Source of the DNA: Spartobacteria bacterium
GTDB taxonomy: Bacteria; Verrucomicrobiota; Verrucomicrobiia; Chthoniobacterales; UBA10450
Reading direction: 5' to 3'
Length of the DNA: 45,981 nucleotides
Assembly: GCA_003167555.1 (NCBI GenBank)
Contig: PMSN01000028.1
Span: 1-45,981 of the forward strand
A program made the translations under genes and the position numbers. This document shows, one piece after another, positions 1 through 45,981 of the stretch (position 1 is the first letter of the stretch; every line of letters begins with the position of its first letter). The notes beneath the pieces were generated by a model. The model was not told the origin of the DNA. It made no database searches and saw only the letters and a program-made list of their open reading frames with translations.

Positions 1-101
1 CCATTAAATCGGGACAACCTCACCAACTTGGGAACGAGGAGGACGGCTCCCGGTACAGGACGAGGACGGACCGCAGCGAGCTGGATAACAGCTTCTAGCA
101 A

Positions 102-275
102 TCAGCGCCGGTGCTCGGCCTGGTAGTCGTTCACCACGAGGCAGGCGTGAATGACGCCGGGGACCCAGCCGAGGAGCGTCAGCAGCAGACTCAGGAAGAA
201 GCTGAGGATCCGGCCGGTCATCAAGACGGCGACAGGCGGAAAAACGACGCAGAAAAAGTAGCGCAGGGCTTTCAT
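102..275 (-). CDS. YqaE/Pmp3 family membrane peptide
   Basis: A 57-residue, strongly hydrophobic peptide with two membrane segments (about residues 5-18 and 23-47). The first carries the FFCVVFPPVAVLM block and the second the GWVPGVIHA block, both typical of the Pmp3/YqaE (UPF0057) family. Members are small inner-membrane proteolipids linked in yeast and plants to membrane potential and salt tolerance; the bacterial role is poorly known. I chose the ATG at 275 rather than the in-frame ATG at 314 because family members begin a few residues before the first membrane segment. The extra 13 residues would be polar and unlike the family. It lies 39 bases after the stop of the protease gene on the same strand, so cotranscription is possible. 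Length matches the usual 50-60 residues. Confidence 0.8.
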   Translation of the reverse strand: MKALRYFFCVVFPPVAVLMTGRILSFFLSLLLTLLGWVPGVIHACLVVNDYQAEHRR

Positions 276-314
276 GGAGCAAAGGGAATCGCGGCACCAA
301 GGCCGCTCCCACAT

Positions 315-3300
315 TTAGTTAGGTTTGGCTGGATTGCGGTTGGGATACGGCGGGACGGGGGGGATGTCGTAGCGCTTGGTCTTCAGGTCGGATTGGATCT
401 CTTCGATGGCTCTGTTCAACTGTTGATCTTCGCCTTTGAATTCTTTCGCGGGATCGTTATCGACCACAATGTCGGGATCGACGCCGTGACCTTCGATGAC
501 CCAACCTTTGCCATCCTTGGAGTAAGGCGCGAACTCAGGTCGAAAGAGCTGGCCGCCATCAGTGAGAGGTAGCGGGTTGCGAATGCCTACCACCCCACCC
601 CAAGTGCGTTTGCCAATGAGCTTGCCGAGCCCCATCGCCTTGAAACGGTACGGAAAGATGTCGCCATCGGAGGCGGAAAACTCGTTACACAATGCCACCA
701 TGGGACCAAGGAAGGTCTGCGATGGATTCGTCTGCGGCGTGCCGTTGCGCGCGATCTCGATCATGACGAGCGCGCGCCGGAGCCGCTCGATCACAAGCGG
801 TGAGACAAAGCCGCCACCGTTGCCGCGCACGTCGACGATGAGACCTTTCTTGCGGATCTGCGGGAAGTATTGCTTCGTAAATTCATTCAGGCCCTCCTGG
901 CCCATGTCGGGAATGTGAATGTAGCCGACTTCGCCGTTCGTTTTCTTGCTGACTTCGTCGACGTTCTTCTGCACCCATTCCTTGTAATAAAGAGGCGATT
1001 CATCGGCGATAGGCACAACGGTAACGTCACGCGCACCGTCGTCAGCCGGCTTGGAGTTAACGCGCAGGATGACCTGCTTGTCGGCGGTGCCGATAAGCGC
1101 GTCGTAAAGGTTCGGCAAGGTCGAGACGGGGATGCCGTTAATGGCGAGAATGTAATCACCGGGCTTCACGTTGACACCTATGGCAGTAAGCGGCGAACGC
1201 GCGAGCTTGCTCCAGTTCTCGCCGGGCAGAATCCGGTCGATCTTGTAAGCCTTGCTCGCTGGATCGCGTGATAGTTCGGCACCGAGGAGACCGAGCTTGA
1301 TGCGCGGCGTGTCAGGGCGTTCCCCGCCACCGGTATAGGCATGGCCGTTGTTCAACTCAGCGATCAACTCTCCGATGAGGTAGGTGAGATCGTTACGATG
1401 ATTTACAAATGGGACGAGCGCGGCGTACTTGTCTCGCATCGCCTTCCAATCGACGCCGTTCATGTTCGGCGCGTAGAAGAAATCGCGCATGTGGCGCCAG
1501 GCTTCGTTATAGATCTGGGTCCACTCCACGTGGCGATCGAGCTGCATGTCGAGTCCGGCCAACTTCAACTCGTGGTCCTTCGTCTCGAGCTTGTCCTTCG
1601 GCAGATCGATGATCGCGTAGTCCTTCTTGATCTTGACCAGCATCTTCTTGCCGTCGGCGGTGATCTCGTAGCTGTTAACGTCGCCAAGAACCGTTTCCTT
1701 CCGATCTTCCATGCTATAAACGCAGAGGTGCTGCTTGCGGTCTCGGCCGTTGCCGTCGTCCTCCTCGGCTTGATCGTCCGCTACGGTCCGGCGGAGGTAG
1801 AAGATACGGTTATCTACCATGCGAAGGTTACTGTAGTTACCCGGCGCTATCTCCAGCGCGGAGAGGCGGTCCCCTATCCCATCCAGGTCTACCTTAACGG
1901 TAACTGGCTTTTTGGCATCCTTGTCCTTGTCCTTGGCATCGCCGCCCTTCTTATCGTCCGGTTTCTTCTCATCGGTTTTCTTATCCGCGTCCTTCTTGTC
2001 GCCGTCCTTCTTCTCGGCGTCCTTGTCCTTATCCTTCTTTTTGCCGACTTCGTCGCTGCGCGGACCGAGCGGCGCCTCGGTATCTTTCGCAAGCGTGACG
2101 AGATACACCCGCTCGAGGTCGCGATAGACATTTGAGAAATCTGTCTGGCCGAAGATCGGTTTGAAATCGCGGCTCGAGGTAAGCATGAGATACTTTCCGT
2201 CGTCGCTGAACGTCGGGTTATCGGCCGAATACCAATCATCGGTCACCGCCGTCGTCTTCTTGTCGGCGAGGGAGAAGAGGGAAACTTTGTCGCCGCCGTT
2301 CTCTTCCGGCCGCGACCAGGTGATCCAGTTACTGTCCGGCGACCAATCGTAGCCGTTAATCTCGCCCGTCTTGTCCTCGTCAACCAGCGTGACCGCTTTG
2401 CTGGCGACATCGATGTAACGCAACCTCTGCAAGCGATCGCTCCAGAGGAGCTTCTTCGAGTCGGGCGACCAGATAGCTTGATAATAATAAGTGTCGGCGT
2501 TGCTGGTGAGCTGCTGCGGCTGGCCTTTGCCGTCCTGCGAACGAACATAAAGCTCATTCTCGCTCGTCGCGTCGGAGTTGTAGGCGATCCATTTGCCGTC
2601 CGGCGACCAGACCGCGTCGCGCTCATGCGCATTTGAGGTGCGGGTGAGATTGCGCGCCGTGCCTTCCTTCATCGGCACGGAGAAAAGATCACCCCGCGCG
2701 ACGACGATGACGCGCTGCGCATCCGGCGCGGTATTGACCGATTGAATGTTCTTCGAAGCATCGATGAAAGCGGAACGCCCGGAGGCGAAATCCTCCTTGA
2801 TGTCGATCGGCACCGGCGCCGACTTCCCATTCGCCAGATCGTAACGCCAGATGTAGCCGGCTTGCTCGAACACGATCGATTCCTTGCCGATGGATGGGAA
2901 CTTGATGTCGTAATCCTTGAAGCTCGTGAGCTGCTTCGTGTCCTTGCCGGTCAGGTCGGTCGAAAAAAGATTCATCCGGCCATCGCGATCGGAGATGAAA
3001 TAGATGCGGTTATCCGCGCCCCACATCGGGCAGATGTCTTGCGCTTCGTTGTTCGTCAGGTTCGTCGTCGTGCCGGTTTTGAAATCGTAAATCCAGACGT
3101 CGTCGGCCATGCCGCCGCGATAATGTTTCCAGGTGCGGAACTCGCGGAAGACGCGGTTGAAGGCCATCTTGGAATCGTCGGGCGAGAAGGAGGCGAAACC
3201 GCCGCGGGGCAGCGGGAGTTGTTGCGGCAGCTCAGCGTCGAGACCCACGGTGTAAAGCTCGCCGAGGAAGGAATTGAAAGTCTTCTTGCGGGAACGAAAC

Positions 3301-3755
3301 ACGACGAGCGGCTTCGTGTTTTCCCAAGTCATCACGATGTTATTCGGGCCCATGCGATCGGAGATATCGTCGCGGTTGAGCGTAGCGGTGGTGGTGAGGC
3401 GCTTCGGCACGCCGCCTTCGCCCGGCATCACATAGACTTCGGTGTTGCCGTCATACTGCGAAGTAAAGGCGAGCTGCGTTCCATCGGCCGAGAAACGCGG
3501 GAAGGAGCTGTAGCCGGGTCCGCTCGTCAGCCGGCGCGCGGTGCCGCCGTCTTTCGGAACGGTGTAAAGCTCGCCCGCGTAGCAGAAGACGATTTGCCGG
3601 TCATTCGTGGCGGGAAAACGGAGCAAGCGCGTTGTGTTCGGCAAATTCTGCGCGGACGCGGAGAGATCGATCACGAGCAGGAGCACGAGGGCGAGGGCCA
3701 GCCTTCGCAAGGCTACGGCTTGGCAAGCGAGGCGGAGAAGAAATTTTGTACGCAT
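315..3755 (-). CDS. Secreted tricorn-like S41 protease
   Basis: An 1146-residue exported protease of the tricorn/S41 type. Residues 1-36 form a signal peptide ending in SASAQ. Residues about 40-560 carry repeated propeller blades of the PD40/TolB type (FSADGTQLAF, WSPDGKWIAY, WSPDSKKLLW). A core domain around 740-810 contains GHAYTGG with the candidate catalytic His805. A PDZ domain spans about 815-915, and the peptidase domain contains DVRGNGGG (975-982) and FSASDGD with the probable nucleophile Ser1029. TWGGVVG follows, then EGHGVDPDI, whose Glu1088 may complete the tetrad. In tricorn the propellers gate peptides into the active site. Residues 571-616 are almost only Lys, Asp and Gly, an unusual charged linker between propeller and core. 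The natural substrate is unknown; periplasmic peptide degradation is likely. Confidence 0.92.
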   Translation of the reverse strand: MRTKFLLRLACQAVALRRLALALVLLLVIDLSASAQNLPNTTRLLRFPATNDRQIVFCYAGELYTVPKDGGTARRLTSGPGYSSFPRFSADGTQLAFTSQYDGNTEVYVMPGEGGVPKRLTTTATLNRDDISDRMGPNNIVMTWENTKPLVVFRSRKKTFNSFLGELYTVGLDAELPQQLPLPRGGFASFSPDDSKMAFNRVFREFRTWKHYRGGMADDVWIYDFKTGTTTNLTNNEAQDICPMWGADNRIYFISDRDGRMNLFSTDLTGKDTKQLTSFKDYDIKFPSIGKESIVFEQAGYIWRYDLANGKSAPVPIDIKEDFASGRSAFIDASKNIQSVNTAPDAQRVIVVARGDLFSVPMKEGTARNLTRTSNAHERDAVWSPDGKWIAYNSDATSENELYVRSQDGKGQPQQLTSNADTYYYQAIWSPDSKKLLWSDRLQRLRYIDVASKAVTLVDEDKTGEINGYDWSPDSNWITWSRPEENGGDKVSLFSLADKKTTAVTDDWYSADNPTFSDDGKYLMLTSSRDFKPIFGQTDFSNVYRDLERVYLVTLAKDTEAPLGPRSDEVGKKKDKDKDAEKKDGDKKDADKKTDEKKPDDKKGGDAKDKDKDAKKPVTVKVDLDGIGDRLSALEIAPGNYSNLRMVDNRIFYLRRTVADDQAEEDDGNGRDRKQHLCVYSMEDRKETVLGDVNSYEITADGKKMLVKIKKDYAIIDLPKDKLETKDHELKLAGLDMQLDRHVEWTQIYNEAWRHMRDFFYAPNMNGVDWKAMRDKYAALVPFVNHRNDLTYLIGELIAELNNGHAYTGGGERPDTPRIKLGLLGAELSRDPASKAYKIDRILPGENWSKLARSPLTAIGVNVKPGDYILAINGIPVSTLPNLYDALIGTADKQVILRVNSKPADDGARDVTVVPIADESPLYYKEWVQKNVDEVSKKTNGEVGYIHIPDMGQEGLNEFTKQYFPQIRKKGLIVDVRGNGGGFVSPLVIERLRRALVMIEIARNGTPQTNPSQTFLGPMVALCNEFSASDGDIFPYRFKAMGLGKLIGKRTWGGVVGIRNPLPLTDGGQLFRPEFAPYSKDGKGWVIEGHGVDPDIVVDNDPAKEFKGEDQQLNRAIEEIQSDLKTKRYDIPPVPPYPNRNPAKPN

Positions 3756-3799
3756 AGAAGAATGGAGTTCGAAGAATCTGGCGATTTAGCGAGTGAGAG

Positions 3800-3850
3800 A
3801 TTGAGCGAATGAAAAAATCTCCCGATCCCCCGCTCGCCCGTTCGCTCAAT
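3800..3850. repeat. Inverted repeat upstream of protease gene
   Basis: ATTGAGCGAA at 3800-3809 is exactly inverted at 3841-3850 (TTCGCTCAAT), with a 31-base spacer. A further partial copy, TTGAGCGATT, starts at 3854. The structure is in the 146-base gap between the protease start and the channel stop. It could be a dispersed repeat or a leader hairpin; there is no T-run to make it a convincing terminator. Confidence 0.45.
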
Positions 3851-3901
3851 GGTTTGAGCGATTAAGCTGCTTTCGATTGCGGCGGACGCAACTGCGTTTT
3901 C

Positions 3902-4813
3902 TCACGGAGATTCAAGAGGCACGGGCTCGGTGTGATGGAGGCGGCCGTAGTCGACCGTGAGACGGCCTTCACCCGTTTGAGTATAGATCTCGACGAAGCG
4001 CTCGCCGAAACGCACGTCGCGCCACGAATAGTCCTTCTGGCTCTGGACTGCGGCCTGGATCACGGTCTCGATTCCGATCACGGATGCGACCAGGCGGGAA
4101 TCGGTCTCCTGCAATGTATCGGCGGTCATGCCGTAAAGCGGGCTCTCTTTATCGATCGTGTGCATCAGCGTTAGCGCCACCGGGAACGTGATCAGTCGAT
4201 CGAAGTGGAGCTTGAGTGAATAGAAACGGCGAAAGGTGCCGCCTTCGCTGATCTGTTCGTCGCGCATGAACATGATTCTGAACTCGGCTTCGGCCATGCT
4301 GTAATGGCGCAGATTCGCGACGCGCAGCATCAGGGTCGGCTTCCCGTCGAAAGGCGCGATCACAACTTTGTCGGTGAATTCGATGCGGGCCGTCGGGCGC
4401 GAGAAGCGCACAAAAATCAGGCCGGTGCTCACGGCGAGGCTAAACATTCCCACCATGATCTCGATGGTCGTGACGATATTCCCGTAGAGGTTCGCCGGAT
4501 ACTCATGTCCGTAGCCGACGGTCGCCATCGTTTGCACGCTGAAGAAGAAAGCGGCGGGGAACGAGCCGGTCGGCATCTCGGCGATGCAATCGCCACCGAG
4601 GGCATACAAGCCGGCGAAGACGACGTTGATGGCGAGGTAAGCGCCGGTAATGAGAGCGGCAAACTGGGGCCAACTGAGCGACAAGATCCAATGATAGGAA
4701 TCACGCCATTCGTGTTTTCCAGTATTGATCTTGAGGAATTCAAACTGGCCGACGTGGACGACCACGCCTTTGGAATTCTTCTTCCTGCCAGTTGATCGTC
4801 GCCTGCGGTGCAT
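3902..4813 (-). CDS. Inward-rectifier-type K+ channel (KirBac)
   Basis: A 303-residue potassium channel subunit. The order is: a basic N-terminus, an amphipathic region with HEWRDSYHWILSLSW (34-48), membrane helix 1 (about 48-70), pore helix (86-97), the K+ selectivity filter TVGYG at 98-102, membrane helix 2 (about 113-136), and a C-terminal beta-rich cytoplasmic domain (140-300). This order and length fit the KirBac family, which works as a tetramer in the inner membrane. FRRFYSLKLHFDRL (about 204-217) fits the family's cytoplasmic domain. The start lies 26 bases from the divergent zinc-finger gene, so the two probably share a control region. The extreme N-terminus is arginine-rich and a later start is possible. 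Ligand and rectification cannot be judged from sequence. Confidence 0.9.
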   Translation of the reverse strand: MHRRRRSTGRKKNSKGVVVHVGQFEFLKINTGKHEWRDSYHWILSLSWPQFAALITGAYLAINVVFAGLYALGGDCIAEMPTGSFPAAFFFSVQTMATVGYGHEYPANLYGNIVTTIEIMVGMFSLAVSTGLIFVRFSRPTARIEFTDKVVIAPFDGKPTLMLRVANLRHYSMAEAEFRIMFMRDEQISEGGTFRRFYSLKLHFDRLITFPVALTLMHTIDKESPLYGMTADTLQETDSRLVASVIGIETVIQAAVQSQKDYSWRDVRFGERFVEIYTQTGEGRLTVDYGRLHHTEPVPLESP

Positions 4814-4839
4814 TGCCAGATTCTAATCGAAAGCTATTA

Positions 4840-5118
4840 ATGAGAAAGGACATGAACGGCGAAGCCTGCATCCACCTCGATCAGATCAATCCCGATGTCG
4901 TCCCCAGCGCGAATGGCTGCGAGGAATGTTTGAAGATGGGTTCGCCCTGGGTCCACTTGCGACTCTGCCTGACGTGCGGACACGTGGGCTGCTGCGATTC
5001 CTCGCCGAATCGTCACGCCACAAAGCATTTTCACGCCACCGGCCATCCGATCGTCCGATCTTTTCAGCCGGGCGAAGACTGGGCGTGGTGCTACGTCGAC
5101 GAACTGATGCTCACGTGA
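4840..5118 (+). CDS. UBP-type zinc-finger protein
   Basis: A 92-residue single-domain protein of the UBP/ZnF type. Metal-ligand candidates are Cys10 and His12 (CIHLDQI), Cys27 and Cys30 (CEEC), Cys43 and Cys46 (CLTC), Cys51, and His59/His63/His69. In eukaryotes this finger binds the free C-terminus of ubiquitin; bacterial stand-alone copies are common but of unknown partner. The ATG at 4840 is preceded by a GAAAG six bases upstream; a second ATG at 4852 has AGGA only one base away, too close to act. An upstream ATG at 4792 would overlap the divergent channel gene and adds no conserved sequence. It ends just before an inverted repeat (5130-5223). Confidence 0.85.
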   Translation: MRKDMNGEACIHLDQINPDVVPSANGCEECLKMGSPWVHLRLCLTCGHVGCCDSSPNRHATKHFHATGHPIVRSFQPGEDWAWCYVDELMLT

Positions 5119-5129
5119 CTCGGATCTCG

Positions 5130-5223
5130 CGCTTGGCAGGGCGAGAATCCGTCGAGCCGCTGCGGCGGCGTTAATCCATCGAGATTCCTGAGACGGCTCG
5201 ACGGAGTCTCGCCCTACCAAGCG
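5130..5223. repeat. 30-bp inverted repeat, REP-like (family B)
   Basis: The arms at 5130-5159 and 5194-5223 are inverted copies with three mismatches over 30 bases, starting CGCTTGG and ending GTCGAGCCG. The 34-base spacer holds GCTGCGGCGGCG. It fills the space between the convergent zinc-finger and DUF5069 genes, so it may also act as a two-way transcription stop. The bipartite shape resembles REP/BIME elements. Confidence 0.75.
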
Positions 5224-5231
5224 GAAGAATG

Positions 5232-5696
5232 TTAGGCTTTCCCTCCGAAGGTAACGTGATCGTCCAGGTCGACGACGTCGAAGTAAGTCTTGATGTCTTC
5301 GCGCGTCTTGGAAAATTTGCCGACGTAATCGACGAAAAATGCCAGCGTCTCCACATCGCTATCCGGACCGCGGTGTTCGTGGAACTCGCTCCATTGCTCG
5401 ATCTCCCACTGCGCGCGCTTGTGCTTCGCGTTGGCGTTGATCCACTCCAGGATTTCGCCATCGCCTTTGCCGGCAGCGAGCTGTTCGCGCAACGCGGCGA
5501 CATCGAGCCCAAGAAAATTAATGATGTGCTGATCGAGAGGCGCGTTGTAATTGAATTCGCCGTTGAGACCGGCGATTTCGGCGCGGCCTTTATCGAGCAG
5601 GCGCGGCAGGATGGCGTAACCACCGAGGCGACAGCGCGGACTGCGCGGTGGGCGTTTGGTGAGATCAGGCGCGGAGAAGGTGTTGCTGTTGGACAT
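5232..5696 (-). CDS. DUF5069 domain protein
   Basis: A 154-residue protein that I recognise as DUF5069, a family of unknown function seen often in Verrucomicrobiota and related groups. Conserved blocks are PRSPRCRLGGYAILPRLLDK (residues 17-36) and the region about 75-91 containing KGDGEILEWINANAKHKR. No catalytic motif, signal peptide or membrane segment is visible, so it should be cytoplasmic. The family is usually about 140-155 residues, so this copy is complete. It lies alone between an inverted repeat and a short run of direct repeats, with no clear operon partner. Confidence 0.85.
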   Translation of the reverse strand: MSNSNTFSAPDLTKRPPRSPRCRLGGYAILPRLLDKGRAEIAGLNGEFNYNAPLDQHIINFLGLDVAALREQLAAGKGDGEILEWINANAKHKRAQWEIEQWSEFHEHRGPDSDVETLAFFVDYVGKFSKTREDIKTYFDVVDLDDHVTFGGKA

Positions 5697-5701
5697 AAGC
5701 A

Positions 5702-5728
5702 GAGGTCGGAGGTCAGAAGTCAGAGGTC
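5702..5728. repeat. Short direct repeats (AGGTCRG)
   Basis: GAGGTCG, GAGGTCAGA, AGTCAGA and GGTCA follow each other in 27 bases, just upstream of the DUF5069 start and downstream of the permease stop. It looks like a dispersed low-complexity repeat. A binding site cannot be excluded. Confidence 0.4.
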
Positions 5729-5757
5729 AACCTGATTCATGCGTTTTCGTCTTTAAC

Positions 5758-7266
5758 TTACGCGCTGCGATCGGCGGAGAAACCCCGGCGCCACACAAAA
5801 AAAACTGGGATGCCGGTAAGGACTAGCAGGTAGCCGATTCCAGAAGTCGTGGGTGCGAGATAGGCGAGATCGACGATCAGGAATCCGGCAAGCACCACTG
5901 AGATTATGGGGACAATCGGATATCCCCAAGTGCGATAAGGACGTTCCGCCGCCGCATTTTTTTTGCGCAGCACAATCACCGCGACAACCAGCAGGACATA
6001 GAAGACAAGGTCAGCCGAGACGATGTATTCGAGGAGTTGGGTGTAGACGTTGCCGTAGCTCACTTCGCCGCTCGTTGGGTTCGTGATGACGGTGCGCGGC
6101 AGCGTGAGAAACGCCGCCCAGATTCCCTGCACGAGCAACGCCGCAGCCGGAACGTTGCGGCGATTGGTGGTGCCGATGCGCCGGAAAAATAAATGGTCGC
6201 GGGCCATGGCGTAATAAACGCGCGCGCCAGCCAGGATGAGACCGTTGTTGCAACCGAAGGTGGAGATCATGATCGCGGCGGCCATGGCGAGCGCGCCGGG
6301 TTTACCGAAGACCGCGCTCATGGCCGCGACCGCCACGCGATTCTGCGGCGCATGCTGGATTCCATCGAGCGGCAGGGTCGCGACGTAAGCGAGATTCGCG
6401 AGAACGTAGAGGACGACGACGAGTGCGCACCCGCCCAGCAACGCGCGCGCGAGATTCCGGCCGGGATCGCGCACTTCGCTGCCGATGAAGGTGACGTTGG
6501 TCCAGGCTGTTTGCGCGAAGAGCGGACCGACCATCGCCTTGCCGAAGAGCAACACGAGCGCGAGTCCGCCGATGATGGTGAAACCAGGCTGCGCCGTCTG
6601 CGGGCTCCAACCGTTTTTCCACGAGTCCCACCACGCCGACGAGAGCGCAGCGCTCCCCGCCTTCCAGCCTAACGATAGGCCGATGACAATGAGCGCGAGC
6701 AGCGCCGCCGTTTTCGCGAAGGTGAACGTGTTCTGGACAATCTTTCCGGTTTCGAGACCGCGCGTGTTTGTCCAGGTGAGCAACAGGATCAGCACGACGG
6801 CGACGAGTTGCTCCGTGGAAAGACTGATGGCGTAACCACCGCCAAGTTGGATCGGGCTGACCACGTAATGATCGGTGGCGATAGCACGAACGAAGACGCC
6901 GCCGAACTTGGCGAAGGCAATGGCGACCGCGGCAATCGTCCCGGTTTGGATAACGAGGAAAAGCGTCCAGCCGAAAAGAAAACCGAGTGACGGCCCGTAA
7001 GCTTCGCGCAGGAAAACGTAAACGCCGCCGGCGCGCGGCATCATCGCGGCGAGTTCCGAGCAGCAGAGCGCGCCCGTAATCGTCATCACGCCCGCGATCG
7101 CCCACGTGAGGAGCAACCATCCCGGCGCGCCAGTCAACCGCGCCGATTCCGCCGACGTGATGAAAATACCCGACCCGATCATCGAGCCGACAACGATCAT
7201 GGTCGCGTCGAGCGGGCCGAGACCGCGCACAAGTTTTCCTGAGTCGTTTTGCGGTTCGTTGCTCAC
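5758..7266 (-). CDS. APC-family amino acid permease
   Basis: A 502-residue integral membrane transporter with about 12 hydrophobic segments. The N-terminal GPLDATMIVVGSMIGSGIF block is the helix-1 signature of APC-superfamily amino acid transporters. The next conserved stretch, SELAAMMPRAGGVYVFLREA (about 90-109), also fits. Its start ATG overlaps the stop of pxpA by four bases (ATGA), making it the last gene of the 5-oxoproline operon. From that position I infer that it imports 5-oxoproline or a related amino acid such as glutamate; sequence alone cannot fix the substrate. A stretch before the last two helices is lysine/arginine-rich, as expected for a cytoplasmic loop. Confidence 0.9.
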   Translation of the reverse strand: MSNEPQNDSGKLVRGLGPLDATMIVVGSMIGSGIFITSAESARLTGAPGWLLLTWAIAGVMTITGALCCSELAAMMPRAGGVYVFLREAYGPSLGFLFGWTLFLVIQTGTIAAVAIAFAKFGGVFVRAIATDHYVVSPIQLGGGYAISLSTEQLVAVVLILLLTWTNTRGLETGKIVQNTFTFAKTAALLALIVIGLSLGWKAGSAALSSAWWDSWKNGWSPQTAQPGFTIIGGLALVLLFGKAMVGPLFAQTAWTNVTFIGSEVRDPGRNLARALLGGCALVVVLYVLANLAYVATLPLDGIQHAPQNRVAVAAMSAVFGKPGALAMAAAIMISTFGCNNGLILAGARVYYAMARDHLFFRRIGTTNRRNVPAAALLVQGIWAAFLTLPRTVITNPTSGEVSYGNVYTQLLEYIVSADLVFYVLLVVAVIVLRKKNAAAERPYRTWGYPIVPIISVVLAGFLIVDLAYLAPTTSGIGYLLVLTGIPVFFVWRRGFSADRSA

Positions 7267-8018
7267 GGTGAAGAAGCGGGCGCGGCGATCATCACCTCCT
7301 CAAGCTCGAGACGTTTCCGCACTTCACGCACGAACGCGACCGCCTGCGGATTGTCGCCGTGCACGCACACGGTCGTGGCCAAAACCGAAACGTCGGTACC
7401 ATCCACCGCGCGGACCTTGCCTTCGCTCAACATGCGGATGATGCGATCGGCCGCCTCGGTTGGATCGTGCACAAACGCATCGGAGCGCGACCGCGGGACG
7501 AGCGAGCCGTCCGCGAGATAATTGCGGTCGGCGAAAACTTCCGACGCCGTCTCTAATCCAAGCTCGGTCGCAGCCGTGTCGAGATGGCTCCCGACCGGCG
7601 CGAAGAGAATGAGCTTCGGGTCGAGAGCGAAGATCGCATTCGCGATTACATCGGCGAGCGCCCGGTCGCGCACCGCCATATTATAGAGAGCGCCGTGAGG
7701 TTTCACGTGGTTCATCCGCCCGCCCGCCGCGCGCGCGAGGGCATGAAACGCTCCGATCTGATACGCCACGGCGGAATAAACTTCCGCGGGCGGCATCGTC
7801 ATTTCGGTCCGGCCAAAATTCTCGCGATCGGGAAAACTCGGATGCGCCCCGAGCGCGACCCCGCGCTGGAGCGCCAACTGGATCGAAGCGAAAATCGACG
7901 TGTGATCGCCGGCGTGAAAGCCGCAGGCAATGTTCGCCGAGCTGACCAGATCGAGAATTTCCTCATCGTGTCCCGCGCCTTCCCCGAGATCGGAATTGAG
8001 ATCGACGACGAGATTCAT
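7263..8018 (-). CDS. pxpA: 5-oxoprolinase subunit A
   Basis: A 251-residue member of the LamB/YcsF family. It is the subunit that, with PxpB and PxpC, hydrolyses 5-oxoproline (pyroglutamate) to glutamate using ATP. Family blocks are DLNSDLGEG near the N-terminus, ANIACGFHAGDH, GAHPSFPDRENFGR, HVKPHGALYN and, near the end, CVHGDNPQAV. An in-frame ATG at 8207 exists, but the extra 63 residues are arginine-rich and antisense-like. The ATG at 8018 matches the family start and overlaps the pxpC stop as ATGA, so translation is probably coupled. Length is normal (about 245-255). The gene is followed, again with an ATGA overlap, by the permease. Confidence 0.93.
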   Translation of the reverse strand: MNLVVDLNSDLGEGAGHDEEILDLVSSANIACGFHAGDHTSIFASIQLALQRGVALGAHPSFPDRENFGRTEMTMPPAEVYSAVAYQIGAFHALARAAGGRMNHVKPHGALYNMAVRDRALADVIANAIFALDPKLILFAPVGSHLDTAATELGLETASEVFADRNYLADGSLVPRSRSDAFVHDPTEAADRIIRMLSEGKVRAVDGTDVSVLATTVCVHGDNPQAVAFVREVRKRLELEEVMIAAPASSP

Positions 8019-8995
8019 GACGTGTGCAGACTCAAGCCGACGCGAAAGCGGGCGTAATTTTCTTCGCGCTCGCGCAAAAGTTCCTGCGCCTCGGTGAGCG
8101 GGACTTCGTGGAAACGGACGAGGTCTCCCGGCCAAAGCTGCGCGGCGATCGGAAGGTCCACCGTGATCACGTGCGCGATCTTTGGATAACCGCCGATGGT
8201 TTGGCAATCACCGAGCAAGAGAATCGGCTGTCCGTTGGGCGGAACCTGGAGGGTTCCCGGCGCGACGGCTTCGGAAAGAAGGTCGCCCGGGTCAGTGCGA
8301 TCCAAGGGCGGGCCATCGAGGCGCGCGCCCATGCGATCGGAATCCGGCGTGACTGTGAATGCGGTCGCCACCAAAGACGCTTGTGCGTTCGATGTGAAAC
8401 GATTCCACTCCGGCCCCCGCACGATTCGCAGGAAACGATCGCGCCGCGCAGTCGTGACCCACGGAGTTGGCGCGGTCCATTCCGCGATTTTCCGATTTTT
8501 CCAAGGAGCGGCGGTTTTCAAACCGCCGTCATCTCCGAGAGGAAGCGTATCGCCATCATGCAGCGGTCGTCCTTCATGCCCGCCGAAATTTCCGCGCAAA
8601 TCGGTGGAGCGGCTTCCGAGAACCAGCGGCACATTTATTCCGCCGGAAATTGCGAGCCAGGCGCGCGAACCCGTTTGCGGCGCGGTCATGACAAGTTCTT
8701 CGTCCTTCGCGACCCGACCAGCGTGGCCGGGCGGCAGCTCCCCGTCACCGATGCGTACCGTGAATCCGCCGCCGCACCACGCCACGACGCGCTGATCGTT
8801 GAAGCGCAAACGCAAAGTTCCCAGCGTCGCTTCAAGACCAGCGGCGCCGTCCTCATTGCCGACAAGCGCATTCGCTACTCGCAACGCGAAGGAATCGAGC
8901 GCGCCGCCGACCGAAACACCCGACTGCCGATAGCCAGTGCGGCCGAGATCCTGCACGGAAGTAAGGAAGCCGGCCGATCGAACGAGCGCGTTCAT
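8015..8995 (-). CDS. pxpC: 5-oxoprolinase subunit C
   Basis: A 326-residue protein of the biotin-dependent carboxyltransferase-like (KipA/PxpC) family, one of three 5-oxoprolinase subunits. Key blocks are TSVQDLGRTGYRQSGVSVGG (12-31), with GALDSFALRVANALVGN right after, then WLAISGGINVPLVLGSRSTD (113-132) and LLLGDCQTIGGYPKIAHV in the C-terminal half. The gene overlaps pxpB upstream and pxpA downstream by four bases each. Oddly, residues 157-162 (GGLKTA) are encoded by an 18-base perfect palindrome (8510-8527) like the repeats between genes. This sits in a variable loop, so it need not disturb function. No frameshift is seen. Confidence 0.92.
   Translation of the reverse strand: MNALVRSAGFLTSVQDLGRTGYRQSGVSVGGALDSFALRVANALVGNEDGAAGLEATLGTLRLRFNDQRVVAWCGGGFTVRIGDGELPPGHAGRVAKDEELVMTAPQTGSRAWLAISGGINVPLVLGSRSTDLRGNFGGHEGRPLHDGDTLPLGDDGGLKTAAPWKNRKIAEWTAPTPWVTTARRDRFLRIVRGPEWNRFTSNAQASLVATAFTVTPDSDRMGARLDGPPLDRTDPGDLLSEAVAPGTLQVPPNGQPILLLGDCQTIGGYPKIAHVITVDLPIAAQLWPGDLVRFHEVPLTEAQELLREREENYARFRVGLSLHTS
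8510..8527. repeat. Palindrome inside pxpC (family G)
   Basis: GGCGGTTTTCAAACCGCC is a perfect palindrome with eight-base arms and a two-base centre. With its flanks (GAGC before, GTC after) it resembles the palindromic repeats found between genes here, but it lies in the pxpC reading frame. Confidence 0.6.
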
Positions 8996-9702
8996 CGCGA
9001 AACAGCGTCGAATTCTTCGCGCGAAATTCTCCGGAGCCGCACGCGATCGCCCGCCTGAAAAAGCGCCGGCGGCTCGCGTTGCACGTCAAACAAACGCAGC
9101 GGCGTGCGGCCGATCAGATTCCAACCGCCCGGGGATTTTCGCGGATAAATTCCCGTTTGCGCGCCGCCGATCCCAACCGTGCCCGCGGGAATTTCTTTGC
9201 GCGGCGTGGCGCGGCGCGGTGTCGCCAGCTCTGCCGGCAACCCGCTCAGGAAAGGAAAACCGGGAGTGAATCCGACGCAGGTAACGCGATAATTCGCGCT
9301 CGAATGGCGACGCACCACTTCGTCCTCGGAGAGTCCGGCACTCCGCGCGACCTCAGCAAGGTCGGGGGCGAATTCGCCCTCATAGCAAACAGGAACGTCG
9401 ATGGCGGCGGATTCAATTTTGGTTGTCCTGTTAGCCGATCGATTCTTCAAGACACTTTCGATCTTGGCCCGGAGCGAATCGAACGGCGGCTGAGTGATCT
9501 CATCTTGCGCGACTCGCGCCGGATCAAAAAAAATCGCGACAGTGGTGTATGCGGGCGCCAGCTCGATGACGCCAGGAATCGCAGCCGCCTCCACAGCCCG
9601 AAGCGCCGCGAGCACTTCGCTCAATGATGCTTCCGGATCGCGCGCGAACTCATCGACCACGCGCACGATCAGCGCTGAATCCCCGAGCGGCTCGATTCTC
9701 AT
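8992..9702 (-). CDS. pxpB: 5-oxoprolinase subunit B
   Basis: A 236-residue protein of the KipI/PxpB family, the partner of PxpC in 5-oxoprolinase. Recognisable blocks are the N-terminal EPLGDSALIVRV, CVGFTPGFPFLSGLP (about 146-160), then IPAGTVGIGGAQTGIYPRKS and GGWNLIGRTP. Length is normal. It is the first gene of the operon pxpB-pxpC-pxpA-permease, all joined by ATGA overlaps. No Shine-Dalgarno is visible: the nine bases upstream of the ATG run straight into a perfect inverted repeat (9712-9773). That repeat would therefore lie in or at the edge of the leader. A regulatory effect of this hairpin is possible but only inferred. Confidence 0.92.
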   Translation of the reverse strand: MRIEPLGDSALIVRVVDEFARDPEASLSEVLAALRAVEAAAIPGVIELAPAYTTVAIFFDPARVAQDEITQPPFDSLRAKIESVLKNRSANRTTKIESAAIDVPVCYEGEFAPDLAEVARSAGLSEDEVVRRHSSANYRVTCVGFTPGFPFLSGLPAELATPRRATPRKEIPAGTVGIGGAQTGIYPRKSPGGWNLIGRTPLRLFDVQREPPALFQAGDRVRLRRISREEFDAVSR

Positions 9703-9711
9703 GGCTGGTTA

Positions 9712-9773
9712 CTGTAGCGGCGGTCTCTGACCGCCGAAAGCAAGCGCTCGGCGGTCAGAGACCGCCGCTACAG
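9712..9773. repeat. Perfect 24-bp inverted repeat (family C)
   Basis: The arms 9712-9735 and 9750-9773 are exact inverted copies, with a 14-base spacer. Each arm also folds on itself: GGCGGTC, loop TCT, GACCGCC. The right arm contains the TAG stop of the small membrane protein (9768-9770); the left arm ends nine bases before the pxpB start. A two-hairpin REP-like element. Confidence 0.85.
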
Positions 9774-10043
9774 CTTTTGCGAAGCATTCTCCGCAGAGAC
9801 TGCGACGGCCACGTCTTTCACCGACTCCTTGATCGCGTCGACCTTCGGATGCACTTCGCTGATCAAATCGTGCTCGGCCTTCGAAAGTCTCTCGATCCGC
9901 TTGGTCACGTCGTGCAATTCCCGCAGCATCGTTTCCTGCCGCGAGGAAAGCCGGTGCATCCACCAAAAGCAGACGCCCCAGCAAGCCGTTCCCACCCAGG
10001 CGAGGATCAGGGCGATTGTTTGGAGATCGACGTGCGTGTTCAT
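9768..10043 (-). CDS. Small membrane protein with coiled coil
   Basis: A 91-residue protein I cannot assign to a named family. Residues 8-30 form one membrane segment (IALILAWVGTACWGVCFWWM). Residues about 33-80 form a charged heptad-like helix (RQETMLRELHDVTKRIERLS), likely a coiled coil facing the cytoplasm. The C-terminus, after VAVAVSAENASQKL, is closed by a TAG that belongs to the inverted repeat downstream. This suggests that the repeat's arrival may have trimmed or set the end of the protein. It lies on the pxp strand, 65 bases ahead of pxpB, but the hairpins in between argue against simple cotranscription. The start at 10043 is an ATG. Confidence 0.6.
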   Translation of the reverse strand: MNTHVDLQTIALILAWVGTACWGVCFWWMHRLSSRQETMLRELHDVTKRIERLSKAEHDLISEVHPKVDAIKESVKDVAVAVSAENASQKL

Positions 10044-10135
10044 TCACCAACTCTTCGCATGTGATTTGAAATCTAGTGGCATCCGGATAATAGGCAGAGA
10101 ATTAATCGCGTCACTTGGCGCGAAAGCCAAATGCC

Positions 10136-10747
10136 ATGGACGTCCTGATCGCCTTTGCCGCCAATCTCGCAGGAATGCTGCTGATCTATTCGTTGTTAGC
10201 GCTCGCGCTCGTGCGATTCAGCTGGCACGGCCGCGGCATAATTGCATTCCTCGTAACGATAGTCGCGGCCGAACTATTCTGGATGGCGCCGGCATTCCTT
10301 GCCTTTGGGCCCGCCAGCGTAAACACCCCGGTTTCTTATTCCATTTGGTTCGGCAATTGGTTGGTGTCTGGATTCAGCATCATTATTCTCTGCCAGGCTG
10401 TGAGACGAGTTCCGCGGCAACTGGAGGATTCCGCACGGCTGGATGGATGCGGCAGCGTCGGAATCTATTGGCATGTTCTCTTACCACTCGTTAGGCGCGA
10501 GTTGATCCTAATCGGTTTTTTGACGGCGATGGCAATGTCTCTCCCCTTCTGGTTTCTCCTTCCGACGGATAGTGGTGGCGGATTCTTTCCGCTGTGGCTC
10601 GGGTTGCTCTCCGGCGGCATTGCGGCATCCGGACAAAGCGCTGTCATCGGCCGAATGATAGCCGGATCGCTGATCGCGACCTTGCCCATCATCGGCATTT
10701 TCTTTATCGCGAAGCGTTCCCCGCAAACCGCGCGGCTCGCCAAATAG
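10136..10747 (+). CDS. Orphan ABC-type permease with EAA loop
   Basis: A roughly 203-residue protein with about five to six hydrophobic segments. It carries a cytoplasmic loop resembling the EAA motif of importer permeases: LEDSARLDGCGSVGIYWHVL followed by LPLVRREL. In binding-protein-dependent importers such as MalG this loop docks on the ATPase. Here no ATPase, solute-binding protein or second permease is next to it, and it is shorter than MalG (about 280-300 residues). The N-terminal membrane part is therefore incomplete. An ATG at 10136 is preceded by GAAAG; a TTG at 10115 would add seven residues. It converges with yceI 18 bases away. It may be a remnant of a transporter or an adapted membrane protein. 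Confidence 0.65.
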   Translation: MDVLIAFAANLAGMLLIYSLLALALVRFSWHGRGIIAFLVTIVAAELFWMAPAFLAFGPASVNTPVSYSIWFGNWLVSGFSIIILCQAVRRVPRQLEDSARLDGCGSVGIYWHVLLPLVRRELILIGFLTAMAMSLPFWFLLPTDSGGGFFPLWLGLLSGGIAASGQSAVIGRMIAGSLIATLPIIGIFFIAKRSPQTARLAK

Positions 10748-10765
10748 GTGACGAAACCCGCCCGA

Positions 10766-11386
10766 TTACTTATCGCGGGCCGCTTCGATCTCGATCTCGA
10801 CGGCGACCTCGTCGGCAATCATCGAGATCGCTTCGGCGCGCGTGCTAAAGACCAATCCGAACTGGCTTCGTCTGATCGGCGCGGTGGTCACACGCCAACG
10901 GCTCGTCGGATTCTTCGTCAATGATTCGAGATCGCCGAGGAGCTGGACGTGAAGCGTGATGGGCCGCGTCACGCCATGCAATGTCAGGTCTCCGGTGACC
11001 TCGCCAGTGCTCGCCCCGGTCTGTTTCACGCGATGACTCTTGAATGTGATCTCCGAAAACCTGGCGACGTTGAAAAATTCGTCGCTCCTCAAATGCTCGT
11101 CCCGTTTCGCGATGGCGGTGTCGATGCTGGCGGCCTGGATCGTCGCAATGACGGACGATTGCTCCGGATGATCGCGGTTCACTTCGATCGTTCCGCTAAA
11201 CTTCGCGAACCGGCCCTTCGCCGTGCCGAGAAAATGCCGGACCTTGAATGCAATGGTCGAATGCGCTGGATCGAATTTGAAAATCTCTCCGGCACGAACT
11301 GAAGAACCAGCGACCACCAGAGACAGACCAATCGAGAAAAGCAGCCGAAAAGACTTCACAGGCAAAGTTGCTCCAAGCTTCCACAC
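10766..11386 (-). CDS. YceI-family exported protein
   Basis: A 206-residue protein with a signal peptide (hydrophobic core about residues 14-27, ending VRA) followed by a YceI domain. The domain shows the family signposts FDPAHSTIAFKVRHFLGTAK (38-57), SGTIEVNRDHPEQSSV, DTAIAKRDEHLRSDEFF, FSEITFKSH and DLTLHGVTRPITLHV. YceI proteins are lipocalin-like periplasmic beta-barrels that bind long isoprenoid-type lipids; in bacteria they are linked to quinone or isoprenoid handling and stress. A GTG at 11359 (before KSFRLL) is an alternative start that would give a shorter signal peptide. It lies 30 bases after recO on the same strand, so they may share a transcript, though no functional link is known. 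Confidence 0.9.
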   Translation of the reverse strand: MWKLGATLPVKSFRLLFSIGLSLVVAGSSVRAGEIFKFDPAHSTIAFKVRHFLGTAKGRFAKFSGTIEVNRDHPEQSSVIATIQAASIDTAIAKRDEHLRSDEFFNVARFSEITFKSHRVKQTGASTGEVTGDLTLHGVTRPITLHVQLLGDLESLTKNPTSRWRVTTAPIRRSQFGLVFSTRAEAISMIADEVAVEIEIEAARDK

Positions 11387-11416
11387 GCCAGCAAGCAGTC
11401 GATGGTAACACCGTCG

Positions 11417-11974
11417 TTACTTGCGCGAGTCTGGCTCTGCGAGCGCTTTCAAGAGCGCCGCGCGCGACGTGGGCAACCGGCCGAAAAGATTTGCGAGCGC
11501 CAACGCCGGATTGCTTTTGAGCATTTTCATATCGTGAACCCCAGCGATCCGCGCCAGCTCCGTTTCGAAATGCAGGACCGCGCGAAGGTTCGGATCGTTC
11601 GCGTTTAGATATGCGAAGGCGCGGCGCAACAACGCGAAGAGCTCCGGCTCATGGTGATCGGATTCGGTGCAGATCTCGATCAGCTCCACGAAATAGGAGG
11701 CGGCTTGGGTGCGTCGGAAATTTTGTCGAATGCCGCCGAACGGATCTTTGAGCGCGACTTCGGTCAAGGTGTGGAGATCCGATTTCCGGCTGCGCGCGAT
11801 CTGGATTTCGGCTTCGAAGAAAAGATCGAGTTTGCCGGCGAAGGGACTCTTCGCGCGCCGCGCGCCGCGCGCGACCGTCTGGATGCAGCCTAACGAGTCG
11901 GTGCACCACGAGATGATGAGGCTGGTATCGCTCAGCTTGCGTCTCCGAAGCAGGATGGCGGTCGTGCTTTCCAT
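11417..11974 (-). CDS. recO: DNA repair protein RecO
   Basis: A 185-residue RecO-type protein. The N-terminal OB-fold region is clear: TTAILLRRRKLSDTSLI (4-20), then GCIQTVARGARRAKSPF and LDLFFEAEIQIARSR. The helical middle contains YFVELIEICTESDHHEPELF and LLRRAFAYLNAN. RecO works with RecR to load RecA on SSB-coated single strands. At 185 residues it is shorter than the usual 230-250, and the cysteine-based zinc site found in the C-terminal half of many RecO proteins is absent. A compact variant is more likely than a truncation, since the C-terminal helices are present and the stop is clean. The leader holds a dispersed repeat (11991-12038). Confidence 0.82.
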   Translation of the reverse strand: MESTTAILLRRRKLSDTSLIISWCTDSLGCIQTVARGARRAKSPFAGKLDLFFEAEIQIARSRKSDLHTLTEVALKDPFGGIRQNFRRTQAASYFVELIEICTESDHHEPELFALLRRAFAYLNANDPNLRAVLHFETELARIAGVHDMKMLKSNPALALANLFGRLPTSRAALLKALAEPDSRK

Positions 11975-11990
11975 CGATCAGCAAGGAATA

Positions 11991-12038
11991 GACAGGATTA
12001 ACGGGATTTACAGGATTGGTTTTTCTTCATCCTGTTAA
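11991..12038. repeat. CAGGATT-type dispersed repeat (family F)
   Basis: GACAGGATTAACGGGATTTA is followed by CAGGATTGG and, after a T-rich spacer, by CATCCTGTTAA, which is inverted to the first part. Repeats of this AACAGGATT type occur in many bacterial genomes between genes. It occupies the 111-base gap upstream of recO. Confidence 0.65.
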
Positions 12039-12085
12039 ACTTGTAAATTTCTTCAGATTGGGGCGAGGCGGCATGAGATTGGCGA

Positions 12086-13648
12086 TCAATCCCATTTCTT
12101 CGCCTTCGGCCAAAGCGTTTGCAGAGTCGTGTTCAATTCACGGCACAGAAAAATATCGAAGTGCTCGTCACGCCGCGAGAATGGGTGATAGGTGCGGCCC
12201 GCCACCTCCACGCTGGCGAAGTGCTCGCGGTCGCCGGTGCCGTCACTGCCGAGGACGATGACGCTCTCGCCGGTGTAATCCCGTGGTCCCCAAAACCAAT
12301 AGCTCTGATGGTTGCTGATCGCTTTCGGAAGTCCGTACTTCTTCCCGAAGAAATCGATCGCGCCCGCCTGGCCGTAACTGTTCGCGAAAATCGCCGTCAC
12401 CGCGCGCTGCTCCGGCGTGAGCTCGTTGTAAATTCGCCCGACCTCGCGGGCCATATCTTCCCAGCCGAACTCATCGGCAAAATACTGCGGTAACGGACCG
12501 GTCGGCTGGTTCTCGGCCTTCGGCGGCTCCAGGCCGATTGCCTTTTGATATCGGATGTAAGTCTCGACTGGCAGGACCGGCGCGACGGTTGGCGCAAGCA
12601 GACAAGTCGCAACAATGATCAAGGAAACGTAAACGGCGCGGCTCCAGCGAAACTGCAAACGCGTGACATTTTCAAACGCGATCGCGCCGGCGGCAAAGAG
12701 CATCGGGTAGGCGGCGGAGAGATAGTAATTTTTTCCTTTGAGCGCGATGAACGCGATTAGCATCACGCCGTAGGTCCATCCCAAAATCCGATAACGACTT
12801 CCGTTGCGGCCCGTAAAAAGCCAGACGACCCCGCCAGCCCAAAGCGGAAACAAGATCGGATTCATCAGCATCGCCTGGTCGGCCACGAAGGCCAGCGGCC
12901 CGCGCACGACGTCGCGTCCGGTGCCGCGGATGTTGTGCATCAATTCGAGGAACGGAAAGTTGTGGCGGACGAGCCAGATCAAATTCGGCAAGAAAATCAG
13001 GAGCGAACAAAGGGCGCCGAGCCAGATCCAGGCGTTCGAAAGAAAGCGCCGTTGCGGCGTAAGGAGCAGCGCGACGAAAACTGCGACGGCGAAGAAGGCC
13101 GTCGTGTATTTGTTTTCCATTCCGAGTCCGATGAGGAGCCCGAACCACAGCCAGTAACGGGGCTCGCTCTCGTTGATCGCGCGGACAATGCACCAAGCGC
13201 ACGCGATCCAGATGAGCGGCTCGAACGCGTTCATCGTGAGCCAATGATGAAGGATCAGGTAAATCGGCGCGGCGAAGACCGCGGCCGCAGCCAGGCCTTG
13301 GGCGAAAACGCCGCCGCCCATTTCGCGTGTGAGTTTTCCGGTCAACCAAACCGTCGCGCCGCCAGCGAGCGCGGGGAGCAAGCGCAGACCGTAAAGCGAT
13401 TCACCGAAGACGTGCCGCGCAAACCAGGCGATGAAGGCGATGAGCGGCGGCTGATCGACGTAGCCGGCGCCGAGATGCTGGGAGCAGGCGAGATAATACA
13501 ACTCGTCGCGAAAGATTCCGTAACGGCCCGCGGTGCAGAGATGGAAGAGAACTTTGGCAGTCGCCAGGAAGATCACAATCGCCGGCCCGCTCGGAAAACG
13601 ATCGGCGCTTCCGCCATCCGCGCGAGAAATGTGAAGTGCCGTCTGCAT
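12086..13648 (-). CDS. GT39-type glycosyltransferase
   Basis: A 520-residue membrane protein of the ArnT/PMT (GT-C, family 39) type. After a first membrane helix comes a periplasmic loop with YGIFRDELYYLACSQHLGAG (43-62), whose Asp48-Glu49 pair matches the metal-binding DE motif. DQPPLIAFIAW (65-75) follows. About 11 membrane segments lie between residues 20 and 385, then a soluble C-terminal domain of about 130 residues (FWGPRDYTGESVIVLG). These enzymes transfer a sugar from a polyprenyl-phosphate donor to lipid or protein on the outer face of the inner membrane. Acceptor and sugar are not predictable. The gene lies 26 bases after an exported propeller-like protein on the same strand. Confidence 0.88.
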   Translation of the reverse strand: MQTALHISRADGGSADRFPSGPAIVIFLATAKVLFHLCTAGRYGIFRDELYYLACSQHLGAGYVDQPPLIAFIAWFARHVFGESLYGLRLLPALAGGATVWLTGKLTREMGGGVFAQGLAAAAVFAAPIYLILHHWLTMNAFEPLIWIACAWCIVRAINESEPRYWLWFGLLIGLGMENKYTTAFFAVAVFVALLLTPQRRFLSNAWIWLGALCSLLIFLPNLIWLVRHNFPFLELMHNIRGTGRDVVRGPLAFVADQAMLMNPILFPLWAGGVVWLFTGRNGSRYRILGWTYGVMLIAFIALKGKNYYLSAAYPMLFAAGAIAFENVTRLQFRWSRAVYVSLIIVATCLLAPTVAPVLPVETYIRYQKAIGLEPPKAENQPTGPLPQYFADEFGWEDMAREVGRIYNELTPEQRAVTAIFANSYGQAGAIDFFGKKYGLPKAISNHQSYWFWGPRDYTGESVIVLGSDGTGDREHFASVEVAGRTYHPFSRRDEHFDIFLCRELNTTLQTLWPKAKKWD

Positions 13649-13674
13649 CGACCGATGACGCGCCTAACGAGTGA

Positions 13675-14721
13675 TCACTCTCCGCTCTTGCGAATGGAAA
13701 TGACGGCGGGAGTTTTTCCGGGCCGATACATGGAAGCGCCGTAGGCAATGGCGGCGGTTCCTTCGCGCGCAAAGCGCAGCTTTTTCAGATTCGCGTCCCA
13801 CCGTTCCACGTAACTGCAATTGGCGGTTTTCTTCGTGCCGGGAATCGGAATGTAGCGCGAATAATTCATGGCGAGAAACGCGGGCTCGCCCGGAAGCGGA
13901 AATGGCGCCGCCCAGTTTGTCGACAAGCGCACGAACCGTTTGCCGTTCAGATCGAGCGCATAATCGGTGTCGCCGTCGGTGCTGTTGAGGTGCACTCCGA
14001 AAAATGCGAGACGCAACGGCGGCTCCAGGAGAAAACGATCGTCGTGGCCGGTCAGTTTGAGCTGGTCGACCGCGCCTTCAAAACCGGGCAGCTTCCCGAA
14101 TTCCACTTCCTTTCCCGACTTCAAATCGCGCAGCAGATAATGCTTCCCATGACCAGGTCCATTTTCCGAATCGGCCTCGTCCCCCTTCACTTCGCTTAGA
14201 ATCAATTCCACCGAGCCATCCGGCGAGAGACGATGCGGGCTGCGTTCACCGAAGGCTGGGGCGCTCGTCTCCGTCGACAAATCCTCATCGGGCCAGGCAA
14301 AGTATGGAGAAGTTTTCGCGGCGGCATACCAATCCGGCGCGGTCTCGAGACGCTTCAGCCCACCGCCACTCGGTTGGATGCTCCAATACTCGAGCTTTTC
14401 TTCAGTGATCTCGTGCGTGAAGACGATCGTCTCGCCATCGGGCGCGAAGATCGGATCACGATCCTGGCCAGAATCGTCTTTCGTCAGTTGCCGCAAGAAT
14501 TTTCCGTCTTCGCGGTAAAGAAAAAGATGAGCATGGCTCTCGCCCTGCGCCTGCAGGTAACGAATTGCGACAACAATTTCTGACGCCGCCTGCACCGGCG
14601 TGATGGCTGCGATAAACGACAGCGCAGACACAAGCAATCCGAACTTCCATTTCACGAGGCCGGTTTGCCGAAAGCGATGGATGTTGTCAACAACGCCACT
14701 CGGTCTCCTCAAGATCGTCAT
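13675..14721 (-). CDS. Exported protein, TolB/PD40-like repeats
   Basis: A protein of up to 348 residues with an export signal whose core is FGLLVSALSFIAAI, ending at PVQAAS. Blades resembling PD40/TolB repeats follow: REDGKFLRQLTKDDSGQDRD, then PIFAPDGETIVFTHE and HRLSPDGSVELILSEVK. After about residue 190 the similarity fades and no catalytic motif is visible. The ATG at 14721 gives an unusually long basic leader; a GTG at 14655 (VKWKFGLL) would give a normal signal peptide and may be the real start. It is just upstream of the GT39 gene on the same strand and could be cotranscribed with it. I cannot name a function beyond a probable periplasmic propeller-type protein. Confidence 0.65.
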   Translation of the reverse strand: MTILRRPSGVVDNIHRFRQTGLVKWKFGLLVSALSFIAAITPVQAASEIVVAIRYLQAQGESHAHLFLYREDGKFLRQLTKDDSGQDRDPIFAPDGETIVFTHEITEEKLEYWSIQPSGGGLKRLETAPDWYAAAKTSPYFAWPDEDLSTETSAPAFGERSPHRLSPDGSVELILSEVKGDEADSENGPGHGKHYLLRDLKSGKEVEFGKLPGFEGAVDQLKLTGHDDRFLLEPPLRLAFFGVHLNSTDGDTDYALDLNGKRFVRLSTNWAAPFPLPGEPAFLAMNYSRYIPIPGTKKTANCSYVERWDANLKKLRFAREGTAAIAYGASMYRPGKTPAVISIRKSGE

Positions 14722-14833
14722 TCAGGCGAATTTGGTTTCTTCGGTCGTAAACTTTCGTTTGCGCTTTAACACTTAAGACGTAAAAAGAAGTTGCCTTCCC
14801 GTCCCAATTGATCGCCGAACCCAGCGATCACGA

Positions 14834-17800
14834 ATGTCACATGTCCCCGAACCCATGAGCGCAAAAAGATACGAATCGAGAGTTGCGACGAGGTCCCAGC
14901 ATCATCGAAGGACGACGCGCTTGCAAAAGTTGGTGAGCATGGCCGCGACTCTGTTGCTGTTCCTATTAGTGACAGCACGGATGCGAGCACAATCTGCTCT
15001 GGACGGCTTCGATCCCAACGCGAACGGCACGGTTCTCGTCGTCGTCATCCAGCCGGACGGCAAGATTCTTATCGGCGGCCAGTTCACTGCAGTTGCGGCC
15101 GTGGCGCGCAACCACATTGCCCGGCTAAACCCCGACGGCACGCTCGACATCGCTTTCAATCCGAACGCGAACGGTTTTGTTCCTTCGATCGCAGTGCAGG
15201 CGGACGGCAAGATTTTAGCGGGCGGCGATTTCACCAGCATCGGCGGACAGCCCCGCAACCGCATCGCCCGGCTCGATGCCACGACCGGCTTGGCGGATTC
15301 CTTCGACCCGTACTCGAACGGCATTGTCTATTCAATCGTGGTGCAGGCGGACGGTAATATTTTGGTGGGTGGCGCTTTCACTAACATGGGTGGAAGGGCG
15401 CGCAACCGCATCGCCCGGCTCGATGCTGCCACCGGCGCGGCTGATTCGTTTAACCCGAACGCGAACTATGATGTCTATTCAATCGCGGTGCAGCCGGACG
15501 GCAAGATCTTAGCGGGCGGCGGCTTCAACGGAGCGAATAGCATCGGCGGACAGACGCGAAACAGAATGGCCCGACTCGACGCCACGACTGGCTTGGCTGA
15601 TTCGTTCGACCCGGACGCGAATAATTTTATCTATTCGATCGTGGTGCAGCCGAACGGCAAGATTGTGGCGAGCGGCGGTTTCACCGGCATCGGCGGACAG
15701 ACGCGCAAATACATTGCCCGACTCGATCCCGCGACCGGCTTGGCAGATTCGTTCAACCCCAACGCCAGCGAAGTTGTCAATTCAATCGCGGTGCAATCAG
15801 ACGGCAGGATCTTGGCGGTCGGCTTTTTCAAAGTCATCGGCGGACGGACGCGCAATTACATTGCCCGACTCGATCCCGCGACCGGCTTGGCTGACTCGTT
15901 CGACCCGTACGCGGACAGTAATGTTTATTCAATCGCGGTGCAGCCGGACGGAAAGATTGTAACAGGCGGTCTTTTCACCACTCTCGCGTCGAATGGCGAA
16001 GCGGCGGTCTCGCGCAATCGCATTGCACGGCTGGAGACCGACGGCAGGCTCGACCAGACGCTCAATCTCAATCTCAGCAATGGCAACGTGACGGGCAACA
16101 GTATTCTCGCCACTGCCGTCCAGCCCGACGGCAAAATTCTTATCGGTGGTCACTTCAACAGTGTTTTGGGCGTGGCGCGCAATAACATTGCGCGATTGAA
16201 TACCGACGGCACACTCGACATGGCTTTCAACCCGAACGCCAACGATTCGGTTGCTTCAATCGTGGTGCAGGCCGACGGAAAAATTCTGGTGGGAGGCGAT
16301 TTCACGAGCATCGGCGGACAAACGCGCAATCACATCGCCAAGCTCGACGGCACGACCGCTTTGGCTGATTCGTTCGACCCGAACGCGAACGGCGGTGTCT
16401 CTTCGATCGCCGTGCAGGCAGACGGCAAGATTCTAGTGGGCGGCTCATTCAACGGAGCGAACAGCATCGGCGGACAGACGCGCAATTACATCGCCCGACT
16501 CGATGCCGCGACTGGATTGGCAGATTCGTTCGATCCGAACGCGAACAGTTTTGTCTACTCAATCGTGGTGCAGACGGACGGCAAGATTCTCGTCGGCGGC
16601 AATTTCAACTTTATCGGCGGACAGATGCGCTACGGTATGGCCCGGCTCGATGGCACTTCCGCTTTGGCTGATTCGTTCGACCCGAATACCACCGGTGCCG
16701 TCTATTCTATCGCGGTCCAGGTGGACGGCCGGATTCTGGTGGGCGGTGATTTCACTTTCATCGGCGGACAGTCCCGTAGCCGCATTGCCCGGCTGGATAC
16801 GACGACTGCTCTGGCTGATTCGTTCGACCCGAATGCGAGTGGCGGCGTGCCGATGCAACCGATCTATTCGATCGTCCTGCAGGCGGACGGCAGGATTCTA
16901 GTGGGCGGCTTCTTCGAATTCATAGGCGGACAGCACCGGGCTCACATCGCCCGGCTCGACCCCAGCACTGGCTTAGCAGACTCGTTCAACCCGGACGCGG
17001 ATAATCAAGTCCTTTCAATCGCGGTGCAGGCGGACGGCAAAGTCTTAGCAGGTGGCTATTTCAACAGCATGGGCGGACGTTTGCGCAATCTTTTCGCGCG
17101 TTTGAGTAACGACACCACCGCGCTGCAAAATCTCGCCGTTACGCAAACCACCATTACCTGGACGCGCGGCGGCTCCAGCGCGCAATTCGCGCGCGTGACC
17201 TTCGAGTCTTCGACCGACAATGTGAATTACACCTCCCTTGGCAACGGCACCCTCGCCGGAAACAACTGGACCCTCACAGGTTTGAATTTGCCGGCCAGAC
17301 AGAACCTCTACATTCGCGCGCGCGGTTATCATCGCAGTGGCAGTTCAAACGGCTCGGAGAGCATCACGGAATCCGTGCGGAATGCTTTTGTGATTCCGCC
17401 CACTTTCGGAAATATCTCGACCCGCGTTCGCGTGGAGACAGGTGATAACGCAATGATTGGCGGATTCATCATTACTGGAACAGAGCCGAAGACGGTGATC
17501 GTTCGCGGGCTTGGGCCTTCGCTGTCCATCCCTGGAGCGCTGGCCGATCCGATCATCGAAGTGCACGGTTCCTCCGGCGAACTGCTCGCAACCAATGACA
17601 ATTGGAGGGATGGATTGTACGCCCAGCAAGTCGCAAGCACGCTGCCACCGGACAACGATTTGGAGTCCGCGTTGTATGGTAGAATCAACCCTGGGACTTA
17701 TACCGTCGTCGTCCGCGGTAAGAACGACGCCACAGGCATAGGCGTGTTCGAAGTTTACGACCTGGATCAGACCGTCGATTCCAAGCTGGCTAATGTCTCG

Positions 17801-18151
17801 ACGCGCGGCCTTGTCCAAATGGGAGACGACCTCTTAATCGGTGGCGTGATTGTGCTGGGGCAAAATCCGCTCAGAGTAATCGTGCGCGCGATCGGTCCAT
17901 CGCTGTCAGTGCCGGGAGCGCTGGGAGATCCAACGTTGGAACTGCACGACGGTAATGGCGCGCTGCTCGTCGCCAACGATAATTGGCGCACCGATCAGCA
18001 AGCTGAAATCATCGCGACAACCATACCGCCATCAAACGATCTGGAATCGGCGATTGTGCGAGATCTCGTGCCCGGCAACTACACCGCCATCGTTCGGGGC
18101 GTGAATAACACGACGGGCATCGCGGTAGTTGAGGCGTACGGGCTGAACTAA
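14834..18151 (+). CDS. Exported delta-60 repeat protein
   Basis: An 1105-residue exported protein. Signal peptide: basic region to about 34, hydrophobic core 35-48, then RMRAQS. Residues about 56-760 hold 14 delta-60 repeats of about 49-52 residues, with the core AVQADGKILVGGDFTSIGGQ and tail RNRIARLDATTGLADSFDPN. Such repeats are predicted to form beta-propellers; 14 would make two seven-bladed ones, and repeats 8-9 closely resemble repeats 1-2. A fibronectin-like segment (about 765-855) follows, then two copies of a 120-127 residue module (859-985, 986-1105). The same module pair ends the Asp-box protein at 37695. A second ATG at 14855 is also possible. Probably a surface or secreted binding protein; no enzyme motif is seen. 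Confidence 0.88.
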   Translation: MSHVPEPMSAKRYESRVATRSQHHRRTTRLQKLVSMAATLLLFLLVTARMRAQSALDGFDPNANGTVLVVVIQPDGKILIGGQFTAVAAVARNHIARLNPDGTLDIAFNPNANGFVPSIAVQADGKILAGGDFTSIGGQPRNRIARLDATTGLADSFDPYSNGIVYSIVVQADGNILVGGAFTNMGGRARNRIARLDAATGAADSFNPNANYDVYSIAVQPDGKILAGGGFNGANSIGGQTRNRMARLDATTGLADSFDPDANNFIYSIVVQPNGKIVASGGFTGIGGQTRKYIARLDPATGLADSFNPNASEVVNSIAVQSDGRILAVGFFKVIGGRTRNYIARLDPATGLADSFDPYADSNVYSIAVQPDGKIVTGGLFTTLASNGEAAVSRNRIARLETDGRLDQTLNLNLSNGNVTGNSILATAVQPDGKILIGGHFNSVLGVARNNIARLNTDGTLDMAFNPNANDSVASIVVQADGKILVGGDFTSIGGQTRNHIAKLDGTTALADSFDPNANGGVSSIAVQADGKILVGGSFNGANSIGGQTRNYIARLDAATGLADSFDPNANSFVYSIVVQTDGKILVGGNFNFIGGQMRYGMARLDGTSALADSFDPNTTGAVYSIAVQVDGRILVGGDFTFIGGQSRSRIARLDTTTALADSFDPNASGGVPMQPIYSIVLQADGRILVGGFFEFIGGQHRAHIARLDPSTGLADSFNPDADNQVLSIAVQADGKVLAGGYFNSMGGRLRNLFARLSNDTTALQNLAVTQTTITWTRGGSSAQFARVTFESSTDNVNYTSLGNGTLAGNNWTLTGLNLPARQNLYIRARGYHRSGSSNGSESITESVRNAFVIPPTFGNISTRVRVETGDNAMIGGFIITGTEPKTVIVRGLGPSLSIPGALADPIIEVHGSSGELLATNDNWRDGLYAQQVASTLPPDNDLESALYGRINPGTYTVVVRGKNDATGIGVFEVYDLDQTVDSKLANVSTRGLVQMGDDLLIGGVIVLGQNPLRVIVRAIGPSLSVPGALGDPTLELHDGNGALLVANDNWRTDQQAEIIATTIPPSNDLESAIVRDLVPGNYTAIVRGVNNTTGIAVVEAYGLN
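15000..17110 (+). repeat. 14 coding tandem repeats (~147 bp unit)
   Basis: The repeats encoding the delta-60 blades are also visible in DNA: blocks such as CGGACGGCAAGATTCT and TCGGCGGACAGACGCGCAA recur about every 147-150 bases. Units 4 and 10 share an insertion encoding NGANSIGG. High DNA similarity suggests recent duplication or recombination between units. Confidence 0.85.
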
Positions 18152-18190
18152 CGCGTTTCGCGTCTAACTGCGGCGTGATGTCCGACGCGT

Positions 18191-18343
18191 GTCATCCTGA
18201 GCCGCGCAGACGGCGAAGGACCTCACACACGTTCAATCGCTTTCGCGTCACATTCGGCGTTAACCGCGGATCACGCGTTCATTTTCGCGATAGCGGAAGG
18301 TGCGCTTGTGAGGTTCCTCGCCGTCTGCGCGGCTCGGAATGAC
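18191..18343. repeat. Long inverted repeat (family D, copy 1)
   Basis: The arms 18191-18226 and 18308-18343 are inverted copies with four mismatches over 36 bases; the left arm starts GTCATCCTGAGCCGCGCAGA. The 81-base spacer is unlike other sequence here. It lies between the convergent delta-60 and lpd genes, where it may end transcription from both sides. A second copy with the same layout is at 26720-26872. Confidence 0.8.
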
Positions 18344-18370
18344 AGCGCATGCTCGCGCCAACTTTCGCAA

Positions 18371-19777
18371 TCAGCGATTACTGATGTGCAGCGCGCGTTT
18401 CTCCACCGCGAGCGCGGCTTCCTTCACGGCTTCGCTCAAGGTCGGATGCGCGTGCACGGTGCGGCCGAGATCCTCCGAGCTGCCGCCGAATTCCATCACC
18501 GCGACCGTTTCCGCGATCAGCTCCGAAGCGGCGTGCGCCAGAATGTGCGCGCCGAGAATTCGATCGGTCTCGGCGTCGGCGACGAATTTGACCACGCCTT
18601 CCACATCTTCGTTCGCGACCGCCCGCCCATTCGCGCGGAAAGGAAACTTCCCGATGCGCACCTTCATTCCTTTTTCTTTCGCGAAATCTTCCGTGACGCC
18701 GGCGCCGGCCAGCTCGGGATTCGTGTAGATGATCCCAGGGATGACGTCGTAGTTCACGTGGCCGGCTTTCCCGGCGATCGTCTCCACGCAGGCGATGCCT
18801 TCCTCTTCCGCCTTGTGCGCCAGCATCGGGCCCGCGATGACGTCGCCGATCGCGTAGATGCCTTCGACGTTCGTGCGGAAATGCTCGTCCACTTTCACGC
18901 GGCCGCGATCGTCGAGCGCGACGCCGAGTTTTTCGCCGAAGACTCCTTTGGCAAACGCGCGGCGGCCGACGGAGACGAGGACTTTGTCGGCTTCGAATTT
19001 CAATTCCTTGTCGCCTTGCGTGGCGGTCGCGACTGCGCGCCCGTTCTCGACCTTCACCGAGCTGACCTTCGTTTCGAGATGGAACTTCATCCCCTGCGCG
19101 GTGAGCGAGCGCTGAAGCAAATTCGCCAGCTCCAGATCGAAGCCGAGCGCAATGCGCGGGAGAAATTCGAGCACCGTCACGTCGGAACCGAGGCGGCTCC
19201 AGACCGAGCCGAGCTCGAGGCCGATCGCGCCGCCGCCGATGACCACCAGTTTTTCCGGCGCCTTCTCGAAGGTGAGCGCTTCGGTGCTGCTCACGATCAC
19301 GTCGCCATCGAATTTCATGTTCGCCAGCTCCACCGGGATGCTGCCGGTCGCGACCACGATGTGCTTCGCCTCGATTTCCTGGCTGTCGCCTTCCGCCGGT
19401 TTGATCGCGACGCGACCGGGCGCGGTGATCGTTCCGAGGCCCTGGAACGTCGTGATCTTGTTCCCTTTCATCAACATCTTCACGCCGCTGTTCATCGTCT
19501 TCACGACTTTGTCTTTGCGCGCGAGCATCGTGGCCAGATCGAGGCCGACTTTTTCCAAAACGATGCCGTGCTTGGCCGCTTCCTTTTTCGCGAAAACAAA
19601 ATGATCGCTCGAAGTGAGGAGAGCCTTGCTCGGGATGCAACCGATGTTGAGACAGGTGCCGCCGAGTTCCTTGTCTTTCTCGACGATGGCTGTTTTCAAA
19701 CCAAGTTGCGCCGCACGAATGGCCGCGACGTACCCGCCTGGTCCCGACCCGATGATGACGACATCAAATTTGTCCAT
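18371..19777 (-). CDS. lpdA: Dihydrolipoyl dehydrogenase (E3)
   Basis: A 468-residue flavoprotein disulfide reductase that reoxidises the lipoyl group of the E2 subunit, passing electrons through FAD to NAD+. Visible features are the FAD-binding IIGSGPGGYVAAIRAAQLG (8-26) and the redox disulfide in GGTCLNIGCIPSKAL (Cys42/Cys47). The NAD-binding VIGGGAIGLELGSVWSRLG comes next, followed by YAIGDVIAGPMLAHKAEEEG and the C-terminal HAHPTLSEAVKEA with the catalytic His/Glu pair (about 444/449). Length and motifs are standard. It is the third gene of a sucA-sucB-lpdA operon, so it most likely serves 2-oxoglutarate dehydrogenase, though E3 is often shared with pyruvate dehydrogenase. Confidence 0.95.
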   Translation of the reverse strand: MDKFDVVIIGSGPGGYVAAIRAAQLGLKTAIVEKDKELGGTCLNIGCIPSKALLTSSDHFVFAKKEAAKHGIVLEKVGLDLATMLARKDKVVKTMNSGVKMLMKGNKITTFQGLGTITAPGRVAIKPAEGDSQEIEAKHIVVATGSIPVELANMKFDGDVIVSSTEALTFEKAPEKLVVIGGGAIGLELGSVWSRLGSDVTVLEFLPRIALGFDLELANLLQRSLTAQGMKFHLETKVSSVKVENGRAVATATQGDKELKFEADKVLVSVGRRAFAKGVFGEKLGVALDDRGRVKVDEHFRTNVEGIYAIGDVIAGPMLAHKAEEEGIACVETIAGKAGHVNYDVIPGIIYTNPELAGAGVTEDFAKEKGMKVRIGKFPFRANGRAVANEDVEGVVKFVADAETDRILGAHILAHAASELIAETVAVMEFGGSSEDLGRTVHAHPTLSEAVKEAALAVEKRALHISNR

Positions 19778-19793
19778 GGTTACAATTCGCGGC

Positions 19794-19819
19794 GGGCGGC
19801 GCAGCGCGCCATCCCTACC
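19794..19819. repeat. Single REP-like arm between sucB and lpdA
   Basis: These 26 bases (GGGCGGCGCAGCGCGCC then ATCCCTACC) match the right arm of the palindrome pair at 24468-24558 with two differences. The element abuts the sucB stop codon directly and fills most of the 42-base sucB-lpdA gap. Confidence 0.7.
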
Positions 19820-21049
19820 TTAAAAATCGAGCGGAAGTTTTTTCGGATCCTCGATGCACTGCTTGAGGGTGACGAGGAACGTGACGGCTTCCTTCCCATC
19901 CACGGCGCGATGATCGTAGCTGAGCGCCAGATACATCATCGGGCGGATGACAACCGCATCCTTGATCGCGACGGGCCGCTTAATAATCGCGTGCATCCCG
20001 AGAATGCCACTTTGCGGCGGGTTCAGGATCGGCGTGCCCATCATTGAACCGTAAACGCCGCCGTTCGAAATCGTGAACGTCCCGCTCTGCAAGTCTTCGA
20101 TCTTGATTTTCCCTTCGCGCGCTTTGGTCGCGTACTCCGCGATGGCGCGCTCCACTTCCGCGAAACTTTTCTTGTCCGCATCGCGCACCACCGGCACGAC
20201 CAGGCCGCGCTCCGTCCCGACCGCGACGCCGATATCGTAGTAGTGATTCAGAATCATGTCATCGCCCTCGATCCGGCTGTTGATCTGCGGCACCGCTTTC
20301 AATGCTTCGACAGTCGCTTTGATGAAGAACGACATGAACCCGAGCTTCAGTCCGTTCTTTTTCGTGAACGCTTCCTGTGACTTGCCCCGGAGCGTTTGCA
20401 CTTCGGTCATGTCGCATTCGTTGAACGTGGTGAGAATCGCGGCCGTGTGCTGAGCCATGACGAGTTGGGTCGCGATTTTGCGGCGAAGCGGCGACATTTT
20501 TTTGCGCGTGAACCGGCCGTTCTCGGATTGGGCCGGGGCTTTTTTCTCCGAGAGATTTTCAGCGGGTCGCGCCGGAGCTGACGCGGGTTCCGGCGACGCC
20601 GCGCGATTTTGCGCGGCTGTAACTGCATCGTTCTTGGTTACACGTCCGCCTTTCCCCGTGCCTCGAATCTCCTGCGGATCGAGTTTTTCCTCTGTCACAA
20701 CCCGTCGAACAGCGGGCGAAAGAGCATCGGACGATTTTTCAGCAGCTGCCGGCGCGGGTTTCGCCTCGGACTTGGCCGCGCTCGGTTTCTCCGCCGGCTT
20801 CGCCGCGTCGCCCGAACCTTCCTGAATCTCCGCGACGACCTCGCCGATCTTCACCTCCGCGCCTTCCGCGACCAGCGTTTGCAGAATGCCGTCTTTTTCC
20901 GCGACGATCTCGGTGGAGACTTTGTCGGTCTCGAGGGTAAAGAGAGGGTCGCCGGCCTTGACCTGTTCGCCCGATTTCTTGTGCCAGACGGAAACGATCC
21001 CGCTCGAGATTGATTCACCGACGGCTGGAACTTTCACTTCGATGCTCAT
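19820..21049 (-). CDS. sucB: 2-oxoglutarate dehydrogenase E2 (succinyltransferase)
   Basis: A 409-residue dihydrolipoyl succinyltransferase, the core of the 2-oxoglutarate dehydrogenase complex. Domain order: lipoyl domain (1-76) with the lipoylated Lys43 in [12 protein letters not shown]; an Ala/Pro/Glu-rich linker; peripheral-subunit-binding domain (about 108-143, [16 protein letters not shown]); a second flexible linker; and the catalytic domain (about 185-409). The catalytic domain starts with [15 protein letters not shown] and ends with the active-site motif [12 protein letters not shown] (His380, Asp384). The opening [11 protein letters not shown] and the family's usual length favour the succinyl over the acetyl enzyme, as does its position 46 bases after sucA. 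Confidence 0.95.
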
Positions 21050-21095
21050 GAAGGCGTTACATTATGCGCAAAGGAAGCGCGCGGTCGAACAGCAA

Positions 21096-23849
21096 CTACA
21101 GGCTAAACGCATCCGCAATCAATTGGGCCTGCTCGCGCTTGTGAATCGCGAGCGATCCGACCGCCGGACTCGCGCTCGCATTCCTGCCGGCATACGTGAT
21201 CTCGCGGCGGAAAAGCGCCCACAGCCGCGGCTCCATGAAACTCCACGCGCCCATGTTCTGCGATTCTTCCTGGCACCAAATCAACTTCGCGGTCTTCGGG
21301 AATTGTTTGAGCATCTCGCGCAATTTCAATTCGGCGAGCGGATAGAGCTGTTCCACGCGCACGATCGCCGCATTCGTGATCTTCTCGGCTTCGCGATAAT
21401 TAAGGAGGTCGTAATAAACTTTGCCCGTGCAAAGGATCACGCGTTTCATTTTTTCGGCCGGTCCCACTTCAGGCGACCCGAGAATTTCCGAAAACCCGCC
21501 GCTCGTGAAATCTTCCGTGCGCGATGAAGCCTGCTCGGAACGGAGCAGACTTTTCGGCGTCATGATGATGAGCGGTTTGACGAAATCGCGTTTCATCTGG
21601 CGGCGCAGAACGTGAAAATACTGCGCGGACGTCGTCACGTTGCAGACCTGGATGTTGTCCTCCGCGCACGACTGGAGAAAGCGTTCGAGCCGCGCGCTGG
21701 AATGCTCCGGCCCCTGCCCTTCGTAGCCGTGCGGCAGCAGCATCACGATCCCGCTCGGCCGTTGCCATTTCGATTCGGAGGGGACGATGAATTGGTCGAT
21801 GATCGTCTGCGCGCCATTGGCGAAATCGCCGAACTGCGCTTCCCAAAGGCAGAGCATGTTTGGGTAATCGAGCGAGTAACCGTAATCGAACCCGAGCACC
21901 GCCGCCTCGGAGAGGAGGCTGTTGTAAATGCAAATGCGCGCCTGATCCGGCGCGAGATGAAGCAGCGGCATGTAGGGCTGCCCGGTTTTCGCGTCGTAGA
22001 TGAACGAATGCCGCGTGCTGAATGTGCCACGACGGCTGTCCTGTCCCGAAAGCCGAACGGGAATGCCTTCGAGCAATAGCGATCCAAACGCGAGCGCCTC
22101 CGCGTAATGCCATTCATAAGGCCCGCCTGCTTCGAAAACCTGACGGCGCCGATCCAGAACCGTCCGCTTAACTTTCGGGATAACATCAAAGTCTTCCGGA
22201 ATGCGCGTCAGCCCGTCGACAATCTGCCGAAGCATCTCGGGACTGATCGCGGTCGGCTTGCATTCGCTCGAATATTGCGGCTGAAAGATTGCGGTCGATT
22301 CCTTGAAGCGCCCCTGCCCTTCCGCTTGCTCTTCTTCGACCGATTTCACTTCCTGCAAGACCAGCTCGAGCCGCATCTCGAACTCCGCCTCGAGACTCGC
22401 GGCTTCGTCGTCGCTGAGTTTGCCCGCATCGATCACCTCTTTCTTGTAAAGCTGCGCGACCGACGGGCGCTCCTCGATGGCCGCGTAGAGATCGGGTTGG
22501 GTGAAGGAAGGTTCGTCGCCTTCGTTATGGCCGTAACGCCGGTAGCAATACATGTCGATCACGGCGTCGCGGCCGAATTCCTGGCGAAAATCGAGCGACA
22601 ACTCCGTCACAAATTTCACCGCAAGCGGGTCGTCGCCGTTCACGTGAAAGATCGGCACCTCGATCATCTTCGCGATGTCGGTGGCGTACATCGAAGAGCG
22701 CGCGTCTTCCGGCAGGGTCGTGAAACCAATCTGATTGTTCACGACGATGTGCACCGTTCCGCCCGTGCCGTAGCCGTGCAGTTGCGACATGTTCAGCGTC
22801 TCAGCGACGATCCCCTGGCCGGCGAAAGCGGCATCGCCGTGAATGAGCAGGGGCAAAACTTTGCGGCGCAGTTCCGTGTCGCCGCGCATCCGCTGCCGCG
22901 CGCGCGCTTTTCCTTCCACGACCGGATCGACCGCTTCGAGATGGCTCGGATTCGCCGCCAGCCGGATATCCACTTCCGCGCCCGACTCCAGTTTGCGGAC
23001 GGTGCGATAGCCCAGGTGATATTTCACGTCGCCGTCGCCCGCGACGAGGTCCGGAATGTAATTCGTGGAAAACTCCGTGAAGATCACCTGAAGCGATTTC
23101 TTCAGGAAATTCGCGAGAACATTGAGCCGGCCACGGTGGGCCATGCCCATGCAGATTTCCTCGATGCCGACGCCCGGGCACCGCTGGAGAATTGTATCGA
23201 GAATGACCATGAGCGATTCCGCGCCCTGGAGGGAAAAGCGTTTTTGCCCGACGTAGCGGGTGTGCAAAAAAACTTCGAACGTCTCCGTTTCAAGGAGCGA
23301 ACGAAGCAGTGCGATCTGCGCTTCGCGGGAGGTGTCGTGTTTCGCGGGCCGCGATTCGAGCCGGTGCCGGACCCAATTGCGCATCCGCGGGTTTTGGATG
23401 TGTTGAAATTCCGCGCCGATTGTGTCGGCATAGATGCGTTCGAGGAGCGCGATCATCTCGCGCAGCGTCATCTTGCGGCCATCGAAAAAGAATTTCGACG
23501 CGACCTGGAGATCGAGGTCCTTCTCGCTGAAACCAAGCTCGCGCAGACTCAAGAGCGGATTTTCCGGGCGCTTTTTCGCCAATGGATCGAGCCGCGCGAT
23601 CGTGTGCCCGAGCGTGCGGTAAGCGTAGACGAGTCCATCGACCCGCGTCTGGAGCGGACCTTCGCTGATCTCGCCGGGCGGATGCGCGGCGACCTCGGCG
23701 GCGCCGTTGCGCAAATTCAAATCGCCCAGTTCGAAACCCTCGAAGAACGCCGACCACCCGGAATCAACCGATTCGGGATCGTCCTGCCAAAGCCGGTAAT
23801 TTTCCTCGAGAAGATCGAGATTTACGTGGGTGGCGAACGATGGGCGCAT
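21096..23849 (-). CDS. sucA: 2-oxoglutarate dehydrogenase E1
   Basis: A 917-residue thiamine-diphosphate enzyme that decarboxylates 2-oxoglutarate and succinylates the lipoyl group of SucB. The N-terminus has the short helix typical of E1o (NLDLLEENYRLWQDDPESVD). Later blocks include GMAHRGRLNVLANFLKKS, DVKYHLGY, AANPSHLEAVDPVVEGKARA, the cofactor region GDAAFAGQGIVAETLNMSQL, NNQIGFTT, YCYRRYGHNEGDEPSFTQP, and, near the C-terminus, WCQEESQNMGAWSFMEPRL. I chose the ATG at 23849 (MRPSFATHVNL); the upstream ATG at 23921 adds 24 residues without family similarity and overlaps no needed motif. First gene of sucA-sucB-lpdA; it diverges from the nucleotidyltransferase gene at 23927. Confidence 0.94.
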   Translation of the reverse strand: MRPSFATHVNLDLLEENYRLWQDDPESVDSGWSAFFEGFELGDLNLRNGAAEVAAHPPGEISEGPLQTRVDGLVYAYRTLGHTIARLDPLAKKRPENPLLSLRELGFSEKDLDLQVASKFFFDGRKMTLREMIALLERIYADTIGAEFQHIQNPRMRNWVRHRLESRPAKHDTSREAQIALLRSLLETETFEVFLHTRYVGQKRFSLQGAESLMVILDTILQRCPGVGIEEICMGMAHRGRLNVLANFLKKSLQVIFTEFSTNYIPDLVAGDGDVKYHLGYRTVRKLESGAEVDIRLAANPSHLEAVDPVVEGKARARQRMRGDTELRRKVLPLLIHGDAAFAGQGIVAETLNMSQLHGYGTGGTVHIVVNNQIGFTTLPEDARSSMYATDIAKMIEVPIFHVNGDDPLAVKFVTELSLDFRQEFGRDAVIDMYCYRRYGHNEGDEPSFTQPDLYAAIEERPSVAQLYKKEVIDAGKLSDDEAASLEAEFEMRLELVLQEVKSVEEEQAEGQGRFKESTAIFQPQYSSECKPTAISPEMLRQIVDGLTRIPEDFDVIPKVKRTVLDRRRQVFEAGGPYEWHYAEALAFGSLLLEGIPVRLSGQDSRRGTFSTRHSFIYDAKTGQPYMPLLHLAPDQARICIYNSLLSEAAVLGFDYGYSLDYPNMLCLWEAQFGDFANGAQTIIDQFIVPSESKWQRPSGIVMLLPHGYEGQGPEHSSARLERFLQSCAEDNIQVCNVTTSAQYFHVLRRQMKRDFVKPLIIMTPKSLLRSEQASSRTEDFTSGGFSEILGSPEVGPAEKMKRVILCTGKVYYDLLNYREAEKITNAAIVRVEQLYPLAELKLREMLKQFPKTAKLIWCQEESQNMGAWSFMEPRLWALFRREITYAGRNASASPAVGSLAIHKREQAQLIADAFSL

Positions 23850-23926
23850 TTCAGTTTCAATCTGCAAGGCATCCGCGGGCACGGCAAGTTGACAGTGCCG
23901 ACGGTGTTCCGTTACTTGCACCGCAG

Positions 23927-24460
23927 ATGACCGCGGAAGAGATTTACGAATCCGTTACGAATGGCGGCGCCAGCGACTTCGCGCAGGTCGCCGCCGTTCT
24001 GGACCGTCATGGCGCCTGGTGTCTGATCGGCGGGCTCGCGGTGAACTGCTTCGTGGAACCTGTTTACACCATCGACGCCGACATCGTGGTGGTCGCGCAG
24101 TCTCTACCCGCAATCCGAGACGAGCTGACCGCTGCCGGTTTTCACCTCGAGCAGTTCGCGCATTCGCTCAATGCGAAAAAGGCGCCGGGCAAATTGAACA
24201 TCCAGTTTACGCAGGACGAGCGCTACCAAAGTTTCATCGGGCGGGCGAAGCGGCAGGAAGTTCTCGGCCTGTCGGTGCCGGTGGCCGATTTGAAGGACAT
24301 CGTTCAGGGAAAAATGTGGGCATGGAGCGACCAGGAACGCAGGCTCAGCAAACGAAAGAAAGATGAACTCGATCTAATTCGAATCGCCGAAGCCTTCCCC
24401 GAACTTCGAGAGGGAATGCCGCGCGAGATTATCTCCCAACTCGAGGGAGGCAACCGATGA
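23927..24460 (+). CDS. Nucleotidyltransferase-fold protein
   Basis: A 177-residue protein with the outline of the nucleotidyltransferase superfamily. WCLIGGLAVNCF (about 27-38) gives the GG-loop, and VYTIDADIVV follows with the Asp pair expected to bind metal. LNIQFTQDERYQSFIGRA and LGLSVPVADLKDIVQGKMWA come next; a Lys/Arg-rich helix (RRLSKRKKDELDLIRIAEAF) follows. This resembles AbiEii-like and related small uncharacterised transferases. No antitoxin-like neighbour is present, so a toxin role is not supported. The ATG at 23927 was preferred to 23840, whose extra residues lie antisense to sucA. Its stop overlaps the HtrA start as ATGA, preceded by GAGGGAGG, so the two are probably translated together. 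Confidence 0.75.
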   Translation: MTAEEIYESVTNGGASDFAQVAAVLDRHGAWCLIGGLAVNCFVEPVYTIDADIVVVAQSLPAIRDELTAAGFHLEQFAHSLNAKKAPGKLNIQFTQDERYQSFIGRAKRQEVLGLSVPVADLKDIVQGKMWAWSDQERRLSKRKKDELDLIRIAEAFPELREGMPREIISQLEGGNR

Positions 24461-25683
24461 CGACACAGGTAGGGACGCCGCGCTGCGGCGTCCGAGCTTT
24501 TTCGTTTCGGCGCGATTTTCCATGGCCGCGACGGACGGCGCAGCGCGCCGTCCCTACCATTTTGGTTGCAACGATCTCGCTACTCGCCGCGCCATCTCTT
24601 TTCGCTCAGGCCGATCCCGCTTCGGAGCCGGCGGTCCAGGCCATCGCCAAGGTTTTGCCGGCGGTCGTGAACATCAATACCGAGCGCGTCGTAAAACGCC
24701 GGGTTCACGATCCGTTCGAGGATTTCGCGGCGCAATATTTCGGTAACTACCGCGCACGGCCTCGTGAAATTCGGCAGACACTCCAGAGTCTCGGCTCGGG
24801 ATTCATCGTCGATCCCGCGGGTTACATCGTGACCAACGAGCACGTTGTGCAGCGCGCCGCCGATTTGAAAATCGAAGTCACGATGAACGATGGAAAAACT
24901 TACCAGGCCCACTACATCACGGGCGACACCAAGAAAGATCTCGCCTTCATCAAGATCGACGCCAAGGCGGATTTTCCTTTCATCAATCTCGACAACCTTT
25001 CGCCGAACTTGCTCGGCCAGACCGTGCTCGTGGTCGGCAACGCGCTCGGCTACGGCAGCTCGATCAGCCGCGGCGTTTTGAGCGGCATGAAGCGCGACAT
25101 CACCGTCGATGATTTCGAATACAAGGATCTGCTGCAAACGGACGCCGCGATCAATCCGGGAAACAGCGGCGGCCCGTTGATCGATCTGTCCGGGCGTCTC
25201 GTCGGCGTGAGCTCCGCCAAGATGGCCTTCACGCCACAGGGAGTGCCCACCCAGGGGTTGGGCTTTGCCATTCCCGCCGAAACCGTTCGCAGCGCCGTGA
25301 CTCAGTTCAAACAAACCGCGCAGAACCAGCCGCCGCCGAAAACCAAGCCAGACGAAAACGAAAACGCCGCGTCAAACGCCGGCCGCCTTTTCGGAATGCA
25401 GCTCCAGAATCTAACGCCAGATTTGACGGACGCGCTCGGCTACGCGCCAGGCAAAGGCGTTCTCGTCAGCGCGGTTGATCCCGACGGCCCGGCGGATCGC
25501 GCTGGAATCGAGCGCGGTCTCGTGATTTACCGCGTGGGGAGATACAACGTCACGTCAGTCAAACAGGTGGAAAGTTTGCTCTCGCGCGCGAGTCCGGGAA
25601 CGGTCGTCGATTTCACCGTGGGCATCGTCCGAGCGAACGGCCAGGGCCAGCGAGTCGAGACGGTGCCGTTGACGTCGCGTTGA
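24457..25683 (+). CDS. HtrA/DegP-type periplasmic serine protease
   Basis: A 408-residue S1C-family protease with one PDZ domain, acting in the periplasm on misfolded proteins. The catalytic triad is His129 (TNEHVV), Asp161 (KDLAFIKI) and Ser237 (NPGNSGGPL). The PDZ domain spans about 310-405, with GVLVSAVDPDGPADRAGI. The signal peptide is odd: residues 5-34 are encoded by a palindrome pair (24468-24558) and give the arginine-rich region FRRDFPWPRRTAQR just before the hydrophobic ILVATISLLAAPSLFAQA. The ATG overlaps the previous stop and has GGGAGG upstream, so translation through the repeat is likely. A TTG near 24563 could start a shorter form but would lack positive charges. Confidence 0.9.
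   Translation: MTTQVGTPRCGVRAFSFRRDFPWPRRTAQRAVPTILVATISLLAAPSLFAQADPASEPAVQAIAKVLPAVVNINTERVVKRRVHDPFEDFAAQYFGNYRARPREIRQTLQSLGSGFIVDPAGYIVTNEHVVQRAADLKIEVTMNDGKTYQAHYITGDTKKDLAFIKIDAKADFPFINLDNLSPNLLGQTVLVVGNALGYGSSISRGVLSGMKRDITVDDFEYKDLLQTDAAINPGNSGGPLIDLSGRLVGVSSAKMAFTPQGVPTQGLGFAIPAETVRSAVTQFKQTAQNQPPPKTKPDENENAASNAGRLFGMQLQNLTPDLTDALGYAPGKGVLVSAVDPDGPADRAGIERGLVIYRVGRYNVTSVKQVESLLSRASPGTVVDFTVGIVRANGQGQRVETVPLTSR
24468..24558. repeat. Paired palindromes inside HtrA signal region (family A)
   Basis: The arms 24468-24493 and 24533-24558 are inverted copies with two differences. Each arm folds as a perfect nine-base stem with a three-base loop: GGACGCCGC/GCGGCGTCC and GGACGGCGC/GCGCCGTCC. 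The two differences form one swapped base pair within the stem. Confidence 0.85.
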
Positions 25684-25742
25684 AATCGTCAACAATCTCG
25701 CAACGCAATCGCGTTTCAGTTGTCTGACAAAATTACCGCTTC

Positions 25743-26678
25743 ATGATCAAAGTCGAAAATCTGACCAAACGTTACGCTGGCCAGACCGCTATCCAGGACC
25801 TGAACTTCGAGGTCGGCAAGGGCGAGATCATGGGATTTCTCGGCCCGAACGGCGCCGGCAAGAGCACGACGATGCGGATTCTCTCCAGCTTCATGCCGGC
25901 CACGTCCGGCCGCGCCACGATCGCGGGGTTCGACATTTTCGAGCAATCGCTCCAGGCCCGGGCGCACCTCGGTTACATGCCCGAGAATGTCCCGCTCTAC
26001 AACGACATGCGGGTGACGGAGTACCTCGATTATCGCGCGGCCTTGAAGGGTGTGCCGCATCGCCGCGTCTCCGAGCGTGTCGGCGACGTGAAAGAACTCT
26101 GCGGATTGAAAGAGGTGGAGAAAAAATTAATTGGTGCGCTTTCGAAGGGTTACCGGCAACGCGTGGGCCTGGCGGATGCACTCGTGCACGAACCTGATTT
26201 GCTCATTCTCGATGAGCCGACCAGCGGCCTCGACCCGAATCAGATTCGCCAGGTGCGCGATCTGATCAAGAATCTCGGAAAGCAACACACGATTCTTCTT
26301 TCCACCCACATTCTGCCGGAAGTCGAGATGACGTGCAGCCGGGTGATCATCATCAACAAGGGGCGGATCGAGGCGTGCGATACGCCGGAAAATCTGCTCG
26401 GCCAGATCCGGACCGCGGGCGGCGTGGTGTTGGAAGCGAAAGTCGGCTCGGACGATGGCGCCGAGGAGCTGCGGAAAATCGCGGGCGTGCGCGACGTGAC
26501 CGCGTCAACCGACGGTGAGTGGGAGGTTTTCGCGTTACGCGTCGAAGCTAACACCGATGTGCGCGAGGAAGTTTTCCGGTTGGCGACCGCGCGGCGCTGG
26601 ACGGTGCGGGAGCTGTCGCAACGCAAGGCGACACTCGAGGATGTTTTCGTGGAAATCACCCACCCCGATGCGGAGTGA
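25743..26678 (+). CDS. ABC transporter ATPase (GldA-like)
   Basis: A 311-residue ATP-binding subunit. Walker A is GPNGAGKST (34-42). A Q-loop region follows (GYMPENVPLYNDM). The signature lies in LSKGYRQRVGLADALVHEPD, Walker B and D-loop in LLILDEPTSGLDP, and the H-loop in LLSTHILPEVE. A C-terminal extension of about 90 residues (from ENLLGQIRT) is typical of the DrrA/GldA-type ATPases that pair with ABC-2 permeases. The permease follows after a 202-base gap filled by a long inverted repeat, then GldG and DUF4340 genes. GldA in Bacteroidota takes part in gliding; outside that phylum the cluster's cargo is unknown, so motility should not be assumed. Confidence 0.92.
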   Translation: MIKVENLTKRYAGQTAIQDLNFEVGKGEIMGFLGPNGAGKSTTMRILSSFMPATSGRATIAGFDIFEQSLQARAHLGYMPENVPLYNDMRVTEYLDYRAALKGVPHRRVSERVGDVKELCGLKEVEKKLIGALSKGYRQRVGLADALVHEPDLLILDEPTSGLDPNQIRQVRDLIKNLGKQHTILLSTHILPEVEMTCSRVIIINKGRIEACDTPENLLGQIRTAGGVVLEAKVGSDDGAEELRKIAGVRDVTASTDGEWEVFALRVEANTDVREEVFRLATARRWTVRELSQRKATLEDVFVEITHPDAE

Positions 26679-26719
26679 AGAAATGATAAGCGCCAAAGAA
26701 TTTGCAAGAGAGAATGCGA

Positions 26720-26872
26720 GTCATCCTGAGTCGCGCAGACGGCGAAGGACCTCACAACTGTTCGGGCGCTTCCGCGCTACATTGGGCGCTGCTCGTGGAT
26801 TACGCGCGATCTCGGAAGGAATTTTAGGTTCCAGGTGCGAGGTCCCTCGGCGTCTGCGCGCCTCGGGATGAC
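26720..26872. repeat. Long inverted repeat (family D, copy 2)
   Basis: The arms 26720-26755 and 26837-26872 show the same 36-base arm, 81-base spacer layout as 18191-18343, with left arm starting GTCATCCTGAGTCGCGCAGA. It sits inside the exporter cluster, ending eight bases before the permease start, where it would place a strong hairpin between ATPase and permease. Confidence 0.8.
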
Positions 26873-26880
26873 AACATAAC

Positions 26881-27636
26881 ATGCGTAAATTCTACACTCT
26901 CCTTTCCCGCGAGATCCGCAGTTACTTCTACTCGCCGGTCGCTTACATCGTGCTTTTCTTTTTCCTTCTCGTAAGCGGCGCCGATTTTTCTTTTCAGCTC
27001 TCGTTCATGAACCAGCGGCCGCTTTCTTATTCGGTCCAGGAAGCGTTCTTCAACTCGGTCTTCTTCTGGTTCGCCTTCGTCCTGATTTTTCCGCTCATCA
27101 CGATGCGATTGTTCGCGGAGGAATTTAAGCTCGGCACGATCGAGCCGCTCATGACCGCGCCGGTCCGCGACTGGCAGGTGGTGCTCGCCAAGTTTTTCGG
27201 CGCGCTCGTCTTTTATGTGATCCTTTGGATTCCGACGCTCATTTATTTCTGGATCTTCCAGGCGGTCACGCATCAACCGGCGGCGAATTCCAGCGGCGCC
27301 TACTTCGGCTCCTATCTGATGCTGCTTTTGCTGGGGATGTTTTATCTCTCCGTCGGTTGTCTCGCCTCGGTCCTGACGAAAAATCAAATCGTGGCCGCCA
27401 TCATCTCATTCTGCGTCATCACGCTCCATTTTTTCTCGGGTCTGATCTCGTTCGTCCTGCAAGAGATCAGCTCGAGCACGCGCCAGGTGCTGGGATATTT
27501 CTCGGCGATCGAACAAATGGGCGCGCTCTCGCGCGGTGAAATCGATACGCGCCCCATGGTCCTCTATCTCAGCATGACCATCATCATGCTGGCGCTGACT
27601 TACCAGGCGTTCCAGGCGCGGAAGTGGAGGCTGTAG
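26881..27636 (+). CDS. ABC-2 permease (GldF-like)
   Basis: A 251-residue membrane protein with six hydrophobic segments. The N-terminal REIRSYFYSPVAYIVLFFF (about 11-29) is typical of GldF/ABC-2 subunits, as are PLITMRLFAEEFKLGTIEPL (58-84 region) and the following MTAPVRDWQVVLAKFFGALV. It should form the channel with the ATPase encoded just upstream. The ATG at 26881 has no convincing Shine-Dalgarno because a repeat arm ends eight bases before it. The GldG gene follows after six bases, so permease, GldG and DUF4340 form a tight unit. Export of an unknown substrate, or mechanical coupling across the inner membrane, is the likely role. Confidence 0.9.
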   Translation: MRKFYTLLSREIRSYFYSPVAYIVLFFFLLVSGADFSFQLSFMNQRPLSYSVQEAFFNSVFFWFAFVLIFPLITMRLFAEEFKLGTIEPLMTAPVRDWQVVLAKFFGALVFYVILWIPTLIYFWIFQAVTHQPAANSSGAYFGSYLMLLLLGMFYLSVGCLASVLTKNQIVAAIISFCVITLHFFSGLISFVLQEISSSTRQVLGYFSAIEQMGALSRGEIDTRPMVLYLSMTIIMLALTYQAFQARKWRL

Positions 27637-27642
27637 GCAAAA

Positions 27643-29151
27643 ATGGCTGACGACATTATTTCGACCGAGACCGTTGCGAAGCCGGCGAAGATCCATCGCC
27701 TTCGCATCGGCTTGAACGTGATCGTGCAGATCACGCTTCTGTTTTTCCTCGCCGTGATGGTGAACTATCTCGGCTTCGAGCATTACCGGCGCTGGGATCT
27801 TTCGCGCGACCAGAAATACGCGCTCTCGGACAAGACGAAGCGCTTCCTCGAGACGATCAAAGGCAAAGTGCGCGCCACGGTTTTCTTCGCGCCGAACAAC
27901 CCGATCGGTCCCGACGTCACCGCTCTTCTCACGGAATATCAATATGCCGCGAAGGCGAAAATGGACGTCGAGATTATCGATCCGAACCGGAATTTTTCCC
28001 GGGCCAAGGAAATCCTCGATAAATACAAAGTCGTCAGCGACGAGAGTTTCATCGTCCTCGAATACGACGGCCGAAACAAAACGGTGAAGGCTTCCGAGAT
28101 GGCGGAAATCGAACAGGGCAATCCGATGTTCGGCGAACAACCCAAAATCGGGGCGTTCAAAGGCGAACAGGCGATCACGAGCGCGCTGATGGATCTCGTC
28201 GAAGGCAAGAAAAACATCCTCGGTTACATTCTCGGCCACAAGGAACCGCCGCTCGCGGAGGGCGGATTGATCTCGGTGCTCAAGATGGTGATCGAGGGCG
28301 AGAACATCAAATTCCAGGAACTGAATTTGTTCGAGGTCCCGTCCATTCCCGCCGAGATGAAAACGGTCATGATCGACGGACCGCAGTACGATTTTTCCGA
28401 TCGCGAGATGAAGTTGCTGCGGGACTTTTGGGGAAAGCAGGGGCGCATTCTGCTCCTGCTCGATCCGGCGGCGAAGACGCCGAAGCTCCTCGCGTTCCTG
28501 AATGAGCTCGGCGTGAAAGTGAATGACGATCGCCTCATGGCGGTGATCCGGACCGGCATCGAGGAGATGGCAATCATCCAGGACGTGCAGGCGCATTTCC
28601 TGGGCGAGAGTCCCATCACGAAGCGGCTGGCGGACGCTAACTCAATTTTCCCCGGCGGCAGCGCGTCGCTTACGCTCGAGGCCGAGCGTGTGCGCGCGGC
28701 GAACCTCAAGTTGCAACCGCTCGTCCAAGCCGAAAAAGGATATTGGGCGGAGGCGGATTACCGCTCAGGCGATCAGGCAAAATATCAGGCCGACGCAGCG
28801 AGCAATCCGAACACTCCGCTCTACATCGCCGCTTCCATCGAGCGCGGCGGCAGCGGTGACGACCGCGTGCAGGTGAATTCGGCGCGCATGGTCGTGGTGA
28901 GCAACGCGCTCTTCATTCAGGACGCCGCGCTGCGGCAGGGACAACAGGCACCGCTCGATTTTGTTTCGGCGAGCGTGAACTGGCTCCTGAACCGCGAACA
29001 ACTCATCGGCATCGCCCCGAAAGTCCCGCGCATGCTCACCTTCAGCCTCGAGGATAATGCCATGCGGAATCTGCGCTGGCTGATCCTCGTTCTCCTTCCG
29101 CTCGTTCCGGCGGTCCTCGGCTTCGCCGTTTGGTGGCAGCGCCGCTCGTAG
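27643..29151 (+). CDS. GldG-family ABC accessory protein
   Basis: A 502-residue protein of the GldG/ABC-type uncharacterised transport family. One membrane helix near the N-terminus (about 27-45) is followed by NYLGFEHYRRWDLSRDQKYA and a large extracytoplasmic domain. This includes TLFF-like sheets around KVRATVFFAPNNPIGPDV, YKVVSDESFIVLEYDGRNK and ILLLLDPAAKTPKLLAFLNE. A second membrane helix closes the protein (about 478-496, WLILVLLPLVPAVLGFAVWW). GldG pairs with GldF in the membrane. The gene sits six bases after the permease and 16 bases before the DUF4340 gene, an order I recognise as common in Verrucomicrobiota and Planctomycetota. Biochemical role unknown. Confidence 0.88.
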   Translation: MADDIISTETVAKPAKIHRLRIGLNVIVQITLLFFLAVMVNYLGFEHYRRWDLSRDQKYALSDKTKRFLETIKGKVRATVFFAPNNPIGPDVTALLTEYQYAAKAKMDVEIIDPNRNFSRAKEILDKYKVVSDESFIVLEYDGRNKTVKASEMAEIEQGNPMFGEQPKIGAFKGEQAITSALMDLVEGKKNILGYILGHKEPPLAEGGLISVLKMVIEGENIKFQELNLFEVPSIPAEMKTVMIDGPQYDFSDREMKLLRDFWGKQGRILLLLDPAAKTPKLLAFLNELGVKVNDDRLMAVIRTGIEEMAIIQDVQAHFLGESPITKRLADANSIFPGGSASLTLEAERVRAANLKLQPLVQAEKGYWAEADYRSGDQAKYQADAASNPNTPLYIAASIERGGSGDDRVQVNSARMVVVSNALFIQDAALRQGQQAPLDFVSASVNWLLNREQLIGIAPKVPRMLTFSLEDNAMRNLRWLILVLLPLVPAVLGFAVWWQRRS

Positions 29152-29167
29152 TCTCACCGTCCCATTT

Positions 29168-31045
29168 ATGAAAACGAAGACGACGCTTCTCTTGCTGGCC
29201 GTGGTGGTGGCGCTCGGGGTCTACATCAAATATTACGAGAGCAAAAAACCGAACACCGAGGAAGTGAAACGCCAGGCGGCGAATGTGGTGAATTTCGAGC
29301 GCGATAATCTCGACGGCATCGTGATCCAAAACGGCGACGACAAGATCGAGCTGCGCCGGCAGGACAAGAAGTGGCGGCTCGAGGCGCCTTTCAAAGACCA
29401 GGCGGATACCATGGCCATCAATAATCTTCTGGCCGACCTCGATAGCTGGCAGAAATACGACACGATTCCTGCGAGCGAGATCGCGAAGAACAAAAACCTT
29501 CTCGACGAGTACGGCCTGAGCAAAGCGAAGCTCCGGTTGAAACTTCTCGGAAAGGAGATGCCGCAGGAAATCGTTTTCGGCAACGATGCCGCGCTCCAGG
29601 GCAAAATGTATCTGCGCCTCGGCGATTCGAACGAGGTCCTCGTGGCCGCGCAATCCGTCCGCAACGACATCTCGAAGAAGCCCGAGGAGTTTCGCGACAA
29701 GAAACTCACCGACCTCACCATGGCGCAGGTCACGCGTGCGCTCCTGAAGACCGCGACCGGTGAAATGGAATTGGAAAGGAAAACCGATCACTGGGAAATC
29801 GTGAAGCCGCTCAAGGCGCGCGGCGACGACCAGAAGATCGCCGATTTGATCGCGCAGGTGACAAACGCGCAGATTCAGCAATTCGTGGCGGAAGACCGCG
29901 GCGATTTGCGTCCCTACGGTCTGGCGGAGCCGCGCGGTTCCATCACGCTTTTCGCCGCGGACGACAAGCAAGGGCAGATGCTCCAGATCGGCGGCGTTCC
30001 CGAGAAGGAAAAGGAGCAGGTCTACGTGCGGTTCGCGGCGCGCGGATCGGTCTACACGCTGCCGAAAAAGATCGAGGAGATTCTCGGCACAAAACCCTCC
30101 GATCTTCGCGATCGTCATCTGGTGCGGATCGACACGAATATTCTCGACCGCATCACGATCGACGCCACGGGCAAAGGCAAGACCGTGCTGGCGCGCAAGG
30201 ACGAAAGCTGGACGATCGCGAGCCGCAACGATCAGCCGGCAAATTCCGGTGAGGTCAATCGCTTGCTCGACCTGCTCAAGAACGAACAGGTCGCAAAATT
30301 CGTCGAAGACGTGGCGTCGGACCTGCCGAAGTACGGACTCGACAAGCCTCAACTCCAACTCACTTTCAGTTCGTTCGCCTCGGAGAACACCGCGGAGACG
30401 ACGGCCGGCGAGCATCCGTTCGCCACGATCGCCTTTGGAAAGATTGACGGCGACATCGTCTACGCGCGCCTCGGCGACGAGCCGTTTATCGTGGCGGTGC
30501 GCCGCGCATTGCTCGACGACATTTTCGCCGATCCCTTGCAGTGGCAGGAGCTGGCGATCTTCCGGTTCAAGCCTGAAGAAGTGCACAAGCTCAACGTTGT
30601 GACCGATCGCGACTACGCATTGATCCGCAACGCCAACAAGGAATGGACCTGGGTGAAAGGGAGCGAGCCGATCAACCAGGTGAACGTGCAATCGTTGCTG
30701 AACACGCTCACTACTTTGCGCTCCGTGCGTTGGTCGGGCGCGACGACGCCCGCGCATGGCTTCGACAAACCGCAGGTCACGATCACTTTCACCACGTCGC
30801 CTGACGATAAGGCCGTGCACAAACTCGTGGTCGGCGGCGCGGCCGGCGGAGGAATGTGGTGCGCGCGGACGGATGAACGCGAAGGAACTTTCGTGATCAG
30901 CAATCCTGATTTTAATGGATTGCATTTGCCGCTCGTGGCCGCGCCGCCTTCGGCCACGCCATCCGCGAGCCCCACGGCGACTGCCGCTACACCTCTTCCG
31001 CCTTTCCCGGCGTCGCCCGCAGTTTCACCGACGCCGAGACCTTAA
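29168..31045 (+). CDS. DUF4340 domain protein
   Basis: A 625-residue protein anchored by one N-terminal membrane helix (LLLLAVVVALGVYIKYY, about 6-22). The extracytoplasmic part is built from DUF4340 units. Repeated patterns of the type DKIELRRQDKKWRLEAPFKD, HWEIVKPLKARGDDQKIADL and ESWTIASRNDQPANSGEVNR show at least three similar segments. A Pro/Ala/Thr-rich tail (about 595-625, SASPTATAATPLPPF) ends it. DUF4340 proteins regularly follow GldG-type genes and probably belong to the same membrane complex; the function is unknown. Stop codon TAA is directly followed by a short inverted repeat shared with the convergent methyltransferase gene. Confidence 0.87.
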   Translation: MKTKTTLLLLAVVVALGVYIKYYESKKPNTEEVKRQAANVVNFERDNLDGIVIQNGDDKIELRRQDKKWRLEAPFKDQADTMAINNLLADLDSWQKYDTIPASEIAKNKNLLDEYGLSKAKLRLKLLGKEMPQEIVFGNDAALQGKMYLRLGDSNEVLVAAQSVRNDISKKPEEFRDKKLTDLTMAQVTRALLKTATGEMELERKTDHWEIVKPLKARGDDQKIADLIAQVTNAQIQQFVAEDRGDLRPYGLAEPRGSITLFAADDKQGQMLQIGGVPEKEKEQVYVRFAARGSVYTLPKKIEEILGTKPSDLRDRHLVRIDTNILDRITIDATGKGKTVLARKDESWTIASRNDQPANSGEVNRLLDLLKNEQVAKFVEDVASDLPKYGLDKPQLQLTFSSFASENTAETTAGEHPFATIAFGKIDGDIVYARLGDEPFIVAVRRALLDDIFADPLQWQELAIFRFKPEEVHKLNVVTDRDYALIRNANKEWTWVKGSEPINQVNVQSLLNTLTTLRSVRWSGATTPAHGFDKPQVTITFTTSPDDKAVHKLVVGGAAGGGMWCARTDEREGTFVISNPDFNGLHLPLVAAPPSATPSASPTATAATPLPPFPASPAVSPTPRP

Positions 31046-31144
31046 GCCCTGTAGCCGCTTCGCTATGCGAAGCGAAATCGAGGCAACGTGATCGTTTTCC
31101 TGAATGCAACGTTCACGCCGCCCACAGGGCGGCGGCTACAGGGC
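31046..31144. repeat. Inverted repeat between convergent genes (family E)
   Basis: GCCCTGTAGCCGC at 31046-31058 is exactly inverted at 31132-31144. Between them lie smaller hairpins (TTCGC/GCGAA and CCGCCC/GGGCGG). The left arm starts right after the DUF4340 stop. The right arm contains the TAG of the methyltransferase gene (31136-31138). It may work as a two-way terminator. Confidence 0.75.
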
Positions 31145-31792
31145 CGGTAGCTTTCGACCGGTGTAGATCGTCGCAATTCCACCAGTGCGCCGTTCAGCCG
31201 TCACCGCCGTAAACCCATTCGCCTCAATCAGCCGCACCATCTCAGCACCGCTCGGAAATTTTTCGATCGAGCCGCCGAGATAATCGTAAGCCGCCTTTTC
31301 GCCCGTCACGAGTGAAGCCAGACGCGGCAGACAGCGATGGAGATAGAATTTATAGGCAGAACGCAGCCATCCCGATGGCAAAGAAAAATCGAGAATGAGC
31401 AAATGCCCGTTCGCAGCCAAGACGCGGCTCATTTCTCGTAGGGCCACGTCCCAGTCCGACATGTTGCGCAGCCCGAACGCAACCGTGACGCAATCGAACG
31501 ATCCGGCTTCGAACGGAAGGTTGGTCGCGTCGGCCAGAACCGTTTTGCGCACGCCTTTGTGCTCCGCTACGCGCAACATCTCCGGAGAAAAATCCGCCGC
31601 GGTGATCGTCGCCTCCGGCGCGCGGCGCTGAATCGCGAGCGCGAGGTCGCCGCTTCCCGTCGCCAGATCGAGGACACGCCGCGGTCGCCACGCCTGGACT
31701 ATTTTCGCCGCGCGCCGCCGCCACAAAAAATCCGCACCGCCGCTGAGGAGATGATTCGCCAGATCGTAGCGCCGCGCGATCCGGCCGAACAT
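31136..31792 (-). CDS. menG: Demethylmenaquinone methyltransferase (UbiE/MenG)
   Basis: A SAM-dependent methyltransferase of the UbiE/MenG family, which performs the last step of menaquinone (or a C-methylation of ubiquinone) synthesis. The SAM motif is VLDLATGSGDLAL (40-52). Further family blocks are ITAADFSPEMLRVAEHKG, NLPFEAGSFDCVTVAFGLRN, REMSRVLAANGHLLILDFSL and YDYLGGSIEKFPSGAEM. The ATG at 31792 lies inside the conserved block VREMFGRIARRYDLAN: the same frame continues upstream with residues like DPNAVRE. The true start is therefore probably upstream, perhaps the CTG at 31858 or another non-ATG codon. Without ubiquinone genes nearby and with a menaquinone-type SdhC upstream, menG is the better label. 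Its stop lies in a repeat. Confidence 0.9.
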   Translation of the reverse strand: MFGRIARRYDLANHLLSGGADFLWRRRAAKIVQAWRPRRVLDLATGSGDLALAIQRRAPEATITAADFSPEMLRVAEHKGVRKTVLADATNLPFEAGSFDCVTVAFGLRNMSDWDVALREMSRVLAANGHLLILDFSLPSGWLRSAYKFYLHRCLPRLASLVTGEKAAYDYLGGSIEKFPSGAEMVRLIEANGFTAVTAERRTGGIATIYTGRKLPAL

Positions 31793-31886
31793 TTCGCGAA
31801 CAGCGTTCGGATCTCGCGAAACCGAATCTGGGTCTGGAGTTTCTCGATCCGGATTCAGAATGCGGAAATGTAGCTGCGCCCGCCTT

Positions 31887-32384
31887 CTATTCGAGCGGCG
31901 GTTCCACGTGTTCCTCCTCGCGCGGGACTAATCGGTTCTTCGCGATGATGCGCGCGCAAGTGTTCCAGCGCAGCAGCGCATCATCGTTCCCCGGCGGACG
32001 AACAGTCTCCGCTTTTTCAAACCAGTTCATCGCTTCGCGAAAACCATCGTAAGCGTAATGGCTCGATCCGGGCGTGCCTTGCGCGAGTTTCGCCTTCGCG
32101 CGGCGTTCGGCCAGGATGCCGGTGTAATACGCGCGCTCATACTCGCCCTTCACGCGCGCAAGAAGTTCCTTCGCCTGGGTATCACTCACGCCATAGCCCT
32201 TCCCGAAGCGATCCGTCACCGCGAGCAGCAGCGTGATTAACGCCGTTTGATTTTCCGGGTCGGCGCGCAACACATCGAGACAAATGCTCTCGGCTTCGGC
32301 GGGTTCGTTGAGCAAGCGATAGCGCTCCGCCTTTTCCAGCGCCGCTGGAATCGCTTCTTGCGAGAGTTGTTTCAGCTCGGACAT
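31887..32384 (-). CDS. TPR-like protein downstream of sdhB
   Basis: A 165-residue, charged, mostly helical protein without signal peptide or membrane segment. Residues 11-62 look like one or two degenerate TPR units (ALEKAERYRLLNEPAEAESI, then CLDVLRADPENQTALITLLL). A later helical pair (DGFREAMNWFEKAETVRPPG) has the same pattern. I recognise this as a small TPR-like protein but not as a named family. It starts 12 bases after the sdhB stop and precedes the methyltransferase, so it is likely cotranscribed with respiration genes. An assembly or scaffold role is conceivable but unproven. The C-terminus is acidic (EEEHVEPPLE). Confidence 0.7.
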   Translation of the reverse strand: MSELKQLSQEAIPAALEKAERYRLLNEPAEAESICLDVLRADPENQTALITLLLAVTDRFGKGYGVSDTQAKELLARVKGEYERAYYTGILAERRAKAKLAQGTPGSSHYAYDGFREAMNWFEKAETVRPPGNDDALLRWNTCARIIAKNRLVPREEEHVEPPLE

Positions 32385-32396
32385 GTGTAAATCAGT

Positions 32397-33152
32397 TCAA
32401 CGATTCTTCTTCAACTTTCTCCAAATCCAACCGAGCGGATCGTAAAACTGATCCACCACGCGTTCCTTCAGCGGAATGATCGCGTTGTCGGTGATCTGAA
32501 TGTTCTCCGGGCAAACCTTCGTGCAACATTTCGTTATGTTGCAGTAGCCGATGCCGTGCGCCTTTCGCAACTCGGCGACGCGATCTTCGGTATCGAGCGG
32601 ATGCATCTCCAGCGCGGCGGTGTAGATGAGAAAACGCGGGCCGATGAATTCTTCGTGCTTCTGGTGATCGCGCAACACGTGGCAAACGTCCTGGCAAAGA
32701 AAACACTCGATGCATTTCCGGAATTCCTGGACGCGATCGATGTCTTCCTGCTGCATCCGCCAGGTCCCGTCCGCGGCATCGGGCGGGCGTGGCTTGAATT
32801 TCCTGATCTTTTTCTTCACCCGAAAATTCCAGGAAACGTCCGTAATCAGATCTTTGATGATCGGAAATGCCTTCATCGGCTGAACGGTCACCGGCTTGTC
32901 GAGCGGCAGGTCGCTCAGCCGCGACATGCACATCAATTTCGGCATGCCGTTCACCTCAGCCGAGCAGGAACCGCATTTGCCGGCCTTGCAGTTCCAACGG
33001 CACGCGAGATCGTTGGCCTGTTCGGCCTGGATATGGTGCACGGCGTCGAGCACCACCATGCCGTCTGAGACTACGGTCGTGTAATCCTCAAACGCGCCTC
33101 CCTTCGCATCGCCGCGCCAGATTTTGAAAACGGCCTGTCTCGGTGCGCTCAC
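32397..33152 (-). CDS. sdhB: Succinate dehydrogenase iron-sulfur subunit
   Basis: A 251-residue iron-sulfur subunit that carries electrons from SdhA to the membrane quinone site. The [2Fe-2S] ligands lie in CRWNCKAGKCGSC with a further Cys in PKLMC (about 51-76). The [4Fe-4S] ligands lie in CIECFLCQDVC. The [3Fe-4S] region is CNITKCCTKVCPENI. The start overlaps the sdhA stop by four bases (ATGA). Length is typical of the b558-type (non-classical) enzymes, which use menaquinone. Order sdhC-sdhA-sdhB matches those enzymes too. The small TPR-like gene follows 12 bases downstream. Confidence 0.95.
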   Translation of the reverse strand: MSAPRQAVFKIWRGDAKGGAFEDYTTVVSDGMVVLDAVHHIQAEQANDLACRWNCKAGKCGSCSAEVNGMPKLMCMSRLSDLPLDKPVTVQPMKAFPIIKDLITDVSWNFRVKKKIRKFKPRPPDAADGTWRMQQEDIDRVQEFRKCIECFLCQDVCHVLRDHQKHEEFIGPRFLIYTAALEMHPLDTEDRVAELRKAHGIGYCNITKCCTKVCPENIQITDNAIIPLKERVVDQFYDPLGWIWRKLKKNR

Positions 33153-34960
33153 TTCATCTCCTCAATGATCTGTTTCAAATAATCCGGCATCTCCGGCAGC
33201 GGCTCCAGTTGGACTTCCATGGTGCCATCCGGCGTTTTGCGAATGATCGTGTTCACTCTCGAGAGGCGTTCGTCTTTTTCGGGATAATCATCGCGAAACT
33301 GGGCGCCGCGACTTTCCTTTCGTTCCAACGCGGCGCGCGTGATCGCTTCCGAGATCGTGAGCAGATTCTTCAAATCGAGCGCGGTATGCCAGCCAGGATT
33401 GAAATCGCGATGGCCGATGACACCAACCCGCTCGGCGCGATGCCAAAACTTTCTCAGATGATCGAGCGCCGCCCGCATTTCGTTTTCTTCCCGCACAATG
33501 CCAACGTTGTGCTGCATGACTTCCTGCAAATCGCGCTGGACCGAGTACGGATTCTCGCCAGCGCTGTTCTCAAATGGTTGCAGCGCCTCGCGCGCGGACT
33601 GCTCGACCTGGACGTCGTCGATCGTTCCATGTGAATTTTCCTTCGCGAATTGCGCTGCGAATTCGCCGGCTCGCTTGCCGAAGACCACCAGATCGGAAAG
33701 CGAGTTACCGCCGAGCCGATTCGCGCCATTGATTCCCGCGGCGCATTCACCGGCGGCAAATAATCCCGGCACGTCCGACATCTGCGTGTCGGCATTCACG
33801 TGGACCCCGCCCATGATGTAGTGCGTGGTCGGCCCCACTTCCATCGGCTCCTTGGTGATGTCGATATCGCCAAGCGCTTTGAACTGGTGATACATGCTCG
33901 GCAGCTTGCGTTTGATGTGCTCCTCGGAGTTCGACCGCTTTTTCTTGATCCAGGCAATGTCGAGATAGACGCCGCCATGGGCACTCCCCCGCCCTTCCTT
34001 GATCTCCCGCACGATGCAACGCGCCACGTGATCACGCGTGAGGAGTTCCGGCGGCCGCCGCGCGTTCTTGTCGCCCTGCGTGTAACGCCAGCCTTCTTCT
34101 TCGTTGTCCGCGGTCTGCGCTTTGTAGTTGTCCGGAATGAAATCGAACATGAACCGTTTGCCTTCGGCGTTGGTGAGGATTCCGCCTTCGCCACGCACGC
34201 CTTCGGTCACGAGCATGCCGCGCACGCTCGGTGGCCAGACCATGCCGGTGGGATGGAACTGGATATACTCCATGTCGATCAGCGCCGCGCCCGCATGATA
34301 GGCGAGCGAATGTCCGTCACCGGTGCAATCCCAGCTGTTGCTCGTGATCTTGTAGGCTTTGCCGATCCCGCCAGTCGCGAGCACGACGGCTTTCGCGCGA
34401 AAAATCTTGAACCGGCCGCGTTCACGATCGTAGCCGAACGCTCCGACGACGCGCTCGCCGTCTTTGAGCAGCGCCACGACGCAAATCTCCATGTGCACGT
34501 CGATGCCCTGATGGACACCGTGATCCTGCAACGTGCGAATCATTTCCAGTCCGGTGCGATCGCCGACGTGTGCGAGCCGCGGATATTTGTGGCCGCCGAA
34601 ATTTCGCTGGAGAATGCGGCCGTCCTGCGTGCGATCGAAGACCGCGCCCCACGCTTCGAGTTCACGCACGCGGTCGGGCGCTTCTTTCGCGTGCAGCTCG
34701 GCCATGCGCCAATTGTTGACGTACTGCCCGCCCCGCATGGTGTCGGCGAAATGCACTTTCCAGCTATCGCGATCGTCGACATTCGCGAGCGCCGCGGCGA
34801 TCCCGCCTTCGGCCATGACCGTGTGCGCTTTGCCGAGCAGACACTTGCAAACCATCCCGACCGAAACGCCGGCGGCCGATGCTTCAATGGCGGCGCGCAA
34901 TCCAGCGCCGCCGGAACCGATGACGAGAACATCGTGCTCGAAAGTTTCGTAGTCGGCCAT
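33149..34960 (-). CDS. sdhA: Succinate dehydrogenase flavoprotein subunit
   Basis: A 603-residue flavoprotein that oxidises succinate to fumarate. VLVIGSGGAGLRAAIEASAA (11-30) is the FAD-binding fold. His46 in KAHTVMAEGGIAAAL is the residue expected to bind FAD covalently. Substrate-site blocks include EYIQFHPTGMVWPPSVRGML and later HYIMGGVHVNADTQM. The C-terminal region carries ANRLGGNSLSDLVVFGKRAG and, further on, RKESRGAQFRDDYPEKDE. Size is typical of the SdhA/FrdA forms paired with cytochrome b558. It begins three bases after the sdhC stop and overlaps sdhB, so the three genes form one transcript. Direction (succinate oxidation versus fumarate reduction) cannot be read from sequence, but the nearby aerobic enzymes favour oxidation. 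Confidence 0.95.
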   Translation of the reverse strand: MADYETFEHDVLVIGSGGAGLRAAIEASAAGVSVGMVCKCLLGKAHTVMAEGGIAAALANVDDRDSWKVHFADTMRGGQYVNNWRMAELHAKEAPDRVRELEAWGAVFDRTQDGRILQRNFGGHKYPRLAHVGDRTGLEMIRTLQDHGVHQGIDVHMEICVVALLKDGERVVGAFGYDRERGRFKIFRAKAVVLATGGIGKAYKITSNSWDCTGDGHSLAYHAGAALIDMEYIQFHPTGMVWPPSVRGMLVTEGVRGEGGILTNAEGKRFMFDFIPDNYKAQTADNEEEGWRYTQGDKNARRPPELLTRDHVARCIVREIKEGRGSAHGGVYLDIAWIKKKRSNSEEHIKRKLPSMYHQFKALGDIDITKEPMEVGPTTHYIMGGVHVNADTQMSDVPGLFAAGECAAGINGANRLGGNSLSDLVVFGKRAGEFAAQFAKENSHGTIDDVQVEQSAREALQPFENSAGENPYSVQRDLQEVMQHNVGIVREENEMRAALDHLRKFWHRAERVGVIGHRDFNPGWHTALDLKNLLTISEAITRAALERKESRGAQFRDDYPEKDERLSRVNTIIRKTPDGTMEVQLEPLPEMPDYLKQIIEEMK

Positions 34961-34963
34961 GCG

Positions 34964-35767
34964 CTAGAAAATTCTCCAGTCGTGCCAGACACCCATGGAA
35001 CAGAGTCGCACGTAGAGATCGGTGAAGCCGACCCAGGACAGACTGAGCCATGCCCAAAGCATGTGGCGGCGATTGAAACAGCTGATGCAGGCGTACGCGC
35101 GATAGCTGGTGGGCGAGCGGGAAAGTTGATCCCGAAACCCGCCGATCAAATGGCGGAGCGCGTGGCATCCGAAAGTGAAGCCGCCCAGCAAAACCACATT
35201 CAGCGCGAGAACGATCGTGCCGATGCCGATTCCAAACGAAGATTTCCCCGTGCCCGAATCAACGAACCAAAGTGCCTTCCAGACATCCGTCGCGAGCACG
35301 ATGACGAACAGGATCGCGAGATAGAGGAAGTAGCGGTGGACGTTCTGCATGATCAGAGGAAACGAGCGTTCGCCGAGATAGGTTTTCCTTGGCTCGCCGA
35401 CGGTGCAGGCCGGTGGATCGGCCCAGAACGCTTTGTAGTACGCGCCACGATAGTAATAGCAGGTAAGCCGCAATCCGCCCGGCGCCCAGAGGATCAGGAG
35501 CGCGGGTGAAAATAAAAGCCAGCCCGGCCACCAGGCTGGTTTCGGTCCGAACCAACTGTGGGGCGAAGCGCCGAAAATCTCCGGCGAATAAAAAGGCGAA
35601 AGGTAAGGCCCGAAAAAATAGTGATTCCCCTGAAAGGCCGCCCAGGTGGAGTAAACGATGAAAGCGGCCAGCCCGAGAAAGATCAGCAGCGGCTGACTCC
35701 ACCACGCATCGACGCGCATGGTCTGGCCAAATGCTCTCGGTGGCATGGTAGTTTGTGCTTGGGCCAT
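34964..35767 (-). CDS. sdhC: Succinate dehydrogenase cytochrome b subunit
   Basis: A 267-residue membrane subunit of the cytochrome b558 type, giving the quinone site and anchoring SdhAB. About five hydrophobic helices are seen, for example PLLIFLGLAAFIVYSTWAAF (26-45), LLFSPALLILWAPGGLRLTC and RYFLYLAILFVIVLATDVWK, then IGTIVLALNVVLLGGFTFGC. Histidines within or near the helices are candidates for haem ligands. It is the first gene of sdhCAB. AGGG eight bases upstream of the ATG at 35767 is a good ribosome-binding site, and a promoter-like pair lies just above. The C-terminal half (SCFNRRHMLWAWLSLSWVGF) fits the five-helix type that uses menaquinone. Confidence 0.88.
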   Translation of the reverse strand: MAQAQTTMPPRAFGQTMRVDAWWSQPLLIFLGLAAFIVYSTWAAFQGNHYFFGPYLSPFYSPEIFGASPHSWFGPKPAWWPGWLLFSPALLILWAPGGLRLTCYYYRGAYYKAFWADPPACTVGEPRKTYLGERSFPLIMQNVHRYFLYLAILFVIVLATDVWKALWFVDSGTGKSSFGIGIGTIVLALNVVLLGGFTFGCHALRHLIGGFRDQLSRSPTSYRAYACISCFNRRHMLWAWLSLSWVGFTDLYVRLCSMGVWHDWRIF

Positions 35768-35793
35768 GGATGCAACCCTGTCAGGTCGCCGCT

Positions 35794-35822
35794 TAGATAG
35801 CGATGCCCGATTTTCTTTTCAA
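35794..35822 (-). promoter_or_regulatory. Candidate sigma-70 promoter for sdhCAB
   Basis: On the minus strand TTGAAA (35817-35822) and TATCTA (35794-35799) are 17 bases apart, close to the standard spacing. The -35 box is good, the -10 box weak. A transcript would start about 20 bases before the sdhC ATG, leaving room for the AGGG ribosome-binding site at 35776-35779. Confidence 0.35.
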
Positions 35823-35991
35823 GGAAATCCAGAGGCCGCGTCTTTCACGGGCGGAGATCGCCGGGCGTCCCGCCATTTTATTTCAAGCTTCCCAATCAAA
35901 ATAGCGGCGAATAATCTATCTCTTCGCACTCGAAAGGATGCTCCCCGGATGGCCCCTCCATCAATAATCGCCCCGCTGAAATCGCCCCGGG

Positions 35992-36849
35992 GTGCGAAAG
36001 CCCGATCCCATCGGCCGGGCCGAACACATCAACGCAGTAAACCTCAGCCTAGAAGCTAATCTCCACATGATCATCTCAGTAATTAACCATACCGGCGGCC
36101 AGATCAGCGACGAAGAACTCGAGACGGCCATCCGCGCGATCAACCGGCAGATCCGCGAGGATTTTGAACCATACTGGAGTCTGGGCGCGACCTTGCGCCT
36201 GGAGGGCCGGAGTCAAAAAAGCCCCGGCAAACAGGATCTCGCCGACATGCGCGGCGACGCCATAATTTACCTGTGGAACCGGACTGACATGAAGGACGCA
36301 CTCGGCTATCACGATCAGAACAACCGGGGCATTCCGTATGGTTTCGTCTTCACCGACCTCTCAGCCAAGCTGGGCGAGAACTGGACGGTTACGCTTTCGC
36401 ACGAAGGTCTGGAATTGATCGGCGATCCGGAAGCCAACTTGCTCGTGCAGGGACCGCATCCGAAAGACGCCAGGCGCGCCGTCTTTCATTGGTACGAGAT
36501 GTGTGATGCTGTCCAGGCGGAGACCTACAAGATCGATGACATCGAAGTATCCAACTTCGTGCTCCCACTCTACTTCACTGGCGGCGACGAACTCGGTGGC
36601 CGCAACGATTTCCTCAGTCGGGCCTCCAACGGCAAGACCTTGAAATCATTCAGCATTAATCCAGGCGGCTACATTGGGTTTTTCGATCCGCGGACTCGCC
36701 GGCACGAAACTTTCTCGATGAAAGCGGACAAGAAAGCCCAGGAACGCCTCAAGTATAAGTTGAAGACCGACACGGCACGCGTCATCCGGCACCAGTTCCT
36801 GACTTCGAGCCGCGACAAACCGTGCGATAGAATCGGCAAGAAAAACTAA
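35992..36849 (+). CDS. Protein of unknown function with HExxE motif
   Basis: A 285-residue protein (GTG start) that I do not recognise by name. No signal peptide or membrane helix is visible. A helical start (ISDEELETAIRAINRQIRED) leads to a core with GIPYGFVFTDLSAKLGENWT (113-132) and VTLSHEGLELIGDPEANLL (133-151). In the latter, His137, Glu138 and Glu141 resemble a metal site, though it is HExxE, not HExxH. FHWYEMCDAVQAETYKIDDI (165-184) and SNFVLPLYFTGGDELGG follow. A metallopeptidase-like fold is possible but unproven. An ATG at 36067 (MIISVINHTGG) could be the true start since similarity to the expected helical core begins there. The basic C-terminus (KKAQERLKYKLKTDTARVI) is unlike the rest. 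Confidence 0.65.
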   Translation: MRKPDPIGRAEHINAVNLSLEANLHMIISVINHTGGQISDEELETAIRAINRQIREDFEPYWSLGATLRLEGRSQKSPGKQDLADMRGDAIIYLWNRTDMKDALGYHDQNNRGIPYGFVFTDLSAKLGENWTVTLSHEGLELIGDPEANLLVQGPHPKDARRAVFHWYEMCDAVQAETYKIDDIEVSNFVLPLYFTGGDELGGRNDFLSRASNGKTLKSFSINPGGYIGFFDPRTRRHETFSMKADKKAQERLKYKLKTDTARVIRHQFLTSSRDKPCDRIGKKN

Positions 36850-36907
36850 CGCCACTCCTTGATGGCCGCGCCATCATCGCGACCGAAGCACTTGGCCGGC
36901 GAGCAGG

Positions 36908-37231
36908 CTAATCCGCGATCGCTTCGAAGCCGGCGAACATCGTTTCGGCTTCGGGCACCGTCTTGAGCGGGACGCAATCGCAGACCGCGAAGAATTTGTC
37001 CCACATCGCCAGAACGCGCGGGTTCTTGTGCGCCGCCTCGATCGCCTCGTGCGACTTCCATTCCGACACTTCGATGATGGTGCCGTCTTTCGCCCGCATC
37101 ATCACCGGCACGCGATCGGTGACGAGACCTTCCTGGCGCAAGGTCGGCACGCGGCTGCGCACGATTTCCAGCAGCTCCTTCTCCCGGCCAGGCTTCGGCC
37201 GATACGCGACGATGACTACGATGCCGGCCAT
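36908..37231 (-). CDS. Antibiotic biosynthesis monooxygenase (ABM) domain protein
   Basis: A 107-residue single-domain protein of the ABM ferredoxin-like fold. MAGIVVIVAYRPKPGREKEL begins the first strand and helix; TIIEVSEWKSHEAIEAAHKN contains the EW-S-EA pattern common in the family. Members are dimeric and include quinol and haem monooxygenases; many are uncharacterised, and no cofactor motif decides the substrate here. The ATG at 37231 is back to back with the ATG of the divergent gene at 37232 (CATATG). There are no bases between the two start codons, and each leader must lie inside the other gene. No Shine-Dalgarno is seen at the usual distance. Confidence 0.85.
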   Translation of the reverse strand: MAGIVVIVAYRPKPGREKELLEIVRSRVPTLRQEGLVTDRVPVMMRAKDGTIIEVSEWKSHEAIEAAHKNPRVLAMWDKFFAVCDCVPLKTVPEAETMFAGFEAIAD

Positions 37232-37681
37232 ATGAAGTGGAGCTTACCCCTCCGAGCCTTGCGACTCGACAAAAAGTTTTTCGGCCTCATCTTCGACCCG
37301 GACAAAGCCGCGGAGAAGACCGCGATGGGAAGCTTCGACTGCATCACGTCGCTCGCCGATCTGCCGAGTGAGAAGAGGCTCATCGGCTACGTGAAGAAGG
37401 CGGTCGCGCTAAATGATGCTTGCATTAAAGCGCCCGGACGAACCAAACCGAAGAAGCGAGAATCGATCGAAATCCCGGATTACTTTGCCGCTGCTCTAAA
37501 GAAAAACGCTCGGGCACCGAAAACCTTCGAGGGTTTCCCTCCGAGTCATCGAAGAGAATATCTCGCATGGGTCACCGAAGCGAAACGCGAGGAAACCCGC
37601 GCTCAAAGATTAGCGACGTCAATCGAATGGCTCGGCGAAGGCAAGGCCCGTAATTGGAAGTATATGCCTGCAAGAAAGTAA
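37232..37681 (+). CDS. YdeI/OmdA-type protein, N-terminally truncated
   Basis: A 149-residue protein matching the C-terminal part of the YdeI/OmpD-associated family. Conserved blocks are FDCITSLADLPSEKRLIGYV (34-53), IEIPDYFAAALKKNARAPKT, then FPPSHRREYLAWVTEAKREE and the C-terminal SIEWLGEGKARNWKYM. Full-length relatives have an N-terminal DUF1801-type domain ending in a KWSMP-like stretch. Here the start reads MKWSLPLRALRLDKKF, as if the gene began at that remnant. The frame upstream is antisense to the ABM gene, so the first domain has been lost. Function in the family (bacteriocin or stress protection) is weakly defined, and this copy may be degenerate. Start codon abuts that of the divergent ABM gene. 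Confidence 0.75.
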   Translation: MKWSLPLRALRLDKKFFGLIFDPDKAAEKTAMGSFDCITSLADLPSEKRLIGYVKKAVALNDACIKAPGRTKPKKRESIEIPDYFAAALKKNARAPKTFEGFPPSHRREYLAWVTEAKREETRAQRLATSIEWLGEGKARNWKYMPARK

Positions 37682-37694
37682 GCCGATTTGCCGG

Positions 37695-40600
37695 TTATTG
37701 TAAGTTATACGCTTCTACCAAGCCGACACCGGTCGTGTTGTTCTTGCCGCGCACAATGACGGTGTAATTACCGGGCAGAAGCGTCTGTAACGTCGCGGAT
37801 TCGCGCAGGTCGCCCGGCGCGAGGCCATTCGCTTGGATTTGTGCGGCGCCGGGGTCGGAGCTCCAGTCATCGTTCGTTGCGATGATCGTGCCAGTGGCGT
37901 TATGCAGCTCGAGAGTAGGATCCTGCAAGGGATTCGGCACATTCGAGGCGCTCAAGGAAGGCCCAATCGCGCGCACCACTACGCTCGCACTGCCATTGCC
38001 TCTGCCGGCGCCCAGGATGAACCCGCCAATCATGACGTTATCGCCGGTGTCCACAAAGCCGCGCGTGCTGATGTTGCCGAACTGGGAGTTCACGGTTTGG
38101 TCGAGATCGTACGCTTCCACCACGCCGATGCCTGTGCCTCCTCCATTTCCTCTGAGGACGGCCGTGTAATTACCGGGCGAAAGAGTGCGAACGATCGCCG
38201 ATTCCAGGTTATTAGTGGGCGGTAAACCCGTGTCATTAACTTCCGCGGCGTTGTCCGTCCAGTTGTCATTACTGGCAATGAGAGCGCCAGTGCCATCGTG
38301 CAACTCCAGGAAAGGATCCTGCAAGAGCCCGCTGAGACCTAGATTACTTAAGGAAGGCCCTATCCCGCGGACGATGACTTTCTTCTGGTCGGTCCCAGTG
38401 ACGATAAACCCTGCGATGGAAACATTATCGTTCGTTTGCACGCGCAACCGGGTCGCGATGTTCAGAAGCCGGCCGCCGCAGGCTCCGTTGCCGGCCACCG
38501 TATAAGTCGCGGCCGGAAAGGCATTGTCAGTTTGAGCTTTGACAAACGTATGGTCGATCAGGCCGGTCGAGCGCTCCAGGTTCGAGTTATCGGCGAAGGT
38601 GCGCCCGTTTACGCCACCGAGCAGATCGCCGGGCTTGGGATCCCCGACCTTAGCCTTCGGAACGAAAATAGTGATCGTCCCATCAGCTTGGAAGTTACTT
38701 TGCGCGAGGGCTACTCCTGGATCGCCAGCAGACGTCCCCTGCGTTTCCTGTGGCACGCCCACCACCAGACCTACGACGGCGGTGGCAACAGTTCCATAGA
38801 CAAAGGAGGGCGCTCCACTCGAGTCTGTGTTCATGCCGACATAAAACTGCTGACCCGAAGAGGCGAATGAATCCCAGACCATCCGCCATCTGCTATTGGG
38901 CGGGACGGTGCTGAGACTGGTTACCTTCATCTTGAACATGAAGTTGCTGGTCGAAGCCGGCTCGCCCACGGCGACATAATCGATGGCCAGTGCGGGATTC
39001 GCGTTGGCCGCCGCGCTTTCAGGATGAGTGGGATCGTTCCGGTGAATGACGATGCCGCTGCACGTGTCACCCACATAGGGAGCTGCAATCTCATTGTTAC
39101 CGCACGAGGAACCAAGAGCATTTACCGCCACCACCTTGTAGAAGTAAGTCTTGCTCGGGTCGGATGCCGAGACATCGTCGGAAGATGTGGCATTCCCAGA
39201 TACCGTCGTAAGAAGAGCCTCAGCACCAGTCGCGGTGCTTCTATGGATTTGATAGCTCGTGATAGGCGAGTTACCAGTATCAGCTTCCGACCAGGCGAGA
39301 TGGACGAAGCCGCCAGTCCGCTTCTGGGTGACAAAGGGGATTCCTGGCACCGAAGGTGAAGCGGGCGGATCGAAGGCCGCGACAAGGCGCCGTCCACTCG
39401 ACTGCCGTGCGATCGTCGCCGTGGCACTGAACGCGTTGCCGACCGCGGAAGGCGATGCCTGGGCACAATTACCGCCCGCGCAGCCATTGACGTAACCCAC
39501 TTCTACCCGCCCTTCCTTATCGATAGTAATATCGAAGAAGTCGAGCAAATTACGACAGATGTTGGCTCCGCCTCCCGTCCAGATGCAACCGCGTTGCATC
39601 GGAGCCGCCGGAGTAACATCCGAAGTAGTCCAGGTAAGCCCGCCATCAAAGGTATGAGCGACGTAGAGGTGCCAGACGCCATTAAAGGTGGCTGCATTAG
39701 CGCTCCCAGCGGTAGTAGAGCCATAAAAGGCTATCGCGGCACGGCCGGCATCTCCGGCCACAGCTGCCGGGTAGCGAATGTTTTGCAGTCCAAAGGCAGC
39801 GCCAACATCCACGACATTATTCCAGGTGGCGCCATGGTCGTCCGATGTTGCGACCAGGGCGGCGCTGTCCGCGTTCGCCATCGCAAAGTAGACGCGTCCG
39901 GCCTTGTCAATCCCCACCGCCGGATCGCTCGCGCCGGACGCACTATCTATCGCGGCAGTGCTAACGTGACGAATTTTCCAGGTTATTCCATTGTCCTCTG
40001 AAACCACGACCGCGCCGTCGCCGCCGCAAGCGTTGTTCGGCAAGTAGACTGTCCCATCAGTGGGTGAGACCTTCACATGTCCGTGCAAGCCGCCGCACTC
40101 GGTCGTGTAGGTCTGAACGGGAGGACCCCAGGTGAGGCCGCCGTTATCGCTCCGCAAACAAAAGGCGGCGACAAGGTCTTGTGAGCAATAGTAGACCGCG
40201 TTCGGGTAGACAAGGCCTGTCGGCACTGGCGCATGGTACGGACCACCACCGATCGTCTCGTGGTCGATCCCGGATCCGAGTGTGCCGGGACTAGGCACCC
40301 AGGTAACTCCATCGTCATCGGTGTAGGAGATCTTGCAGGTAGGTGAAGTTGCGCTGAGCTCCGCCGCAAAGGTGCGGCCAGTGAGACGATCCGTGAAGCC
40401 GATGGGATCGGAATCGATCACTTGGGACGTGGGCGCGGCACGATTAATCCAGGTGGCTGTCTGACCGTTCGCCGGACAGCTATTGTTGAAGGTAATAAAC
40501 AATGTTTCCAAGTCCGACTGGAAGTTGATAACTCCGGTGTTCCAGTTGTTGCCGATGGAAGGTTCACCCGCGTTGCGTCCCATCCATTCCACGGTCGGTC

Positions 40601-41216
40601 CCGTGGTGGTGGTTACCGGCGTGATGACGCCCGGCACTTCGAAGTTTTCATAGCCTATCTTCGCCCCAGTATCCGGCGGAGCCGCTGGCGGCGCCGGCGG
40701 GATCAATGCAACTGGTGTCGCCGTGCCGTGATACTGATCGCCCGGCGCGCTCGTAAAATAAATAACGTGCACCGTGAAAACTCCAACGCCATCGGTGGCC
40801 GGATTGATGTGAGCCTTCTCGGGGACGCCAGCGCCATTGCCCGACGTATCCACAATCGGACCGGAGTTTGAGCCTTTGTGGATAACGAGATCGTAATCGT
40901 CCGTGCTGACCGGCCATGAGATTCGCACCTCGACTCGTTTCCCTGCCCAGTCAGCCACAGCCCCGCCGACCGTGAGCATATAGGTATCACAACTGACTCC
41001 CTCCACGCATGTGCTCTCTCCATTGGCGGAGCCTGTTCCCAAGGCAGTCCCATCCCACGCTGTCGCGGGGCCGCCCGCGTTCACAGTACCCGTGGCAGGC
41101 GTCGCGGAACGCATTCGCGGCGGCGCGAGCATGAAAATAATCAGCCCTAAGCCGATCATGAGAAAAAGAGTGCTCACAGTGACGCGAGCTGCAATTGAGA
41201 ATGAGTTCGTTTTCAT
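37695..41216 (-). CDS. Large exported Asp-box protein
   Basis: An 1173-residue exported protein. The signal region (1-38) has the core VSTLFLMIGLGLIIFML. A pre-peptidase-like beta domain (about 50-175) carries VSTDDYDLVIHKGSNSG. Then a BNR/Asp-box propeller (about 205-620) follows, with boxes SDNGGLTWG, SEDNGITWK, SDDHGATWN and TFDGGLTWT. A fibronectin type III segment (about 635-715) contains PSVPGIPFVTQKRTGG. The C-terminus has two copies of a 127-129 residue module (918-1046 and 1047-1173) seen also in the delta-60 protein. The propeller lacks the arginine triad that would support a sialidase, so I name it only by its repeats. It converges with the YdeI-like gene 13 bases away. Probably a surface adhesin or binding protein. 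Confidence 0.82.
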   Translation of the reverse strand: MKTNSFSIAARVTVSTLFLMIGLGLIIFMLAPPRMRSATPATGTVNAGGPATAWDGTALGTGSANGESTCVEGVSCDTYMLTVGGAVADWAGKRVEVRISWPVSTDDYDLVIHKGSNSGPIVDTSGNGAGVPEKAHINPATDGVGVFTVHVIYFTSAPGDQYHGTATPVALIPPAPPAAPPDTGAKIGYENFEVPGVITPVTTTTGPTVEWMGRNAGEPSIGNNWNTGVINFQSDLETLFITFNNSCPANGQTATWINRAAPTSQVIDSDPIGFTDRLTGRTFAAELSATSPTCKISYTDDDGVTWVPSPGTLGSGIDHETIGGGPYHAPVPTGLVYPNAVYYCSQDLVAAFCLRSDNGGLTWGPPVQTYTTECGGLHGHVKVSPTDGTVYLPNNACGGDGAVVVSEDNGITWKIRHVSTAAIDSASGASDPAVGIDKAGRVYFAMANADSAALVATSDDHGATWNNVVDVGAAFGLQNIRYPAAVAGDAGRAAIAFYGSTTAGSANAATFNGVWHLYVAHTFDGGLTWTTSDVTPAAPMQRGCIWTGGGANICRNLLDFFDITIDKEGRVEVGYVNGCAGGNCAQASPSAVGNAFSATATIARQSSGRRLVAAFDPPASPSVPGIPFVTQKRTGGFVHLAWSEADTGNSPITSYQIHRSTATGAEALLTTVSGNATSSDDVSASDPSKTYFYKVVAVNALGSSCGNNEIAAPYVGDTCSGIVIHRNDPTHPESAAANANPALAIDYVAVGEPASTSNFMFKMKVTSLSTVPPNSRWRMVWDSFASSGQQFYVGMNTDSSGAPSFVYGTVATAVVGLVVGVPQETQGTSAGDPGVALAQSNFQADGTITIFVPKAKVGDPKPGDLLGGVNGRTFADNSNLERSTGLIDHTFVKAQTDNAFPAATYTVAGNGACGGRLLNIATRLRVQTNDNVSIAGFIVTGTDQKKVIVRGIGPSLSNLGLSGLLQDPFLELHDGTGALIASNDNWTDNAAEVNDTGLPPTNNLESAIVRTLSPGNYTAVLRGNGGGTGIGVVEAYDLDQTVNSQFGNISTRGFVDTGDNVMIGGFILGAGRGNGSASVVVRAIGPSLSASNVPNPLQDPTLELHNATGTIIATNDDWSSDPGAAQIQANGLAPGDLRESATLQTLLPGNYTVIVRGKNNTTGVGLVEAYNLQ

Positions 41217-41327
41217 AGGGAGCGTTGGTTGAATTCCGCAGGGCGCAATCAGGCCCTAATGTGGCAAGCCGACAGTACGAGAATCGGAAGCCGGGGGTAG
41301 ATTGGATGGCCGTGCGGCGAATTTACG

Positions 41328-42008
41328 TCACAGACGGGAGAGCGCTTTTTCGGCCAGGGCCTTCGTTTTATTGATCATCATCTCCTGGCTGTCGGGACCG
41401 CCGATGGCGACGCGAATAAACGAGTTCTTTTTCAAAACGTAAAGCGCTCCGCCAAGGCGATTACCTGTCCAGTAGGCCTCATCGCCAAGGCCCTCGATTT
41501 TCTTCGGCGGAGGAGATTTCTCGTCTTCGCCTTTTTCGCGCCCAGGCGCGGGGGTTTCTTTTTTTTCTTTTTCGCTATCGGCTTCATCGCCGGAAAAACG
41601 GCCGAAGGTCTCTTTCCAGAAATCTGTCGGCGTGCGATTACCTGGCCGACCCGGATTGCTTTGCGTCACCGCCAGACTGACGGAGCGGCTGTATTCCTTG
41701 GCGGTGTAGAAACATTGTGAGACTTCAAATTCTCCCTCGGCGTTGCCACTGCTCTTAACGTCAATGATGGGGGAATCCTGGATCGCTTGAATTTCCTCCT
41801 TCGTGATCAGCGCGCACGCGTCGAACTTCGGCGCTTCCTGCGCAGGAGAAACGGAAGGTGTTTGCACAATGACGGGAGTGCTCCCGTTGGATTCTTTTGC
41901 GCGCGAGTCCGACGAAGGCGCCTTCCCGCATCCGGCGAGAGCTAGAAGACAAATGGAAATAAAGAACGGCCTGGAAGCGCGCGCCCATTCATAAGATTTT
42001 TGTAACAT
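41328..42008 (-). CDS. Predicted lipoprotein
   Basis: A 226-residue protein with a lipobox: a hydrophobic stretch FFISICLLALAGC with the lipidated Cys27. A Ser/Thr-rich linker (SSDSRAKESNGSTPVIVQT) follows, then a folded part starting FDACALITKEEIQAIQDSPI, similar in outline to small lipoproteins of the DUF3558 kind. Residues about 135-168 are a charged low-complexity stretch (ADSEKEKKETPAPGREKGED). The C-terminus (KKNSFIRVAIGGPDSQEM) is well folded-looking. I cannot name a function; it is probably in the outer membrane or periplasm. It follows the zinc-ribbon membrane protein after 22 bases on the same strand, so it may belong to that operon. Confidence 0.75.
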   Translation of the reverse strand: MLQKSYEWARASRPFFISICLLALAGCGKAPSSDSRAKESNGSTPVIVQTPSVSPAQEAPKFDACALITKEEIQAIQDSPIIDVKSSGNAEGEFEVSQCFYTAKEYSRSVSLAVTQSNPGRPGNRTPTDFWKETFGRFSGDEADSEKEKKETPAPGREKGEDEKSPPPKKIEGLGDEAYWTGNRLGGALYVLKKNSFIRVAIGGPDSQEMMINKTKALAEKALSRL

Positions 42009-42030
42009 ATGTGAACTTCAATCGAAGCCG

Positions 42031-43134
42031 CTACCTCGAGTGCGTGTAGATCGCGGCCACGATGACAAGCAACAAAATGGCGGCGAGCACCGCCACCGTG
42101 ATCTTGATCCAGCTCAAAGGATAGCACCCGCCGATCGTGCCGGTATAACCATTGACCACTACCTGGAAATTCTTCGCGCCATAGGTGTAAGCGACCAGCC
42201 AGACCGGGACGAGGATGTGTTTGAAGGTCTGTCCGGAAAAGGTCGAGATGACATTGAGATTGCGATGCGTGTCGCCCGGCACCTCGGAGCCGCAAAGGTC
42301 ACGCGTCTTTCGCTCCATGATGTTCCGCGAGTTTTGCGCCGCCGCCACCAGATCGATCTGGTATTGCTCGACGACCCAACCGGAAAGGAAGCCCGGATCG
42401 TAAGGCTTCAGGTCCGTGGTCGTGGGAAACGGCTCGATCTTCCGCAAGAGTTTCTCCTCGATGCCGCGCGAGGCCGGCACCAGCTCGTCGTTGAAGAAAT
42501 GTTCGAGCGACCCGGCGGCGGGGACCCAGCGCGTCCTTTGCACCTGACGCGTCTGCGATTTGCCATCCGAGTCGGTATAGGTCTCCGTTTCGTAGTAGTA
42601 GTAGCCGGAATCCGCCGTCCAGTCGGCGTGCACGTGCGCGTCGAAGGTCCAGTAAGGAATGTAAATGCCGCGCACGGTGTCAGTGAGCGCCTTTGCCTTC
42701 AGCGCGCTGGGCGCGAACCAGCGGTTGCCATACCAGTTGCGGACGCGGTCGCGCACCTCCGGCTCGGGCAGCTTGAATTCCAGAAGCGATTCCGGACGAA
42801 TCGGCGCTTTGATTTCTTCGACGGGAATGAGCGACGCCGAGCCGCAGAATTCGCAGCGCTGTCCTACTCGATTAGGATCGAAGACCGAGATGGCCTGACA
42901 ACTCCGGCATTTCACCGAAGTCTTCTCGACCTGCCAGCCGCGCTTTTCATCGCCTACCTCGCGCAAGGCCGCGGCGAGGTCGTTCTCCATTACATCCCCG
43001 GCTTGCTGCGGCAGTTGCGCGGGAGAGACTGTGTTACAAAACGGACAGACCAGCGCCTGCTTCGCCGGGTTCCATTCCGCCGCCGCGCCACAAGCGGGGC
43101 AAGCCTCTTTCGGTCGCGCCGTGATTTCAGCCAT
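42031..43134 (-). CDS. Double zinc-ribbon membrane protein (YdjG-like)
   Basis: A 367-residue protein with two N-terminal zinc ribbons: Cys12, Cys15, Cys30 and Cys33 (CPACG, CPFC), then Cys76, Cys79, Cys94 and Cys97 (CRSC, CEFC). The middle domain (about 125-320) has WYGNRWFAPSALKAKA, then GIYIPYWTFDAHVHADWTAD and HILVPVWLVAYTYGAKNFQV. One membrane helix closes it (about 341-362, ITVAVLAAILLLVIVAAIY). This architecture resembles YdjG of Bacillus subtilis, which with YdjI (an SPFH protein) recruits PspA to the membrane; here the SPFH gene is 14 bases upstream on the same strand. No PspA gene is in the window. Function by context: membrane stress or lipid domain organisation. Confidence 0.82.
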   Translation of the reverse strand: MAEITARPKEACPACGAAAEWNPAKQALVCPFCNTVSPAQLPQQAGDVMENDLAAALREVGDEKRGWQVEKTSVKCRSCQAISVFDPNRVGQRCEFCGSASLIPVEEIKAPIRPESLLEFKLPEPEVRDRVRNWYGNRWFAPSALKAKALTDTVRGIYIPYWTFDAHVHADWTADSGYYYYETETYTDSDGKSQTRQVQRTRWVPAAGSLEHFFNDELVPASRGIEEKLLRKIEPFPTTTDLKPYDPGFLSGWVVEQYQIDLVAAAQNSRNIMERKTRDLCGSEVPGDTHRNLNVISTFSGQTFKHILVPVWLVAYTYGAKNFQVVVNGYTGTIGGCYPLSWIKITVAVLAAILLLVIVAAIYTHSR

Positions 43135-43148
43135 CGCCGCGAGAGCTC

Positions 43149-44258
43149 TTAAGCTTTCAGGAATTCATCCAGGGCCGCGCGCGTCACACGCCAGGTGGAT
43201 CCAATCTTCTTCGCTTTGAGATCGCCGGCTTCGATCGTAGCTATCACGTCGCCTTCACTGACTCCAAGTGTATTAGCCACATCGCCGGGGCTCAGGAGCT
43301 CAGGCTGTCCACCGGCCGCCGATGGCGGAGGCGATGTCGACGCAGGAGTATTCGTTTGGCCCAGCAACGGCGGTGGAACGCCGGGCGTAGTTTGCGGTCC
43401 CAGGATGCCGCCTTGTTGCTGCATCATTTGTTGCGCCATCGCCATGCCCACCGCCATCTCGGTGGCGAACCCGCCGGCGCTCGTTCCTCCCGGCTGCGTC
43501 ATCCCCTGGCCCATCTGGAATTTCACGAAGTCATTCAGGTTACCCACCGCCGCCATCGACGAACGTTTGTCGATCGCCTGCTCCACTTCCGGCGGCACGC
43601 TTACGTTCTCGAGGACGAAGCTGGTCAACTCGAGGCCATACTTCGCAGTCGTCACGGGATTGATCAACGGCAGCAAGGCCGCGCCCACTTCGCTGTAGCG
43701 CGCCGCCACGTCGAGTACAGGAATTTTGGAATGCGCCAGCGCCTCGCTAAAGAGGCTCACGATTCGGGAACGCATCGTATCGGCGAATTCATCCAGGCGA
43801 AAATGTTGATCGCTCCCAGCCACCTCCTTCAGGAACAACTTCGGATCGGTGATCCTGAAATCGTAGATGCCAAACGCGCGCGCCCGCACAATGCCGAAGT
43901 CGTTATCGCGCATCATCACCGGGTTCGAAGTCCCCCATTTGTTCCCCGTGAACAGTCGCGTGCTCACGTAATACACGTCCGCCTTGAACGGCGTGCTGAA
44001 GCCGTACTTCCAGCCCTTCAACGTCGTTAGGACCGGGATGTTGTCCGTGGTGAGCGTATACTTTCCCGGCGCGAAGGTGTCGCCGAATTGTCCCAGGTAA
44101 ACGAACTGCGCCACCTGCGATTCGCGCACGATCAATTGCGCGCCGTTCTTGATTTGCTTGTCTTCGTCCGGCCAGCGAAAGCTGAGCGTGTCGCGGGAAT
44201 CATCCGTCCATTCGATGATCTCGATCAGCTCGCCTTTAATGAAGTTCATGAGTCCCAT
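43149..44258 (-). CDS. SPFH protein with C-terminal helix-turn-helix
   Basis: A 369-residue protein of the YdjI-type SPFH family (also called virion core-like). The SPFH part (about 1-245) starts MGLMNFIKGELIEIIEWTDD and holds RESQVAQFVYLGQFGDTFAP and LELTSFVLENVSVPPEVEQA. A Gly/Met/Gln/Pro-rich linker (about 250-318, AMAQQMMQQQGGILGPQ) follows. Unusually, residues 320-369 form a helix-turn-helix of the excisionase/MerR type: LSPGDVANTLGVSEGDVIAT, then IEAGDLKAKKIGSTWRVTRA. Relatives often end in a zinc ribbon. The gene begins the unit SPFH, zinc-ribbon membrane protein, lipoprotein. The extra domain may tether the protein to DNA or a protein partner; neither is shown. Confidence 0.83.
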   Translation of the reverse strand: MGLMNFIKGELIEIIEWTDDSRDTLSFRWPDEDKQIKNGAQLIVRESQVAQFVYLGQFGDTFAPGKYTLTTDNIPVLTTLKGWKYGFSTPFKADVYYVSTRLFTGNKWGTSNPVMMRDNDFGIVRARAFGIYDFRITDPKLFLKEVAGSDQHFRLDEFADTMRSRIVSLFSEALAHSKIPVLDVAARYSEVGAALLPLINPVTTAKYGLELTSFVLENVSVPPEVEQAIDKRSSMAAVGNLNDFVKFQMGQGMTQPGGTSAGGFATEMAVGMAMAQQMMQQQGGILGPQTTPGVPPPLLGQTNTPASTSPPPSAAGGQPELLSPGDVANTLGVSEGDVIATIEAGDLKAKKIGSTWRVTRAALDEFLKA

Positions 44259-44355
44259 ATGATGATTTTCTTTCTACGGTTGAGGTCGCGGGCTTTAACA
44301 ATGAACGGAAATGTCCTGAAATGCAAAGACGGTCGGAATTCCGCTTCGGCGTTCA

Positions 44356-44883
44356 TTAGATTCGCGCGTCTCGCGGTCGCAGGGTCAACAGTGAGGACCG
44401 ACCTCTTTTTCTCCCGCTCCGGTCATACTGGTAGCCGTCCGCCGTCCCCCAATCTCGCTGTTCATACCGGTGCCGCCCCAGCGCATCGAACCCATAGTCA
44501 AAGCGGCCCATCTGCCAATTGGCAAAGTAATCGCTTTGGCCCCGCACCCGGTTCAGCTCATCCACGTCGTATTCGGCGTGCGCGCCGGAGAGCACGGTGC
44601 GCGCCGTGCGGTTCCCGCTGGCGTCGTAGGTATATCGGACCACTGGAGTGTTATAATACCCGCCAAAGATGGCCGGGTCGAGCTTGATGTTATCGAGCTG
44701 GTTGCGCTGGGTGTAGCCGTAAAGGAACTGGTAACCCTGAGGGTAAATGAGCCGGCTTCTGTTCCCATCCGCATCGTATTGGTAAACCGTGCTTCGTTGG
44801 GCCCAGAGGCCGTAGCTCTTGATCGTCTCGGTCTCGCTCGTGTGACGATTGGTCATTGATCGCGCGTTGACCGTTTTGGCCAC
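44356..44883 (-). CDS. Orphan Rhs-repeat fragment
   Basis: A 175-residue open frame (GTG start) made of YD/Rhs repeats: YQYDADGNRSRLIYPQGYQF, YTYDASGNRTARTVL, YDVDELNRVRGQSD and FDYGFDALGRHRYEQR. Complete Rhs proteins have over a thousand residues and end in a toxin domain after a DPIG-like core; this fragment has neither the shell nor a tip. An in-frame stop 24 bases above the GTG means no nearby extension. It lies on the same strand as the Rhs toxin C-terminus at the window edge and overlaps the 3' end of the small Sel1-like gene. It is best read as a displaced Rhs piece left by recombination between toxin cassettes; expression is doubtful. Confidence 0.65.
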   Translation of the reverse strand: MAKTVNARSMTNRHTSETETIKSYGLWAQRSTVYQYDADGNRSRLIYPQGYQFLYGYTQRNQLDNIKLDPAIFGGYYNTPVVRYTYDASGNRTARTVLSGAHAEYDVDELNRVRGQSDYFANWQMGRFDYGFDALGRHRYEQRDWGTADGYQYDRSGRKRGRSSLLTLRPRDARI

Positions 44884-45311
44884 CGGTAACGACTGAAATC
44901 TCGTTCAGGATCCCGTCCGTTGCTGAACATATGCTCGGTCGAAATGTAAAGAGCCCCTCTTCCTCGCTTCGCAACAGATTGGAGCATTATTCGCGCTTCC
45001 TCACTTCCGCCTTTTCGTGCTATCGAATACCAGTGCAATGCTACGTCCTCCAGCTTGGTGATGGCGGGCCCACGCATTCCACGCTTTTGCTGTCCGGCTG
45101 CCTCAAGGACGTAAAACGTAGCGACGTAAAATGCCGCTTCCGGGTTTCCCTTTTTTGCCTCAGCAAGGTAGATCGCCGCAGCGGCCAGAGCACCTGATTG
45201 CCTATACGTTTCTTCCGCTCGCGAAAAACGGTCATCAGATGTCGCCGTGCGACAAGTGACAAGAAGCAAAGCGAACAAACCAAAAAGAATAGTCCTAGCA
45301 GGAGAGTGCAT
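44853..45311 (-). CDS. Small exported Sel1-like protein, possible immunity protein
   Basis: A 152-residue protein with an export signal (hydrophobic core ILFGLFALLLVTC). Cys20 could be lipidated, although Thr before it is atypical for a lipobox. Two Sel1/TPR-like helical pairs follow (AALAAAAIYLAEAKKGNPEA pattern; ALHWYSIARKGGSEEARIML). I chose the ATG at 45311, which gives a proper signal peptide; the longer frame from 45380 overlaps the toxin gene. It begins 10 bases after the Rhs toxin stop, the place where polymorphic toxins usually carry their immunity gene, so an immunity role is a fair inference. The last 20 residues (RDFSRYRWPKRSTRDQ) overlap the Rhs fragment in another frame and may be a non-native tail. 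Confidence 0.65.
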   Translation of the reverse strand: MHSPARTILFGLFALLLVTCRTATSDDRFSRAEETYRQSGALAAAAIYLAEAKKGNPEAAFYVATFYVLEAAGQQKRGMRGPAITKLEDVALHWYSIARKGGSEEARIMLQSVAKRGRGALYISTEHMFSNGRDPERDFSRYRWPKRSTRDQ

Positions 45312-45321
45312 GGCGATTTTC

Positions 45322-45981
45322 TTAATGCCCGAATGGAATTGTATTATCATACCAACTGCGACTTGGTTGTGCAGGATCATTCAAACGCACACCGTTTCGC
45401 AATAGAAACCGATCTTCGACGATCATCGCCTGCTGTTCGATGCCGTATTTTTCGAATTGGGTTTGACCCCCTACTGGAAGGTAATCATACCCACCGTGCG
45501 TTAATTTCTCATAAGCAATTCTAAGCGTCGACATTCCGTGCTGAAACTGATATACATGCATCATCTCGTGAACAAAAATCGCCTTGTTGCCTAAAGAAGC
45601 CTTGCTGAAATCGGAGCGATAACCGGGGTCCTTGGAATGAAAATAAAGTCTTCCATTCGGTGTCATTGCCCTATCTCTGGGTTGACCTGGAACATACGAG
45701 CGGTGAAAATTTTTTACCGCCTGATAGTCAATGCTGTCGCCATACTCAGACTTCGCCAACTTTACCTCGCCGCTTGTTAGCGATCGCCCCCCTTTGTTCC
45801 CCTCGTTCTCGGACGAAATGGCTTTAGCTCCGCCTCCACTCACATCTCCGCCGCCCATTCCGGCCGGATACTCCTGGTATTTTTTTAGAATCTCATCGAA
45901 TGACAAAAGAGAATTGCCTTGCATGAACATGAGTCTGCTCCAAGCGAAGTCCACCGAGAGCAACCCCGTCGGATCGCTGCG
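45322..45981 (-). CDS. Rhs polymorphic toxin, C-terminal metallopeptidase domain (partial)
   Basis: The 3' end of a longer gene whose 5' part lies beyond the right edge; 219 residues are visible. The first residues read RSDPTGLLSVDFAWSR, like the junction after an Rhs core. After a Gly-rich linker (MGGGDVSGGG) comes a compact domain: SLTSGEVKLAKSEYGDSIDY, FHRSYVPGQPRDRAMTPNGR, LYFHSKDPGYRSDF, then VHEMMHVYQFQHG with the zinc-binding HExxH motif at about 138-142. YGIEQQAMIVED carries a candidate third ligand. A similar domain occurs in Rhs/VgrG-associated effectors of type VI secretion. It is followed after 10 bases by a small exported protein. I call it an effector peptidase; its target is unknown. 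Confidence 0.78.
   Translation of the reverse strand, partial: RSDPTGLLSVDFAWSRLMFMQGNSLLSFDEILKKYQEYPAGMGGGDVSGGGAKAISSENEGNKGGRSLTSGEVKLAKSEYGDSIDYQAVKNFHRSYVPGQPRDRAMTPNGRLYFHSKDPGYRSDFSKASLGNKAIFVHEMMHVYQFQHGMSTLRIAYEKLTHGGYDYLPVGGQTQFEKYGIEQQAMIVEDRFLLRNGVRLNDPAQPSRSWYDNTIPFGH

Follow-up and report, generated by a model that had tools for sequence, protein, structure and literature searches.

A VgrG2b-type peptidase tip and a probably exported, likely Sel1-like candidate partner at the 3′ end of a probable Rhs-type gene of a Spartobacteria bacterium

The window analysed here is the whole of a 45,981-base contig (C10) from a Spartobacteria genome (G000) of 4.2 Mb that is 98% complete. At its right end an open frame of 219 aa on the minus strand (45322-45981) runs off the contig, and behind it lie a small gene encoding a hydrophobic N-terminus and a fragment with Rhs repeats (Table 1). 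The frame starts with RSDPTGLL, and sequences of this type are the usual end of an Rhs core. Over the junction and the linker, identity to the corresponding site in two Rhs frames of a same-genus genome (G024) is 47% and 36%, the linker is 47% identical to residues 1514-1566 of a 1735-aa Rhs protein of the genus, and comparable linkers were recognised by eye in other tips of the genus. Therefore, the contig stops at the boundary between core and tip. The first-pass annotation, which had placed the end of an Rhs-type gene with a C-terminal HEMMH domain here, was confirmed by the frame running off the contig, its first residues and the position of the motif. The Rhs assignment comes from the DPxG junction and the linker, both of which match Rhs proteins of the genus; the core itself is past the contig end, beyond reading because the window is the entire contig. 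The contig end showed no detectable overlap with any other contig of the genome, and a search for the missing 5′ part with the same-genus Rhs protein as query gave N-terminal matches only in separate loci on two other contigs (C6 and C16). Misassembly at the contig end was considered; the match of the linker to same-genus Rhs proteins makes it less likely.

Table 1. Features at the right end of the window, and exported genes located before Rhs genes at other loci.
Feature	Location	Strand	Evidence
Decayed Rhs mid-core remnant (homology 44416-44799)	44356..44883	-	RHS_repeat; residues 912-1040 of 1735-aa Rhs
Small exported, likely Sel1-like protein, 152 aa, candidate immunity protein	44853..45311	-	ORF and start; hydrophobic N-terminus; weak Sel1 hits; A3 profile match
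VgrG2b C-ter-type gluzincin peptidase domain (tip)	45325..45810	-	phmmer to PDB 6h56, E 8.6e-27; family alignment A1
E182 in YGIEQQA, predicted third zinc ligand	45436..45438	-	Invariant E in A1; aligned to YNIEQQG of 6h56
HEMMH zinc-binding/catalytic motif, residues 138-142	45556..45570	-	H, E, H invariant in A1; aligned to HEMTH of 6h56
Rhs core end (RSDPTGLL junction) and pre-tip linker	45811..45981	-	Frame residues 1-57; remaining Rhs gene beyond contig end
Exported gene before Rhs	L008:7089-8012 (-), L010:5021-5689 (+), L105:9307-9951 (-), L106:8970-9527 (-); also L184, L185, L187, L189, L190		

For the tip, the Pfam models gave next to nothing (Peptidase_M91, E 0.07). The effector domain of Pseudomonas aeruginosa VgrG2b (PDB 6h56) was matched over residues 28-197 in a phmmer search of the PDB sequences (Table 1), and alignments to this domain and to the family (A1) indicated that the zinc ligands H138, H142 and E182 and the catalytic E139 are kept. 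In VgrG2b, the HExxH motif is formed by H935, E936 and H939, and E983 is the third zinc ligand in the crystal structure (PMC6899460); E182 of the tip aligns with E983. Judged by its sequence, the tip is a clear homologue of the C-terminal domain of VgrG2b, and this homology, together with the conserved catalytic and zinc-binding residues, upholds the earlier proposal of a peptidase toxin at the tip of the Rhs gene. The VgrG2b domain, an antibacterial effector, exerts its toxicity when located in the periplasm but not when in the cytoplasm, and the HExxH residues are required for it (Wood et al. 2019, PMC6899460). It is bound and neutralised by PA0261, the exported product of the next gene, and this immunity protein needs its signal peptide (PMC6899460). 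Thus, the reading of the tip as an envelope-acting peptidase is well founded in the homology to VgrG2b. Action in the envelope or the periplasm, previously deduced from an exported partner, is strengthened by analogy with the periplasm-only toxicity and signal-dependent immunity of that system. We infer toxicity for the tip and immunity for its partner.

The likely ATG of the small ORF is located at 45311, 10 bases past the stop of the Rhs gene, and the protein begins with MHSPARTILFGLFALLLVTC; as read from the sequence, its N-terminus is hydrophobic with a stretch ending in LLVTC. No Pfam family was matched, Sel1 models included, even at E values up to 10, and in a scan of NCBIfam the model NF045617 (putative T6SS immunity periplasmic lipoproteins) remained unmatched. 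Matches to PDB sequences were weak (best E 0.024), and each was to a Sel1/TPR protein or a designed helical-repeat protein. For the mature protein, a single-sequence AlphaFold2 model had a mean pLDDT of 59; its helix pairs reached about 70-80 in the repeat region, and the C-terminus was poor. Sel1-type proteins made up most of the ten best structural matches of this model, with Z up to 8.2, a value that is middling for helical repeats. These weak but consistent matches of sequence and model make the label Sel1-like likely, short of proof. No homologues were found in plasmids or viral contigs, the 83 genomes of the family gave marginal matches only, and BLASTP against the partners on C6 or at the locus L024 gave nothing useful. 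The last codons of the ORF overlap the frame of the Rhs remnant. The small exported Sel1-like gene described at first sight was hence retained in its spacing and its hydrophobic N-terminus, but the Sel1 label found no support in Pfam and draws on weak PDB and model matches. As a candidate for immunity, the exported protein is favoured by its position, by its hydrophobic N-terminus and, by analogy, by the export of the VgrG2b immunity protein.

The fragment behind the small gene matched Pfam RHS_repeat with 24.8 bits and was 41% identical to the middle of the core of the same-genus 1735-aa Rhs protein (E 4e-14); it has no start, core end or tip. Since it covers the middle of the core only, the fragment is evidently a decayed leftover of an older Rhs gene and not a displaced tip. 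The YD repeats noticed in it are real, but its description as a displaced tip had to be dropped. A true displaced tip is present elsewhere in this genome (L009, G000:C25:64352-74351), on an additional core-end fragment whose tip (DPTGLTSEIAAD) differs from that of the Rhs gene before it. That Rhs gene has a HEPRH tip and an exported downstream gene, and a frame resembling an IS110-type transposase is located upstream, near the contig end.

The GC content was 0.483 in the tip and 0.529 in the small gene, and the 600-base mean of the remaining contig was 0.588 (s.d. 0.023). GC3 was 0.51 and 0.48, respectively, and reached the host-like values of 0.74 in the neighbouring band-7 gene and 0.73 in the Rhs remnant. 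Because of these shifts in GC and GC3, the tip and the small gene fit a putative two-gene cassette imported into an older Rhs locus. The exchange of tips suggested for this locus gains support from the foreign base composition of the pair and from the tandem core-tip units that recur in the genus. The peptidase domain was found in one of the 83 genomes of the family, namely this one (two matches in G024 cover the junction and the linker alone), and the tip in one of 387 sampled Verrucomicrobiota genomes, again this one. The peptidase matches seen in GTDB species genomes and plasmids belong to Pseudomonadota. Copies in sphingomonads and their relatives are without a consistent partner, and the sphingomonad homologues are seldom accompanied by a T6SS; enterobacterial and prophage copies have an exported partner. 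In the tree, the tip was placed in a well-supported set with alphaproteobacterial copies (sphingomonad group) and the loci L024, L096 and L077, and the enterobacterial T6SS cargo formed a separate set. Which sequence is the exact sister of the tip is uncertain, as the row that groups with the tip forms a long branch. In the genome G021, whose band-7 gene is 92% identical, no Rhs gene was found beside band-7 in the stretch read. The annotated Hint domain protein encoded by a giant frame on an Agrobacterium plasmid (L021:3989-8402) has a VgrG2b-type peptidase right at its beginning and not at the C-terminus.

A Sel1-like gene as the general partner of the peptidase, as envisaged in the first-pass annotation, did not hold: such a gene was recognised at two (L024 and L096) of about 100 loci examined. 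In Actibacterium (L024) and in a gammaproteobacterial MAG (L096), a VgrG2b-type peptidase is followed, after gaps of 28 and 13 bases, respectively, by a protein with a hydrophobic N-terminus. These two partners are 38% identical to each other, and the model of the L096/L024 partner showed repeat-like helices at low confidence (pLDDT 54), with no useful structural match. Moreover, Sel1-like exported proteins forming a family (A3) are encoded behind three Rhs loci of the genus (C6 of this genome, G024:C42 and G026:C17). Against the A3 profile the window protein scored 27.9, and none of 150 shuffles exceeded 19.6. Among 79 other downstream proteins the highest score was 25.1, so that the margin is smaller over real sequences than over shuffles, and the relation of the window protein to the A3 family is suggestive. 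Against the L096/L024 pair it scored 21.6, with a shuffle maximum of 21.2, which makes a relation to these partners marginal. At the loci of the peptidase on viral contigs, short exported partners of other sequence were present in 16 of 19 cases according to our own reading, and NF045617 was matched by four of the five plasmid partners scanned (Enterobacterales, Psychrobacter). Since the partners in T6SS and prophage loci are mostly unlike in sequence, an exported partner behind the peptidase is, as far as these sequences tell, general in weapon loci, and a Sel1-like partner is not. Among the plasmid hits, the name 'type IV secretion protein Rhs' was given no weight as a sign of a fusion to Rhs, as those opened were short standalone peptidases.

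Core-end matches in the genus numbered 31, distributed over five of eight genomes, and six pairs located about 1.4-2.3 kb apart represent tandem core-tip units. At about 17 of the 27 junctions read, the next gene encodes a strongly hydrophobic N-terminus, as counted by eye with a crude measure. Those complete Rhs proteins of the genus whose sequences were read carry Sec-type signals at their N-termini, and no PAAR was noticed in them. TssC/VipB, the T6SS sheath gene, was not found in this genome. It was detected in one of the eight genus genomes (G025:C37:11151-12053, E 4.5e-138), which also has two Rhs core ends; the presence of a T6SS thus varies within the genus. The missing TssC and the Sec-type N-termini of the genus Rhs proteins speak against the PAAR or type VI adaptor considered for the upstream part of the gene. 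T6SS delivery of the window toxin by its owner is therefore unlikely, and by analogy with its relatives the window Rhs protein is probably exported via Sec. A small exported gene, mostly proline-rich and with a similar C-terminal part, was observed directly before many full-length Rhs genes of the genus (Table 1) and could encode a carrier or secretion partner of the Sec-exported Rhs proteins. Additionally, two further Rhs genes of this genome have peptidase-like tips, each followed by an exported protein, namely L008:2077-7092 on the minus strand of C6 (HESGHNMGLVDF) and L010:5344-10548 on the plus strand of C16 (HEAGGHGYR).

The closest known system is VgrG2b/PA0261 of P. aeruginosa (PMC6899460), which shares with the window a homologous C-terminal peptidase, the HExxH motif with a distal Glu and a small exported protein encoded close by. 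However, the carrier in the window is Rhs and not VgrG, a T6SS sheath gene is lacking in its genome, and the partner looks Sel1-like and stands outside the NF045617 lipoproteins that follow the enterobacterial copies. Like these lipoproteins, the small protein is an apparently exported product of a gene located behind a peptidase of this family, but it is not matched by the family model. For Pedosphaera parvula, also of the Verrucomicrobiota, the combination of Rhs repeats with a PVC-type metallopeptidase as the C-terminal toxin domain has been described (Zhang et al. 2012, PMC3482391). By description, this arrangement of Rhs repeats with a peptidase in the toxin position resembles the window, whereas no immunity partner is listed for that class in PMC3482391. 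Where they are cited in PMC13133936, the Tli5b immunity proteins of PldB (Tle5b) are said to carry Sel1-like repeats and can by this description be likened to the window protein; their toxin, however, is a T6SS-delivered phospholipase. No description of a VgrG2b-type Rhs tip combined with an exported Sel1-like partner was found in the literature, and the parts are of known kinds. New are the assignment of the tip to the VgrG2b family, its occurrence in a genome where no T6SS sheath gene was found, and the exported Sel1-like candidate immunity partner.

Taken together, we consider it probable that the locus holds the 3′ part of a polymorphic toxin gene of the Rhs type, whose product is probably exported via Sec and in which an imported cassette, encoding a VgrG2b-type zinc peptidase and an exported Sel1-like helical-repeat protein, took the place of the former tip. 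The Rhs shell would carry the peptidase out of the producer cell, and the tip would be set free in or near the envelope of a neighbouring cell and cleave an envelope protein there. In the producer's own periplasm, the Sel1-like protein would bind and block the peptidase. A bolder version is put forward tentatively and with some doubt: in Verrucomicrobiota, a Sec-exported Rhs shell may deliver a VgrG2b-type periplasmic peptidase toxin without any T6SS, and the toxin may be neutralised by exported Sel1-like proteins of a class whose members also provide immunity to further Rhs tips of the genus and to some standalone peptidases.

The small ORF could instead be an unrelated exported or decaying gene behind a genuine toxin, with the true immunity gene elsewhere or absent. 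This is rather unlikely, even though the ORF has neither a Pfam family nor a confident homologue, its last codons run into the frame of the Rhs remnant and the sphingomonad peptidases have no consistent downstream partner, since the 10-base spacing, the hydrophobic N-terminus, the foreign composition shared with the tip and the way exported genes recur downstream of tips in the genus, and downstream of peptidases of this family, all link the two genes. It is less likely still that the tip serves in self-processing, releasing the Rhs tip, or as a housekeeping or secreted protease, perhaps as in Sphingomonadaceae, and is not an antibacterial toxin. PVC-type metallopeptidases often release the toxins of polymorphic toxin proteins (PMC3482391), and the rarity of a T6SS and the lack of a consistent partner gene among the sphingomonad homologues would suit such a role, but the tip closes the protein, at the site where toxins are located, and no further domain comes after it that it could release, its closest characterised homologue is a toxin, and an exported gene follows it. 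Delivery of the gene product as a T6SS effector whose PAAR N-terminus was lost past the contig end appears highly improbable: the peptidase family is indeed common among T6SS effectors, yet no TssC/VipB was found at 98% completeness, only one of eight genus genomes has one, and wherever a complete Rhs protein of the genus was read, its N-terminus was a Sec-type signal, with no PAAR noticed.

With the locus read as an Rhs toxin gene that received a VgrG2b-type cassette, a characterised envelope toxin, hitherto a T6SS effector domain in Pseudomonadota, turns up at an Rhs locus in a different phylum and is accompanied there by a different exported partner. If this is true, at least two kinds of immunity protein hold one peptidase in check, and this would be of use in locating the inhibitor surface and then the envelope substrate. 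The reading also draws attention to the Sec-exported Rhs loci of Verrucomicrobiota, whose toxins may as a group act on the cell envelope.
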